In this document: one piece after another, positions 1 through 64,000 of the stretch
Layout of the letters: every line of letters starts with the position of its first letter
Numbering within the stretch: the first letter of the stretch is position 1
Notes under the pieces: generated by a model
Databases searched by the model: none
Told to the model about the DNA's origin: nothing
Seen by the model: the letters and a program-made list of their open reading frames with translations, nothing else
DNA from: Burkholderia vietnamiensis LMG 10929
Lineage (GTDB): Bacteria; Pseudomonadota; Gammaproteobacteria; Burkholderiales; Burkholderiaceae
NCBI RefSeq assembly: GCF_000959445.1
Contig: NZ_CP009631.1
Location: 124,001-188,000, forward strand
Reading direction: 5' to 3'
DNA: 64,000 nt
Program-made: the position numbers and the translations under genes

Positions 1-203
1 ATACGGCCGGCAGTACGCGGCGGGTGATGGGCGAGCGACCGTACGCAGCCGACTTGACGCTGCCAACTGTACGCAACCGACCGCGCGCAACCGAACGTAC
101 ACCGGGCGGACCGTACGCACGCGGCTTCACAGAAAACCGACCGTACGCCGCCACCGCCAGGCGACGACCGCACCCGACCGGCGACGGCCCCCGCCCCACC
201 ACC

Positions 204-692
204 TTACGCGAGCAGCGACCGCAGCATCCACGCGGTCTTTTCATGCGTCTGCAGTCGCTGCGTCAGCAGGTCGGCGGTCGGCTCGTCGCGCGCCGCATCG
301 GCGAGCGGGAAGATCTCGCGCGCGGTGCGCACGACGGTCTCGTGCCCTTCGACGAGCTGCCGGATCATCTCTTCGGCCGCCGGCACGCCGTTCGCTTCCG
401 GCACCGACGACAGCTTTGCAAAATCGGCGAACGTGCCCGGCGCGACGACGCCGAGCGTGCGAATGCGCTCGGCGACCGAATCGACCGCGAGCCACAGTTC
501 GTTGTACTGCTCCTCGAACATCAGGTGCAGCGTGTTGAACATCGGACCCGTGACGTTCCAGTGGAAGTTGTGGGTCTTCAGGTACAGCGAAAACGTGTCG
601 GCGAGCAAACGCGACAGGCCGTCCGCGATCTTCTTGCGGTCCTTGTCGCTGATGCCGATGTTGATCTGCGTGACGTTACCTTTCTTGGCCAT
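204..692 (-). CDS. dps: Dps-family DNA-binding ferritin-like protein
   Basis: A 162-residue protein of the Dps/ferritin superfamily, whose members oxidise and store iron using peroxide and protect DNA under oxidative stress. The ferroxidase motif is visible: H44 in [10 protein letters not shown]56 in NTLHLMFEE, then E60, D71 and E75, spaced as in E. coli Dps. I chose the ATG at 692 because it has AAGGAGTC in front of it; an upstream ATG at 770 in the same frame lacks one. It lies downstream of katG and oxyR on the same strand. In B. pseudomallei the homologous oxyR-katG-dpsA cluster is known to be OxyR-controlled, so the same is inferred here. A terminator and a small ORF separate it from katG, so a separate dps promoter is likely too. 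Confidence 0.93.
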
Positions 693-815
693 CTTCGAGA
701 CTCCTTGTTCGAAACGTTGAACCGACGAAAGCGCGCGCAATCCGCATGCCGCATGCCGCGTCGCGGGCATCCGGGCGCGACTTGCCAGTCTAGCGCGATG
801 AGCGAATCGTTGCGC

Positions 816-965
816 TCAGTGTCCCGCCCCGAGCGACGCGAGCGCGTGCAGCGCCTGCGTGGCCAGCTCGGCCGCGCCGCCGATGACGATCGCGAACCCG
901 AAGACGCGCCGTACCAGCTCGGCCGGCGTATATGCTGCGCGCATGTTGAGGATCATTTGCGTCAT
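816..965 (-). CDS. Small hypothetical protein between katG and dps
   Basis: A 49-residue ORF starting at the ATG at 965, preceded by GAAGGAG at good spacing. The middle (VRRVFGFAIVIGGAAELATQALHAL) is hydrophobic enough for one short membrane-associated helix; the rest is short and polar. I do not recognise a family. It sits directly after the katG terminator and before dps on the same strand, so it may share peroxide-linked expression. The good ribosome binding site and the position between two stress genes favour a real gene, but at this size chance cannot be excluded. Confidence 0.5.
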   Translation of the reverse strand: MTQMILNMRAAYTPAELVRRVFGFAIVIGGAAELATQALHALASLGAGH

Positions 966-1005
966 GGTCGTTTCTCCTTCGACAAGACCAGATGGTGAAT
1001 CGGAA

Positions 1006-1034
1006 GAAAAAACGGCCGGTCGTGCGACCGGCCG
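1006..1034 (-). terminator. Intrinsic terminator of katG
   Basis: On the minus strand a perfect 10-bp stem, CGGCCGGTCG with CGACCGGCCG, closes a 2-nt loop and is followed by six T residues, 40 bases after the katG stop codon. It should end most katG transcripts before the small ORF and dps. Confidence 0.85.
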
Positions 1035-1073
1035 CTTCACGTTGCAACGCGACGGGCTATCGCGTCACGATGC

Positions 1074-3362
<2,289 letters not shown>

Positions 3363-3424
3363 CTATCGGATGTCGTGCGTCGTGGCCGCAGCGCGGCCGG
3401 CCCGCCGATCCTGCGCGGCGGCTC

Positions 3425-3562
3425 TCATCCGCCGTACGCGCGGTCCGCGAGATACGCATACGCGAGCGGACCCAGGCTGCGGGCCGCGGCCCGCGCACGA
3501 TTGACGACTTCATCGCGCAACGGCATGTTCCGCCGCGCGTGCTCCAATACCGATCGCATCAT
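3425..3562 (-). CDS. Putative 45-residue protein upstream of katG
   Basis: A short ORF starting with two consecutive ATG codons at 3562/3559, preceded by GGGGAGG five bases upstream. The product is rich in arginine and alanine and ends in LAYAYLADRAYGG. I recognise no family. It lies in the katG leader on the same strand, after the presumed OxyR-controlled promoter region and about 160 bases before the katG start, so it would be co-transcribed with katG. It could be a leader peptide, a small stress protein or chance. Confidence 0.4.
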   Translation of the reverse strand: MMRSVLEHARRNMPLRDEVVNRARAAARSLGPLAYAYLADRAYGG

Positions 3563-3635
3563 GACATCCTCCCCTGACCCTTGCACCCAGCGTGCAGACC
3601 GCGTTTGACCGGCCTGCTGCATCCATGTCGACCAT

Positions 3636-3690
3636 TCTATTTTCATCTATCGACATTTTGAATTTGATAACTTGTATCTATGCGATAGGA
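3636..3690 (-). promoter_or_regulatory. Probable OxyR-type control region of katG
   Basis: An AT-rich island in GC-rich DNA with CTAT/ATAG tetramers, including ATAA-N7-CTAT at 3667-3681, which is one mismatch from the ATAG-N7-CTAT half of the OxyR consensus, plus CTAT at 3637 and 3647. The full four-tetramer consensus is not met. Position and composition fit the katG promoter; the assignment to OxyR is inferred. Confidence 0.4.
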
Positions 3691-3719
3691 AAAAATAAAC
3701 GGGGCCTCGGAGCCCCGTT
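3690..3719 (-). terminator. Intrinsic terminator of oxyR
   Basis: On the minus strand an ACGGGGC/GCCCCGT stem with a short loop is followed by TTATTTTTT, 34 bases after the oxyR stop. It separates oxyR from the katG transcription unit. Confidence 0.85.
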
Positions 3720-3752
3720 GATCGGCCGGCGCACGGCGTACGCCACGTGTGC

Positions 3753-4712
3753 TCAGTTCATCGTCGCCGGCATGTCGAGCTTCGCGACGCCCGGCAGCTC
3801 GCAGGCGGCGATCGCCTCGCTGATCGCGTCGATCGCCGGCATCCGCGTGAAGCTCTTGCGCCACACGAGCACGACGCGACGGTCCGGCACCGGTTCGTGG
3901 AACGGCACGTACGACAGCAGCTCGGCGTCGGGGCCGTTCGCGCGCGGGCCGATCTCGGCGACCGACATCCGCGGCAGCACCGTGATGCCGACGCCGCTCG
4001 CGACCATATGGCGGATCGTCTCGAGCGACGAGCCTTCGAAGGTCTTCTGGATCCCGTCGGCCGTCTGCGAGAAGCGCATCAGCTCCGGGCACACGCCGAG
4101 CACGTGATCGCGGAAGCAGTGGCCGTTGCCGAGCAGCAGCATGGTTTCCTGCTTCAGGTCCTCGGCGTCGATTTCCTCGCGCTTCTCCCACGGATGGCCG
4201 GCCGGCAACGCGACCACGAACGGCTCGTCGTACAGCGGCCGGACCATCAGGCCCGTTTCGGGGAACGGCAGCGCCATGATGGCCGCGTCGATCTCGCCCT
4301 GCTTGAGCAGCTCGAGCAGCTTCAGCGTGTAGTTCTCCTGCAGCATCAGCGGCATCTGCGGCACGCGCTGGATCATCTGCTTGACGAGCGTCGGCAGCAG
4401 GTACGGCCCGATCGTATAGATCACGCCGAGCCGGAACGGGCCGACCAGCGGGTCCTTGCCCTGCTTCGCGATCTCCTTGATCGCGAAGGTCTGCTCGAGC
4501 ACGCGCTGCGCCTGCGTGACGATCTGGTCGCCGATCGGCGTCACGCTCACTTCGCTCGCGCCGCGCTCGAAGATCTGCACGTTGAGCTCGTCTTCCAGCT
4601 TCTTGATCGCCACCGACAGCGTCGGCTGGCTCACGAAGCACGCTTCGGCCGCGCGGCCGAAATGCCGCTCGCGCGCCACCGCGACGATGTACTTCAGTTC
4701 GGTCAGGGTCAT
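3753..4712 (-). CDS. oxyR: Hydrogen-peroxide sensor OxyR (LysR family)
   Basis: A 319-residue LysR-type regulator. The N-terminal winged helix-turn-helix (about residues 1-60, FGRAAEACFVSQPTLSVAIKKLE) is followed by the ligand-domain fold. The redox pair of OxyR is exactly conserved: C199 and C208 in GNGHCFRDHVLGVC, the same numbering as in E. coli. Oxidation to a disulfide by hydrogen peroxide is expected to switch on katG and dps, which lie downstream on the same strand. The gene is divergent from nothing nearby: recG lies upstream on the same strand, 137 bases away. The upstream spacer carries tetramers resembling an OxyR site, consistent with autoregulation. Confidence 0.96.
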   Translation of the reverse strand: MTLTELKYIVAVARERHFGRAAEACFVSQPTLSVAIKKLEDELNVQIFERGASEVSVTPIGDQIVTQAQRVLEQTFAIKEIAKQGKDPLVGPFRLGVIYTIGPYLLPTLVKQMIQRVPQMPLMLQENYTLKLLELLKQGEIDAAIMALPFPETGLMVRPLYDEPFVVALPAGHPWEKREEIDAEDLKQETMLLLGNGHCFRDHVLGVCPELMRFSQTADGIQKTFEGSSLETIRHMVASGVGITVLPRMSVAEIGPRANGPDAELLSYVPFHEPVPDRRVVLVWRKSFTRMPAIDAISEAIAACELPGVAKLDMPATMN

Positions 4713-4728
4713 TGTGGGTCAATCAGGG

Positions 4729-4754
4729 ATATGCATGCGATAGGTTTAATTTAT
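4729..4754 (-). promoter_or_regulatory. Candidate OxyR autoregulatory site
   Basis: Upstream of oxyR the series ATAT-N7-ATAG-N7-TTAT occurs at the spacing of the OxyR consensus (ATAG-N7-CTAT-N7-ATAG-N7-CTAT). One tetramer is exact, two have a single mismatch and the outermost is absent. LysR regulators usually bind their own promoters, which fits the location; binding itself is inferred. Confidence 0.35.
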
Positions 4755-4849
4755 ACACCTACCGGCACCGGTTCGCAAAGTTTCTCTGTATCGCGGGCCG
4801 TCGACGCCGGGCCGACGCGTGCTTTTCGATCCGGCCCCGCGCCGACCGG

Positions 4850-7222
4850 TCAGGCCTTCAGGTACTGTTCGCGCGCGCCGAGCCAGCGCGCGAGATGCTG
4901 CGTGACCACGTCCGGATACGCGGCGATCAGCCGCGCCGCCGCGTCGCGCGCCGGATCGATCAGCCAGCCGTCGGTCTCGAGGTTCGCGAAGCGCAGCATC
5001 GCCGCGCCCGACTGGCGGGCGCCGAGGAATTCACCGGGCCCGCGGATCTCGAGATCACGCCGCGCGATCTCGAAGCCGTCGGTCGTCTCGCGCATCGTCT
5101 TGAGCCGCTCGCGGCCGGCGAGCGACAGCGGCCCCGAGTACAGCAGCACGCACACCGACGCCGCGGTGCCGCGCCCGACCCGGCCGCGCAGCTGGTGCAG
5201 CTGCGCGAGGCCGAAGCGCTCCGCGTGCTCGATCACCATCAGCGACGCGTTCGGCACGTCGACGCCGACTTCGATCACGGTCGTCGCGACCAGCAGCTGC
5301 ACGTCGTTGCGCGTGAACGCGTCCATCACGGCCGCCTTGTCGGCGGGCGACAGCCGGCCGTGCACCAGCCCGACCTTCAGCTCGGGCAGCGCCGCGGCGA
5401 GCGTCTCGTAGGTCTCGACGGCCGTCTGCAGCTGCAGCGTCTCGCTCTCCTCGATCAGCGGACACACCCAGTAGACCTGACGCCCGGTCAGCGCGGCCTC
5501 GCGCACGCGCGCGATCACCTCGCCGCGCCGCGCGTCGGCGACGAGCCGCGTGAGCACCGGCGTGCGGCCCGGCGGCAGCTCGTCGATCGTCGACACTTCG
5601 AGATCGGCGTAGTACGTCATCGCGAGCGTGCGAGGGATCGGCGTGGCCGACATCATCAGCTGGTGCGGCTGGAAGTCGCGCGCGCCGTTGGCCGCGTTCG
5701 CCGCCTTCGCACGCAGCGCGAGACGCTGCTCGACGCCGAAGCGATGCTGCTCGTCGACGATCACGAGGCCGAGCCGCGCGAACTCGACGGTGTCCTGGAT
5801 GATCGCGTGCGTGCCGATCACGAGCTGCGCGGTGCCGAGCGCCGCGGCTTCGATCGCCGCGCGCTTCTCCTTCGCCTTCAGGCTGCCCGCGAGCCAGGCG
5901 ACCGAGACGCCGAGCGGCTCGAGCCATGCGCGCAGTTTGCGCGCATGCTGTTCCGCGAGGATTTCGGTCGGCGCCATCAGCGCGGCCTGGTAACCGGCGT
6001 CGATCGCCTGCGTCGCGGCCAGCGCGGCGACGACCGTCTTGCCGCTGCCGACGTCGCCCTGCAGCAGCCGCTGCATCGGGTGCGGCAGCGTCAGGTCGTG
6101 CGCGATCTCGTCGACGACGCGCGACTGCGCGCCGGTCAGCGTGAACGGCAGCGCCGCGTACAGACGGGTGGTCAGCGAGCCGGCGTCGTCCGCGGCGCGG
6201 CGCGGCATCGTCGGCGCCGAGCGCGTGCGGCGCTCCTCGTGCGCGCGCTTGAGCGACAGCTGCTGCGCGAGCAGCTCCTCGAACTTGATGCGCGTCCAGG
6301 CCGGGTGCGAGCCGTCCATCAGCGCCGCCTCGTCGGAATCGACGCCGGGGTGATGCAGGATGCGCACGGCCTGCGCGAGCGTCGGCACGCCGAGCGGCTT
6401 CAGGTAGTCGCGCTCGATCTCGGGCGGCAGCAGCTCCGGCAGCGGCGTGCGCTCGACCGCGTTTTCGATCGCCTTGCGCAGATACGCCTGCGACACGCCG
6501 GCCGTGCTCGGATAAACGGGCGTGAGCACCTGCGGCAGCGGCGCATCGGCTTCGACCACGCGCACGACCGGATGCACCATCTCCATCCCGAAGAAGCCGC
6601 CGCGCACGTCGCCGCGCACGCGCAACCGCTGGCCGACGGCCATCTGCTTGACCTGCGAGCCGTAGAAATTCAGGAAGCGCAGCACGAGCTGCGCGCCGTC
6701 GTCGTCGCGGATCTTCACGACCAGCTGGCGGCGCGGCCGATATGCGACTTCGTTGTCGAACACGACGCCTTCGGTCTGCGCGATGCCGCCCGGCAGCAGC
6801 TCGTCGATCGGCGTGAGCGTGGTCTCGTCCTCGTAGCGCATCGGCAGATGCAGCACGAGGTCGATCGAGCGGGTAAGGCCGAGCTTGGCGAGCTTGTCGG
6901 CCGTCTTCACGGGCTTGTCGGCGGCCGGCTTCTTCTTGCGCTTCGGAGCTGCGGCGCCGGTGGCGGCCGCGCCGGCTTCGTCGCCGTCGCCGGCCGCTGC
7001 GGCATCGGCATCGGCCTGCTGCGCGGCGGCCGGCTGCGCGAGCCGCCCGTCGGCGCGGCGCCGCGGGCTCGCGCGGCGCGCCGGCGCACCTTCCGGCTGG
7101 CCGCCCGGCCCGGGCGACGCGGCGGCGTCCGCGTCGAACGGATCGGCGGGATCGGCTGAATCGGCAACGGTGGCGGCGCTACGGCGTGGTGACACAGGCA
7201 TCGGATCGTCAGGGTGCTTCAC
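4850..7222 (-). CDS. recG: ATP-dependent DNA helicase RecG
   Basis: A 790-residue superfamily 2 helicase that remodels stalled replication forks and branch-migrates Holliday junctions. The N-terminal wedge domain is followed by the helicase core, with Walker A GDVGSGKT, the DExH-type box DEQHRFG and motif [12 protein letters not shown], and by the C-terminal TRG region (QLRGRVGRG). The canonical RecG fold begins near residue 106; before it lies an extension of about 105 residues rich in Ala, Pro, Asp and Arg. The first in-frame start is a GTG at 7222; an ATG follows at 7201, neither with a clear ribosome binding site, so the exact start is uncertain. It is divergent from queA. Confidence 0.96.
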
Positions 7223-7368
7223 AAGGCAAGTACAATAGCGGCTTTCACGTCGTCCGAACGAACGACGCCGGCCAGGCCGCGGACCCCGCCATCATAGCGG
7301 CTCGCGCGCGCCATTCACGCATTTCCGCCCTGTCGGCGGCGCCCGCCGGCCGTTCCGAACCAGCCCGC

Positions 7369-9781
<2,413 letters not shown>

Positions 9782-10028
9782 ACGGACGGCGCGCCGGCCG
9801 TGCATGCGCGCGGCCCGTATCACGACCGGCATAACAGCCCGTATCGCCCGCCGCAACCGGCAGTCGCGGCCGGCGAATATTACAATCAGCTTTCCAGACG
9901 CGCGACAGCGGTGCCGGTTCGTGCTTTAACAGCTTGATCCGAAAGCGCATTTGCTGCGCCGTTTGCGCTTGGGGCCGGTGGTAGAATAACCGGCTTATTT
10001 TTCGATCTTCCCCTACGGAGAGACCAAC

Positions 10029-10352
10029 GTGCCGTTCATTTCCAATGCCTTCGCGCAAGGTGCCGGTGGCGCCGAATCGAGCCTGATGAGCTTCCTGCCG
10101 CTCATCCTGATGTTCGCGGTGCTGTACTTCATCATGATCCGTCCGCAGATGAAGCGCCAGAAGGAGCACCGCAACATGCTCGCGGCCATGGCGAAGGGCG
10201 ACGAAGTCGTCACGAGCGGCGGCCTCGTCGGCAAGGTGACGAAGGTTTCCGAAGGCTACATCGGCGTCGAGATCGCCGAAGGCACCGAAATCACCGTGCA
10301 GAAGTCTGCGGTCACGACCATTCTGCCGAAGGGCACGATCAAGTCGCTGTAA
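10029..10352 (+). CDS. yajC: Sec translocon accessory subunit YajC
   Basis: A 107-residue inner-membrane protein that associates with SecD and SecF. One membrane helix (about residues 19-40, FLPLILMFAVLYFIMI) is followed by the family hallmark RPQMKRQKEH and a cytosolic domain with GDEVVTSGGLVGKV. The start is a GTG with GGAGAGACC upstream. It precedes secD by about 100 bases, and the three genes form the usual yajC-secD-secF unit. Confidence 0.96.
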   Translation: MPFISNAFAQGAGGAESSLMSFLPLILMFAVLYFIMIRPQMKRQKEHRNMLAAMAKGDEVVTSGGLVGKVTKVSEGYIGVEIAEGTEITVQKSAVTTILPKGTIKSL

Positions 10353-10458
10353 GGCTTTCAACGAGCGTCCGGCTCCCCGCGTCGTGCCCGCCTGACAGCG
10401 CGGGCCGGCGCGGCGCCGGACGCGACGCTTTCACGCCAACCATCCGTTCGGCCCCCTC

Positions 10459-12480
10459 ATGAATCGTTATCCAATCTGGAAATATGTCGTGATGGTCGTG
10501 GCGCTCGCCATCGGCTTTCTGTACACATTGCCCAACTTCTTCGGCGAAGCGCCGGCGGTGCAGGTGTCGAGCGGCAAGGCCACGGTCAAGCTCGACTCGG
10601 CCACGCTGAGCCAGGTCGAAGCCGCGCTCGCGTCCGCACAGATCAAGCCGGACGACGTGACCTTCGAGAACACGGCGACCAACGCGAACATCCGCGTGCG
10701 CCTGAAGGACACCGATACGCAGCTGCGCGTCAAGGACCTGCTGCAGAAGTCGCTGAATACCGACCCGAACGATCCGCAGTACGTCGTCGCGCTGAACCTG
10801 CAGAGCGCGTCGCCGCGCTGGCTGACGGCCATCCACGCGCTGCCGATGTACCTCGGCCTCGACCTGCGCGGCGGCGTCCACTTCCTGCTGCAGGTCGACA
10901 TGACCGGCGCGCTGACGAAGAAGCTCGACTCCGACGCGACCGACGCGCGCGCCTTGCTGCGCGACAAGAACATCCGCGACGGCGGCGTGAGCCGCGTCGA
11001 TCAGTCCGTCGTCGTGAATTTCAGCGACGCGCAGACGGCCGAAGACGCGCTCAAGGCGCTCGCCGCGTCGATCACCGAACTGCAATGGGCGACCCAGCCG
11101 GGCGGCGGCGGCACGCAAGTGGTCGGCACCTTCACGCCGGCCGTGCAGAAGTCCGTCGAGGACGCCGCGCTCAAGCAGAACCTGACCACGCTGCACAATC
11201 GCGTGAACGAGCTCGGCGTGTCCGAGCCGATCCTGCAGCAGCAAGGCAGCGACCGCATCGTCGTCGAGCTGCCGGGCGTGCAGGACACCGCGAAGGCGAA
11301 GGACATCATCGGCCGCACCGCGACGCTCGAGGCGCGCCTCGCCGATCCGATCAACACGCACCCGAACCCGAACGACCCGGTGCCGCCGGGCGAGGAACTG
11401 TTCACGCAGGGCAACCAGGCGCCCGTGCTGCTGAAGAAGGACGTGATCTTCACCGGCGACCGCATCATCGACGCGTCGGCCGGCTTCGACGAACACCAGC
11501 GTCCGTCGGTCAACATCCGTCTCGACTCGGCGGGCGGCCGCTCGGTGCGCGCGGTGTCGCGCGAGAACATCGGCAAGCCGATGGCGATGGTGCTGTTCGA
11601 GAAGGGCAAGGGCGAAGTGCTGACGGTCGCGACGATCCAGTCCGAACTCGGCGACCGCTTCCAGATCACCGGCCAGCCGACGCCGCAGGCCGCGGCCGAC
11701 CTCGCGCTGCTGCTGCGCGCCGGCTCGCTCGCCGCACCGATGGACATCATCGAAGAACGCACGATCGGCCCGAGCCTCGGCGCGGACAACATCAAGATGG
11801 GCGTCCACTCGGTGATCTGGGGCTTCTGCGCGATCGCCGTGTTCATGGTCGCGTACTACATGTTGTTCGGCGTGATCTCGGTGATCGGCCTGTCGGTGAA
11901 CCTGCTGCTGCTCGTCGCGGTGCTGTCGCTGATGCAGGCGACGCTGACGCTGCCGGGCATCGCGGCAATCGCGCTCGCGCTCGGCATGGCGATCGACTCG
12001 AACGTGCTGATCAACGAGCGCGTGCGTGAAGAACTGCGCGCCGGCCAGCCGCCGCAGCTCGCGATCCAGTCGGGCTACGCGCACGCCTGGGCGACGATTC
12101 TCGACTCCAACGTGACGACGCTGATCGCCGGCCTCGCGCTGCTCGCGTTCGGCTCGGGCCCGGTGCGCGCGTTCGCGATCGTGCACTGCCTCGGCATCCT
12201 GACGTCGATGTTCTCCGCGGTGTTCTTCTCGCGCGGGATCGTCAACCTCTGGTACGGCGGCCGCAAGAAGCTGAAGTCGCTCGCGATCGGCCAGGTGTGG
12301 AAGCCGGAAGGCGCGGCGGCCGGCGCGACGTTCGCGGCAGCCGACGAATCGACCGACACCGCGCGCGCCGCGAAGCTCGCCGCGCCCGCGAAAGGCAATG
12401 GGCCGCGCGCCGGCAAGCCGCAGTTGCGCAACCGCGCGCAGCCAGGCGTGCCGCCGAAGAAACCGGGCTCGACCCAATAA
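10459..12480 (+). CDS. secD: Protein translocase subunit SecD
   Basis: A 673-residue inner-membrane component of the SecDF complex, which uses the proton gradient to help pull secreted proteins to the periplasm. One N-terminal membrane helix (about residues 8-25) is followed by a large periplasmic domain containing the DLRGGVHFLLQVD motif, then five helices in the C-terminal third, with the family motif ALGMAIDSNVLINERVREE. The tail after the last helix is a basic, low-complexity stretch rich in Ala, Lys and Pro. The ATG at 10459 lacks a strong ribosome binding site. secF follows 18 bases downstream. Confidence 0.97.
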   Translation: MNRYPIWKYVVMVVALAIGFLYTLPNFFGEAPAVQVSSGKATVKLDSATLSQVEAALASAQIKPDDVTFENTATNANIRVRLKDTDTQLRVKDLLQKSLNTDPNDPQYVVALNLQSASPRWLTAIHALPMYLGLDLRGGVHFLLQVDMTGALTKKLDSDATDARALLRDKNIRDGGVSRVDQSVVVNFSDAQTAEDALKALAASITELQWATQPGGGGTQVVGTFTPAVQKSVEDAALKQNLTTLHNRVNELGVSEPILQQQGSDRIVVELPGVQDTAKAKDIIGRTATLEARLADPINTHPNPNDPVPPGEELFTQGNQAPVLLKKDVIFTGDRIIDASAGFDEHQRPSVNIRLDSAGGRSVRAVSRENIGKPMAMVLFEKGKGEVLTVATIQSELGDRFQITGQPTPQAAADLALLLRAGSLAAPMDIIEERTIGPSLGADNIKMGVHSVIWGFCAIAVFMVAYYMLFGVISVIGLSVNLLLLVAVLSLMQATLTLPGIAAIALALGMAIDSNVLINERVREELRAGQPPQLAIQSGYAHAWATILDSNVTTLIAGLALLAFGSGPVRAFAIVHCLGILTSMFSAVFFSRGIVNLWYGGRKKLKSLAIGQVWKPEGAAAGATFAAADESTDTARAAKLAAPAKGNGPRAGKPQLRNRAQPGVPPKKPGSTQ

Positions 12481-12498
12481 GGCGCCGGAGACGAAGCC

Positions 12499-13449
12499 AT
12501 GGAATTTTTCCGCATCCGTAAAGACATTCCGTTCATGCGGCACGCGCTGGTGTTCAACGTGATCTCGCTGGTCACGTTCATCGCCGCCGTGTTCTTCCTG
12601 TTCCACCGAGGGCTGCACCTGTCCGTCGAATTCACCGGCGGCACGGTGATCGAGGTCCAGTACCAGCAGGCCGCGCAGCTCGAACCCGTGCGCGACACGC
12701 TCGGCAAGCTCGGCTACGCCGATGCGCAGGTGCAGAACTTCGGCACGTCGCGCAACGTGCTGATCCGCCTGCAGCTCAAGCAAGGCCTCACGTCCGCGCA
12801 GCAGAGCGACCAGGTGATGGCCGCGCTGAAGGCGCAGAGCCCCGACGTGACGCTGCAGCGCGTCGAGTTCGTCGGCCCGCAGGTCGGCCGCGAGCTCGCG
12901 ACCGACGGGCTGCTCGCGCTCGCGTGCGTCGTGATCGGCATCGTGATCTACCTGTCGTTCCGCTTCGAATGGAAGTACGCGGTCGCCGGCATCATCGCCA
13001 ACCTGCACGACGTCGTGATCATTCTCGGCTTCTTCGCGTTCTTCCAGTGGGAGTTCTCGCTGGCGGTGCTCGCGGCGATCCTCGCGGTGCTCGGCTACTC
13101 GGTCAACGAATCGGTGGTCATCTTCGACCGGATCCGCGAGACGTTCCGCCGCGAACGCAAGATGAGCGTGCAGGAAGTGATCAACCACGCGATCACGACC
13201 ACCATGTCGCGTACGATCATCACGCACACGTCGACGGAAATGATGGTGCTGTCGATGTTCTTCTTCGGCGGCCCGACGCTGCACTACTTCGCACTCGCGC
13301 TGACGGTCGGCATCATGTTCGGCATCTACTCGTCGGTGTTCGTCGCGGGCTCGCTCGCGATGTGGCTCGGCATCAAGCGCGAAGACCTCGTCAAGGAAAA
13401 GAAGACGGCCCACGATCCGGACGATCCGAACGCGGGCGCGCAGGTTTGA
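12499..13449 (+). CDS. secF: Protein translocase subunit SecF
   Basis: A 316-residue partner of SecD with six predicted membrane helices. The N-terminal helix is followed by a periplasmic domain (HLSVEFTGGTVIEV, the SecF counterpart of the SecD motif), and the membrane part carries VLGYSVNESVVIFDRIRE, the conserved motif IV/V region involved in proton coupling. The ATG at 12499 has GGAGACG upstream. It ends the yajC-secD-secF operon; an intrinsic terminator follows at 13508-13540. Confidence 0.97.
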   Translation: MEFFRIRKDIPFMRHALVFNVISLVTFIAAVFFLFHRGLHLSVEFTGGTVIEVQYQQAAQLEPVRDTLGKLGYADAQVQNFGTSRNVLIRLQLKQGLTSAQQSDQVMAALKAQSPDVTLQRVEFVGPQVGRELATDGLLALACVVIGIVIYLSFRFEWKYAVAGIIANLHDVVIILGFFAFFQWEFSLAVLAAILAVLGYSVNESVVIFDRIRETFRRERKMSVQEVINHAITTTMSRTIITHTSTEMMVLSMFFFGGPTLHYFALALTVGIMFGIYSSVFVAGSLAMWLGIKREDLVKEKKTAHDPDDPNAGAQV

Positions 13450-13507
13450 GCGGCGCGGCGTTTGGGGGCTTTTTCGGCGGCTTTTTCGGCCGCTTTCCGA
13501 AGTAGCG

Positions 13508-13540
13508 AAAGGCCGGTTCCTCAGGGACCGGCCTTTTTTT
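13508..13540 (+). terminator. Intrinsic terminator after secF
   Basis: AGGCCGGT and ACCGGCCT pair across a 9-nt loop and are followed by seven T residues, about 60 bases after the secF stop. A textbook rho-independent terminator. Confidence 0.9.
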
Positions 13541-13658
13541 ATCGGCATGCGGTTTGCCGCTTGCCGCCTGTCGCCTATCGCGATGCCGCCGCGCGGGCGT
13601 CGGCTACAATCGCGACACCGCCCCGCCCCGTCCCCCACTCGCCGAAGCCGCGCTCCTC

Positions 13659-15227
13659 ATGAACCCCGTCATGCCTGCCATTCGTCGCGTCGTCGCGTCG
13701 CGCACCGGTGCGATCACCGCGGCGGTGTTCATTGCATTTGCATTCGAATTAGCGCCCGCGGCGCTCGCGCAAACCGTCCCGGCCAGCGCCACTACCGCCA
13801 CCACCGCCATGCCCGCGCCCGCCGCCGCGCCGCTACCGTCACCGTGTCCGCCCGACTGGGAAGCGCAGCTCTGCGAACTGAAATCGGCGATCGAAGTGCT
13901 GAAGAAGCAGCATCTGACCGACGTCGACATCGGCGCGCTGCTCGACGCGACCGTGCACGCCGGGATCAAGACGCTGCCGTACGCGCGCTTCTTCAACGCG
14001 GCCGAGCGCCGGCAGCAGCTCGACGACGAGCGTCGCGCGCGCGACGGCACGCCGGGCATCGGCATCGTGTTCGAGACGCGGCCCGACGGCCTGCACATCA
14101 TCGACGTGATTCCCGACGCGCCCGCGGAGAAGGCCGGCGTGCGGCCCGACGATCTCGTCGTCGCGATGAACGACCAGAGCGTGGTCGGGCTCGACAGCGC
14201 CGACGTCGTGAAGCTCGCGAAAGGCGACGCGGGCGTGCCGCTGAAGCTGACGATACGGCGCGGCCCCGGGCAGGCGACGCTCGTCGTCGCGCCGGTGCGC
14301 GCGATCGTCCGCCCGCACCCGGCGAGCGCGAAGCGGCTCGCCGGCGACATCCTGTACACGCGGCTGTCGAGCTTCCCCGAGCCCGCGGTCGGCAACTACA
14401 TCGACGCGGTCGAGGCCGCGCGCCGCAATGGTCCGCCGGTGAAAGGCGTGATCCTCGATCTGCGCATCAATGGCGGCGGCGCGCTGAATGCGGCGATCGG
14501 CATCACCGCGCTGTTCGCCGGGCGCGAGCGCACCGCGATGGTGACGCTCGAACGCGACGGCAGGAACCGCCGCCGCATCACGACCAACTGGCCGGACTAC
14601 GAACTGCCGGTGATGCACGGTCAGGATCCGCTCGCGCCGCTGCAGGCCGACGACTGGTGGCGCACCGTGCCGCTCGTCGTGCTCGTCGACGGCCAGAGCG
14701 CGTCGGCGGCCGAAGCGACCGCGGCCGCGCTGCGCGATCTCGGGCGCGCGCGGCTGCTCGGCATGCCGACCTACGGCAAGGGGCTCGCGCAGACGGGCGT
14801 CGATCTGATCGACGGCACGCGGCTCAATCTGACGTTCGCGCGCAACCTGCGGCCGAACGGCTGCCCGATGGACGGCTACGGCGTCGTGCCCGACTGGCTC
14901 GTCCCGCCGCGCCGCGACTCGGACGTCGACGGCGTGCTGCTGTGGTACCGCGAGGTCGATCTCGCGCGTGCGCCGTATGCGGACCGGCTCGCGCCCGATC
15001 CGTTCGCCACGGTGCGCGACGCCCGGCGCAAGCTGCGCGACGCGCGCGTGCGCGCGAAGGTCGAGATGTCGAAGAGCGCGGCGCTGCCGCAGCGCGAATT
15101 CGGCACGGCCGCGGACTGGCAGCTGCGCCAGGCGCTGGCCGCGCTCGCCGGGCGGCCGGTGCAGACCGTCGCCGCGCCCGCGCAGCTGATGCCGGCCCAG
15201 CCGGCATGCGAGCGCGGCGACGACTGA
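13659..15227 (+). CDS. S41-family periplasmic C-terminal processing peptidase
   Basis: A 522-residue serine protease of the tail-specific (Ctp/S41) family. A signal peptide is visible at residues 1 to about 37 (cleavage near ALA-QTV). A PDZ domain follows (ending EKAGVRPDDLVVAMNDQSV), then the catalytic domain with the serine in DGQSASAAEATAAAL and the lysine in TYGKGLAQT, as expected for the Ser/Lys dyad. The ATG at 13659 places the signal peptide at the N terminus; the reading frame is open further upstream but runs into the promoter area (TACAAT at 13605). It converges on the MFS gene, only 7 bases away. Its substrate cannot be told from the sequence. Confidence 0.88.
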   Translation: MNPVMPAIRRVVASRTGAITAAVFIAFAFELAPAALAQTVPASATTATTAMPAPAAAPLPSPCPPDWEAQLCELKSAIEVLKKQHLTDVDIGALLDATVHAGIKTLPYARFFNAAERRQQLDDERRARDGTPGIGIVFETRPDGLHIIDVIPDAPAEKAGVRPDDLVVAMNDQSVVGLDSADVVKLAKGDAGVPLKLTIRRGPGQATLVVAPVRAIVRPHPASAKRLAGDILYTRLSSFPEPAVGNYIDAVEAARRNGPPVKGVILDLRINGGGALNAAIGITALFAGRERTAMVTLERDGRNRRRITTNWPDYELPVMHGQDPLAPLQADDWWRTVPLVVLVDGQSASAAEATAAALRDLGRARLLGMPTYGKGLAQTGVDLIDGTRLNLTFARNLRPNGCPMDGYGVVPDWLVPPRRDSDVDGVLLWYREVDLARAPYADRLAPDPFATVRDARRKLRDARVRAKVEMSKSAALPQREFGTAADWQLRQALAALAGRPVQTVAAPAQLMPAQPACERGDD

Positions 15228-15234
15228 CGCGCGC

Positions 15235-16496
15235 TCAGCGAAACCCGAAGCGCCGCCTCAACACGACCAGCGCCGCGATGCTCAGCACGGCCGCGAACAT
15301 CAGGTAGAAGCTCGGCGCGGTGTTGGTCCCGGTCGCGCGGATCAGCCACGCGATGATGAACGGCCCGAAGCCGCCGAACACGGTGACCGCGACGTTGTAC
15401 GCGAGCGACATGCCGGTCGTGCGCGTCTGCACCGGAAACACTTCGGACAGCAGCCCGGGCAGCGCCGCGAAATAGCCGGTCATCAGGAACGCGAGCAGCA
15501 CCTGCAGCGCGATCAGCGTGCCGAAGCCCGGATGCGCGACCAGATACGCGAACGCCGGATAGATCAGCACGAGAAAGCCGATGGCCGGCGCCAGCATCAC
15601 GCGCACGCGGCCATAGCGATCCGACCAGTGGCCGACGAGCGGCGCGAAGGCCATCTGGATCACGCCGACGACGAGGATCGCCGCGAACGCGGCCGACGGC
15701 GCGAGGCCGAGCTGCTTCACGCCATAGGTCGGCATGAACAGCACGAGATAGGTCGCGACGGTGCCGAGCACGACCGCGCCGATCGCGGCGACGAGCCGCG
15801 CGTGTCGCGCAGCGGGTTCGCCGTGACGTCGGCCGCGAGGAATTCGGGCGTCTCGTCGACCTTCGCGCGGATGTAGTACGCGACCGGCCCGAGCAGCAGC
15901 CCGAAGAAGAACGGCACGCGCCAGCCCCATGCGGCCATCTGCGCGGCGGTGAGCTGCGCGTTCAGCACGGTGCCGAAGGCGGCGGCGAGCAGCGTCGTGA
16001 GCCCCTGGCTCGCGACCTGCCAGCTCGCGAAGAAGCCGCGCCGGCCGGGCACGTGCTCGGCCAGGAACGCGGTCGCGCTGCCGAATTCGCCGCCCGCCGA
16101 GAAGCCCTGGATCAGCCGCGCGGCGACGAGGATCAACGGCGCGGCGACGCCGATCGTCCGGTAGGTCGGCAGCACCGCGATCACGAACGTGCCGGCCATC
16201 ATCAGCAGGATCGACAGCGTGAGCGCGGCCTTGCGGCCCGCGCGGTCGGCGTACGCGCCGAGCACGATCGCGCCGAGCGGGCGCATGAAGAACGACACGC
16301 CGAACGTGCCGAGCGTGAGCAGCAGCGACACGGTGTCGTTGCCGGCGGGAAAGAACAGTCGCGAGATCGTCACCGCGAAGAAGCCGTAGACGACCAGATC
16401 GAACCACTCGAGCGCATTGCCGATCGACGCGGCGACCACCGCGCGCCACACGCGCGGCGACGAAGCAATGGAGCCGGACTGCGTGACGGCATCCAT
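15235..16496 (-). pseudogene. MFS transporter (MHS-type) broken by a frameshift
   Basis: A major facilitator of the metabolite:H+ symporter type, read in two frames. The first about 230 residues (ATG at 16496, AGGAG upstream) contain helices 1-6 with the MHS signatures ASIGNALEWFDLVVYGFFA, DRAGRKAAL and RLIQGFSAGGEFG. The frame then breaks near 15793-15803, after ANPLRDTR, and the rest (LVAAIGAVVLGTVATYLVLFMPTYG to the end, helices 7-12, with GHWSDRYGR) continues in another minus-strand frame to the stop at 15235. The offset equals a net loss of 3n+1 bases at the linker between the two halves. Either a pseudogene or a sequencing error; the rest shows no decay. Substrate unknown, perhaps an organic acid. 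Confidence 0.85.
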
Positions 16497-16579
16497 CGGC
16501 GATCTCCTGTCGTTCTACGTCGTATTCGACGCGTGCGGGGCGGGGCCGCGCCGCGCGATGCCGCCGATTATAGGCGCGC

Positions 16580-16617
16580 AAAAAAGCCGCCGCGCCCGGC
16601 AACGGGAACGCGGCGGC
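16580..16617 (-). terminator. Intrinsic terminator after the yceI pair
   Basis: On the minus strand GCCGCCGCG pairs with CGCGGCGGC across a 14-nt loop and is followed by six T residues, about 45 bases after the first YceI gene's stop codon. Confidence 0.85.
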
Positions 16618-16660
16618 TCGCAGGCGGCGCGCGGCGCGAAGGCCGCGGTCGCGTTACGCG

Positions 16661-17239
16661 TTATTGCTTGACGGCTTCGGCCGTGATCAGCAGCTTGGTC
16701 GCCATCTTGAAGCCGTACTGCTTGCCGTAGTCGAGGCCGAACTCGTCGCGGTTGAATTCGCCGACGGCGTCGACGCCGCACACTTCACGCTTGAGCATCG
16801 GATGCGGCATGCACTTGAACGAATCGATCTTCAGCGTCAGCGGCTTCGTCACGCCGTGCAGCGTCAGGTTGCCGACCACCGACACGGGCTTGTCGCCGTC
16901 GAACTTGATCGCGCCCTTGTAGACCGCCTGCGGGAACTTGGCCGCATCGAAGAAATCGGCCGTCTGCAGGTGCTCGTCGAGCTTCGCGCTGCCGGTGTGG
17001 ATCGACGCGATTTCGGTCGTCACGTCGACCGTACCCGTCTTCGCCGCGCGGTCGAGCGTCACGGTGCCGCTCGACTTGTCGAACTTGCCGCGCCAGACCG
17101 ACAGGCCGCCGAAGTGGTCGGCCTCGAAGCTCGGGTACGTGTGGCTCGGGTCGAACTGGTAAGTCGCGCTTTCGGCGAAGGCCGAGAACGACAGCGAGGC
17201 TGCCAGCGCGCCCGCGGCGATGATCAGATGCTTTTTCAA
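16661..17239 (-). CDS. YceI-family periplasmic protein (first copy)
   Basis: A 192-residue YceI/lipid-binding lipocalin-like protein. Residues 1-22 form a signal peptide ending SFSAFA-ES; the mature part starts [21 protein letters not shown], the usual YceI opening, and ends with the [18 protein letters not shown] strand. The family binds isoprenoid-like ligands, and members next to cytochrome b561 genes are common. The start codon is TTG at 17239, preceded by AAGGAG six bases upstream; no ATG fits better. It is the last gene of a minus-strand cluster cytochrome b561-yceI-yceI and is followed by a terminator. Confidence 0.9.
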
Positions 17240-17321
17240 CTTTTTCTCCTTGGAACGGCGCCGCGCGCTTGCGCGGCATTCGGGTGAGGCACGTGATACG
17301 GGTGATGCGGGACCCCGCCGC

Positions 17322-17882
17322 TTACTTCGTCGCGACGAGATGGAACTTGATCTGCACTTCGTCGGCGACGATCGACGTGTCCTTCCATTCGCCGGTGCCG
17401 ACGTTGAACGCGGAGCGCTTGATCGGCAGCACGCCGTCGAAGGTCTGCGTCGCGCCGCTCTGCGTGACCGTCACGGGCACCGTGACGTTCTCCGACTTGC
17501 CCTTGATCGTCAGCTTGCCGGTCACGTTGTACTTGTTGCCGCCGGCCGGCGCGATCGCGCTCGACGCGAAGGTCGCCTGCGGATACGTTTTGGCGTCGAA
17601 CCAGTCCTTGCCGGCGACCTGGTCGTTGTACATCTTGTCGCCGAGGTCGAAGCTCGCGATGTCGATCGTCACCTGCGCGCTGCCCTGCGCGGCCTTCGCC
17701 GGGTCGAACTTCACCTGCGCGGAGAACTTCCGGAACGCGCCTTCGGTCGGCACGTTCATCTGCTTCGACACGGCGGACACCTTGCTCTTGGCGAGGTCGA
17801 CGTCGGCGTGCGCGGCGGCCGATGCGGCGAGCGACGCCGCGGCGAATGCGGTCAGCACGGAGCGGGAGAAAGTCACTTTCAT
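17322..17882 (-). CDS. YceI-family periplasmic protein (second copy)
   Basis: A 186-residue YceI-like protein with a clear signal peptide ([21 protein letters not shown], cleavage near AHA-DV) and a YceI lipocalin-like fold ([28 protein letters not shown]; ends VQIKFHLVA). It differs enough from the neighbouring copy to be an old duplication, not a recent one. The ATG at 17882 lies 8 bases after the cytochrome b561 stop codon, with AAGGAA overlapping the end of that gene, so the two are likely translated from one mRNA. Confidence 0.9.
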
Positions 17883-17890
17883 GGGTTCCT

Positions 17891-18451
17891 TCATTTGGCA
17901 AAGGGAAGCATGCGCGACAGCAGCCCGTCGCGGTCCAGCACCTGATGCTTGAGCGCCGCCAGCACGTGCAGCGACACCAGCGCAAGCAGAATGTAATTCA
18001 ACGTCACGTGGAGCGTCTTCAGCATCTCTTTCAGCACCGGATCGGGGTCGATCAGGCGCGGCAGCGGCACGATGCCGAGATAGACGACCGGGATGTTCGA
18101 CGCGGAGCTGTACAGATAGCCGGTGACGGGGATCGCGAGCATCAGCACGTACAGCAGCATGTGGACGCCGTGCGACGCGGCGCGCTGCCAGGCGGGCGTA
18201 GCGCCGGGCAGCGCGGGCGCCGCGTGGGTCGCGCGCCACAGCAGCCGCATCAGCGCCAGCGCGAACACGGTCACGCCGATCCACTTGTGCCACGAGTAGT
18301 ACTTCAGCTTGGCCGGCGTGAAGCCGGGGATGTCGGTCATCACCCAGCCGAGCGCGAAGCCGCCGACGATCAATACCGCGATCAGCCAATGCAGCGCGAT
18401 CGCGGTTTGCGTGTAACGTGCCGGGGTGGCCGGCAGCGAGTTCGATGCCAT
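17891..18451 (-). CDS. Cytochrome b561 family protein
   Basis: A 186-residue four-helix di-haem membrane protein. Candidate haem ligands sit in helix 1 (H21 in ALHWLIAVLI), H55 in SWHKWIG, SHGVHMLLYV and the final LVSLHVLAALKH. The family passes electrons between quinols or ascorbate-like donors and periplasmic acceptors. The ATG at 18451 has GAGGAA upstream. It heads a transcription unit with two YceI genes, a recurrent arrangement that suggests a shared periplasmic redox or isoprenoid-related role, which remains inference. Confidence 0.93.
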   Translation of the reverse strand: MASNSLPATPARYTQTAIALHWLIAVLIVGGFALGWVMTDIPGFTPAKLKYYSWHKWIGVTVFALALMRLLWRATHAAPALPGATPAWQRAASHGVHMLLYVLMLAIPVTGYLYSSASNIPVVYLGIVPLPRLIDPDPVLKEMLKTLHVTLNYILLALVSLHVLAALKHQVLDRDGLLSRMLPFAK

Positions 18452-18709
18452 CGTGGGTTCCTCAGGTGAGCGAACGGCCGCGCCGGTATATTCGTCCGAC
18501 GCTTGTCAAGGGCGCCATGCTACCGCAACCTTTCTCGACGCGCGGACTCTGAGGACAGGCACGCCAGCCGGCTGTCACGTCCGCGCCATGTTACCGGGCG
18601 GTCACCGCGCGCCCGGGCATTGACACCGCCGAAAAACCGATTTGGTAAGATTGGCGCGGGTTCCGGCCCCGTCGACGCGCCGCCCAGCCGTCGCAACACC
18701 GCCTTTTCC

Positions 18710-19390
18710 ATGCAACGATACGACCTGATTGCCTGTCACGAATGCGACGCACTGTTGCATAAACCGCGTCTGAGCGGCCGCCAGATCGCGCGCTGCCCGC
18801 GTTGCGACGCGCTGCTCTATCGCAACAGCACCACGCAGATCGAGCGCATCACCGCGCTCGCGGTCGCCGCGCTCGTCACGTTCGTCATCGCGCAGACGTT
18901 CCCGATCCTCGAAATGGACCTGAACGGCACGCGCGTGCAGACGACGCTGATCGGCGCGATCGACGCGCTGTGGCATCAGGACATGGCGATCGTCGGCGTG
19001 ATGGTGTTCTGCTCGACCGTGCTGTTCCCGCTCGTCGAGATGGCCGCGCTGCTCTACGTGCTGCTGCCGATCCGGCGCGGCATCGTGCCGCCCGGCCTGA
19101 ACCTCGTGCTGCGCACCATCCAGCTCGTGCGGCCGTGGGGGATGATCGAGGTCTTCATGCTCGGGATCGTCGTGACGATCGTGAAGATGGTCAGCCTCGC
19201 GCGCGTGGTGCCCGACGCGGCGCTGTTCGCGTTCGGCGCGCTCACGCTGATGATCGCGGTCGTGCTGATGTTCGACCCGCGCACCGTGTGGGACATCGCC
19301 GACGACCTGCGCGCCGGCCGCTCGCCGGGTGCTCCTGCTACTCCCGCCGCCGCCGACCCGGCCGCGCTGCCGGAGGCGCCGCGCCGATGA
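18710..19390 (+). CDS. pqiA: Paraquat-inducible protein A domain (PqiA), first half
   Basis: A 226-residue inner-membrane protein with an N-terminal zinc-ribbon-like pair of CxxC motifs (CHECDALLHK and CPRCDALLYR, residues about 9-40) followed by four membrane helices. In E. coli the PqiA protein contains two such modules in one chain; here they are separate genes, this one and the next, joined by an ATGA overlap. The set pqiA-pqiA-pqiB-pqiC encodes an envelope MCE system thought to move lipids between the membranes. Start chosen at the ATG at 18710, which gives the canonical N terminus. Confidence 0.93.
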   Translation: MQRYDLIACHECDALLHKPRLSGRQIARCPRCDALLYRNSTTQIERITALAVAALVTFVIAQTFPILEMDLNGTRVQTTLIGAIDALWHQDMAIVGVMVFCSTVLFPLVEMAALLYVLLPIRRGIVPPGLNLVLRTIQLVRPWGMIEVFMLGIVVTIVKMVSLARVVPDAALFAFGALTLMIAVVLMFDPRTVWDIADDLRAGRSPGAPATPAAADPAALPEAPRR

Positions 19391-20016
19391 CGACGCCGAC
19401 CGCCGCCCGCGAGGGTTACGCCAGCTGCCACGCCTGCGGGCTCGTGCAGACGCTCGACCATGCGCATGCGCATTGCGCGCGCTGCGGCAGCACGCTGCAT
19501 TTCCGCACGCCGGACAGCGTCATGCGCACCTGGGCGCTGCTGATCGCGGCCGTGATCCTGTACATTCCGGCGAACCTGCTGCCGATCATGCGCACGTCGT
19601 CGATCGTCGGCTCGCAGGAAGACACGATCATGAGCGGCGTCATCTATTTCTGGACCTCCGGCGACTGGCCGCTCGCGGTGATCGTGTTCGTCGCGAGCAT
19701 TCTCGTGCCGATGCTCAAGCTCGGCGTGCTGACCCTGCTCGCGACCAGCGCGCAGCGCCGCGCGACGTGGCGGCCGCTGCAGCGCACGCTGCTGTACCGG
19801 ATCGTCGAGCGGATCGGCCGCTGGTCGATGCTCGACATCTTCGTCGTGACGCTCACCGTCGCGCTCGTCCATTTCCGTTCGCTCGCCGTCATCACGGCCG
19901 GTCCCGGCGCGCTCGCGTTCGGTTCGGTCGTGATCCTGACGATGCTCGCGTCGATGCAGTTCGATCCCCGCCTGATCTGGGATCCAGTCGAAACCTCAGG
20001 GAAACACCATGAATAG
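19387..20016 (+). CDS. pqiA: Paraquat-inducible protein A domain (PqiA), second half
   Basis: A 209-residue second PqiA module. It repeats the design of the upstream gene: CHACGLVQT and CARCGSTLHF cysteine pairs, then four membrane helices (WALLIAAVILYIPANLLPIM onward; ends with FDPRLIWDPVE, matching FDPRTVWDIAD of the first module). Its ATG overlaps the upstream stop (ATGA), and its own end overlaps the pqiB start by 8 bases, so the four genes are translationally coupled. Confidence 0.93.
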   Translation: MTTPTAAREGYASCHACGLVQTLDHAHAHCARCGSTLHFRTPDSVMRTWALLIAAVILYIPANLLPIMRTSSIVGSQEDTIMSGVIYFWTSGDWPLAVIVFVASILVPMLKLGVLTLLATSAQRRATWRPLQRTLLYRIVERIGRWSMLDIFVVTLTVALVHFRSLAVITAGPGALAFGSVVILTMLASMQFDPRLIWDPVETSGKHHE

Positions 20017-21628
20017 TCCGCAAGGCCCGCAGCACGACGCGCCCCGGCCGCCCGACCCGGCAATCTCGACGAAAGGCGGCTGGCTGCCGTCGCTCGTCTG
20101 GCTCGTGCCGCTGCTCGCCGCGCTGATCGGTATCGGCCTCGTGATCAAGTCCGTGCGCGAGCGCGGCCCGGAAATCACGATCAGCTTCCACAGCGCGGAA
20201 GGGCTCGAGCCGGGCAAGACGCAGGTCAAGTACAAGGACGTCGAGATCGGCACGGTCAAGACGATCACGCTGTCGAAAGACCTCACGCGCGTGCTCGTCC
20301 AGGTGCAGTTGAAGAAGGAAGCCGAGGACTTCGCGATCAAGGGCTCGCGCTTCTGGATCGTGCGGCCGCGCGTCGGCACGACCGGCGTGTCGGGGCTCGG
20401 CACGCTGCTGTCCGGCGCATACATCGGCGTCGACGCCGGGCGCGGCCCGGACGCGCAGAGCGACTTCATCGGCCTCGAGTCGCCGCCCGCCGTGACCCGC
20501 GACCAGAAAGGCACGCAGTACGTGCTGCGCGGCGATTCGCTCGGCTCGGTCGACATCGGCTCGCCGGTCTATTACCGTCGCGTGCAGGTCGGCCAGGTGG
20601 TCGGCTTCTCGCTCGACAAGGACGGCACGGGCGTCACCTTCAACGTGTTCGTCAATGCGCCGTACGACCAGTACGTCGGCATGAATTCGCGCTGGTGGCA
20701 GGCGAGCGGCGTCGACCTGCGGCTCGATTCGAGCGGCCTGAAGCTGAACACGCAATCGCTCGCGACGGTGATCCTCGGCGGCATCGCATTCCAGACGCCG
20801 CCGAACCAGCGCACCGGCGCGACCGCGCCGAACAACACGACGTTCCGCCTCGGCTCCGACGAAGGCGACGCGATGCGCGATCCGGACGGCGAGCCGCTGC
20901 AGGTCGTGATGAACTTCAACCAGTCGCTGCGCGGGCTCGCGGTGGGCGCGCCGGTCGACTTCCGCGGCATCGTGCTCGGCGAAGTGACGAACATCGGCAT
21001 CGACTTCGATCCGAAGACCAAGAACTTCCTGATGCCGGTCACGATGAACGTGTATCCGGAGCGGCTCGGCCCGCGCTTCCGTGAAACGATCGGCAACAAG
21101 GGCGAGTCGGCTCGTCGCGAGATCGTCGAGCGCCTCGTCAGGCACGGGCTGCGCGGCCAGCTGCGCACCGGCAATCTGCTGACGAGCCAGCTGTACGTCG
21201 CGCTCGACTTCTTCCCGAAGGCGGCGGCCGTGAAGATGGACACGACGCGCCAGCCGCTCGAGCTGCCGACCGTGCCGAACACGCTCGACGAGCTGCAGCT
21301 GCAGGTCGCCGACATCGCGAAGAAGCTCGACAAGGTGCCGTTCGACCAGATCGGCGCGAACCTGAACAGCGCGCTCACGAACGCCGACAAGCTGTTCAAG
21401 CAGCTCGACACGCAGGTCGCACCGGAAGCGCGCGACACGCTGTCGGCCGCCAAGCAGACCTTCTCGACCGCCGAGGCGACGCTGCAGCAGGATTCGCCGC
21501 TGCAGTCCGACGTGCGCGGCGCGCTGAAGGAGCTCACGCGCACGCTGCAATCGCTGAACGCGCTCGCCGACTATCTCGAGCGCCATCCCGAATCGCTGCT
21601 CAAGGGCAAGCCAGGAGATCAACCATGA
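20009..21628 (+). CDS. pqiB: MCE-domain intermembrane transport protein PqiB
   Basis: A 539-residue protein anchored by one N-terminal helix (about residues 26-47) with three consecutive MCE/MlaD domains (recurring GLxxGxxVxYxxVxIGxV-like strands, for example GLEPGKTQVKYKDVEIGTVK, GSPVYYRRVQVGQVVG and GAPVDFRGIVLGEVTN). The last about 120 residues are a predicted long helix or coiled coil. In E. coli, PqiB forms a hexameric needle that spans the periplasm and binds PqiC at the outer membrane. Length matches the family. Confidence 0.95.
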   Translation: MNSPQGPQHDAPRPPDPAISTKGGWLPSLVWLVPLLAALIGIGLVIKSVRERGPEITISFHSAEGLEPGKTQVKYKDVEIGTVKTITLSKDLTRVLVQVQLKKEAEDFAIKGSRFWIVRPRVGTTGVSGLGTLLSGAYIGVDAGRGPDAQSDFIGLESPPAVTRDQKGTQYVLRGDSLGSVDIGSPVYYRRVQVGQVVGFSLDKDGTGVTFNVFVNAPYDQYVGMNSRWWQASGVDLRLDSSGLKLNTQSLATVILGGIAFQTPPNQRTGATAPNNTTFRLGSDEGDAMRDPDGEPLQVVMNFNQSLRGLAVGAPVDFRGIVLGEVTNIGIDFDPKTKNFLMPVTMNVYPERLGPRFRETIGNKGESARREIVERLVRHGLRGQLRTGNLLTSQLYVALDFFPKAAAVKMDTTRQPLELPTVPNTLDELQLQVADIAKKLDKVPFDQIGANLNSALTNADKLFKQLDTQVAPEARDTLSAAKQTFSTAEATLQQDSPLQSDVRGALKELTRTLQSLNALADYLERHPESLLKGKPGDQP

Positions 21629-22368
21629 CCACGACACGCGTGAACGTGCTCGCGAGCGGCGCAGCCGCGCTGTTCGCCGTGCTCGCGCTCGGCGCGTGCA
21701 GCTCGCCGCCCGCGCGCTTCTACACGCTGAGCCCGGCCGACGCCGCCGCGCCCGTGCGCACCGCGCCCGCCAATCCGGCATTCCTGATCGAGGTGCCGTC
21801 GGTGGGCGTACCGGAGCAGGTCGCGAGGAACCAGTTCGTCGTGCAGCGCAACGCCGCGCAGGTCGACGTGCTCGAGCAGGAGCGCTGGGCCGCGCCGCCG
21901 GCCGACGAGATCCGCCGCGCGCTGTCGGACGATCTCGCCGCGCAGCTCGGCACGATCGACGTCGCGAATTCCGCGTATCCGGCCGGCGTGCCGGTGTATC
22001 GGATCAGCGTGAACGTGCAGCGCTTCGAGTCGTGGCCCGGCAAGCGGGCGGCGATCGACGCCGTGTGGAGCGTGCGCGCGGTCGGCACGCAGACGGTGAT
22101 GACGTGCCGCACGAGCGTCGCGGAGCCGGTCGCCGGCGGCTTCGATGCGCTGGTGGCCGGCCATCGGCGCGCCCTCGACGCGATTGCCTCGCAGGCCGCG
22201 GCCGGCGTGCGCGCGATCGCCGCGCGGCGTGGGGTGGCGGCGAGTGGAGCGAGCGCGGTGGCAGGCGGCAAGACGACGGTCGCCGCGACGGCCGTGCCGG
22301 TCGTGCCCTGCCCGGCCAATCCGGCGCCCGGCGGCGACGCAGGCGCGACCGGCAAGTCGGGCGCGTAA
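21625..22368 (+). CDS. pqiC: PqiC-type outer-membrane lipoprotein
   Basis: A 247-residue lipoprotein: a hydrophobic signal peptide ends in the lipobox LGAC with the acylated cysteine at C25, followed by the ABC-transport auxiliary (DUF330/PqiC) domain starting FYTLSPADA. The ATG overlaps the pqiB stop (ATGA). The C-terminal 50 residues are low-complexity Ala/Gly-rich. It should tether the PqiB needle to the outer membrane. Confidence 0.92.
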   Translation: MTTTRVNVLASGAAALFAVLALGACSSPPARFYTLSPADAAAPVRTAPANPAFLIEVPSVGVPEQVARNQFVVQRNAAQVDVLEQERWAAPPADEIRRALSDDLAAQLGTIDVANSAYPAGVPVYRISVNVQRFESWPGKRAAIDAVWSVRAVGTQTVMTCRTSVAEPVAGGFDALVAGHRRALDAIASQAAAGVRAIAARRGVAASGASAVAGGKTTVAATAVPVVPCPANPAPGGDAGATGKSGA

Positions 22369-22949
22369 GCCGGCGGCGGGGTGCGAGCGCATGGGGGGTG
22401 TGGGTGCGTGGCTCGTATGGACGTATGGGGCGTGTAGCCGCGTGGTTCGTGTCGTTCGTGTCGTTCGTGAAGCTCGCGGAGTCCATATCGCCCGTGTCGC
22501 TCACTGCGTAACCCGTCTGGTCCGCGCGTCCCCTGTAACTCGTCCGGCCCACCTGACCCGGTAACCCGTTCCAGCAGCATCACCGATCACGACCGCCGGC
22601 CGCACCACCCACGCCCGATCTCTGCCATCGCCCACCTCGCCTCGCTCGTCGAGATCGGTAAAAACCGGCGTCACGCAACGCGGTCGGCTTGCCTTTTCGC
22701 GGCCGATTGACGATCCTACGCTGTCCCCGACCCGCGCCGCCTGTCGTGCGGGCCAGCCGATGGCGCACCGCCCCGGTCCGACCGAGCGCCGCGCGAGCGC
22801 AGGCCCGCGACGGCCCACGCACGGCACGTGGCGACCGTCCGCCCATCGTCCGGCTTGCCCGACCCGCGTCACCGTTGCCCTCGGCGCCGCGCCGCGTTTC
22901 CGGCCGGCATCCCGAACCCGCCCACCCGTGGGCTTTCGCTATTCCGTTT
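22369..22949 (+). other. Intergenic region without a supported gene
   Basis: I see no supported coding region here. The left part holds short GT-rich direct repeats (the stretch around 22445-22470 repeats TCGTGTCGT-like units); the rest is ordinary GC-rich sequence. Open frames exist on both strands but are extensions or shadows of neighbours with no ribosome binding site. It must contain the promoter of the next gene. Confidence 0.5.
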
Positions 22950-25073
22950 ATGTTTCGTTCCCTGACGACCCTGATCAAGAAGTGGCGCGCGTCGCGCAAT
23001 GCCAGCCACCAGCTCGATGCGCTGCTCGCGCACGCCGACGCGCACGCGTCGTACGCCGAACGCAGCGAATGGCTGATCGAGCTCGCGCACTGGCTGCGCC
23101 GCAACGGCGCGATGCAGCCCGGCCAGGACGCCCCGGCCGAGCGCGACGCCGACGCGCGCGCGTATCCGGCCCACGCGCGACTGCGCTACCTGTTCCACGT
23201 GCTCGACCGCAATCCCGCGTGGAAGTCGCACGCCGCGCGCATCCTGCGCGGGATCCTGCGCGAGTGCGACGGCATCTCGCTGCTGTGCGACGCCGGGATG
23301 CCCGTGCATTCCGGCTTCTTCGGCGCGCTGTTCGAGCGGATCGACTCGTCGCTGATCCCGCCCGCGCCGAACCGCCGCGAGCTGTCGGCGCTGTTCACGC
23401 TGATGTTCCCGACGCCGGAGGACGCGCAATGGATCGACGCGCTGCCCGACGACCTGCTCGGCCGCTTCGCCGAACTGTTCACGTTCGACGTCACCGACGC
23501 CGAGCGCCACGAGCCCGGCTCGTTCTCGCGCGACCTGCTGGCCGCGCTGCACAACCTGACCTGCCAGATCAGCTCGACCGGCCTGTCGCAGACGGTGCGC
23601 AGCCGCCTGTCCGACGACGATGCGCGCAAGCCGCTCGAAGGCCAGCCGTTCTACCGCCTCACGCGCGCGATGCTCGCGGTCGAGACCGCGCATGCGGCCG
23701 CCGAGGACGGCGGCGATCCGAGCAAGCTGCTGCACGAGGTGAACTATCTGCGCGTGCTGCTCGACGAATGCCGGACCGCGGTCGACGACGTGTTCGCGCA
23801 CCTGTACCGCAACGGCGTGTCGGTCGACATCGTGTTCCAGGTCGAGCGGATGCGCATGCGCATCCAGCGCGCGGAACTGCTGCTCAACGCATGGATGGCG
23901 CGGGACGACCTACGCGGAATGGCACGGCTCACCGCCGAGCTGGTCGACGCGAACCAGAACAGCCAGAGCGTCTCCCATCTGATGCGCAGCAACTTCTCGC
24001 TGTTCGCGCGCAAGCTCGTCGAGACCAACGCGGACACAGGCGAGCATTACATCTCGCGCGGCCGCGCCGAATACCTGAAGATGCTGCGGATGGCCGCGGG
24101 CGGCGGCCTCGTGACGGTCGCGACGGTGTGCGTGAAGTTCGCGATCACCGGCTCGCACCTGCAGTCGATGCTCGAAGGGCTGCTCGCGGGTGTCAACTAC
24201 GCGGCGAGCTTCATGCTGATGCACTTCCTGCATTTCACGCTCGCGACCAAGCAGCCGGCGATGACCGCGCCCACGCTCGCGCGCGAACTCGACGACACCG
24301 GCCACGACGAAGGCGTGAAGGCGTTCGTCGCGTCGGTGATCGCGCTGATCCGCACGCAGGCCGCGGCGATCTCCGGCAACGTGCTCGTCGTGTTCCCCGT
24401 CTGCCTGCTCGTGCAGCTGCTCGCGGGCAACCTGCTGCACGCCAACGTGATCTCGCCGGCCAAGGCGCACGCGACCCTGCATTCGTTCTCGCTGCTCGGC
24501 CCGACGCCGTTCTACGCGGCGCTGACCGGCGTGCTGCTGTGGGCGTCGAGCCTGCTCGCCGGCTGGGCCGACAACTGGTTCGTGCTGCACCGCGTCGGCG
24601 ACGCGCTCACGTACAACCGCCGCCTGCGGCTCACGCTCGGCGCGGCGGGCGCCGCGAAGCTCGCGCACTTCTGCCGCTCGAACGTCGCCGGCGTGGTCGC
24701 CAACGTCGGGCTCGGGCTGATGCTCGGCCTAGTCCCGGCGATCGTCACCGTGTTCCTGTTCCCGTTCGAGGTGCGCCACGTGACGCTGTCGGCCGGCGCG
24801 ATCGGCGTCGCGATTGGCGTGCTCGGCCAGGACGCGCTGCGCACGCCCGAACTCTGGTGGGCCTGCGCCGGCGTGCTGAGCATGGCGATCCTCAACGTGC
24901 TGGTGAGCTTCGTGCTCGCGTTCACGATGGCCGTGCGCTCGCGCAGCCTGCGCCGCACCAAGGTGCGCGCGCTGGTCGGCGCGATCGTGCGCACGGTGCT
25001 GGCGAAGCCGTCGGCGCTGTTCTGGCCGGCCGGCGCACCGGCCGCTCGCGCGGGCCAGCCGGGCTCGCACTGA
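22950..25073 (+). CDS. Large membrane protein of the 'site-specific recombinase' (COG4389-type) family
   Basis: A 707-residue protein I recognise as the family usually labelled 'site-specific recombinase' (Gcr-like). The N-terminal about 360 residues are soluble, helical and charged; the C-terminal about 340 residues carry several strong membrane helices (for example LLAGVNYAASFMLMHFLHF, VLVVFPVCLLVQLLAGNLL, VVANVGLGLMLGLVPAIVTVFLF). I see no Arg-His-Arg-Tyr or Ser recombinase signature. The topology argues against DNA recombination, so the name should be treated as historical. The ATG at 22950 (MFRSLTTLIKKW) was chosen as the first Met before conserved sequence. No recognisable partner genes flank it. 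Confidence 0.8.
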   Translation: MFRSLTTLIKKWRASRNASHQLDALLAHADAHASYAERSEWLIELAHWLRRNGAMQPGQDAPAERDADARAYPAHARLRYLFHVLDRNPAWKSHAARILRGILRECDGISLLCDAGMPVHSGFFGALFERIDSSLIPPAPNRRELSALFTLMFPTPEDAQWIDALPDDLLGRFAELFTFDVTDAERHEPGSFSRDLLAALHNLTCQISSTGLSQTVRSRLSDDDARKPLEGQPFYRLTRAMLAVETAHAAAEDGGDPSKLLHEVNYLRVLLDECRTAVDDVFAHLYRNGVSVDIVFQVERMRMRIQRAELLLNAWMARDDLRGMARLTAELVDANQNSQSVSHLMRSNFSLFARKLVETNADTGEHYISRGRAEYLKMLRMAAGGGLVTVATVCVKFAITGSHLQSMLEGLLAGVNYAASFMLMHFLHFTLATKQPAMTAPTLARELDDTGHDEGVKAFVASVIALIRTQAAAISGNVLVVFPVCLLVQLLAGNLLHANVISPAKAHATLHSFSLLGPTPFYAALTGVLLWASSLLAGWADNWFVLHRVGDALTYNRRLRLTLGAAGAAKLAHFCRSNVAGVVANVGLGLMLGLVPAIVTVFLFPFEVRHVTLSAGAIGVAIGVLGQDALRTPELWWACAGVLSMAILNVLVSFVLAFTMAVRSRSLRRTKVRALVGAIVRTVLAKPSALFWPAGAPAARAGQPGSH

Positions 25074-25262
25074 CGGTTCGACGGGCCGGCGGCGCACGCG
25101 CGGCGGGGCCGCCCGGCCCGCCGCGACGTCCGGTCGGCCGGCGCGCGCGCACCGGCCGCGCGCGGGCCGCACGCCGAAACGGACGCCAAAACGGACGCGG
25201 CGCCGGCTGAGGCCGCCCGCGCCGCGTACAATGGTGGACTTTTGCACGTCCTCACCCGCCTC

Positions 25263-26561
25263 ATGTCCTCGCCTACCCTGTACGAATTCTTCGCTCCCTG
25301 CCCGCGCGGCCTCGAAGCGGCGCTCGCCGCCGAGCTGGCCGAGATCGCCGGCCGCCACCTGAACGGCGCGCCGTTCACCGCGGGCGCGCAGGTGCCGGGC
25401 GGCGTGCACTTCCGCGGCGGCTGGGCCGCCGGGATGGCCGCGAACCTGCACTCGCGCATCGCGAGCCGGATCCTGCTGAAGATCGCGCACCGCGCGTACC
25501 GCAACGAGCAGGACGTCTACGCGCTCGCGCTCGAGCAGCCGTGGGAGCGCTGGTTCGCGTCGACGCAGACGCTGCGCGTCGACATCACCGCGATCAAGTC
25601 GCCGCTGAAGAGCCTCGAATTCGCGACGCTGCGCGTGAAGGACGCAATCTGCGACCGGATGCGCGAGAAGACCGGCTCACGCCCGAGCATCGACACCGGC
25701 GCGCCGGACATACGCGTGTTCGCCTTCCTCACGACCGGCGAATGCACGCTGTATCTCGACACGTCGGGCGAGCCGCTGTTCAAGCGCGGCTGGCGGCTCG
25801 ACAAGGGCGCGGCGCCGCTGCGCGAGAACCTCGCGGCCGGCATCCTGCGTCTGACCGGCTGGACGCCCGGCACGCCGCTGTACGACCCGATGTGCGGCAG
25901 CGGCACGTTCCTCGCGGAAGCCGCGCAGATCGCGCTGGGCGTCGCACCGGGCGTCGAGCGCCGCTTCGGCTTCGAAAAGCTCAAGCAGTACGACATCACC
26001 GCATGGCAGGGCCTGAAAGTCCCCGCGCTCGACGCGAAGCGCGCCGCGCGCAGCAAGCGCGATCCGCTCGGTGTGTACGGCAGCGACATCTCGGGCGACA
26101 TGCTCGACAAGGCGCGCGCGAACCTCGAGCGCGCCGGCGTGCCGTCGGTATGGCTGAAGCAGATCGACGCCCGCGCGATGACGCCGCCGTGCGACGGCCC
26201 CGGCATCATCCTCGCGAATCCGCCGTACGGCGAGCGGATCGAGGTGCGCGGCCGCAGCGCGCGCGGCGAGGTGCGCGAGACGGGCCGCAACCGCGGCAAC
26301 GACGACGCGTTCCGCCGCACGCACACCGACGCGCCCGACAGCGAGTTCTTCAACGCGCTCGGCGATGCGCTGAAGCAGCGCTTCACCGGCTGGCAAGCGT
26401 TCCTGCTGAGCTCCGACCGCTCGCTGCCGGGCCAGCTGCGCCTGCGCGAATCGGCGAAGACGCCGCTGTTCAACGGCGCGCTCGAATGCCGGCTGTTCCG
26501 CTTCGACCTGATCGCCGGCAGCGTCAAGGCGCGCCCGGCCGCTGCGGAAGGCGACGCGTGA
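25263..26561 (+). CDS. THUMP-domain class I SAM-dependent rRNA methyltransferase (RlmL N-half type)
   Basis: A 432-residue protein equivalent to the N-terminal half of E. coli RlmL (YcbY), which methylates N2 of G2445 in 23S rRNA. An N-terminal ferredoxin-like/THUMP region (to about residue 165) is followed by a Rossmann methyltransferase with the SAM-binding DPMCGSGTFLAEAA and the catalytic NPPYGER. The RlmK half found fused in E. coli is absent, as in many beta-proteobacteria. I chose the ATG at 25263 (MSSPTLYEFF); another lies seven codons upstream. A TACAAT -10-like box lies at 25227-25232. Confidence 0.9.
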   Translation: MSSPTLYEFFAPCPRGLEAALAAELAEIAGRHLNGAPFTAGAQVPGGVHFRGGWAAGMAANLHSRIASRILLKIAHRAYRNEQDVYALALEQPWERWFASTQTLRVDITAIKSPLKSLEFATLRVKDAICDRMREKTGSRPSIDTGAPDIRVFAFLTTGECTLYLDTSGEPLFKRGWRLDKGAAPLRENLAAGILRLTGWTPGTPLYDPMCGSGTFLAEAAQIALGVAPGVERRFGFEKLKQYDITAWQGLKVPALDAKRAARSKRDPLGVYGSDISGDMLDKARANLERAGVPSVWLKQIDARAMTPPCDGPGIILANPPYGERIEVRGRSARGEVRETGRNRGNDDAFRRTHTDAPDSEFFNALGDALKQRFTGWQAFLLSSDRSLPGQLRLRESAKTPLFNGALECRLFRFDLIAGSVKARPAAAEGDA

Positions 26562-26615
26562 CGCGCCGCTCCCGCGCACCGGCCGCTGCGGCCGGCTGCT
26601 GACAGCCAGTCCCCG

Positions 26616-26640
26616 ACGCCCGGCATTCGCCGGGCGTTGT
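26616..26640 (+). terminator. Probable intrinsic terminator after the THUMP methyltransferase
   Basis: ACGCCCGGC and GCCGGGCGT form a perfect 9-bp stem with a 4-nt loop, followed by TGTTACTT, a weak T-rich tail. Confidence 0.6.
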
Positions 26641-26787
26641 TACTTGCGGCGCCGATGCGTGCGCCGCTTCGTCTGCCGTACCTTCCACCCCACCGTCCGC
26701 TTCGGCGCTGCGCTGCGCGCCGGCTGCCGCCGCGCGACGCGCGAAGCGCGAACGGGCAGGCGCTTTCCACACCGGCGCGCGGTGCGT

Positions 26788-26827
26788 TGTCAGTACCGCC
26801 ATCACTACTGACAGCACGCTGTCAGGA
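26788..26827 (+). promoter_or_regulatory. Operator-like triple TGTCAGTA repeat upstream of the VOC gene
   Basis: TGTCAGTA at 26788-26795 and its exact reverse complement TACTGACA at 26806-26813 are separated by 10 bases; a third related copy, TGTCAGGA, follows at 26820-26827. CTGACAG and CTGTCAG also form a 7-4-7 palindrome across the last two copies. The array lies about 80 bases before the VOC gene start. An obvious candidate ligand is the WYL regulator encoded just downstream; that link is inferred from position only. Confidence 0.55.
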
Positions 26828-26903
26828 GCCCGCGTTCACACTGCAATCCCGGCGCAATGCAAGGCTGGTTTCCATCAAGAATCCGAACAACAAGGAGCTC
26901 GTC

Positions 26904-27320
26904 ATGACGTCCGCGACTGCAAACGCAAACGCACCCGCAACCCTCGACCGTGCCATCGCATGGTTCGACATCCCGTCGCTCGATTTCGACCGGGCGATCC
27001 GCTTCTACGAAACCGTGCTGCAGACGACGCTGCATCGCGACGTGATCGGCGGCGTGCCGATGGCCGTGTTCGATCACGAGGCGTCGAACACGGGCGGCAG
27101 CATCGTGTTCGATCCGCAGCAGATGAAGCCGAGCGCGAACGGCGTGCTCGTGTACCTGAACGCCGGCGAATCGGTCGTCGCAGCGCTCGAGCGTGCGAAG
27201 CGCGCGGGCGGCGTCGTGCAGGGCTCGGTGGTCGAGCTGCCGAACAACTACGGCTACATCGGCTACCTGATCGATACCGAGGGCAACCGCGTCGGCCTGC
27301 ACGCGCCGAAATGCCACTGA
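26904..27320 (+). CDS. VOC-family (glyoxalase-like) protein
   Basis: A 138-residue member of the vicinal oxygen chelate superfamily with two beta-alpha-beta-beta-beta modules: the first opens AIAWFDIPSLDFDRAIRFYETVL, the second ends with YIGYLIDTEGNRVGLHAPK. Members include glyoxalases, dioxygenases and antibiotic-binding proteins; the substrate cannot be deduced. The ATG at 26904 has AAGGAG seven bases upstream. It is followed 73 bases later by a WYL-domain regulator on the same strand and preceded by an operator-like repeat array, so the pair probably forms a small regulated unit. Confidence 0.88.
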   Translation: MTSATANANAPATLDRAIAWFDIPSLDFDRAIRFYETVLQTTLHRDVIGGVPMAVFDHEASNTGGSIVFDPQQMKPSANGVLVYLNAGESVVAALERAKRAGGVVQGSVVELPNNYGYIGYLIDTEGNRVGLHAPKCH

Positions 27321-27393
27321 GCGCAGCCGCGAGCGGGCCGGCGCGGCGCTATCATCGCGGCAATCCCCTCACCGCAGGAGTCGAGGTGCCGCG

Positions 27394-28080
27394 ATGACGC
27401 GCCGTGCCGACCGCCTTTTCCAGATCGCCGAGCTGCTGCGCGGGCGCCGCCTGACGACCGCGCAGCAGCTCGCCGACTGGTTGTCGGTGTCGCCGCGCAC
27501 GGTTTATCGCGACGTGCGCGACCTGCAGCTGTCGGGCGTGCCGATCGAAGGCGAAGCGGGCATCGGCTACCGGCTGAACCGCAACGCGAGCCTGCCGCCG
27601 CTCACGTTCACCGCCGAGGAACTGGCGGCGCTCGCGGTCGGCGCGCGGATGCTCGAAACCTGGGGCGGCGCCCGCTTCGCCGGCGGCGCGCGCTCGGCGC
27701 TCGCGAAGATCGCGTCGGCGATGCCCGCCGACAAGCGCACGGCGCTCGATCGCCTGCCGGTGTTCGCGCCGTCGTTTCACATCGACGAGACGTTCTGCGC
27801 GAAGGTCGATGCGATCCATCAGGCCGTCGATACGCGCCACATCGTCAGCTTCGACTACCGCGACCGCCTCGGCGCGCACACGAAGCGCCGCGTGTGGCCG
27901 CTCGGGCTCGTGTACTGGGGCGGACGCTGGACGATCGGCGCGTGGTGCGAGCTGCGCGACGATTTCCGCACGTTCGACATCGCGCGGATGGGCGACATCA
28001 CGCTGCACGAGCAGTTTCCCGACATGGAAGGCCGGCGCATCGCCGACTACATGCGAATCGCGCAGGCGCCGAGATGCTGA
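27394..28080 (+). CDS. YafY-type HTH/WYL-domain transcriptional regulator
   Basis: A 228-residue regulator. Residues 1-60 are a DeoR-like winged helix-turn-helix (TTAQQLADWLSVSPRTVYRDVRDLQ), and the C-terminal half is a WYL ligand-sensing domain (about residues 140-220; the region reads VSFDYRDRLGAHTKRRVWPLGLVYWGGRWTI across several strands). AGGAG lies ahead of the ATG. Genes of this family frequently control an adjacent VOC-type gene, which is the case here. Confidence 0.9.
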   Translation: MTRRADRLFQIAELLRGRRLTTAQQLADWLSVSPRTVYRDVRDLQLSGVPIEGEAGIGYRLNRNASLPPLTFTAEELAALAVGARMLETWGGARFAGGARSALAKIASAMPADKRTALDRLPVFAPSFHIDETFCAKVDAIHQAVDTRHIVSFDYRDRLGAHTKRRVWPLGLVYWGGRWTIGAWCELRDDFRTFDIARMGDITLHEQFPDMEGRRIADYMRIAQAPRC

Positions 28081-28257
28081 CGCGCGCGCCGCGCGCAACC
28101 ACCATCGCGATCGCGACCCGCCATGTTCACTGCGCCGCCGGCCGCGTCGGCCGGGACGGGCGCCGCGTTCGCACATCGCGCCCACCACCCGGCCCGGCCC
28201 GGCCCGCGCGCGCGCCATGCGCCGTGCGCCGTCGGAGCCGCGCTTCGCATCCCGCCG

Positions 28258-29181
28258 TCAGCCGTTGAACACCACCGGCCGCTTCGGGCGCTCGTCGACG
28301 TGCAGCGAAAACACGTCGGCGCGCGCGTAGTGCCCGACCACGTCGAAGTCGTAACGCGCGCGGACCAGCTCGTCGGTATCGATGCGCGCCGTCACGAGGC
28401 CGGGCTCGCCGATCAGCGGCTCGGTCAGCAGATCGCCGAGCGGCCCGACGATCACGCTGCCGCCGCGGATCAGCGGCCGCTCCGGGTCCCAGCCCGGCAC
28501 GTCGATGCCCAGCGCGCGCGGCGACGGCTGCACCTGGCACGCGCTCACGACGAAGCAGCGGCCTTCGTGCGCGATGTGGCGCATCGAGCTTTGCCACAGA
28601 TCGCGCTCGTCGACGGTCGGCGCGCACCAGATCTGCACGCCTTTCGCATACATCGCGCAGCGCAGCAGCGGCATGTGGTTCTCCCAGCAGATCGCGGCGC
28701 CCGCGCGGCCCGCGGCCGTGTCGACCACCGGCAGCGTCGAGCCGTCGCCCTGCCCCCAGATCAGCCGCTCGGTGCCGGTCGGCATCAGCTTGCGGTGCTT
28801 CGCGACGAGCCCGTCGCGCGGATCGAAGAACAGCGCGGTGCAATACAGCGTGCTGCCGCCGCGCTCGATCACGCCGATCACGAGGCTCGCGCCCGTGCGC
28901 TGCGACAGCGCGGCCAGTTCGTCGGTTTCCGGTCCCGGCACGTCGATCGCCTGCGCCGCATAGCGCGCGTACGCCTCGCGGCCCTCGGGCAGCCGGTAGC
29001 CGAGCCGCGTGCCGAACGTCTCGCCTTTCGGATAGCCGCCGAGCACCGCCTCGGGCAACACCACGAGCGATGCGCCGCTGTCGCGGATCGCGGTTTCGTA
29101 AGCGAGGATCGCGTCGAGCGTGGCGCGCGTGCCGGCCGGCGATGCGCCGATCTGCAGCGCGGCGATGACTGAGGTGGACAT
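28258..29181 (-). CDS. Nitrilase-superfamily carbon-nitrogen hydrolase
   Basis: A 307-residue hydrolase. The catalytic triad of the nitrilase fold is visible: E44 in [15 protein letters not shown]131 in KHRKLMPT and C165 in [14 protein letters not shown]. The CWENHMPL form around the cysteine is that of true nitrilases (nitrile to carboxylic acid and ammonia), so aliphatic or aryl nitrile hydrolysis is the best guess. The ATG at 29181 has GGAG eight bases upstream; the frame is open much further upstream but only as a shadow of the LysR gene. It is divergent from a LysR regulator with a 33-bp palindrome between them. Confidence 0.92.
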
Positions 29182-29250
29182 GAAGGCGTCTCCGGTGAAG
29201 GTGTCGAACGGGATGGAACGGGATCGAATGGGAGACGCCATCTTTGCCGA

Positions 29251-29283
29251 TATCATGTCATCGATCAAATCGATAGCACGATA
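29251..29283 (+). promoter_or_regulatory. Palindromic operator between nitrilase and LysR genes
   Basis: A 33-bp dyad centred on CAA at 29266-29268: ATCGAT on each side, then flanks that match in 7 of 9 positions and end TATC on the left and GATA on the right. It lies directly before the LysR start and covers the divergent promoter, the usual place for autoregulation and target control by LysR proteins. Confidence 0.6.
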
Positions 29284-29289
29284 ACTGAC

Positions 29290-30210
29290 ATGAATGCAGA
29301 TGATATCGCCGGGCTCGACCTGAACCTGCTGAAGGTCTTCGAGGCGCTGTACGAGGAAGGCGGCGCGAGCCGCGCGGCGTTGCGGCTCGGCCTCACGCAA
29401 TCGGCGGCCAGCGCCGCGCTGGCGCGGCTGCGCGTGATCTACGCCGATCCGCTGTTCGTGCGCACCGGCCGCGGGCTCGCGCCGACGCCGCGCGCGGACG
29501 AATTGAAGCCGATCCTGTCGGACGCGCTCGACCGCTGCCGCGCGAGCCTCGCGATCGCCGCCGACGCGGGCGAGCGGATCGGCCGAACGATTTCGGTCGG
29601 GCTGTCGGACGACTTCGAGATCGCGCTCGGCCGCGCGCTGATCGACGCGGTCGCGCGCGACGCCGCGGGCATCCGCCTGATCTTCCGGCAGACGCACAGC
29701 GGGATCGCCGGCGACGCGCTGCTGCGGCACGGCGTCGATCTCGCGATCGCGTCGGGCGGGTTTTCCGCGCACGGGCTCAGCCGGCGCGCGGTCGCGACCG
29801 GCGGCTACGCATGCGTGATCGACCCGGCGGGCAGCGCTCGCGCGCCGCGCGCGCTGTCGCTCGCGGAGTTTCTGCGGCGCGATCACGTGCTCGTGTCGTC
29901 GGGCGGCGTGATCGGCATCGTCGACGAGGCGCTGGCGGCGCTCGGCCACAAGCGGCGCGTCGCCGCGTCCACGACGCACTTCGCCGCGCTGCCGTACCTG
30001 CTCGCGGGCTCCGACGCGGTCGCCACGATTCCGGCGCACGCGGCCCGCGCGATCGAACGCGCGACGTCGCTGCGCGCGCTCGCGTGCCCGGTCGAGCTGC
30101 CGCACTATCCGGTCGAGATCGGCTGGCGCACGAGCGCGCAGCGCGACCCGGCGATCGTGCGGGTGCGCGACGCGATCGCAGCGTGCGTCGCGACGATCGT
30201 CGCGGCGTGA
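29290..30210 (+). CDS. LysR-family transcriptional regulator
   Basis: A 306-residue LysR-type protein. The N-terminal helix-turn-helix is in [25 protein letters not shown] (residues about 22-46), followed by [16 protein letters not shown] and a two-lobed effector domain of the NodD/NahR-like subgroup. It is transcribed divergently from the nitrilase gene, 108 bases apart, with the palindrome in between, so it probably controls that gene in response to a nitrile or its product. This link is positional. Confidence 0.92.
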
Positions 30211-30316
30211 CGGCCGGGGTGACCTGGCGACTTGGCGACGTTTCGGGTCCAAAAGGGTCGGATAGATCACCCGACCGCCCGGCACCCGCCGGTCGCAACC
30301 GGTAAAATGTCGAACC

Positions 30317-30826
30317 ATGAAACCCGAAATCTGGACCCCGCATGTGACCGTCGCGGCGCTCGTCGAGCGAGACGGCCGCTTCCTCGTGATCGAGGAAGAA
30401 ACCTCGACGGGCCTGCGCATCAACCAGCCGGCCGGCCATCTGGAGGCCGGCGAAACGCTCGCCGACGCCGTGATCCGCGAGACGCTCGAAGAAACCGCGC
30501 ATCCGTTCGTCCCCACGGCGCTCGTCGGCGTCTACCTCGCGCACTACGAGCGCCCCGGCAGCGCGGGCGCGACCTATCTGCGCTTCACGTTCTGCGGCAC
30601 CGCGGGCGAACCGCTGCCCGGTCACGCGCTCGACGACGGCATCGTCCGCACGCTGTGGCTGAGCGCCGACGAACTGCGCGCGTGCAGCGAGCGTCACCGC
30701 TCGCCGGCGGTGATGCGCTGCGTCGACGACTATCTCGCCGGGCGGCGCATCCCGCTCGATTTCGTGCATACGCATTCGGTCGCGCCGCGGCCGCAAGCAT
30801 TCGACCGTCAGGCGGTGAACAAATGA
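30317..30826 (+). CDS. NUDIX hydrolase (NudJ-like)
   Basis: A 169-residue pyrophosphatase. The Nudix box [21 protein letters not shown] fits Gx5Ex7REUxEE; the usual glycine after the box is replaced (ETAH). NudJ-type enzymes hydrolyse HMP-pyrophosphate and nucleoside phosphates, and nudJ is adjacent to mnmA in many proteobacteria, as here: the stop codon overlaps the mnmA ATG (ATGA). The ATG at 30317 lies only 8 bases after a TAAAAT box at 30303-30308, and no ribosome binding site precedes it, so the mRNA may start at or next to the start codon. Confidence 0.9.
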
Positions 30827-31977
30827 GCAAGCGCCGTGTAGTGGTGGGCATGTCGGGCGGCGTCGATTCGTCGGTGACCGCGTGGCTGCTGAAGGAACAG
30901 GGATACGACGTGGTCGGCCTGTTCATGAAGAACTGGGAAGACGACGACGACGGCGAATACTGCTCGACGCGCCAGGACTGGATCGACGTCGTGTCGGTGG
31001 CCGATCTGATCGGCATCGACGTCGAAGCCGTGAACTTCGCGGCCGAATACAAGGACCGCGTGTTCGCCGAATTCCTGCGCGAGTACTCGGCCGGCCGCAC
31101 GCCGAACCCGGACGTGCTGTGCAACGCCGAGATCAAGTTCAAGGCGTTCCTCGATCACGCGATGTCGCTCGACGCCGAGATGATCGCGACCGGCCACTAC
31201 GCGCGCGTGCGCGAGCGCGACGGCCGCTTCGAGCTGCTGAAGGCGTTCGATCACACGAAGGATCAGTCGTACTTCCTGCACCGGCTGAACCAGGCGCAAC
31301 TGTCGAAGACGATGTTCCCGCTCGGCGAGATGCCGAAGACGAAGGTGCGCGAGATCGCCGCGCAGATCGGCCTGCCGAACGCGAAGAAGAAGGATTCGAC
31401 CGGCATCTGCTTCATCGGCGAACGGCCGTTCCGCGACTTCCTGAACCGTTATCTGCCGACCAAGCCCGGCCCGATGAAGACGCCCGACGGCAAGCGCGTC
31501 GGCGAGCACATCGGCCTCGCGTTCTACACGTTCGGCCAGCGCAAGGGCATCGGGCTCGGCGGCAGCAAGGACGGCAGCGGCGAGCCGTGGTTCGTCGCCG
31601 CGAAGGACATCCCGTCGAACACGCTGTACGTCGTGCAGGGCCACGACCATCCGTGGCTGCTGTCGCACGAGCTCGTCGCGGGCAACGTCAGCTGGGTCGC
31701 CGGCGAGCCGCCGGCCGACGGCTTCGCGTGCGGCGCGAAGACCCGCTACCGGCAGGCCGACGCGGCATGCCGGTTCGGCGCGGCCGCAGCCGGGCCGGCC
31801 GGCGAGGCGCGCTTCACGCTCGCGTTCGACGACGCGCAATGGGCCGTCACGCCCGGCCAGTCGGCCGTGCTGTACGACGGCGAGATCTGCCTGGGCGGCG
31901 GCATCATCGAGCACGCGGCCAGCGGCCGCGATGCTGCTGCTGCGGCCCCCGCAGCGGCACTCGTCGAAGCACGCTGA
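30823..31977 (+). CDS. mnmA: tRNA-specific 2-thiouridylase MnmA
   Basis: A 384-residue enzyme that makes 2-thiouridine at the wobble position of tRNAs for Lys, Glu and Gln. The PP-loop ATP site is [10 protein letters not shown] (residues 9-18); the two catalytic cysteines are in [12 protein letters not shown] and [13 protein letters not shown]. The protein is full length apart from an Ala-rich C-terminal tail ([20 protein letters not shown]). The ATG at 30823 gives the canonical [13 protein letters not shown] start and overlaps the NUDIX stop codon, so the genes are coupled. Confidence 0.96.
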
Positions 31978-32092
31978 CACCCATTCGGTTTAGACTTGCG
32001 GCACGCCGCGCCCGGCGCAACACGATTGCACCGAGGCCGGCGCGCCGCCGTCGCAGCGTACGCATGGCGGCCTACTTTCACGGAGTTCCCCC

Positions 32093-33712
32093 ATGCTTTC
32101 CAGACGTTACCTCGCGATGTGGGGTGCCGTGCTGTTGCTCGCCGCCGCAGCCGCACTCGCGTCGATCCATGCGCTGTCCTGGCTGTGGATCATTGTCCCC
32201 GTCGCCCTCGTCGCCCTCGGCCTGTACGACCTGAACCAGGACCGCCACGCGATCCTGCGCAACTATCCGCTGTGGGGCCATTTCCGCTTCCTGTTCGAGT
32301 TCATCCGCCCCGAAATCCGCCAGTACTTCGTCGAGGACGACACCGACGAGAAGCCGTTCTCGCGCGCGCAGCGCAGCCTCGTCTACCAGCGCGCGAAGAA
32401 CGTCGCCGACAACCGCCCGTACGGCACCGAGCTGAACGTGAAGTCGGTCGCGCACGAATGGATCAGCCACTCGCTCGCACCGACCCGGCTGCCGAACCAC
32501 GACTTCCGCGTGCGCGTCGGCGCGAACCGCGCGCAGCCGTATGACATCTCGGTCCTCAACGTCTCGGCGATGAGCTTCGGGTCGTTGTCCGCGAATGCGA
32601 TCCGCGCGCTGAACCTCGGCGCGAAGAAAGGCGGCTTCGCGCACGACACCGGCGAAGGCTCGTTGTCGAAGTATCACCGCGAGCACGGCGGCGACATCAT
32701 CTGGGAGATCGCGTCCGGCTACTTCGGCTGCCGCAACGACGACGGCACGTTCAACCCGGACAAGTTCGCGAAGCAGGCGGCCGACCCGCAGGTCAAGATG
32801 GTCGAGATCAAGCTGTCGCAGGGCGCGAAGCCCGGCCACGGCGGCGTGCTGCCGGCCGCTAAGATCACGCCGGAAATCGCCGAGACGCGCGGCGTACCGA
32901 TGGGCAAGGACTGCATCTCGCCCGCGACGCATTCCGAATTCTCGACGCCGCGCGGGCTGCTCGAATTCGTCGAGCGGCTGCGCACGCTGTCCGGCGGCAA
33001 GCCGACCGGCTTCAAGCTGTGCATCGGCCATCCGTGGGAGTTCTTCGGGATCGCGAAGGCGATGATCGAGACCGGCATCGTGCCGGACTTCATCGTCGTC
33101 GACGGTGCGGAGGGCGGCACCGGTGCGGCGCCGCTCGAATTCACCGACCACGTCGGCGTGCCGCTGCAGGAAGGCTTGCTGATGGTGCACAACACGCTCG
33201 TCGGGATCGGCGTGCGCGACCGCGTGAAGATCGGCGCGAGCGGCAAGATCATCAGCGCGTTCGACATTGCGCGCACGCTCGCGATCGGCGCGGACTGGGT
33301 GAATTCGGCGCGCGGCTTCATGTTCGCGGTGGGCTGCATCCAGGCGCAGCACTGCCACACCGACCGCTGCCCGACCGGCGTCGCCACGCAGGACCCGGTG
33401 CGCCAGCGCGCGCTCGTCGTGCCCGACAAGGCCGAACGCGTGTACAACTTCCATCGCAACACGCTGCATGCGCTGCAGGAGCTCGTGCAGGCGGCCGGCC
33501 TCGGGCATCCGTCCGAGCTGCGCGCGCATCACATCGTGCAACGCGTCGCGCCGCACGAGGTCCGGCTGATGTCGCAGTTGCTGAAGTATCTGAAGCCGGG
33601 CGCGCTGCTCGAGGGCCGCACTTGCGGCTATACGCTGTACGACAAGTGGTGGCCGATCGCGCGCAGCGATTCGTTCGTGCTCGGCGAGAATGCGTACGCG
33701 TCGATCGAATGA
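32093..33712 (+). CDS. FMN-binding glutamate synthase family protein (membrane-anchored, stand-alone)
   Basis: A 539-residue protein matching the central FMN/iron-sulfur domain of the GltB glutamate synthase, without the amidotransferase and FAD subunits. Two membrane helices occupy residues about 5-45. The catalytic barrel includes AMSFGSLSANAIRALN, GAKPGHGGVLPAAKIT and VDGAEGGTGAAP. Three cysteines in CIQAQHCHTDRCPTGVAT match the 3Fe-4S ligands of GltB. Its donor and acceptor are not known, so activity as a glutamate synthase should not be assumed. It ends at a bidirectional terminator shared with the GST gene. Confidence 0.88.
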   Translation: MLSRRYLAMWGAVLLLAAAAALASIHALSWLWIIVPVALVALGLYDLNQDRHAILRNYPLWGHFRFLFEFIRPEIRQYFVEDDTDEKPFSRAQRSLVYQRAKNVADNRPYGTELNVKSVAHEWISHSLAPTRLPNHDFRVRVGANRAQPYDISVLNVSAMSFGSLSANAIRALNLGAKKGGFAHDTGEGSLSKYHREHGGDIIWEIASGYFGCRNDDGTFNPDKFAKQAADPQVKMVEIKLSQGAKPGHGGVLPAAKITPEIAETRGVPMGKDCISPATHSEFSTPRGLLEFVERLRTLSGGKPTGFKLCIGHPWEFFGIAKAMIETGIVPDFIVVDGAEGGTGAAPLEFTDHVGVPLQEGLLMVHNTLVGIGVRDRVKIGASGKIISAFDIARTLAIGADWVNSARGFMFAVGCIQAQHCHTDRCPTGVATQDPVRQRALVVPDKAERVYNFHRNTLHALQELVQAAGLGHPSELRAHHIVQRVAPHEVRLMSQLLKYLKPGALLEGRTCGYTLYDKWWPIARSDSFVLGENAYASIE

Positions 33713-33780
33713 CGTCAGCGCGGCGCGGTGGTTGATCGGTTGAGCGGTTGAGCGGTTGATCGATCGCTCGCCGCATCCGC

Positions 33781-33817
33781 AAAAAAGAAAAGCGCCCGAG
33801 CGGCGCTTTTCTTTTGT
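33781..33817. terminator. Bidirectional terminator between the GltB-like and GST genes
   Basis: AAAAGAAAAGCGC and GCGCTTTTCTTTT form a 13-bp stem with a 7-nt loop, T-rich on both strands. It lies between two convergent genes. Confidence 0.85.
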
Positions 33818-33843
33818 CTGCTCAATCCGCGGCGCGTGGCCGC

Positions 33844-34458
33844 TCAGCCCTGCGGCAGCGTGTCGACGAACGTCTGCCGCTGCGACAGCTTCGCGAAATG
33901 CTTGTCGAGGTTCGGATGACGGTCGCGCCAGTTCAGCTCGGGCATCCGGAAGTCCAGATAGCCGAGCGTGCAGCCGAGCGCGATGTCGGCGAGCGTGTAG
34001 TGATTGCCGACGCACCAGGTCTTGCCGCCGAGGCCCTGCGACATCGCGACCAGACCGTCGTCGATCTTGCGCTGCTGGCGTGCGATCCAGCTCGCGCTGC
34101 GCTGCCCTTCCTCGCGCAGCGTGTGCTCGAGACGGATCGCCACCGACGCATCGAGCACGCCGTCACCGAGCGCTTCCCAGCAGCGCACTTCGACGCGCTC
34201 GCGCCCGGACGGCGGAATCAGCTTGCCGACCGGCGACAGCGTGTCGACGTATTCGCAGATCACGCGCGAATCGAACACCGCCGCACCATCTTCCATCACG
34301 AGACACGGGACCTTGCCGAGCGGATTCGATGCCTGAATGTTCGTGTCCGGCGCCCACACGTTCTCGAGCTCCAGCTTGTAGTCGATCTTCTTTTCAGCGA
34401 GCACGATCCGCGCCTTTCGGACGTACGGGCTGCTGAGCGAACCGATTAATTTCATCAT
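33844..34458 (-). CDS. Glutathione S-transferase family protein
   Basis: A 204-residue GST. The N-terminal thioredoxin-like domain (about residues 1-80) contains SLSSPYVRKARIVLAEKKIDY and the cis-proline segment NPLGKVPCLVMEDGAAVFDSRVICEYVD; the helical C-terminal domain has LADIALGCTLGYLDFR. It resembles the stringent-starvation/GstB-like bacterial group. Two consecutive ATGs at 34458 and 34455 follow AAGG; either may be used. The substrate is unknown. Confidence 0.9.
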   Translation of the reverse strand: MMKLIGSLSSPYVRKARIVLAEKKIDYKLELENVWAPDTNIQASNPLGKVPCLVMEDGAAVFDSRVICEYVDTLSPVGKLIPPSGRERVEVRCWEALGDGVLDASVAIRLEHTLREEGQRSASWIARQQRKIDDGLVAMSQGLGGKTWCVGNHYTLADIALGCTLGYLDFRMPELNWRDRHPNLDKHFAKLSQRQTFVDTLPQG

Positions 34459-34630
34459 CTGCCTTTTTAAGGGAACCGCCGAGAGTATACGTTGTCGCCG
34501 ATCATAACCGGCCGGTGCGACGGGGTAGAAAATCGGCCGTCCTGCCTGTGGATGGTTTGCAACAGCCGACGCCGGCGCGCCGCCGACTCCCGTCTCACGC
34601 GCCGCGTCCGGCGGCGCTACAATCGCACGA

Positions 34631-36028
34631 ATGAATGCGCCCCTCGATACCGCCATCGCCGTCGACGTCTACCGCCAGCGCCGCGAACGCGTGCTTTCCG
34701 CACTGCGCGCCGCCGGCGGCGGCGTCGCCATCGTCCCCACCGCGCCCGAAATGCTGCGCAACCGCGATACGGCCTACCCGTACCGGCACGACAGCTACTT
34801 CTACTACCTGACGGGCTTCACCGAGCCGGATGCCGTGCTCGTGCTGAACGCGGCCGGCCCGCAGGGCAGCCCGCAATCCATCCTGTTCTGCCGCGCGAAG
34901 AACGCCGACCGCGAAACCTGGGAAGGCTTCCATTACGGGCCCGACGCCGCGCGCGACGCGTTCGGCTTCGATGCGGCTCATGCGGTCGACGTGATCGACG
35001 CCGAAATGCCGCGCCTGCTCGCCGACGCGGGCACCGTGCACTACCGCTTCGGCGCGTCGACGCAGTTCGAGCGCCAGCTCGCCGGCTGGCTCGAGGCAGT
35101 GCGCGCGCAGGCGCGCGCGGGCGTCGCCGCGCCCGATGCGCTGCGCGACCTCACGCCGCTGCTCGACGACATGCGGCTCGTGAAGGACGAACACGAGCTG
35201 GCGATCATGACGCGCGCCGCGCACATCTCGGCGCTCGCACATTGCCGCGCGATGCAGGCGTGCCGGCCCGGCATCCGCGAATACGAACTCGAGGCCGAGC
35301 TGCTGTACACGTTCCGCAAGCACGGCGCGCAGGCGCCAGCGTACGGGTCGATCGTCGCGGCCGGCGCGAACGCGTGCGTGCTTCACTATCCGGCCGGCAA
35401 CGCGGCCGCGCGCGACGGCGACCTGATCCTGATCGACGCCGCCTGCGAGCTCGACGGCTACGCGTCGGACATCACCCGCACGTTCCCGGCGAACGGCCGC
35501 TTCTCGCCCGCGCAGCGCACGCTGTACGACATCGTGCTGGCCGCCCAGCAGGCGGCGGTCGACGCGACGCGCGCCGGCGTGCCGTTCGAGGCGCCACACG
35601 ACGCGGCCGTGCGCGTGCTCGCGCAAGGGCTGCTCGACACCGGGATCATCGCGAAGACGCGCTTTTCGAGCGTCGACGACGTGATCGCCGAGCGCGCGTA
35701 TGCCCGCTTCTACATGCACCGCACCGGCCACTGGCTCGGCATGGACGTGCACGATTGCGGCGACTACCGCGAGCGCCTCGCCGCGCGCGACGCCAACGGC
35801 GCGCTGCCGTGGCGCACGCTCGCGGCCGGCATGACGCTCACCGTCGAACCCGGCCTGTACGTGCGCGCCGCCGACGACGTGCCGCCCGAATACTGGAACA
35901 TCGGCATCCGCATCGAGGACGACGCGATCGTGCGCGAGCACGGCTGCGAGCTGATCACGCGCGACGTGCCGGTCGCGGCCGCCGACATCGAGGCGCTGAT
36001 GCGCGCGGGCGCGGCGCACGGTGGGTGA
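34631..36028 (+). CDS. pepP: Xaa-Pro aminopeptidase P
   Basis: A 465-residue M24B metallopeptidase that removes N-terminal residues preceding proline. The dinuclear metal ligands are in IDAACELDGYASDITRTFP (two Asp), HRTGHWLGMDVHD (His), TVEPGLYV (Glu) and IRIEDD (Glu). The N-terminal creatinase-like domain starts near residue 13. The ATG at 34631 lies 7 bases after TACAAT (34618-34623) and has no ribosome binding site, so a leaderless transcript is possible. It is followed by ubiH, a common pairing. Confidence 0.95.
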   Translation: MNAPLDTAIAVDVYRQRRERVLSALRAAGGGVAIVPTAPEMLRNRDTAYPYRHDSYFYYLTGFTEPDAVLVLNAAGPQGSPQSILFCRAKNADRETWEGFHYGPDAARDAFGFDAAHAVDVIDAEMPRLLADAGTVHYRFGASTQFERQLAGWLEAVRAQARAGVAAPDALRDLTPLLDDMRLVKDEHELAIMTRAAHISALAHCRAMQACRPGIREYELEAELLYTFRKHGAQAPAYGSIVAAGANACVLHYPAGNAAARDGDLILIDAACELDGYASDITRTFPANGRFSPAQRTLYDIVLAAQQAAVDATRAGVPFEAPHDAAVRVLAQGLLDTGIIAKTRFSSVDDVIAERAYARFYMHRTGHWLGMDVHDCGDYRERLAARDANGALPWRTLAAGMTLTVEPGLYVRAADDVPPEYWNIGIRIEDDAIVREHGCELITRDVPVAAADIEALMRAGAAHGG

Positions 36029-36168
36029 GCGTGCAGGCGCGGGGCTCGTTGTTGCTTCACGGTCGCGCTGCGGTTGATTCACCGTCGCGCCGCAGTCGCT
36101 TCGCCGTTGCCTCGCCGGTGATCTGCCATTGATACGCCGTTCCCAGTTACCCCGTTTCACGAACACCG

Positions 36169-37356
36169 ATGACGACCGCTTCCTCCCCGGCCACGCCGGA
36201 ATATGACCTTGCCATCGTCGGCGCGGGCCCGGTCGGGCTTGCGCTGGCCGGCTGGCTCGCCCGACGCAGCGCCACGCAGCACGCGTCGATCGCACTGATC
36301 GACGCGCGCGAGCCCGCTGCGAGCGCGAACGATCCGCGCGCGATCGCCGTGTCGCACGGCAGCCGCGTGCTGCTCGACACGCTCGGCTGGCCGGCCGATG
36401 CGACGCCGATCGAACACATCCACGTATCGCAGCGCGGTCATTTCGGCCGCACGCTGATCGACCGCGACGAGCACGACGTCGCCGCGCTCGGTTACGTGGT
36501 GCGCTACGGTTCGATCGTGCAGACGCTCGCGCGTGCCGTGCACGGCACGCGCGTCGACTGGCTCACGTCGACCACCGCACGCGCGCCGCAGCAGGACGCC
36601 GACGGCGTCACGCTGACGCTCGACGGCCCGCACGGCGAGCGCACGCTGCGCGCCCGGATCATCATCAACGCCGAAGGCGGCTTGTTCCACGAGCGGCAGG
36701 CCGATGCCGACAAGCATCGGCGCGACTACGGGCAGACCGCGATCGTCGGCACGGTCACCGTGTCCTCGCCGCGCCCGAACGTCGCGTGGGAGCGCTTCAC
36801 GCACGAAGGGCCGCTCGCGCTGCTGCCGCTCGGCGGCCCGCGCCAGGCCGACTATGCGCTCGTCTGGTGCTGCGCGCCCGACGAGGCGGCGCGCCGCGTC
36901 GCGCTGCCCGACGATGCGTTCCTGCACGAGCTCGGCAGCGCGTTCGGCGAGCGCATGGGCCGCTTCGTCGCGATCGCCGCGCGCGCATCGTTCCCGCTCG
37001 GGCTGGCCGCGGCGCAAACGCTCGTCAACGGCCGCGTCGCGATCGTCGGCAATGCCGCGCAGACGCTGCACCCGGTGGCCGGCCAGGGCTTGAACCTCGG
37101 CCTGCGCGATGCACACACGCTCGTCGACGCGGTGTCGGCGCAGGGCTTCGAACCGACGGCTCTCGCCGCCTTCAACGCGCGGCGCGCACTCGACCGGCGC
37201 TTCACGATCGGCGCGACCGACACGCTCGCGCGCCTGTTCACCGTCGATGCCGGGCCGCTGCCGCTGCTGCGCGGCGCGGCGCTCACCGCGCTCGAATTCG
37301 TGCCGCCGCTGAAGAAGGCGATCGCGCGCCAGATGATGTTCGGCCAGCGCAGCTGA
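36169..37356 (+). CDS. ubiH: UbiH/UbiF-family FAD-dependent monooxygenase
   Basis: A 395-residue flavoprotein hydroxylase of the ubiquinone pathway. The N-terminal dinucleotide fold is IVGAGPVGLALAGWLAR (residues about 14-30); the second FAD motif, GNAAQTLHPVAGQGLNLGLRD, is the UbiH/COQ6 signature. Position between pepP and dusB favours UbiH, the 2-octaprenyl-6-methoxyphenol hydroxylase; UbiF or UbiI cannot be excluded by sequence reading alone. No ribosome binding site of strength precedes the ATG at 36169. Confidence 0.88.
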   Translation: MTTASSPATPEYDLAIVGAGPVGLALAGWLARRSATQHASIALIDAREPAASANDPRAIAVSHGSRVLLDTLGWPADATPIEHIHVSQRGHFGRTLIDRDEHDVAALGYVVRYGSIVQTLARAVHGTRVDWLTSTTARAPQQDADGVTLTLDGPHGERTLRARIIINAEGGLFHERQADADKHRRDYGQTAIVGTVTVSSPRPNVAWERFTHEGPLALLPLGGPRQADYALVWCCAPDEAARRVALPDDAFLHELGSAFGERMGRFVAIAARASFPLGLAAAQTLVNGRVAIVGNAAQTLHPVAGQGLNLGLRDAHTLVDAVSAQGFEPTALAAFNARRALDRRFTIGATDTLARLFTVDAGPLPLLRGAALTALEFVPPLKKAIARQMMFGQRS

Positions 37357-37368
37357 GCGGGCGGCGGG

Positions 37369-37476
37369 TTCGGCGCATTCGGCGCATTCGGCGCATTCGG
37401 TGCATTCGGTGCATTCGGCGCATTCGGTGCATTCGGTGCGTTCGGCGCGTTCGGCGCGTTCGGTGCGTTCGGCTCG
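37369..37476 (+). repeat. Tandem array of twelve 9-bp units (TTCGGYGCR)
   Basis: Twelve head-to-tail copies of TTCGGCGCA or variants (TTCGGTGCA, TTCGGTGCG, TTCGGCGCG, TTCGGCTCG) begin 13 bases after the ubiH stop. Variation is confined to the sixth, seventh and ninth positions. It lies outside any accepted gene, about 130 bases before dusB. Copy number is likely to vary between isolates. Confidence 0.9.
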
Positions 37477-37607
37477 TTCGACATGATCGGTCGAACCCGG
37501 TCAAACCGGGTCAAATCGGCGGGGCATGGGAATACGGTAAAATGCGCGTTTTCCCTCCGCCCTTTTTGGCCCGCGACGTCCCGGCGCTCGCGGGAGGTGC
37601 CATTGCG

Positions 37608-38675
37608 ATGCCCGTTATCGGCTCTCACGTTCTGCGCAACAACCTGTTCGTCGCCCCGATGGCCGGCGTCACCGATCGTCCGTTCCGCCAGCTGTGCAAG
37701 CGGCTCGGCGCCGGCTACGCGGTGTCCGAAATGGTCGCGTCGAATGCGCAGCTGTGGAAGAGCGCGAAGACGATGCGGCGCGCCAACCACGAGGGCGAAG
37801 TCGAGCCGATCGCAGTGCAGATCGCCGGCGCCGATCCGGCAATGATGGCCGAAGCGGCCCGCTACAACGTCGACAACGGCGCGCAGATCATCGACATCAA
37901 CATGGGCTGCCCGGCGAAGAAGGTCTGCAACGTCGCGGCCGGCTCGGCGCTGCTGCAGAACGAGCCGCTCGTGCAGCGCATCGTCGAGGCCGTCGTCGCG
38001 GCGGTCGGCACGGGGCCGGATGCGGTGCCCGTCACGCTGAAGATCCGCACCGGCTGGGATCGCGAACACAAGAACGCGGTCACCGTCGCCCGCCTCGCCG
38101 AAGCCGCGGGCATCTCGATGCTGACCGTGCACGGCCGCACGCGCGCCGACCTGTACCACGGCGACGCCGAGTATGAAACCATCGCGGCCGTGAAGGCGGC
38201 CGTCGGCATTCCGGTCGTCGCGAACGGCGACATCGCGTCGCCGGCAAAAGCGAAGGCCGTGCTCGACGCCACCGGCGCCGACGCGCTGATGATCGGTCGC
38301 GCCGCGCAAGGCCGTCCGTGGTTGTTCCGCGAAATCGATCATTTCCTGCAAACCGGCGAGCTGCTGCCGCCGCCGCGCATCGACGAGATCCGGCAGGTGA
38401 TGAACGAGCACCTGGAAGATCACTACGCGTTCTATGGCGAATTCACCGGAGTCCGTACTGCGCGCAAGCACATCGGCTGGTACACTCGCGGCCTTTCCGG
38501 TGCCAACGGGTTCCGGCACAGGATGAACACGCTCGATTCCACCCGCGAGCAGCTCGCCGCCGTCAACGCATTCTTCGACGCGCAAGAGGCGCTGTCGGAC
38601 CGCCTCGTGTACGTCGACGACGAACCCGAAAACGGCCAGCGCGAGTCGGACGACCATAACCAGTTAGCAGCATGA
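37608..38675 (+). CDS. dusB: tRNA-dihydrouridine synthase B
   Basis: A 355-residue flavoenzyme that reduces uridine to dihydrouridine in the tRNA D-loop. The TIM barrel carries the Dus hallmarks VAPMAGVTDRPFR, the catalytic-cysteine segment INMGCPAKKVCN, KIRTGWD, TVHGRTR and GDIASP. The ATG at 37608 (MPVIGSHVLRNNL) has GGGAGG upstream. The last codons overlap the fis start (ATGA), the classical dusB-fis operon of proteobacteria. A TAAAAT box at 37540-37545 may be the -10 element. Confidence 0.95.
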   Translation: MPVIGSHVLRNNLFVAPMAGVTDRPFRQLCKRLGAGYAVSEMVASNAQLWKSAKTMRRANHEGEVEPIAVQIAGADPAMMAEAARYNVDNGAQIIDINMGCPAKKVCNVAAGSALLQNEPLVQRIVEAVVAAVGTGPDAVPVTLKIRTGWDREHKNAVTVARLAEAAGISMLTVHGRTRADLYHGDAEYETIAAVKAAVGIPVVANGDIASPAKAKAVLDATGADALMIGRAAQGRPWLFREIDHFLQTGELLPPPRIDEIRQVMNEHLEDHYAFYGEFTGVRTARKHIGWYTRGLSGANGFRHRMNTLDSTREQLAAVNAFFDAQEALSDRLVYVDDEPENGQRESDDHNQLAA

Positions 38676-38905
38676 GCAAGCACAACATCGAACAATGTGT
38701 CCGCGAGAGCCTGGACGTGTATTTCCGGGATCTAGACGGCTCCAATCCGCACGACGTCTATGAAATGGTGATGTCCTGCGTCGAAAAGCCGATGCTCGAG
38801 GTCGTGCTCGTACAGGCCGGCGGCAACCAGTCGCTCGCCGCGGAGTATCTCGGCATCAATCGCAACACGCTGCGCAAGAAGCTGCAGCAGCACGGCCTGC
38901 TGTAG
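38672..38905 (+). CDS. fis: Fis-family nucleoid-associated DNA-binding protein
   Basis: A 77-residue protein with the Fis C-terminal helix-turn-helix ([33 protein letters not shown]) and a shorter N-terminal arm than the 98-residue E. coli Fis, as usual in beta-proteobacteria. It bends DNA and acts in growth-phase control of transcription. Its ATG overlaps the dusB stop codon, so both are co-translated. Confidence 0.95.
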
Positions 38906-38949
38906 CCGGCCGTCCCGTCCCCGTTTCCCTGGCTATTGGTGGTTCCATC

Positions 38950-40515
38950 ATGATCAAGCAAGCGCTCATTTCCGTTTCCGACAAGACCGGCATCGTCGAC
39001 TTCGCGAAGTCGCTGTCCGACCTCGGCGTCAAGCTGCTGTCGACCGGCGGCACCGCGAAACTCCTCGCCGACGCCGGCCTGCCCGTGACCGAAGTGGCCG
39101 ATTACACGGGCTTCCCGGAAATGCTCGATGGGCGCGTGAAGACGCTGCACCCGAAGGTGCACGGCGGCATCCTGGCGCGCCGCGATCTGCCCGAGCACAT
39201 GCAGGCGCTCGAACAGCACGACATCCCGACGATCGACCTGCTGGTCGTGAACCTGTATCCGTTCGTCGCGACGATTGCGAAGGACGACTGCACGCTCGCC
39301 GACGCGATCGAGAACATCGACATCGGCGGCCCGACGATGCTGCGCTCGGCCGCGAAGAACCACCGCGACGTGACCGTCGTCGTCGATCCGGCCGACTACG
39401 CGGTCGTGCTCGATGAAATGAAGGCGAACGGCAACGCGATCGGCTACGCGACCAACTTCCGCCTCGCGACGAAGGTGTTCGCGCACACCGCGCAATACGA
39501 CGGCGCGATTACGAACTACCTGACGAGCCTGACCGACGAGCTGCAGCACGCCTCGCGCAGCACGTATCCGGCCACGCTGAACCTCGCGTTCGACAAGGTG
39601 CAGGACCTGCGCTACGGCGAGAACCCGCACCAGAGCGCCGCGTTCTACCGCGATCTGGCCGCACCGGCCGGCGCGCTCGCGAACTACCGCCAGTTGCAGG
39701 GCAAGGAACTGTCGTACAACAACATCGCCGATTCCGACGCGGCGTGGGAATGCGTGAAGACGTTCGACGCACCGGCGTGCGTGATCATCAAGCATGCGAA
39801 CCCGTGCGGCGTCGCGGTCGGCAACGACCCGGCCGACGCATACGCGAAGGCGTTCCAGACCGACCCGACGTCGGCGTTCGGCGGCATCATCGCGTTCAAC
39901 CGCGAAGTCGACGAGGCAGCCGCGCAAGCCGTCGCGAAGCAGTTCGTCGAAGTGCTGATCGCGCCGTCGTTCTCGGCCGCCGCGCAGCAGGTATTCGCCG
40001 CGAAGCAGAACGTGCGCCTGCTCGAGATCGCACTCGGCGACGGCCACAACGCATTCGACCTGAAGCGCGTGGGCGGCGGCCTGCTCGTGCAGTCGCTCGA
40101 TTCGCGGAACGTGCAGCCGAGCGAGCTGCGCGTCGTCACGAAGCGCCAGCCGAGCGCGAAGGAAATGGACGACCTGCTGTTCGCATGGCGCGTCGCGAAG
40201 TACGTGAAGTCGAACGCGATCGTGTTCTGCGGCAACGGCATGACGCTGGGCGTCGGTGCAGGCCAGATGAGCCGCGTCGACTCCGCGCGCATCGCGAGCA
40301 TCAAGGCGCAGAACGCGGGCCTCACGCTGGCCGGCTCGGCCGTCGCGTCGGATGCGTTCTTCCCGTTCCGCGACGGTCTCGACGTGGTCGTGGCCGCGGG
40401 CGCGACCTGCGTGATCCAGCCGGGCGGCTCGATGCGCGACGACGAAGTGATCGCGGCGGCCGACGAACACGGCATCGCGATGGTGCTGACGGGCGTGCGT
40501 CACTTCCGTCACTGA
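38950..40515 (+). CDS. purH: Bifunctional AICAR transformylase/IMP cyclohydrolase
   Basis: A 521-residue enzyme for the last two steps of IMP synthesis. The N-terminal MGS-like cyclohydrolase domain (residues about 1-145; [29 protein letters not shown]) is followed by the AICAR formyltransferase domain with [13 protein letters not shown], containing the catalytic Lys-His pair, and [10 protein letters not shown]. Length and domains match the family. It follows fis by 44 bases and ends at a strong terminator. Confidence 0.97.
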
Positions 40516-40546
40516 TCGCTCGCGGCCCGTGCGGCCGCGGCTCGAG

Positions 40547-40579
40547 AACCCGGCGGCAGCCTGCTCGCCGGGTTTTTTA
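40547..40579 (+). terminator. Intrinsic terminator after purH
   Basis: AACCCGGCG and CGCCGGGTT pair across a 10-nt loop and are followed by a run of T residues, about 30 bases after the purH stop codon. Confidence 0.9.
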
Positions 40580-40666
40580 TTGCGCGGCGCCGATGCACGC
40601 TGTCGTGCGGCCGGCACCGCGCACCGTTCGTTGTAGTATCGCTGCATCCCGTCTTTCTCCTCACTC

Positions 40667-41209
40667 ATGCGAATTCTCGGCATCGACCCCGGCCTGCGCG
40701 TCACCGGCTTCGGCGTGATCGACGTCAGCGGCCATCGGCTCGCGTATGTCGCGAGCGGCGTGATCCGCACGCCGACCGCCGACCTCGCCACGCGGCTCGG
40801 CACGATCTTCCAGGGCGTGTCGACGCTCGTGCGCGAACACGCGCCCGACCAGGCCGCGATCGAACAGGTGTTCGTCAACGTCAACCCGCAGTCGACGCTG
40901 CTGCTCGGGCAGGCGCGCGGCGCCGCCATCTGCGGGCTCGTCGCGGGCGGGTTGCCGGTTGCCGAGTACACCGCGTTGCAACTGAAGCAGGCCGTCGTCG
41001 GCTACGGCCGCGCGACCAAATCGCAGATGCAGGAGATGGTCACGCGGCTCCTCAATCTGTCGGGCCAGCCGGGCAGCGACGCGGCCGACGCGCTCGGGAT
41101 GGCGATCTGCCATGCACACAGCGGCAATACGCTCGGCACGATCAGCGGCCTCGCGCCCGCGCTCGCGCGCAAGGGGCTGCGTGTGCGACGCGGGCGGCTC
41201 GTCGGCTGA
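40667..41209 (+). CDS. ruvC: Holliday-junction endonuclease RuvC
   Basis: A 180-residue RNase H-fold resolvase that cuts Holliday junctions bound by RuvAB. Catalytic acidic residues are visible: D7 in [12 protein letters not shown], the Glu in [12 protein letters not shown] and the Asp pair in [14 protein letters not shown]. The C-terminal about 20 residues are basic. It is the first of the ruvC-ruvA-ruvB group; 217 bases separate it from ruvA. Confidence 0.96.
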
Positions 41210-41426
41210 CGTGGGCGGCCTCGTCGGTCCGGCGCCTGACACGGCGGATCGTCTCGCACGAAACGTGTGCGTAGTCGCGATGCGCCGTTTCGCCGTGTCG
41301 CCGGTTCGCCATTTGGCCGGCCTTGCGCAACTCGCGCGCCTTGCGCAAGCCCCCCCGCCACCCTCCCATCGGCATCGCGCCGCAGCTGCGCTACACTCGC
41401 GCTTTCTTCCTCGCATCCCGCCATCC

Positions 41427-42008
41427 ATGATCGGTCGCATCGCCGGCATCCTGCTCGAAAAGAACCCGCCTCACCTGCTCGTCGACTGCAACGGCGTCGG
41501 CTATGAAATCGACGTGCCGATGAGCACCTTCTACAACCTGCCGCAAACGGGCGAGCGCGTCGTGCTGCTCACGCAGCAGATCGTGCGCGAGGACGCCCAC
41601 CTCCTGTACGGCTTCCTGACGCCGCAGGAGCGCACGACCTTCCGCGAGCTGCTGAAGATCACCGGCATCGGCGCGCGCATGGCGCTCGCGGTGCTGTCCG
41701 GCATGAGCGTGCAGGAGCTCGCGCAAGCCGTGACGATGCAGGACGCCGCCCGTCTCACGCGCCTGCCGGGAATCGGCAAGAAGACCGCCGAACGCCTGCT
41801 GCTCGAACTGAAGGGCAAGCTCGGCGCGGACCTCGGTGCGCTCGCCGGCGCCGCGTCGCCGTCCGACCACGCGGCCGACATCCTGAACGCGCTCGTCGCG
41901 CTCGGCTATTCCGAAAAGGAAGGCCTCGCGGCGATCAAGAACGTGCCGGCCGGCACCGGCGTGTCCGACGGCATCAAGCTCGCGCTCAAGGCGCTGTCGA
42001 AGGCGTAA
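41427..42008 (+). CDS. ruvA: Holliday-junction branch-migration protein RuvA
   Basis: A 193-residue tetramerising protein that holds the junction for RuvB. The OB-fold domain 1 starts [31 protein letters not shown]; two helix-hairpin-helix motifs follow ([14 protein letters not shown] and [20 protein letters not shown]), and the flexible linker leads to domain III ([19 protein letters not shown]). TACACT about 30 bases upstream may be its -10 box. Confidence 0.96.
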
Positions 42009-42129
42009 CGGCCGGGCTGTCGGGCTGTCGGGCCGGGCTGTCGGAGCCAGTGTTGCGCCGCCGGGCGGCGCGCGCCAGTCGGCCGTTCGGCCGATTCGGG
42101 CGCGCGACGGCGCGCGGTACAATGCCCGC

Positions 42130-43197
42130 ATGATTGAAACCGACAAACTCGCCGCCGAGCGGATCATCGCCGCCACGCCCGCCTCGTCGCACGAGGAGGT
42201 GTTCGAACGCGCGCTGCGGCCGCGCCAGCTCGACGATTACGTCGGCCAGGAGAAGGTGCGCGGTCAGCTCGAGATCTTCATCGAGGCCGCGAAACGCCGC
42301 TCCGAGCCGCTCGACCACGTGCTGCTGTTCGGCCCGCCGGGCCTCGGCAAGACCACGCTCGCGCACATCATCGCGCGCGAAATGGGCGTGAATCTGCGCC
42401 AGACGTCGGGCCCGGTGCTCGAGCGCGCCGGCGACCTCGCCGCGCTGCTGACCAATCTCGAAGCGAACGACGTGCTGTTCATCGACGAGATCCACCGGTT
42501 GTCGCCGGTCGTCGAGGAAATCCTGTATCCGGCGCTCGAGGATTACCAGATCGACATCATGATCGGCGAAGGTCCGGCCGCGCGCAGCGTGAAGCTCGAT
42601 CTGCAGCCGTTCACGCTGGTGGGCGCAACGACGCGCGCGGGGATGCTCACCAATCCGCTGCGCGATCGCTTCGGGATCGTCGCGCGGCTGGAGTTCTACG
42701 ACGCCGAGCAGCTGTCGCGCATCGTGCGGCGCTCGGCGGCACTGCTGAACGCGCAGATCGACCCGAACGGCGCGCTGGAAATCGCGAAGCGCTCGCGCGG
42801 CACGCCGCGGATCGCGAACCGGTTGCTGCGCCGCGTGCGCGACTACGCGGAAGTGAAGGCCGACGGACAGATCACCGCGGCCGTCGCCGATGCCGCGCTC
42901 GCGATGCTCGACGTCGATCCGGTCGGCTTCGACCTGATGGACCGCAAGCTGCTCGAAGCCATCCTGCACAAGTTCGACGGCGGCCCGGTCGGCATCGACA
43001 ACCTCGCGGCCGCGATCGGCGAGGAGCGCGACACGATCGAGGACGTGCTCGAACCGTACCTGATCCAGCAAGGCTTCCTGCAGCGCACGCCGCGCGGGCG
43101 CGTCGCGACGCTGCTCACCTACCGCCATTTCGGGCTGTCCGCGCCGGCGGCCGGCAGTGCGGAAGGCAGCATGTGGAACACGCCCGACGGCGCGTAG
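42130..43197 (+). CDS. ruvB: Holliday-junction ATP-dependent helicase RuvB
   Basis: A 355-residue AAA+ motor that drives branch migration. Walker A GPPGLGKT, Walker [12 protein letters not shown], sensor 1 [10 protein letters not shown] and the arginine-finger/sensor 2 region ([15 protein letters not shown]) are present; the C-terminal winged-helix domain ends near [12 protein letters not shown]. The N terminus matches E. coli RuvB (MIE-D-L), so the ATG at 42130 is correct. TACAAT at 42118-42123 ends only 6 bases before this ATG and there is no ribosome binding site, which suggests a leaderless transcript in addition to read-through from ruvA. Confidence 0.97.
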
Positions 43198-43226
43198 CCC
43201 GCCGCGTCGCTCCCGGCCAACCAGCC

Positions 43227-44180
43227 ATGACCACGCCGCCCCGTCGTCATCCCGCCGCGCCGAGCGCGGGCCCGCGCTGGATCGAGCCGCTGCGCAAGCG
43301 GCTCGCGGCCGGCGTCACGCACCTGACGACCGGCAGCGGCGGCCCGTCGATCGACTATTCATCACCGCCCGGCGACCCCGGGCTGTTCGGGCCGGACGCG
43401 GTCTGCTGGCGCGTACATGCGGATTTCGCGTCGATGATGACCGGCGGCGTCTCGGCGCTGCTGTTGCAGGCGCTTCATCCGCTCGCGCTGGCGGGCGTCT
43501 GGGATCATTCGTCGTTTCGCACCGACATCCTCGGCCGCCTGCGCCGCACGGCGACGTTCATATCGGGCACCACGTTCGGCAATCGCGCGGACGCGCTCGC
43601 GCTGATCGAGCGCGTGAAGGCCATTCACACGCGCGTATCGGGCACCGCGCCCGACGGCCGCCCGTACCGCGCCGACGATCCGGCGTTGCTCACGTGGGTG
43701 CATGTCGCGGAAGTATCGAGCTTCCTGGCCGCGCATCTGCGCTATGTGAATCCGGCGCTGAGCGGCGAATGTCAGGATCGCTATTACGCGGAAACCGCGC
43801 AGATCGCCGAGCGCCTCGGCGCGCAGGCCGTGCCGCGCTCGCGCGCGGAGGTCGCCGCCTATCTCGCGCGCATGCAGCCGGAGCTCGAAGCCGGCCCGCG
43901 CACGTTCGAAGTGATCCGCATCCTGCTGAACGCGCCGCTCGCGAAGCCTGCGCTGCGGCCGGCCGCCACGCTGGTGATGCACGCCGGGATCGACCTGTTG
44001 CCGCCGTGGGCGCAGCAGATGCTCGGCCTCGCGCGGTTCGCGCCGCTGCGGCGGGCGGTGGTCCGGCCCGGTGTGCGCGCAGTCGCGCCGGTGCTGCGCT
44101 GGGCGCTCGTGAACGGCGTATCGAAACGCGCACGGCGCCGCGCCAGCGCAGCGCCGTCGGGCGGCGAGCCGCCTGCATGA
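43227..44180 (+). CDS. DUF2236 / MpaB-family oxygenase-like protein
   Basis: A 317-residue all-helical protein of the DUF2236 family, related to the latex-clearing protein and MpaB oxygenases, some of which bind haem. Conserved blocks are LLLQALHPLALAGVWDHS, RTATFISGTTFGN and LLTWVHVAEVSSFLAAHLRY; the histidines in LHPLA and TWVHV are candidate haem-related residues. Its function is unknown. The ATG at 43227 was chosen over one 18 codons upstream that overlaps the ruvB end. It starts 29 bases after ruvB, but a functional link to ruvABC is unlikely. Confidence 0.82.
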   Translation: MTTPPRRHPAAPSAGPRWIEPLRKRLAAGVTHLTTGSGGPSIDYSSPPGDPGLFGPDAVCWRVHADFASMMTGGVSALLLQALHPLALAGVWDHSSFRTDILGRLRRTATFISGTTFGNRADALALIERVKAIHTRVSGTAPDGRPYRADDPALLTWVHVAEVSSFLAAHLRYVNPALSGECQDRYYAETAQIAERLGAQAVPRSRAEVAAYLARMQPELEAGPRTFEVIRILLNAPLAKPALRPAATLVMHAGIDLLPPWAQQMLGLARFAPLRRAVVRPGVRAVAPVLRWALVNGVSKRARRRASAAPSGGEPPA

Positions 44181-44282
44181 CGGTGAGTCGGTAAGTCGCT
44201 CAGTAGGTCAGAGTCACCAACGCGCGGCCGGATGCCGGCAACGCACTGACGCCCGCCAACCCGTCACGCCGATGCGACCGCC

Positions 44283-44945
44283 TCAGAGCACCTTGCGATA
44301 GCCGTCGTCGTCGCTCGCGGCGTCGAGGTGCGACACGTCGGCCCACTGCACGACCTGCGCGCGGCCGTCAGCGTAATCGACGACGTTGATGCTCGTGTTG
44401 AGCAATTGATAGTTGCGCGGCGCCGCGAGATCGAGACCGTTGGCGAAGCGGTACACGCAGTCGAGCACGCCGCCGTGCGCGACGCACGCGATGCGGCCGC
44501 CCGGATGAGCGACGACGATCGGTTCGAGCGCATGCAGCACGCGATGATAGAACGCGCGCTGCGACTCGCCGCCATCGGGCGCGAAGCCCGGGTCGCGGGT
44601 CTGCCATGCGGCGTATGCATCGGGAAACAGCGTCTCGATCTCGGTGCTGTCATGGCCCTGGAACGCGCCGTATGCGCGCTCGCGCAGCCCTTCGCGCAAC
44701 TGGAGCGGCAAGCCGAGCGCGTCGGCAAAGGGCTGCGCGGTCTGTTGCGCCCGCATCAGGTCGCTCGAATAAACGGCGTCGAGGCGCTGCCCCTCGCGCG
44801 CTTCGCGCGCAAGCCGCACGGCGAGCCGCTGCGCCTGAGCGAGCCCCGAGTCGGCCAGCGGAATGTCGATGTGGCCCTGGATGCGCTTGATGCGGTTCCA
44901 GGCCGTCTCGCCGTGACGGATGAACAGGATCTGCGTGGTCGCCAT
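44283..44945 (-). CDS. Histidine phosphatase family protein (GpmB/CobC-like)
   Basis: A 220-residue member of the phosphoglycerate mutase-like superfamily. The phosphohistidine motif RHGETAWN is at residues about 10-17, and the second catalytic His is in CVAHGGVLDCVYR. Such proteins are mostly small-molecule phosphatases, and a phosphoglycerate mutase annotation would be an overcall. It follows dtd by 23 bases on the same strand, making a tyrS-dtd-phosphatase unit. Confidence 0.9.
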   Translation of the reverse strand: MATTQILFIRHGETAWNRIKRIQGHIDIPLADSGLAQAQRLAVRLAREAREGQRLDAVYSSDLMRAQQTAQPFADALGLPLQLREGLRERAYGAFQGHDSTEIETLFPDAYAAWQTRDPGFAPDGGESQRAFYHRVLHALEPIVVAHPGGRIACVAHGGVLDCVYRFANGLDLAAPRNYQLLNTSINVVDYADGRAQVVQWADVSHLDAASDDDGYRKVL

Positions 44946-44968
44946 CGCGGCGCGCCTCCGGGAAAGAA

Positions 44969-45427
44969 TCAGGGCCGCACTTGCAGCCAGAACGTCACGG
45001 GGCCGTCGTTGACGAGCGATACCTGCATGTCGGCGCCGAACTCGCCGGTCTCGACGATCGGGTGACGCTCGCGCGCGGCCGCGACGAAGTAATCGAACAG
45101 GCGCTTGCCTTCTTCGGGCGGCGCGGCCGGCGTGAAGCTCGGCCGCAGCCCGCTGTTGGTGTCGGCCGCCAGCGTGAACTGCGACACGAGCAGCAGGCCG
45201 CCCGCGCGGCCCGCGCCGTCGATGTTCGACACCGGCAGGTTCATCTTGCCGGCCGCGTCGCTGAACACGCGATAGCCGAGCAGCTTCGCGAGCAGCTTGT
45301 CCGCCGCGGCCTCGGTGTCACCGCGCTCCGCGCAGACCAGCGCGAGCAGGCCCGCGCCGATCTCGCCGGTCGTACGCTCGCCGACTTGCACGTCGGCGCG
45401 CTTCACGCGCTGGATCAGCGCGATCAT
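44969..45427 (-). CDS. dtd: D-aminoacyl-tRNA deacylase
   Basis: A 152-residue enzyme that hydrolyses D-amino acids from mischarged tRNAs, chiefly D-Tyr. The family motifs SQFTLAAD and [10 protein letters not shown] (the Gly-cisPro segment) are intact. Its ATG overlaps the tyrS stop codon (ATGA), so tyrosyl-tRNA synthesis and proofreading are translationally coupled here. Confidence 0.96.
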
Positions 45428-46665
45428 GCGGTCAGCGTGACGCGCGCGAAGCGGCGCTTGCCGACCTGCACGACGAACTCGCCGGCGTCGACCTTCAGGC
45501 CCTTGTCGGACACGGTCGCGCCGTCGATCTTCACGCCGCCCTGCTCGATGTTGCGCAGCGCTTCGCTCGTCGACGGCACGAGGCCCGCCTGCTTCAGCAA
45601 CTGGCCGATCGCGAGCGGCGCGCCTGCGAGCGTGACCGACGGGATATCGTCCGGCACGCCGCCCTTCGCGCGGTGATTGAAGTCCTCGAGCGCGCGCTCG
45701 GCGTCGGCCTGCGAGTGAAAGCGCGCGACGATTTCCTGCGCGAGCAGCACCTTGAAGTCGCGCGGGTTGCGGCCGCCTTCGGCTTCGCGGCGGAAGCCGG
45801 CGATCTCGTCGAGGCTGCGGAACGACAGCAGTTCGAAGTAACGCCACATCAACGTGTCCGAGATGCTCATCAGCTTGCCGAACATGTCGGTCGGCTTCTC
45901 GCTGATGCCGACGTAGTTGCCCTTCGACTTCGACATCTTCTCGACGCCGTCGAGCCCTTCGAGCAGCGGCATCGTCAGAATGCACTGCTGTTCCTGGCCG
46001 TACTGCTTCTGCAGTTCGCGGCCGACCAGCAGGTTGAACTTCTGGTCGGTGCCGCCGAGCTCGAGGTCGGCGTTCAGCGCGACCGAGTCGTAACCCTGCA
46101 TCAGCGGGTACAGGAATTCGTGGATCGAAATCGGGATGCCGCTCTGGAAGCGCTTCGTGAAGTCCTCGCGTTCGAGGATCCGCGCGACCGTGTAGCGCGA
46201 CGCGAGCTTGATCATCCCGTCGGCGCCGAGCGGCATCGACCACTCGCTGTTGTAGCGGATCTCGGTCTTGTCGCGGTCGAGCACCAGCGCGGCCTGGTCG
46301 AAGTAAGTCTTCGCGTTCGACTCGATCTGCTCGCGCGTGAGCGGCGGGCGCGTCGCGTTGCGGCCGGACGGATCGCCGATCAGCGACGTGAAATCGCCGA
46401 TCAGGAAGATCACCGTGTGCCCGAGGTCCTGCAGCTGGCGCATCTTGTTCAGCACGACCGTATGGCCGATGTGGATGTCGGGCGCGGTCGGGTCGAGCCC
46501 GAGCTTGATGCGCAGCGGCTTGCCGGTGGCCGCGCTGCGCGCGAGCTTCTGCGCGAACTCTTCCTCGATCAGCAGTTCGTCGACACCGCGCTTCGTAACG
46601 GCGAGCGCGTGGCGGACTTCGTCGGTGATCGGGAAAACGGGCTTGGAACTGGGTTCGGTGCTCAT
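45424..46665 (-). CDS. tyrS: Tyrosyl-tRNA synthetase
   Basis: A 413-residue class I synthetase charging tRNA-Tyr. The HIGH motif is in [15 protein letters not shown] and the KMSKS loop in [14 protein letters not shown]. The C-terminal S4 RNA-binding domain is present ([20 protein letters not shown]). The length and N-terminal arrangement put it in the TyrZ-like bacterial group. It is transcribed divergently from anmK and heads the tyrS-dtd-phosphatase unit. Confidence 0.97.
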
Positions 46666-46807
46666 CGGTGCCAGGAAGAATGTCGCAAAGACAGGGATTT
46701 TCCCATAACTTGCGCGCGCATCGCTTAACGACGCGTCAGGTTGCGCGGATAATCAGGTGCGAGGCGCGCGGCACCGGCCCGCGCCGCTCGATCCAGGAGA
46801 ACCCAAC

Positions 46808-47956
46808 GTGCCGCAACGACACCCGCAACCCGCCCATCCGGCCGACGGCGTCTACTTCGGACTCATGTCGGGAACCAGCATGGACGGCGTCGACGGCGTC
46901 GCGGTCCGGTTCGAAACGGGCCGCGCGCCGGTCGTGCTCGCCGAAGCGTTCGTCGGCTTCGCGCAATCGCTGCGCGACGCGCTGTTCGCGCTACAGCAGC
47001 CGGGCGACGACGAGATCGACCGCGAGTCGGTCGCCGCGAATGCGCTCGTCGCGCGCTATGCGGTGTGCTGCCACGAGCTGCAGCGTACGGCCGGCCTGTC
47101 GCGCGACGACGTGCGCGCGATCGGCGTGCACGGCCAGACGGTCCGGCACCGTCCCGAACGCGGCTACACGCGTCAGCTGAACAATCCGGCGCTGCTCGCC
47201 GAGCTCACGCATGTCGACGTGATCGCCGACTTCCGCATGCGCGACGTCGCGGCCGGCGGCCACGGCGCGCCGCTGGCGCCGGCGTTTCATGCGACGGTGT
47301 TCGGCGCGCCGGGCGACACGCGCGTCGTCTGCAACCTCGGCGGCATCAGCAACATCACGATCCTGCCGGCTGAAGGCAGCGACGTGCGCGGCTTCGACTG
47401 CGGGCCGGCGAACGCGTTGATCGACGCATGGGCGACGCGCCAACTCGGCAAGCCGTACGACGACGGCGGCAAGTTCGCCGCGCGCGGCACCGTGCATGCG
47501 GCGTTGCTCGACGCGCTGCTGGACGAACCCTATTTCACCGCGCCGCCGCCGAAAAGCACCGGGCGCGACCTGTTCAGCGCGGCGTGGCTCGACGCGAAGC
47601 TGGCCGGCTTTGCGCAGGTTGCGCCGGAGGACGTGCAGGCGACGCTGACCGCGCTCACCGCGGTGTCGGTCGCTCGCGAGATCGCGCGGCACGCAGCCGG
47701 CTGCAAGGCCGTGTTCGTCTGCGGCGGCGGCGCCCGCAATCCCGTGCTACTCGACGCGCTGCGTCGCGCGCTGCAGGAAGCCGGCGTATTAGCCACGGTA
47801 GACACGACGGCCGCGCTCGGCGTGCCGCCGCAACAGGTCGAGGCGCTCGCGTTCGCATGGCTCGCGTACCGCTTCACCGCGCGCCTGCCCGGCAATCTCG
47901 CGAGCGTGACGGGCGCGGCCGGCGAGCGCGTGCTCGGCGCGCTGTATCCGCGCTGA
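46808..47956 (+). CDS. anmK: Anhydro-N-acetylmuramic acid kinase
   Basis: A 382-residue kinase of peptidoglycan recycling that converts 1,6-anhydro-MurNAc to MurNAc-6-phosphate. The N-terminal [17 protein letters not shown] is the family signature, and [11 protein letters not shown] and [14 protein letters not shown] belong to the sugar-kinase core. I chose the GTG at 46808, which follows AGGAG, over an ATG 17 codons upstream that lacks one. It converges on erpA and shares a bidirectional terminator with it. Confidence 0.95.
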
Positions 47957-47985
47957 TCCGATGACGAGCACGGCGCGCGGACATG

Positions 47986-48014
47986 AAAAACGGGGCATCA
48001 AGCCCCGTTTCTTA
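47986..48014. terminator. Bidirectional terminator between anmK and erpA
   Basis: AACGGGGC and GCCCCGTT form an 8-bp stem with a 5-nt loop; A-rich before and T-rich after, so it can act for both convergent genes. Confidence 0.85.
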
Positions 48015-48046
48015 TTCCGGCGAACCGGACAGGATCCGAGTCGCGC

Positions 48047-48418
48047 TCAGACCGAGAACGACGAGCCGCAACCGCAGGTGGTCGTGGCGTTCGGGTTCTT
48101 GATCACGAACTGCGCGCCGTTGAGGTCGTCCTTGTAGTCGATCTCGGCGCCGACCAGATACTGGTAGCTCATCGAGTCGATCAGGAGCTGGACGCCGTTC
48201 TTGTCCATCACGGTGTCGTCCTCGTTGACTTCCTCGTCGAACGTGAAGCCATACTGGAAGCCCGAGCAGCCGCCGCCTTGCACGAACACGCGCAGCTTCA
48301 GGTCGGGATTGCCCTCTTCGTCGATCAGTTGCTTGACCTTGTCGGCCGCGGCGTCGGTGAAGACGAACGGGACCGGCATTTCGGCCGTCGTTGCTGCGGA
48401 TTCGTTAACAGCGTTCAT
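48047..48418 (-). CDS. erpA: Iron-sulfur cluster insertion protein ErpA
   Basis: A 123-residue A-type carrier that delivers Fe-S clusters to target proteins, including those of isoprenoid synthesis. The three cluster cysteines are C51 in [11 protein letters not shown] and C115/C117 in [15 protein letters not shown] precedes the ATG. It lies downstream of rpsI on the same strand but behind the rpsI terminator. Confidence 0.96.
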
Positions 48419-48549
48419 GCGAACTCTCCAAAAAGCTTTAGCCGCTATTGTAGGGCGGATCAGAAGATCGTGCCGATGTCCATGAAATCAATAGGTTCTT
48501 GTTGATTTCGGTAAAGCGAACGCCATGGGCACCCGCGTCGAGCGGGCAT

Positions 48550-48584
48550 AAAAAAACCGCCAGCGTGAAAGCTGGCGGTTTTTT
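48550..48584 (-). terminator. Intrinsic terminator of the rplM-rpsI operon
   Basis: On the minus strand AACCGCCAGC and GCTGGCGGTT form a 10-bp stem with a 6-nt loop and a long T run, about 45 bases after the rpsI stop. Confidence 0.92.
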
Positions 48585-48625
48585 CGGCGGACACCGCCCG
48601 AAAGCGGCGTGGCCATGAAGCAGAA

Positions 48626-49018
48626 TTAACGCTTCGAGAACTGCTTTGCGCGGCGTGCCTTGCGCAGACCGACCTTCTTACGCTCGACTTCACGCGCATC
48701 GCGCGTGACGAAGCCTGCGTTCGACAGCGACGGCTTGAGCGTCGCATCGTAGTCGATCAGTGCACGGGTGATGCCGTGACGCACTGCGCCTGCCTGACCC
48801 GTTTCACCGCCGCCGTTGACGTTGACCTTGATGTCGAACGTCTGGCCGTGGTTCGTGAGTTCCAGCGGTTGACGCACGATCATCAGCGACGTTTCGCGCG
48901 AGAAGTAGTCAGCGATGGGCTTGCCGTTGACGATGATGTCGCCCTTGCCAGCCTTGATGAAGACACGTGCGACTGCGCTCTTGCGGCGGCCCGTACCGTA
49001 GTTCCAGTTACCGATCAT
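48626..49018 (-). CDS. rpsI: 30S ribosomal protein S9
   Basis: A 130-residue ribosomal protein. The tail ending [17 protein letters not shown] is the conserved S9 C terminus that reaches the P-site tRNA, and [17 protein letters not shown] is its N-terminal hallmark. It follows rplM by 11 bases and ends at a strong terminator. Confidence 0.98.
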
Positions 49019-49029
49019 GTGGGCTCCCC

Positions 49030-49458
49030 TTAGATCTCGAGCGCCTTCGGCTGTTGAGCCGAGTGCGGATGCGTCGCTTCTGCGTAGACCTTCAGCTTCT
49101 TGATCATCGCGTAGCCGAGCGGGCCCTTCGGCAGCATGCCCTTGACCGCCTTCTCGAGCGCACGGCCCGGGAAGCGTTCCTGCATCTTGCCGAACGTCGT
49201 TTCATAGATGCCGCCCGGGTAGCCCGAGTGACGGTAGTACTTCTTGTCCAGCGTCTTGTTGCCCGTGACCTTCAACTTGCTCGCGTTGATGATGATGATG
49301 AAATCACCAGTGTCGACGTGCGGGGTGAACTCAGGCTTGTGCTTGCCGCGCAGACGGCGTGCCACTTCGCTGGCAACACGGCCGAGAACCTTATCCGTCG
49401 CGTCAATCACGTACCATTCGCGCGTCACCTCATGGGCTTTTGCGGAAAACGTCTTCAT
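49030..49458 (-). CDS. rplM: 50S ribosomal protein L13
   Basis: A 142-residue ribosomal protein, the standard length. Its opening [30 protein letters not shown] and the [25 protein letters not shown] block are typical. I chose the ATG at 49458; an in-frame ATG 34 codons upstream would add an unconserved arm. The promoter lies at 49580-49609. Confidence 0.98.
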
Positions 49459-49579
49459 GATCGATCCAAAAAAAATGCTTTGCCCGATGTGTTCTTCCTG
49501 CTTGTCTGAGTGCGCTTCGAGGCGCGGTGCAGGCTCTCCCTGTTCTTTTTCCGTGGGCATGAATGCGGAAAAGCCCTGA

Positions 49580-49609
49580 ATTATAAAGGAAATACCACAG
49601 GGCGGTCAA
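49580..49609 (-). promoter_or_regulatory. Sigma-70 promoter of rplM-rpsI
   Basis: On the minus strand TTGACC, 18 bases, TATAAT: close to the sigma-70 consensus. The predicted start point is about 110 bases before the rplM ATG, leaving a leader long enough for the autoregulation known for this operon in E. coli; no particular leader structure was identified here. Confidence 0.75.
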
Positions 49610-49769
49610 AGAGAATCCGTGGCCCGCGCCGGCGGCGCCCGAAATCGGCGAAAATTCCGGCGTGCCGTGCCGCACCGGGCGATCCGAGCGCCCGGCGGCG
49701 CACCCGTCGCGCGTTGCACATGACCTTGCCGCGCGCGACCGGCCGACCACGAAAAAACAACAAGCAAGC

Positions 49770-50111
49770 ATGATGAAACAAGGACTTATGCCCATTTTCG
49801 CGGCCGCCCTGCTGGCGGCCGCCGTCCCCGCGAGCGCCGCCCAGCAGGCCTGCGAGGCCAAGCTCGCCGCACTCGACGCGCGCATCGCCGACGCGCGCGA
49901 ATCCCATACCGAGGAACGCGTCGCCCGCCTGCGCGCGGTGCGCGAGCGCGTACGCCATTTCTGCGCACACGAACAGGGCGACGTTTCGGCCAGCGACGCC
50001 CAGGCAACGCCGACGCAGCCGACGCAGCCGACGCAGCCGACGCAGCCGACGCAGCCGACCAGCACGCCGGCACGGCCGGCGCCGCGGCCGGCGGCGAGGC
50101 AGCCCGTCTGA
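49770..50111 (+). CDS. DUF1090-like small periplasmic protein with a PTQ repeat
   Basis: A 113-residue protein with a signal peptide (cleavage near ASA-AQQ, residue 24). The mature part, QQACEAKLAALDARIADARESHTEERVARLRAVRERVRHFC, resembles the DUF1090/YqjC family of small periplasmic proteins: a helical hairpin between two cysteines. The C-terminal third is a low-complexity tail containing five exact copies of ACGCAGCCG (TQP) and then Pro/Ala-rich sequence. Two tandem ATGs at 49770/49773 are possible starts. Function unknown. Confidence 0.75.
   Translation: MMKQGLMPIFAAALLAAAVPASAAQQACEAKLAALDARIADARESHTEERVARLRAVRERVRHFCAHEQGDVSASDAQATPTQPTQPTQPTQPTQPTSTPARPAPRPAARQPV
50013..50057 (+). repeat. 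Five tandem copies of ACGCAGCCG
   Basis: Five identical 9-bp units inside the DUF1090-like gene, encoding (Thr-Gln-Pro)5. Unit length is a multiple of three, so copy-number change would alter tail length without shifting the frame. Confidence 0.95.
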
Positions 50112-50305
50112 TCGGTGTCGAACCGCTGTCGAGCGGGGGCCATAGCGGCCCTGAGCCGGTGTCGAACACCTGTCGAGATAGAACCAATGTCGGCGCGCTC
50201 GCCCGCTGCCGAAGCGCCGCCCAACCGCCGCAAAAGCGCCGCGGATTCGCCGCTCTCAAAGCGCTTTCAGACCGCGCAACCGGCGCGCCGATGTTTGCAT
50301 TGGAC

Positions 50306-50336
50306 GAAAAAAAGCCCGAACGTTTGGTTCGGGCTT
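50306..50336 (-). terminator. Intrinsic terminator of the candidate small RNA
   Basis: On the minus strand AAGCCCGAAC and GTTCGGGCTT form a 10-bp stem with a 5-nt loop, followed by seven T residues. No minus-strand coding gene ends near it. Confidence 0.88.
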
Positions 50337-50397
50337 AATCCACCTTTGGAGGAGGGTGGAGGAGACATTCGGAGGTTGCCGCAGCGCGACAACCAAT
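50306..50397 (-). ncRNA. Candidate small regulatory RNA with two anti-Shine-Dalgarno motifs
   Basis: A roughly 92-nt transcript is predicted on the minus strand from an A at about 50397 to the T run near 50306. Three parts are visible: a 5' hairpin (50374-50394; 9-bp stem with a 3-nt loop), an unpaired pyrimidine-rich stretch with two CTCCTCC copies (50348-50354 and 50358-50364 in plus coordinates), and an intrinsic terminator. CTCCTCC is complementary to the Shine-Dalgarno sequence, so base pairing with many ribosome binding sites and blocking of translation is the likely mode. Anti-SD sRNAs have been reported in Burkholderia and other proteobacteria; whether this is one of those already named was not checked. 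Its neighbours, a DUF1090 gene and osmC, are on the other strand. Confidence 0.75.
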
Positions 50398-50404
50398 GGA
50401 GCTC

Positions 50405-50433
50405 ATTATACGAATGCCCCTCCGACTTCACAA
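50405..50433 (-). promoter_or_regulatory. Sigma-70 promoter of the candidate small RNA
   Basis: On the minus strand TTGTGA (50433-50428), a 17-base spacer and a perfect TATAAT (50410-50405). The start point expected 7-8 bases later is the A at 50397. Confidence 0.8.
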
Positions 50434-50723
50434 GAAAATCTGCATTACGAAATCAAAAACCATAATGCGGAATCCCCGACGCACACTGGGCCTCATGGAT
50501 TTCCCCTTTCAAATCAGTTGCATAGCTGAAAACGCCGCGCCAATCGTCCCGCCCCACCTAGAGTAAAACCCCTAAAGCCAGCAGGGAAATACCAGCCAAA
50601 TGGCCGACGCGACGCCGCCGAGGCCGGCTCGCCGTTTCGCGTCGTGCAGTGCATCAGCCGACCGTTGCGCAGCGGGCTACAATGCCGGATCGAATCCGAA
50701 TCAGGCAACGCTGGAGCGCAAGC

Positions 50724-51146
50724 ATGGAATGCAAAGTAAGCTGGATGGGTCAGGACGGGATGGCGTTTTCGGCCCAGACCGGAAGCGGGCACCTCGTCGC
50801 GATGGACGGCGCGCCGGAAGGCGGCGGACATAACCTCGCTCCGCGCCCGATGGAAATGGTGCTGGTCGGCACCGGCGGCTGCACTGCGTACGACGTCGTG
50901 CTGATCCTGAAGAAGAGCCGCCAGGAAGTCACCGGCTGCTCGGTCACGCTGAAGGCCGAGCGCGCAAGCGAGGACCCGAAGGTGTTCACGAAGGTCCACT
51001 TCCACTTCACCGTCACGGGCCGCAACCTGAACCCGGCCACGGTCGAGCGCGCGATCAACCTCTCGCACGACAAATACTGCTCCGCGTCGATCATGATCGC
51101 GAAGACGGCCGAGCTCACGCATTCGTTCGACATCGTCGCCGACTAA
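50724..51146 (+). CDS. OsmC-family peroxiredoxin-like protein
   Basis: A 140-residue OsmC/YhfA-type protein; the family reduces organic hydroperoxides with a conserved Cys pair. Here the two cysteines are C53 in GGCTAYDVVLILKK and C72 in TGCSVTLKAER. The YhfA-like subgroup often has uncertain peroxidase activity. The ATG at 50724 follows CTGGAG. TACAAT at 50678-50683 is a likely -10 box. It shares a terminator with rnpB, which is encoded on the opposite strand. Confidence 0.9.
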   Translation: MECKVSWMGQDGMAFSAQTGSGHLVAMDGAPEGGGHNLAPRPMEMVLVGTGGCTAYDVVLILKKSRQEVTGCSVTLKAERASEDPKVFTKVHFHFTVTGRNLNPATVERAINLSHDKYCSASIMIAKTAELTHSFDIVAD

Positions 51147-51166
51147 GCGCGCTGCGCCGACGATAC

Positions 51167-51204
51167 AAAAAGGGCCGGCGCTCCCGATGGAGCGCCGGCC
51201 CTTG
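51167..51204. terminator. Terminator between osmC and rnpB
   Basis: A 14-bp perfect stem (AGGGCCGGCGCTCC with its complement) around a 4-nt loop. A run of A before it makes a proper T tail on the minus strand, ending rnpB; on the plus strand the tail is weak. Confidence 0.85.
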
Positions 51205-51219
51205 TGCATTCGAACGGCA

Positions 51220-51628
<409 letters not shown>

Positions 51629-51635
51629 GACGCGC

Positions 51636-51641
51636 ATTCTA
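51636..51641 (-). promoter_or_regulatory. Probable -10 element of rnpB
   Basis: On the minus strand TAGAAT lies 7 bases before the expected 5' end of RNase P RNA. No good -35 box was found. It overlaps the stop codon of the DUF3025 gene, which is read in the same direction, so the promoter is embedded in that gene's end. Confidence 0.5.
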
Positions 51642-52520
51642 GCACTGCGCGCCGCCGCCCGCAGCGCGCGCGGCGTCCGTCCGTCGACCGCTGCGGAACA
51701 CGGCCGGGTCGTCGTAGAACGCCGGCGCGGCGTTCGCGTCGCACCAGCCCGGCACGCCGAGCACCGGCAGCGGCGCGAAATCGCGGCTCGTCAGCGCGCG
51801 CGTCGCGAGTTCGTCGGCGATCCGTGCGTCGAGATGCGCGGCGCGGCGCGCGTCGGGCCACGAGAAGTAGTCGTCGCTGACTTCGACGATCCACGCGTGC
51901 GCGGTACACGACTTGTACGGCGCCACCAGCTTCTCGAGTAGCGCATGGCCGACGAGGCGCGCCTCGCAGCGCGTACCCCACGCGGCGCGCGAGCTCACCA
52001 GCAGACGTTGCCAGTCGAAGCCGCGCAGTGCGTCGGCGAGCGCGCGCTCGGCCGTCACGAACAGCGCCGCATTCTCGTCGAACAGCGTGAGCGCATCGCG
52101 CAGCGACCCACGCACCGGCCCGACGCCGCCCGCGGCGTCGATCGCCGCGGCCTGCCGTGCGTTCAGCGCGGCCTTGGTGCGTGGATAGGCGAGCCACACG
52201 AGCGCATTGAAGAAGTCGTGAAGATTGTGGCGGGTCGGCACGCGCCCCGTGTCGGCGATGTGGGTTTCGTATGCGACGCCGGGCGGCAGTTCGGCCTGCG
52301 GCACGAAGCGCAGCGGCCTGCCGCGCCCGCTCGTGCGTGCACCGGCCGCGTCGCCCAATGCATCGAGCAAGGCGGCTTCGCCCGCGAGCGCGGCCACCTG
52401 CAGCAAACGGCCCGGCTCGTCGTACTGCGCGAGCCACGGCGCGGACCAGTCGATCCGCGCGAATTGCGCCGCCCCGCCGTCGGCCGCGTGAGCGGCGGCG
52501 CACGGCGGCGCGACGCTCAC
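51639..52520 (-). CDS. DUF3025 domain-containing protein
   Basis: A 293-residue protein of the DUF3025 family, common in proteobacteria and of unknown function. Family blocks are [42 protein letters not shown] and [16 protein letters not shown]. The start is a GTG at 52520 that overlaps the pyrC stop codon (GTGA), so it is translated together with pyrC. The frame is open further upstream only as a shadow of pyrC. Confidence 0.88.
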
Positions 52521-53581
52521 GCGAACTTCCAGCCGATCGTCTCGCCAGCGCGCAGCGGCACGACCGGCGTATCGCCCGCGAACACCTCGGTCGGCAGCTC
52601 CCAGGTCTCGCGGCGCAGTGTGACCGTGTCGGTGCTGTGCGCCAGGCCGTAGAAATCGGCGCCGAAGCGGCTCGCGAAATTCTCCAGCTTGTCGAGCGCG
52701 CCGGCCTGGTCGAACGCTTCCGCATACAGCTCGAGCGCGTGCAGCGCCGTGTAGCAGCCGGCGCAGCCGCAGGCGGTTTCCTTCGCGCCGCGCGCATGCG
52801 GCGCGCTGTCGGTGCCGAGGAAGAAGCGCGGGTTGCCGGAGGTCGCCGCTTCGACGAGCGCGACGCGGTGCGTCTCGCGCTTGAGCACCGGCAGGCAGTA
52901 GTAATGCGGGCGAATGCCGCCGACGAACAGCGCGTTGCGGCTGTACAGCAGATGCTGCGGCGTGATCGTCGCGCCGAGCAGGCCCGGCGCCGCATCGGCG
53001 TCGCGCACGTAGTCGGCCGCATCCTTCGTCGTGATGTGCTCGAACACGACCTTCAGCGCGGGGAAATCGCGGCGCAGCGGCGTCATCACGCGGTCGATGA
53101 ACACCTTCTCGCGATCGAACATGTCGATCGACGGGTCCGTCACCTCGCCGTGCACGAGCAGCGGCATGCCGGTTTCCTGCATCGCCTCGAGCGTCTTCGC
53201 GCACTTCGCGAGGTCGCTCACGCCGTGATCCGAGTTCGTCGTCGCGCCGGCCGGATACAGCTTCACGCCGTGCACGAAGCCGCTGTCGCGCGCGCGACGA
53301 ACTTCGTCGGGCGCCGTGTTGTCGGTCAGGTACAGCGTCATCAGCGGCTCGAACGCGCTGCCGGCCGGCAGCGCGGCCAGGATCCGGTCGCGATAGGCCT
53401 GCGCGTGCGCGGTCGTCGTGACGGGCGGCTTCAGGTTCGGCATCACGATCGCGCGCGCGAACTGGCGTGCGGTGTGCGGCAGCACCGCGGCCAGCATGTC
53501 GCCGTCGCGCAGGTGCAGATGCAGGTCGTCGGGACGGGCGAGCGTGAGCGTCGCCGGGGAGGAAGCGTTCGAGGCAGTCAT
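52517..53581 (-). CDS. pyrC: Dihydroorotase (PyrC, class II)
   Basis: A 354-residue zinc enzyme of pyrimidine synthesis that cyclises carbamoyl aspartate to dihydroorotate. Metal-site residues are in [13 protein letters not shown], the carboxylated lysine in [14 protein letters not shown], histidines in FEHITTKDA and ITPQHLLY, and the Asp in GTDSAPH. I chose the ATG at 53581 because it matches the E. coli N terminus (MTA...RPDDxHLHLRDG); in-frame ATGs at 53611 and 53635 add unconserved residues. None has a proper ribosome binding site. It is coupled to a DUF3025 gene downstream. Confidence 0.95.
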
Positions 53582-53790
53582 AGGAGGCGTCGTGAGGAAC
53601 GGGCTGGCCATCGAGGATCGGCGGGGCCGGAGCACGCGTGCACGGGCCGACTGACGGCAAACCGCAACACGGGGCCTTGGGCCGGCGGAATCCGCTTTTT
53701 ACCGCTCGAGGCTCGGTGATATGCTAGGAGCCATATTGTACCGGGGTTCACCCGGTTGGTTACCCTGCTTCCGCCCCCGCCCCAAGTAAA

Positions 53791-54702
53791 ATGTGCCAAC
53801 TCCTAGGAATGAACTGCGCCGCGCCGACGGACGTCACATTCTCCTTCACTGGTTTCGCGGCCCGGGGCGGCCTCACCGATCACCACGCCGACGGCTGGGG
53901 CATCGCGTTCTTCGAGGACAAGGCCTGCCGTCTGTTCATCGATCAGCAGGCCTCGGCCACGTCGCCGCTCGCCGAAATGGTGAAGCGCTATCCGATCAAG
54001 TCGAAGAACACGATCGCGCATATCCGCAAGGCCACGCAAGGCCATATCCTGCTCGAGAACAGCCACCCCTTCATGCGCGAGCTGTGGGGGCGTCACTGGA
54101 TCTTCGCGCATAACGGCGATCTGCAGGACTACGAACCCGATCTCGACGGCAGCGTCTACCACCCGGTCGGCACGACCGACAGCGAGAAGGCGTTCTGCGT
54201 GCTGATGCAAGGGCTGCGCGAGGCATTCCCCGGCGCACAGCCGCCGCTGCCGGAGCTGTTCGAGCGCGTCAGTGAGTTGACGCGCGACATCACCGATCAC
54301 GGCGTATTCAACTTCCTGATGTCGAACGGCCAGGCGCTGTTCGCGCACTGCTCGACGCGACTGCACTACATCGTGCGGCGCTGGCCGTTCTCCACCGCGC
54401 ATCTGGTCGACGAAGACCTGTCGATCGACTTCGCGAAATACACGACGCCCGAAGATCGCGTCGCGGTGATCGCCACGCAGCCGCTGACCGACAACGAAGT
54501 CTGGACGTCGTTCGAGCCCGGCGAGCTGATCATGTTCCAGTGCGGCGACGTCGCCGCGCGGACGCGGATTCCGGTGCCGGAGCGCGTGCTCGAGAAGCTG
54601 CGCAACCCGGCGCTCGACGCGTCGGCCTCGGCGCCGTGCGGCGGCACGCGTCGCGAGGCGCTGGCCGCCGCGGACGACGCCGACGACGCGATCGATTTCT
54701 GA
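53791..54702 (+). CDS. Class II glutamine amidotransferase (YafJ-like)
   Basis: A 303-residue protein made almost entirely of an N-terminal-nucleophile glutaminase domain. The catalytic Cys is residue 2 (MCQLLGMN), exposed after Met removal, which fixes the start at 53791. Other site residues lie in HADGWGIAFF, HIRKATQG, NSHPFMRELWGRHWIFAHNGDL and GTTDSEKAF. The family (YafJ in E. coli) lacks a known synthase partner, and the role is unknown. Confidence 0.9.
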   Translation: MCQLLGMNCAAPTDVTFSFTGFAARGGLTDHHADGWGIAFFEDKACRLFIDQQASATSPLAEMVKRYPIKSKNTIAHIRKATQGHILLENSHPFMRELWGRHWIFAHNGDLQDYEPDLDGSVYHPVGTTDSEKAFCVLMQGLREAFPGAQPPLPELFERVSELTRDITDHGVFNFLMSNGQALFAHCSTRLHYIVRRWPFSTAHLVDEDLSIDFAKYTTPEDRVAVIATQPLTDNEVWTSFEPGELIMFQCGDVAARTRIPVPERVLEKLRNPALDASASAPCGGTRREALAAADDADDAIDF

Positions 54703-55329
54703 GCCGCACGCGCCGCCCTTCCTTCACCGTCGCAGCATGACGAAGCGACCGCGGAACGACCGCGGAACGACCGGCCGCGCGACGAGCCATTGCCGAACAG
54801 CGCGCCGCTCGTTCGCCGGCAATCGGTTTTCGTTTCAATCAAACCACAATGACGCGCGCCAACCCGCGGCGACGCAACATTAACTTTATTTAATCAACAT
54901 TCACGCGAAAATAATATATACGTGATAAAACGAAACGCCTTTTAAATCCCCGCCCACCTTCCGGAAGCCATATTCTATCGCAGCGCCGTTTTGGAACAGT
55001 GCGCCAGCCCACCGTCGAGCGACGGGATTACCCCGCCTCGCACGATATCGCTCAAGCCTTTACCAGAAAGGCTTTCGGTTCGATTCATCACATAATTCAA
55101 AAATACCGGACCGAGTCGACATTATCACAACGGCACTCATTTTTTTGATAATCCTTCGCGATTCAGATCAGTAGACTCCGCTCATCCTCGGTATATCGAA
55201 AAGCGATTCACGTGACGACGGCAATGCGGCCAATGGCGCGCACGCCGGCTCGAACCATTTTCGGCCGCGGAATGCGCTTTCACCGCGCCGCGGTGGATAT
55301 CACTTCAAAAAAAGCAAAGAGGGGTTGTC
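54703..55329 (+). promoter_or_regulatory. AT-rich intergenic region upstream of the autotransporter
   Basis: About 630 bases without a supported gene. From about 54840 to 55220 the composition falls far below the surrounding GC level, with runs such as AAATAATATATACG. A dyad TCACG-N15-CGTGA spans 54901-54925 around this run and could be an operator or promoter. The region probably holds the control sequences of the autotransporter; AT-rich islands of this kind are typical targets of H-NS-like silencers. Confidence 0.55.
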
Positions 55330-58300
55330 GTGAATCACTCATTTCGATCGATATGGAGCGAAGCCGCCGGCTGCTGGGTCGCGGTTGCAGAGACAGCCCG
55401 GGCACGCGGCAAGCGCTCGGGCAGCACATCGGCCACGAGCCGTCGCGCGAGCCGCGACGCGATCCGGCTGGCGCCGCTGCGCGCCGCGATGGCCGGCGCC
55501 GCGTTCGCCGCGCTGTCGGCCGGCGCCGCACATGCATCGACCTGCGGCAACGGGTCGGCGGTCGCGAGCGGCGGCAGCTGCACCGTCGGCAGCTTCAGCC
55601 CGACCGTGAACGACAACCTGGCCGGGGCGACGACCGTCACGGGCGGCGATACCGTCGCCGCCACCGGCGCATGGACCAGCCAGAACGGCGGCGACGCCGG
55701 CTACACGCGCGTCCCGCTCGGCACGACCACGATCGTGACCGGCAATCCCGACCAGCCGCTGGTCTCGCTCGGCGGCAAGACGCAGAGCGTCAGCACGCCC
55801 GATTCGATCACCGGCACCCACGCATCGGTCGCGACCTACAACTCGTCCGCGTTCGCCGGATCGACGCTCGGCGCGACCTACGTGCCCCTCTATCACGACG
55901 TTGACGGCAACCAGTACCTGAACACGCGGATCGGCACCGTCGAGCGCTCGGGCGGCACACTGAACGTGTCGCTCGGCAACGCGGCGAACGCGCCCGACGC
56001 GGCCGGCAACGCGATCACGATCGCGGCGAAGCAGACGGACCTCGCCTTCGCGGACGGCACCGGCACCGCGTCAAGCGTCGTCAACTGGAACTCGCGCAAC
56101 CAGGTGCTGTTCACGACCGGCGACTACGTCGAGGCCGGCGGCGCGGTGGGCAACCTGCAGCTCGACGTGCCGGCCTACGCGGGCACCTTCACCGCGTTCG
56201 ACGGCAGCCGCTGGCGCGTCGACGACGCCGCGTCGCTCGCCGCATACAACGACTTTCTCGTACGCTCGGTCCGCAGCGGCGCGCTCGGCTCGCAAGCCGC
56301 GTACGACAGCGCGTTCAGCCAGGCCGTCACGTTCTCGCGGCAGACCTTCCAGTACGCGAACGACGTGTCGGCCGGCGACAAGAACACGTTGCCGATCGAC
56401 CATCTGGCCGCGCTGCACGGCACCGGCGCGAGCGCGACGCTGCATATCGGCCGAGACGGCCAGATCGACTTCCGCGGCACCAGCGCGATCGAATCGAGCT
56501 CGGCGGTGCTCGCGGAAAACGGCGCGCAGTTCGTCAACGACGGCAGCCTGTCGGGCGACTTCACGCTCGTGCGGCTGCTCACCGGTGCGAGCGGCGTCAA
56601 CAACGGCGTGATCTCGTCCGGCTACGCGGCCGGCGAGAACTTCGACACCGCCGGCGCCGCGCCGCCCGAGAACTTCGGCTTCCACGCCTACACCGAGGGC
56701 AACGGCGTGTACGCGAACGGCACGGGCACCACGTTCGTGAACAACGGCGTGATGAACGTCGCCGCATGGACGCTCGACGGCAACCGGCCGACCCTGCTCA
56801 GCTACGCGATCGCGGCGACCGACGGCGCAACCGCGTCGAACGCCGGCACGCTGAACGTCGGCGTCAACGCAACCACGCTCGACAGCCAGGTGATCGGCGG
56901 CCTCGCGGACGGCGGCGCCTTCACCAACGAGGCCGGCGGCACGATCTACGTCGGACGCGCGGCGCAGTACCGGCCGGGCGCGGCGGCGGCCGACGTCGCA
57001 CTGTCCGCGCACGGCTACGGCATCCTGCTCGGCGCGTCGGGCACGGCCGCGAACCTCGGCTCGATCGTGATCGGCTCGCAGACGCAGAACGGCGCCGCGA
57101 TGGCGAGCATCGGCTCGTCGTCCGGCACGCTGCGCAACGCCGGCACGATCGTCGTGAACGGTGCGGCGCCCGGCACGCCGCTCGCGAACGTCGGGATGCT
57201 CGCGGCCGACACGGCCGCGACCGTGACCAACACGGGCACGATCACGCTGAACGGCGTGAACGGCATCGGCATCATGGTGGTCGGCACCGGCTCGACCGCC
57301 ACGGCCGCGACGTCGACCGGCACGATCGACGTCGCCGGCGGGCTGGACGCGGCGTCGGACACGCGAAATTACGGCGTCTGGGCCGAAGGCCCGCGCGCGA
57401 AGGCCACGCTCGACGGCGCGCTCGACCTGACCGGCAATGGCGCGATCGGCGCCCACGCGCGCGCGGGCGCCGCGATCGACGTCGGCGCGAACGCCGTGCC
57501 GCGCTTCACGTCCGGTACGAACCAGATCGGCTTCTACGTGTACGGCGCCGGCTCGACGATCAACGTGGCCGCGCAGCGGCTGAGCGTCGATACCGACGAC
57601 TCGACGCTGTTCCGCATCGCAGCCGGCGCGGCCTACACGGGCGCGTCGGCCGCCGGCACGCTGACGACCGACGTGAACGGCGAGCGCGCGCGCGGCGTGC
57701 TCGCGACCGGCGCCGGCACGACGCTCTCGACCGGCTCCGCGACCTACAACGTGCGCGGCGCGAACGGCATCGCGGTGGCGGTCGAGGGCGGCGCACACGG
57801 CACGATCGACGCCGGCGCGACGATCAACCTGAACGCGGCGGGCGCCACGGCGGGCGTGGTCGACGGCCAGGCCCACGACCTGGCCGGCGCGAACGCCGGC
57901 GCGCCGGTCGCGACGGTGCTCGGCAACGACGCGGCCGTCATGTCGTCGAGCGCCGGCGTGACCGGGTTCGTTGCGCGCAACCTCGGCACGCTGGAGAACC
58001 GCAACGCGGTGCTGCTGACCGGCGCCGGCTCGACCGGCGTCGCGATCGGCGCGCTCGGCACGGTCGACAGCATGTCGACGATCCGCGTGTCGGACGGCAC
58101 CGGCGCGCTCGTGCAAGGCGCGTCGGCCGTGCTGAACAACGCGGGCACGATCGGCGCCGACGACGGCGTCGCCGGCGTGCATCTGACCGGCGCGGGCGCG
58201 TCGGTCGTGCTGTCGGGCGCGGGCACCATCGTCGCGAACGGGAGCGCGCACGGCGTGCTGATCGACTCGAGCGTCGCGAACGGCGCGCTCGCGGCCGGCG

Positions 58301-60567
58301 CGACGTCGATCGCGGTGGGCGGCGGCGGCGCCGGCATCGACAACCTCGGTACCAACACGACGATCGTGCTGTCGGGCACGCAGATCGGCACGACCGGCAA
58401 CGGCGCCGACGGCATCTCGTCGACGGGCGCGGGCACGCGCATCGCGACCGATGCGGCGAGCGTCGTGCGCACCGCGGGCGAAAACGCGCGCGGCATCGTC
58501 GTGGCCGGCGCCGATGCGACGCTGGCCGCCGACGGCACCACCGTCTCGACCACCGGCGCCGGCGCGCATGGGCTGGTCGTCGGCGGCGGCGCGACCGCGC
58601 TGCTGTCGGGCGCGAAGATCGCGGCGGCGGGCGCGGCAGCCGACGGCGTCGTCGCGCAAAACGGCGGCCGGATCGGCGACACCGGCTCGACGCTCACGAG
58701 CGCGGCCGGCAACGGCGCGACCGTCGACGGCGGCGGCGTGCTCGCGCTGACCGGCACGACGCTGCACGGCGCGACGGCCGGCTTGCTGAGCGTCGACTCG
58801 CGCGCGAGCGGCGCGACGAGTTCGGTGCTGGTCGACGGCGGTAGCGTCGCGTCGGTCGCCGGCCCGGCGTTCGCCGCGCGCGGCGGCGTGGTCGACATCG
58901 CGGTACGCAACGGCACCGTCGTGACGGCCGGCAACGGCACGCTGCTCGACCTCGCGAACGGCAGCGTCGCGCGCTTCGACGCTTCGGCCGTGACGCTGGC
59001 CGGCGACATCGTGTCGGACGCGTCGAGCACCGGCACCGTGTCGCTGACGAACGGCACGACGCTGACCGGCAAGATCGATCCGGTCGCGCTGAACGTCGAC
59101 GCGACGAGCGCATGGCGGATCACCGGCAGCTCGGTGCTGAGCAGCCTGAACAACGCGGGCCTGGTCGCATTCGCCGCGCCGTCGGGCGCGCCGACGGCGG
59201 CCGGCAGCTACAAGACGCTGACCACCGGCGGCTACGTCGGCAACGGCGGCACGATCGCGCTGAACACCTATCTCGGCGCCGACGCGTCGCCGACCGACCG
59301 GCTGATCGTGAACGGCGGCGCCGCGAGCGGCACGACGGCGCTGAAGATCGCGAACACCGCCGGCAGCGGCGCGCAGACGACCGGCGACGGCATTCCGGTG
59401 GTGGTCACGGCGAACGGCGGCACGACGGCCGCGTCCGCGTTCCATCTCGCCGGCCCGGTCCAGGCCGGCGCATACGAATACCGGCTCTATCGCGGCGGCC
59501 AGCTCGACGCGAACGGCTGGTATCTGCGCTCGCAGCTCGATCCGTCCAACCAGGTCATCGCGGTCGGCCCGCTGACCGCCGGCGGCGGCGCCGGCACGCT
59601 CGCGTACCGTCCGGGCGTCGCGGGCTTCGCGATGACGCCGCTCCTGAACGCCGACTACGGCTTCTCGACGCTCGGCAAGCTGCACGAGCGCGTCGGCGAC
59701 GTGTACAACGTCGACAAGCAGGCGCCCGGCAATCGCGACGGCGTGTGGGGCCGCATCGGCGGACAGAGCTTCGATGCGAACGCGGGCCGCTTCGCGGCCG
59801 ACGAGCGCACCTTCTTCGCGCAGTTCGGCAAGGACTGGACGCTCGGCCAGGCGCCGGACGGCGGCAGCACGCATGCGGGCGTGACGGCGAGCATCGGCGT
59901 GTCGAATGCGAGCTTCAGCGATCCGGCGCGCGTCGATGCGCCCGGCCTGTCGACGTCGACCGGCTCGGTCGAGATGCACGCGCAGAGCGCCGGCGGCTAC
60001 TGGACGCGCTATCTGGCCGACGGCACCTACTTCGACAGCGTCGGGCAGGTCACGCACTACGGCAACCGCTATCGCGACAGCTACGGCAACGACGCATCGC
60101 AGAACGGCTTCGGCATCGCGCTGTCGCAGGAAGCCGGCAAGCCGTTCGGCATCGGCGCCACGCCGATCGCGATCGAACCGCAGGCGCAGCTGATGTATCA
60201 GTACCTGAAGCTGAACGGGTTCAACGACAGCGTGTCGGCGGTGTCGGGCACGACGAGCCATGCGCTGCGTGGACGCCTCGGCGTACGGATGTTCCGGCCG
60301 AACCTCGGGGCGAGCGCGTTGGGCGCGGCGACGCCGTATTTCACGGCCGACGTGCTGCACGACTTCCTGTCGCCGGGCCAGACCGTCGTCGGCGGCACGC
60401 CGTTCGCGACGCATCTGGGCCGCACGTGGTACGAGCTCGGCCTCGGCGTGACCGCGGCCTTCGGCAAGTCGGGCACGCTGTACGCGAACGTCAAATACGC
60501 GCGCAACATCGGCGGCGACTACCGGCGCAGCGTCACCGGCCAGGCCGGCTACCGCTACAGCTGGTAA
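55330..60567 (+). CDS. Large type V autotransporter with ESPR signal and beta-barrel domain
   Basis: A 1,745-residue secreted surface protein. Residues 1 to about 46 are an extended signal peptide region (MNHSFRSIWSEAAGCWVAVAE), followed by a classical signal sequence with cleavage near AHA-ST at residue 69. The passenger (about 70-1430) is a repetitive beta-solenoid built of Ala/Gly/Thr/Asn-rich strands with recurring NAGTI and GAGT motifs, plus a Cys pair near its start. The last about 280 residues are an autotransporter beta-barrel (VWGRIGGQSFDAN, ending YRYSW with the terminal aromatic residue). The start is a GTG with GAGGGG upstream. Likely an adhesin-type or self-associating protein; no protease triad was seen. 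It stands alone behind an AT-rich region. Confidence 0.93.
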   Translation: MNHSFRSIWSEAAGCWVAVAETARARGKRSGSTSATSRRASRDAIRLAPLRAAMAGAAFAALSAGAAHASTCGNGSAVASGGSCTVGSFSPTVNDNLAGATTVTGGDTVAATGAWTSQNGGDAGYTRVPLGTTTIVTGNPDQPLVSLGGKTQSVSTPDSITGTHASVATYNSSAFAGSTLGATYVPLYHDVDGNQYLNTRIGTVERSGGTLNVSLGNAANAPDAAGNAITIAAKQTDLAFADGTGTASSVVNWNSRNQVLFTTGDYVEAGGAVGNLQLDVPAYAGTFTAFDGSRWRVDDAASLAAYNDFLVRSVRSGALGSQAAYDSAFSQAVTFSRQTFQYANDVSAGDKNTLPIDHLAALHGTGASATLHIGRDGQIDFRGTSAIESSSAVLAENGAQFVNDGSLSGDFTLVRLLTGASGVNNGVISSGYAAGENFDTAGAAPPENFGFHAYTEGNGVYANGTGTTFVNNGVMNVAAWTLDGNRPTLLSYAIAATDGATASNAGTLNVGVNATTLDSQVIGGLADGGAFTNEAGGTIYVGRAAQYRPGAAAADVALSAHGYGILLGASGTAANLGSIVIGSQTQNGAAMASIGSSSGTLRNAGTIVVNGAAPGTPLANVGMLAADTAATVTNTGTITLNGVNGIGIMVVGTGSTATAATSTGTIDVAGGLDAASDTRNYGVWAEGPRAKATLDGALDLTGNGAIGAHARAGAAIDVGANAVPRFTSGTNQIGFYVYGAGSTINVAAQRLSVDTDDSTLFRIAAGAAYTGASAAGTLTTDVNGERARGVLATGAGTTLSTGSATYNVRGANGIAVAVEGGAHGTIDAGATINLNAAGATAGVVDGQAHDLAGANAGAPVATVLGNDAAVMSSSAGVTGFVARNLGTLENRNAVLLTGAGSTGVAIGALGTVDSMSTIRVSDGTGALVQGASAVLNNAGTIGADDGVAGVHLTGAGASVVLSGAGTIVANGSAHGVLIDSSVANGALAAGATSIAVGGGGAGIDNLGTNTTIVLSGTQIGTTGNGADGISSTGAGTRIATDAASVVRTAGENARGIVVAGADATLAADGTTVSTTGAGAHGLVVGGGATALLSGAKIAAAGAAADGVVAQNGGRIGDTGSTLTSAAGNGATVDGGGVLALTGTTLHGATAGLLSVDSRASGATSSVLVDGGSVASVAGPAFAARGGVVDIAVRNGTVVTAGNGTLLDLANGSVARFDASAVTLAGDIVSDASSTGTVSLTNGTTLTGKIDPVALNVDATSAWRITGSSVLSSLNNAGLVAFAAPSGAPTAAGSYKTLTTGGYVGNGGTIALNTYLGADASPTDRLIVNGGAASGTTALKIANTAGSGAQTTGDGIPVVVTANGGTTAASAFHLAGPVQAGAYEYRLYRGGQLDANGWYLRSQLDPSNQVIAVGPLTAGGGAGTLAYRPGVAGFAMTPLLNADYGFSTLGKLHERVGDVYNVDKQAPGNRDGVWGRIGGQSFDANAGRFAADERTFFAQFGKDWTLGQAPDGGSTHAGVTASIGVSNASFSDPARVDAPGLSTSTGSVEMHAQSAGGYWTRYLADGTYFDSVGQVTHYGNRYRDSYGNDASQNGFGIALSQEAGKPFGIGATPIAIEPQAQLMYQYLKLNGFNDSVSAVSGTTSHALRGRLGVRMFRPNLGASALGAATPYFTADVLHDFLSPGQTVVGGTPFATHLGRTWYELGLGVTAAFGKSGTLYANVKYARNIGGDYRRSVTGQAGYRYSW

Positions 60568-60620
60568 CGCAGGACGCGTCGCGTCGCCCGTGCGCCGCTG
60601 CCGTTCGGCGGCAGCGGCCG

Positions 60621-60652
60621 AAAAAAACCGCCCGGCGCTGGGCCGGGCGGTT
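60621..60652 (-). terminator. Intrinsic terminator of the glt operon
   Basis: On the minus strand CCGCCCGGC and GCCGGGCGG pair across a 5-nt loop, followed by seven T residues, about 35 bases after the gltL stop codon. It also faces the end of the autotransporter gene. Confidence 0.9.
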
Positions 60653-60683
60653 CGTCGAAGCGGCGTGCGCTACACGGGAGCGT

Positions 60684-61409
60684 TCAGTGGAGGATTTTCG
60701 CGAGGAAGTCCTTCGCGCGATCCGACTTCGGATTCGAGAAGAAATCGTCCTTGCGGTCGTCCTCGACGATCGCGCCCTTGTCCATGAAGATCACGCGATG
60801 GGCGACCTTCTTCGCGAAGCCCATTTCGTGCGTGACGACCATCATCGTCATCCCTTCCTGCGCGAGTTCGACCATCACGTCGAGCACCTCGTTGATCATT
60901 TCCGGATCGAGCGCGGAGGTCGGCTCGTCGAACAGCATCGCGATCGGGTCCATCGACAGCGCGCGCGCGATCGCGACGCGTTGCTGCTGGCCGCCCGACA
61001 GCTGGCCCGGAAACTTGTGCGCGTGCGCCTTCAGCCCGACGCGATCGAGCAGCTTCAAGCCCTTGTCGGTCGCCTCGTCCTTGCTGCGGCCGAGCACCTT
61101 GATCTGCGCGAGCGTCAGGTTCTCGGTGATCGATAGGTGCGGGAACAGCTCGAAATGCTGGAACACCATCCCGACCTTCGAGCGCAGCTTCGACAGGTTC
61201 GTCTTCTTGTCGCCGACCGACTGGCCGTTCACGAGGATCTCGCCCTGCTGGAACGGCTCCAGGCCGTTGACCGTCTTGATCAGCGTCGACTTGCCCGAGC
61301 CCGACGGCCCGCACACCACGACGACCTCGCCCTTGCTGACCTCGGTCGTGCAATCGGTGAGGACCTGAAACTGGCCGTACCACTTCGAAACGTTCTTGAT
61401 GGAAATCAT
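60684..61409 (-). CDS. gltL: Glutamate/aspartate ABC transporter ATP-binding protein
   Basis: A 241-residue ATPase of the polar amino acid uptake family. Walker A GPSGSGKS is at residues 34-41, followed by the Q-loop [11 protein letters not shown], signature LSGGQQQR and Walker [12 protein letters not shown]. Its ATG overlaps the gltK stop by four bases. It powers the gltI-gltJ-gltK system encoded upstream. Confidence 0.95.
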
Positions 61410-62083
61410 CTTGTGACCTTTTTCTGGAGACCTTTGACGAGGGCAGAAGCCAACGAGCAAATCACGAAATAGCATGCGCCGGCGAACAGCACCATCTCGA
61501 CGGTCGTGCCGTCGCGATCGCCGACGTTCGCGGCCGTGCGGAAGAAGTCCGCGAGACTGATCACGTACACGAGCGACGTGTCCTGGAACAGCACGATCGC
61601 CTGCGTGAGCAGCAGCGGCACCATCGCGCGAAACGCCTGCGGCAGGATCACGAGGCGCATCGCCTGCGCGTAGTTCATGCCGAGCGCGAACGCGGCGTTC
61701 ACCTGCCCGCGCGGCACCGCCTGGATGCCGGCGCGAATGATCTCGGAATAATACGCGGCCTCGAACAGCGAGAACGCGACCATCGCCGACGCGAGCCGGA
61801 TGTCGATCGTCGGCGACAGCCCGAGCACGCCCTGCAGCAGCTGCGGCACGATCAGGAAGAACCACAGCAGCACCATCACGAGCGGGATCGAGCGGAACAC
61901 CGTCACGTAGCCCTTCGCGAACCACGCGAGCGGCTTCACGCCGGACAGCCGCATCAGCGCCAGCAGCGTGCCCCAGACGATGCCGATCACGATCGCGATC
62001 AGCGTGATCTTGAACGTGACGATCGCCCCGGTCCACAGCGTCGGTATCGCGCCGGGAATACTACTCCAGTCGAACTGATGCAT
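61406..62083 (-). CDS. gltK: Glutamate/aspartate ABC transporter permease
   Basis: A 225-residue inner-membrane permease of the HisMQ type with about five membrane helices. The EAA loop that docks the ATPase is visible as [28 protein letters not shown]. Its start overlaps the gltJ stop by one base, a sign of coupling. Confidence 0.94.
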
Positions 62084-62823
62084 CACTTGCCTCCGATGTA
62101 GCCGGGCAGCCGCGTGCGGCCTTCGATCCAGCGCATGAACGCCATCACGACGAGGTTGATGACCACGTAGGCGAGCGTCACCGCGATGAACGACTCGTAG
62201 GTCTGCGCGGTGTAGTCGACCAGCTGGCGCGCCTGCGCGGACAGGTCGAGCAGGCCGATCGTCGATGCGACCGCCGAGTTCTTGAAGATGTTCAGGAACT
62301 CCGACGTGAGCGGCGGCACGATGATCCGGTACGCGACCGGCAGCAACACGTAGCGGTACGTCTGCCATTGCGTGAAGCCCATCGCGAGGCCGGCCGCACG
62401 CTGGCCCTTCGGCAGCGCGTTGATGCCCGAGCGCACCTGCTCGCACACGCGTGCGCCGGTGAACAGCCCGAGACAGACGATCGACGCGGTGAAGAACTGC
62501 GTGCCGGGCGGCAGCTGCTTGATCCAGGTGCCGATCGACGCGGGCAGCAGCTCCGGCACGACCAGGTACCAGACGAAGAACTGCACGATCAGCGGGATGT
62601 TGCGGAAGATCGACACGTAGACGGTGCCGAGCGCGGCGAGCCATTGGTTCGGCACGGTGCGCAGCACGCCGAACAGCGAACCGACGATCAGCGCGATGAC
62701 CCAGGCGACCAGCGACACTTCGATCGTCACCCAGAAGCCGGACATCAGCCATCCGAAGTAAGTCGTCGGCTCGCCGGTCGAGACGGGGCTCAGGAAGACG
62801 CCCCAGTTCCAGTGGTAAGACAT
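62083..62823 (-). CDS. gltJ: Glutamate/aspartate ABC transporter permease
   Basis: A 246-residue partner permease, with the EAA loop [28 protein letters not shown] and the HisMQ helices. I chose the ATG at 62823 (MSYHWNW), which has GGAG eight bases upstream; a TTG two codons earlier is also in frame. A hairpin with a T run lies between gltI and this gene. Confidence 0.94.
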
Positions 62824-62837
62824 GGGCAAGACTCCAG

Positions 62838-62874
62838 CAAAAAGAAACGGAAGAAGCGTGGCCTCTTCCGTTTC
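62838..62874 (-). terminator. Terminator-like hairpin between gltI and gltJ
   Basis: A perfect 11-bp stem, GAAACGGAAGA with TCTTCCGTTTC, closes a 9-nt loop and on the minus strand is followed by five T residues. It lies inside the operon after gltI, where it could partly end transcription or protect the gltI mRNA 3' end. Confidence 0.8.
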
Positions 62875-62907
62875 AGTAGCGTCATTTCTGCGTCAACGGC
62901 GGCGTGG

Positions 62908-63801
62908 TCAGTCGAGCGCCTTGTCGTTCGGGTTCGCGTACAGCTTCTTCATCGAATCGGACAGCGGGAAGTTCAGGTTCAGCCCCTTCGGCGGGATCGG
63001 GTTCTCGAACCACTTCGCGTAGATCTTCGCGGCTTCGCCCGACTTCTCGACTTGCGAGATCGCCTCGTCGACGACCTTCTTGAAGTCCGCATCGCCCTTG
63101 CGCATCATGCAGCCGTACGCCTCTTCCGACTGCGGCGTGCCGACGATCACCCATTCGCCCGGCTGCTTCGCCTTCGCGCGCTCGCCTGCGAGCAGCGCGT
63201 CGTCCATCATGAACGCGACCGCGCGGCCCGATTCGAGCGTGTTGAACGAGTCGCCGTGGTCCTTCGCGCTGATGATGCTCATGCCGAGCTGCTTGTCGTT
63301 GTTCATCTTGCGCAGCAGGCGCTCGGACGTCGTGCCCGCGGTCGTCACGACCGTCTTGCCCTTCAGGTCGGCGAAGTCCTTCACACCGGAATCCTTCTTC
63401 GTCATCAGACGCGTGCCGATCACGAAGATCGTGTCGGAGAACGCGGCCTGCTGCTGACGCTCGAGGTTGTTGGTGGTCGAGCCGCACTCGATGTCGACCG
63501 TGCCGTTCTGCACGAGCGGGATGCGGTTCTGCGACGTGACCGGGATGTTCTTCACCTGCAGGTTCGGCAGGTTCAGCTTCTTCTTCACGGCATCCACGAC
63601 CTTCATCTGGAAGTCGCGCGAATAGCCGACGACCTGCTGGTTCTGGTCATAGTAGGAGAACGGAATCGACGATTCGCGGTGGCCCAGCGCGATCACGCCC
63701 GTGTCCTTGATCTTCTTCAGCGTGCCGGTCTCCTGTGCATGCGCGCCGCTCGCGAACGCGCACAGCGCCGCGATCATCAGGACTGCCTTCTGGTATTTCA
63801 T
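62908..63801 (-). CDS. gltI: Glutamate/aspartate ABC transporter periplasmic binding protein
   Basis: A 297-residue solute-binding protein. The signal peptide ends AHA-QET at about residue 22; the mature protein has the family features IALGHRESSIPFSYYD, IPLVQNGTVDIECGSTTN (ligand pocket) and TVVTTAGTTSERLL. I chose the ATG at 63801, nine bases after AAGGAG; the ATG at 63810 touches that site and is too close. It is the first gene of gltI-gltJ-gltK-gltL; its promoter must lie in the last 200 bases of the window. Confidence 0.95.
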   Translation of the reverse strand: MKYQKAVLMIAALCAFASGAHAQETGTLKKIKDTGVIALGHRESSIPFSYYDQNQQVVGYSRDFQMKVVDAVKKKLNLPNLQVKNIPVTSQNRIPLVQNGTVDIECGSTTNNLERQQQAAFSDTIFVIGTRLMTKKDSGVKDFADLKGKTVVTTAGTTSERLLRKMNNDKQLGMSIISAKDHGDSFNTLESGRAVAFMMDDALLAGERAKAKQPGEWVIVGTPQSEEAYGCMMRKGDADFKKVVDEAISQVEKSGEAAKIYAKWFENPIPPKGLNLNFPLSDSMKKLYANPNDKALD

Positions 63802-64000
63802 TTTGGTCATCTCCTTGGCTAAAACCCGCGCCAGTGTATCAAAGTAATATTTTTGAAAGTACTGGTTGTTTACCGCACTACGAATCGTCCTGTGCGTCGC
63901 CGTCCTCCCGGCTTCGCGCGGCGCTTTGCGCGCCCGAATGCGCACGCGGGCGACGCCGGATTCGGCATCGCCCGCGAGGGTTCATGTACGCAATCGGGTC

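Follow-up and report, generated by a model that had tools for sequence, protein, structure and literature searches.

RF02278, the "Betaproteobacteria toxic sRNA" family of Rfam, is marked by a double hairpin, CU-rich unpaired sites and a terminator, and is called toxic because an excess of the RNA slows growth. Its member ncS27, a bdh-type double-hairpin RNA of Burkholderia cenocepacia J2315, is encoded on the minus strand between BCAL3348a and BCAL3349, in the orientation -> <- -> (PMC4603805, in the part available to us), and has a mapped length of 92 nt (PMC5688073, Table 1); PMC5688073 lists BCAL3348 as encoding a ribosomal protein, and the processing motif of ncS27 is given as CGA|AUG in the accessible part of PMC7377471. 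Levels of ncS27 rise 9.7-fold in biofilm, 2.4-fold in stationary phase, 3.9-fold under starvation and 4.3-fold in glucose medium, and its overexpression attenuates growth while silencing increases growth (PMC5688073). According to a review available to us in part, ncS27 affects the use of phenylalanine, tyrosine, glycerol and galactose, with tyrosine catabolism as a reported target, and for two infection models the available part of PMC12013268 counts ncS03 and ncS27 among the "core detrimental fitness genes". Another RNA of this kind, ncS62, lies near cepI (PMC5688073). In Bordetella, the available part of PMC11722255 describes S17S as an RNase E product that binds Hfq and represses via pairing with ribosome binding sites (RBSs), reports 92 genes derepressed without S17, and remarks on the homology of S17 to RF02278.

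The RNA gene described here belongs to RF02278 and is the orthologue of ncS27. The preliminary description of this DNA had suspected a Burkholderia sRNA known under another name, and this is what it is: the RNA has been described in relatives, in which it acts as a brake on growth and on the use of nutrients. The analysis thus places a known growth and carbon-use regulator, together with its paralogues, in this genome.

The RNA gene and its predicted fold

The window, that is, the whole 64-kb stretch of DNA analysed, contains the genes for L13 and S9 (minus strand), a DUF1090-like gene (49770-50111, plus strand; Pfam score 23.9 bits, just below the cut-off of 24.4), the RNA gene (minus strand) and osmC (50724-51146, plus strand; OsmC score 65.7 bits), in that order. 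Sequence and fold support the earlier proposal of a self-contained sRNA on the minus strand, opposite to both neighbours; promoter, three hairpins and terminator all lie within 50433-50306. The DUF1090-like gene carries a 9-base tandem repeat of 6.2 copies (50009-50063, plus strand) that encodes a Thr-Gln-Pro run, and a class A RNase P RNA (51215-51626, minus strand, 290.5 bits) lies just past osmC.

A promoter scan predicted a sigma-70-type promoter, TTGTGA-N17-TATAAT, at 50405..50433 on the minus strand, with TTGTGA at 50433-50428 and the TATAAT of the preliminary description at 50410-50405, 17 nt apart; promoter-like sites in 2 kb numbered two (the other at 49609-49580), against 0.2 expected from shuffles. 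The predicted primary transcript of 92 nt (CAUUGG...UUUUUUU; 50307..50398, minus strand), its ends set from the sequence and from ncS27, would start with CAUUGG at 50398, six bases past the promoter, and end at 50307 with the Rho-independent terminator (50307..50336, minus strand), whose stem-loop spans 50336-50312 and is followed by a T run. Because the scanned region held six terminator-like sites against 2.8 expected, the terminator alone is weak evidence; its compensatory changes among relatives are given below.

Folded as a whole, the RNA from 50400 to 50304 reached -38.9 kcal/mol (z -5.04), and none of 200 shuffles did as well. Three hairpins are predicted: a 9-bp leader hairpin, one with the 10-nt loop CUCCUCCAAA, and the terminator. 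The leader hairpin, GGUUGUCGC-GCU-GCGGCAACC (50394-50374, minus strand), bears out the 5' hairpin of the preliminary description and is missing from the Rfam model. It is followed by a predicted processing site, CGA|AUG, at 50369/50368, cleavage at which would free a short form beginning with UGUCUCCU (Site 1, 50360..50367), the complement of AGGAGACA. The next hairpin pairs UCCACC (50360-50355) with GGUGGA (50344-50339), and its loop, 50354-50345, forms Site 2. Unpaired probabilities leave UGUCUCC free and UCCACC paired; the second CUCCUCC copy lies inside the loop, and only the CUCC of the first copy lies outside the stem. Hence both anti-Shine-Dalgarno (anti-SD) copies proposed earlier are there, but not the single unpaired stretch, CUCCUCCACCCUCCUCC, in which they had been placed, since this 17-nt CU stretch has a hairpin arm mid-way. 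CTCCTCC occurs twice on the two strands of the window, both times in the RNA gene and 10 nt apart. Close pairs of this kind averaged 0.06 in 100 first-order Markov windows (maximum 1), and single copies were commoner there, at 5.92 on average.

Family membership and conservation of the locus

The RF02278 covariance model matched in full (cmscan; model positions 1-64 of 64; 50306..50367, minus strand) with 73.1 bits against a gathering score of 50, and the structural traits of the family were found in both the fold and the model alignment. The anti-hemB family RF02837 reached only 26.2 bits against a cut-off of 49.5, a weak match to the same terminator half, and was rejected. The orthology with ncS27 is based on strand, gene order, length and processing motif: the first two match at this locus, the predicted ends (50398-50307) give the 92 nt of ncS27, and its CGA|AUG motif is present. 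Burkholderia loci L036-L045 and L076 align closely with the RNA over its full length.

Of 150 genomes of the family, 137 had an RF02278 match, which exceeded the cut-off in 133; matches were also found in 86 of 130 genomes sampled from the order (52 over) and in 83 of 274 sampled from the class, where 80 were sub-cut-off and the three over it were this genome and two of its order; none of 14 control genomes had a match. This genome (6.93 Mb, four contigs) has five matches, four of them over the cut-off. The fifth (L005:1501-1569, 42.5 bits, sub-cut-off) begins with CGUCUCCUCC and has a promoter-like site 6 nt before it. Near a further copy (L004) lies an open reading frame that we take to encode an AHL synthase, and hpd, which has a AGGAGACA site, lies some 15-16 kb from another copy (G000:C3:552543-568363), an arrangement also seen in genomes G011 and G049.

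We then compared osmC loci obtained from an OsmC scan of named genomes, using the best 80 of at least 580. A core pattern was found antisense upstream of osmC in 59 of these 80; use of the pattern to pick the 59 fixes some of their conservation by construction. The 59 comprise all 55 best-ranked loci (L036-L090; Burkholderia, Paraburkholderia, Caballeronia, Pandoraea, Trinickia and Cupriavidus) and four more from Cupriavidus/Ralstonia. The pattern was not found upstream of osmC in the remaining 21 of the 80, mostly from Massilia, Janthinobacterium, Rugamonas and Duganella; a looser pattern returned the same 59 and L100, which differs in sequence and was left out. L13 stands on the far side of the RNA in 58 of the 59 loci. 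A DUF1090-like gene lies between L13 and the RNA in nine of the 59, all Burkholderia by title.

Three types of 5' end occur among the 59 loci. A leader of about 30 nt is present in 46, of which a script identified 44 and inspection by eye added L063 and L077; all 46 have a promoter-like site at the matching place, with the -10 element 35-40 nt before GTCTCC, or 48 nt in L067. Five loci (L064, L065, L069, L070 and L082, from four Caballeronia and Candidatus Paraburkholderia calva) lack the leader hairpin and have a -10 element where the short form would start, TATACT lying 7 nt before GTCTCC in four of them and TACACT, under the scan threshold, at the matching place in L082; the corresponding distance in the paralogues of this genome is 6-7 nt. 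The other eight loci, from Cupriavidus/Ralstonia, have a leader of about 100-120 nt, with TATAAT 104-126 nt upstream.

Terminator pairs show compensatory changes, one pair being 25 times G-C and 22 times A-U, and another 39 times A-U, five times G-C and three times G-U. The anti-SD hairpin shows almost no covariation in the alignment, and because this stem hardly varies, covariation speaks neither for nor against it. On the MAFFT alignment (A1) the leader hairpin was missing from the RNAalifold structure, since leaders of unequal length were misaligned; folded alone, each leader formed a hairpin (47 of 47 rows), while in full-length folds it was lost in L063 and altered in shape in L059, L067 and L080. 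A script that took each leader's own fold as its anchor counted pairs among 32 distinct leaders: all 32 paired in the two outer columns and 22-28 in the five inner ones, counts that lean to pairing and leave non-pairs in the inner columns.

An extended ribosome binding site complementary to Site 1

We called 441 genes by a simple script in 800 kb of this genome, 362 of them with a Shine-Dalgarno (SD) sequence, and searched the last 25 nt before each start for perfect complements of each 7-mer that the RNA contains, 87 in all. Complements stood before at least eight starts for just two of them, UGUCUCC and GUCUCCU, with 15 upstream regions each of the 441 and none in coding controls. ACA was the commonest triplet after GGAG (15 of 162) and likewise after AGGAG (10 of 58), but not after GGAGG (1 of 30) or GAGG (1 of 94), and AGGAGACA, the complement of UGUCUCCU, was the commonest GGAG context among the 441 genes. 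The RNA has anti-SD motifs as first proposed, but many RBSs of the genome match its free 5' end UGUCUCCU and not the CUCCUCC repeat as such.

Across the whole genome, AGGAGACA-N2-8-ATG occurs 53 times, and 50 of these sites head open reading frames of at least 60 aa, compared to 29 of 37 for the control pattern AGGAGAAC (p=0.03). By Pfam name and our own grouping into classes, 15 of the 50 concern transport (eight MFS, four binding proteins, one ABC permease, one porin and one OmpW); others include four aldehyde dehydrogenases, hydroxyphenylpyruvate dioxygenase, mannitol dehydrogenase, a glyoxylate-carboligase-like TPP enzyme and E1/transketolase pairs, while L160 and L179 gave no Pfam family. 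Among the 29 AGGAGAAC frames, three concern transport, one of them MFS. MFS genes are enriched over random genes (8/50 versus 2/140, Fisher p=0.0004) and not significantly so over the AGGAGAAC control (8/50 versus 1/29, p=0.09), against which all transport genes together gave p=0.04. Aldehyde dehydrogenases gave p=0.04 against the random background, taken as at most 2/140 because the family is absent from the 25 families listed for it. Upstream of hpd, GGAGACA was counted by eye in 18 of the 27 assessable loci among 30 (this genome included), 11 of them with the full AGGAGACA; the rest of the upstream region differs.

In the order sample, the 52 RF02278 carriers exceeded the 78 other genomes in their count of AGGAGACA-N2-8-ATG relative to two permuted controls (p=1.2e-7 and 1.1e-5 over 130 genomes, kinship ignored), and the difference persisted at the level of families (22 versus 29; p=0.0024 and 0.01). 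The pair of control patterns showed no difference between carriers and non-carriers (p=0.12), with a weak correlation with bit score among carriers (rho -0.31, p=0.025). Eleven genomes had at least 20 sites and a count above twice the mean control, and every one of them is an RF02278 carrier (p=2e-5 by draw); the genome studied here, with 53 sites against controls of 25 and 37, is outside this group. Of 143 class-sample genomes, compared with one control, four passed a similar rule; two belong to the order, and the other two, G174 (49 versus 21) and G213 (20 versus 9), lie outside it and have no listed RF02278 match.

We tentatively suggest that the 5' ends UGUCUCCU of RF02278 RNAs read AGGAGACA as a code, an extended RBS that carrier lineages have propagated to tens of genes for uptake and catabolism, such that the regulon could be listed from an 8-mer, and that a fixed core of about 61 nt is reached at one syntenic locus by three routes: direct start, trimming of a leader of about 30 nt, or trimming of a leader of about 100-120 nt. 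This seems to us a serious possibility, somewhat short of an even chance. A phylogenetic coincidence, in which an RBS habit and the RNA are both common to related Burkholderiales without any interaction, has a comparably substantial claim that we would also put a little below even. The sampled families are related to one another, G174 and G213 show the excess outside the order, and the null control pair gave its own correlation with bit score, all of which favour coincidence; the carrier difference, on the other hand, is seen against both permuted controls and again between families, while the null pair does not differ, and the genes involved are of the kinds reported for ncS27 in the accessible part of the literature. 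If the code is real, sequence alone could suffice to list, for any carrier genome, the targets of an RNA family widespread in betaproteobacteria, and the co-evolution of the RNA with the ribosome binding sites it regulates would be directly testable. Neither GGAGACA nor AGGAGACA was found as an RBS pattern in the literature searched, which did not cover the main ncS27 paper, and this is no proof of unpublished status; judged from sequence, what may be new is the 8-mer code together with the three 5'-end routes, the RNA itself being known.

Proposed mode of action and likeness to known systems

The gene is very probably that of a trans-acting RF02278 sRNA, orthologous to ncS27, that represses by covering RBSs. 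In this reading, a sigma-70 promoter would give rise to a 92-nt RNA, with start and end placed as in ncS27, that ends at its own terminator; a nuclease (RNase E in the Bordetella relative) would cut the leader hairpin off at CGA|AUG, leaving a stable double-hairpin RNA of about 61 nt that starts with UGUCUCCU. This 5' end would pair, presumably with Hfq, with the extended SD sequence AGGAGACA, the CUCCUCC of the loop would serve as a second anti-SD site, and a set of genes for transporters and catabolic enzymes would be translated less when growth slows. Most likely the RNA acts by masking ribosome start sites on the mRNAs of genes for uptake and breakdown, with a predicted target set that rests on one 8-mer. 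The preliminary description had spoken of a broad translational repressor; repression is supported, with "broad" meaning tens of genes, as the 53 sites and the 92 genes derepressed without S17 in Bordetella indicate, and not all mRNAs.

The two CUCCUCC copies, which we take to resemble the 3' end of 16S rRNA, could instead suggest a generic decoy with no chosen targets, blocking the majority of mRNAs or the ribosome itself. Toxicity upon overexpression of family members in E. coli (PMC4603805, PMC5688073, in the parts available to us) would suit such a decoy, but the matches in this genome peak at UGUCUCC and GUCUCCU, with no other 7-mer reaching eight genes, and the available part of the review describes growth as attenuated on some substrates with others unaffected; we regard a decoy as unlikely. 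The neighbours of the RNA offer a further candidate, action in cis on osmC or the DUF1090 gene, to which its antisense position and its place upstream of osmC in 59 of the best 80 loci lend some appeal. However, more than 300 nt lie between the end of the RNA and the osmC start, transcription of the RNA leads away from that gene, the paralogues of the RNA adjoin other genes, and the DUF1090 gene, present in nine of the 59 loci, is missing in 50, so that cis action on the neighbours was rejected as very improbable. Least probable of all is a type I toxin or small-peptide gene, with growth inhibited by a peptide that the RNA would encode. The name of the family speaks of toxicity and an ATG does stand at the processing site in this sequence (AUGUCUCC...), but many relatives, among them many Paraburkholderia-type loci, lack an ATG ahead of UCUCC and read CGCTGTCTCC, and it is also missing in the five leaderless loci; a peptide gene was rejected as the start codon is not conserved.

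An RBS-covering repressor of this kind has several described counterparts. By description only, the RNA is likened to the NmsR RNAs of Neisseria meningitidis, in which two CU-rich unpaired sites also complement the RBSs of metabolic genes (PMC5688073), whereas the NmsR RNAs are tandem copies with TCA-cycle targets. The likeness to S17/S17S of Bordetella pertussis extends to a core with Site 1 and Site 2, a leader that is processed off, and RBS pairing; S17 differs in its location (between BP3151 and coq7, as opposed to L13/DUF1090 and osmC), in its leader (about 123 nt versus about 30 nt) and, in the available part of its description, in being without bdhR1-like toxicity in E. coli (PMC11722255). 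Within the family, ncS03, ncS05, ncS62 and the Herbaspirillum RNAs Hsnc59/63/86/107 have the same double hairpin, CU-rich sites and terminator, and the osmC-locus copy is set apart from the four other copies in its own genome by its leader hairpin of about 30 nt, those four having a -10 element 6-7 nt before the core. Compared on gene order, strand, length and motif, the RNA showed no difference from ncS27, with which it shares the Rfam family, a minus-strand place near a ribosomal protein gene, a length of 92 nt and CGA|AUG, and the two are closely alike in fold z-score (-5.1 for ncS27 and -5.04 here).
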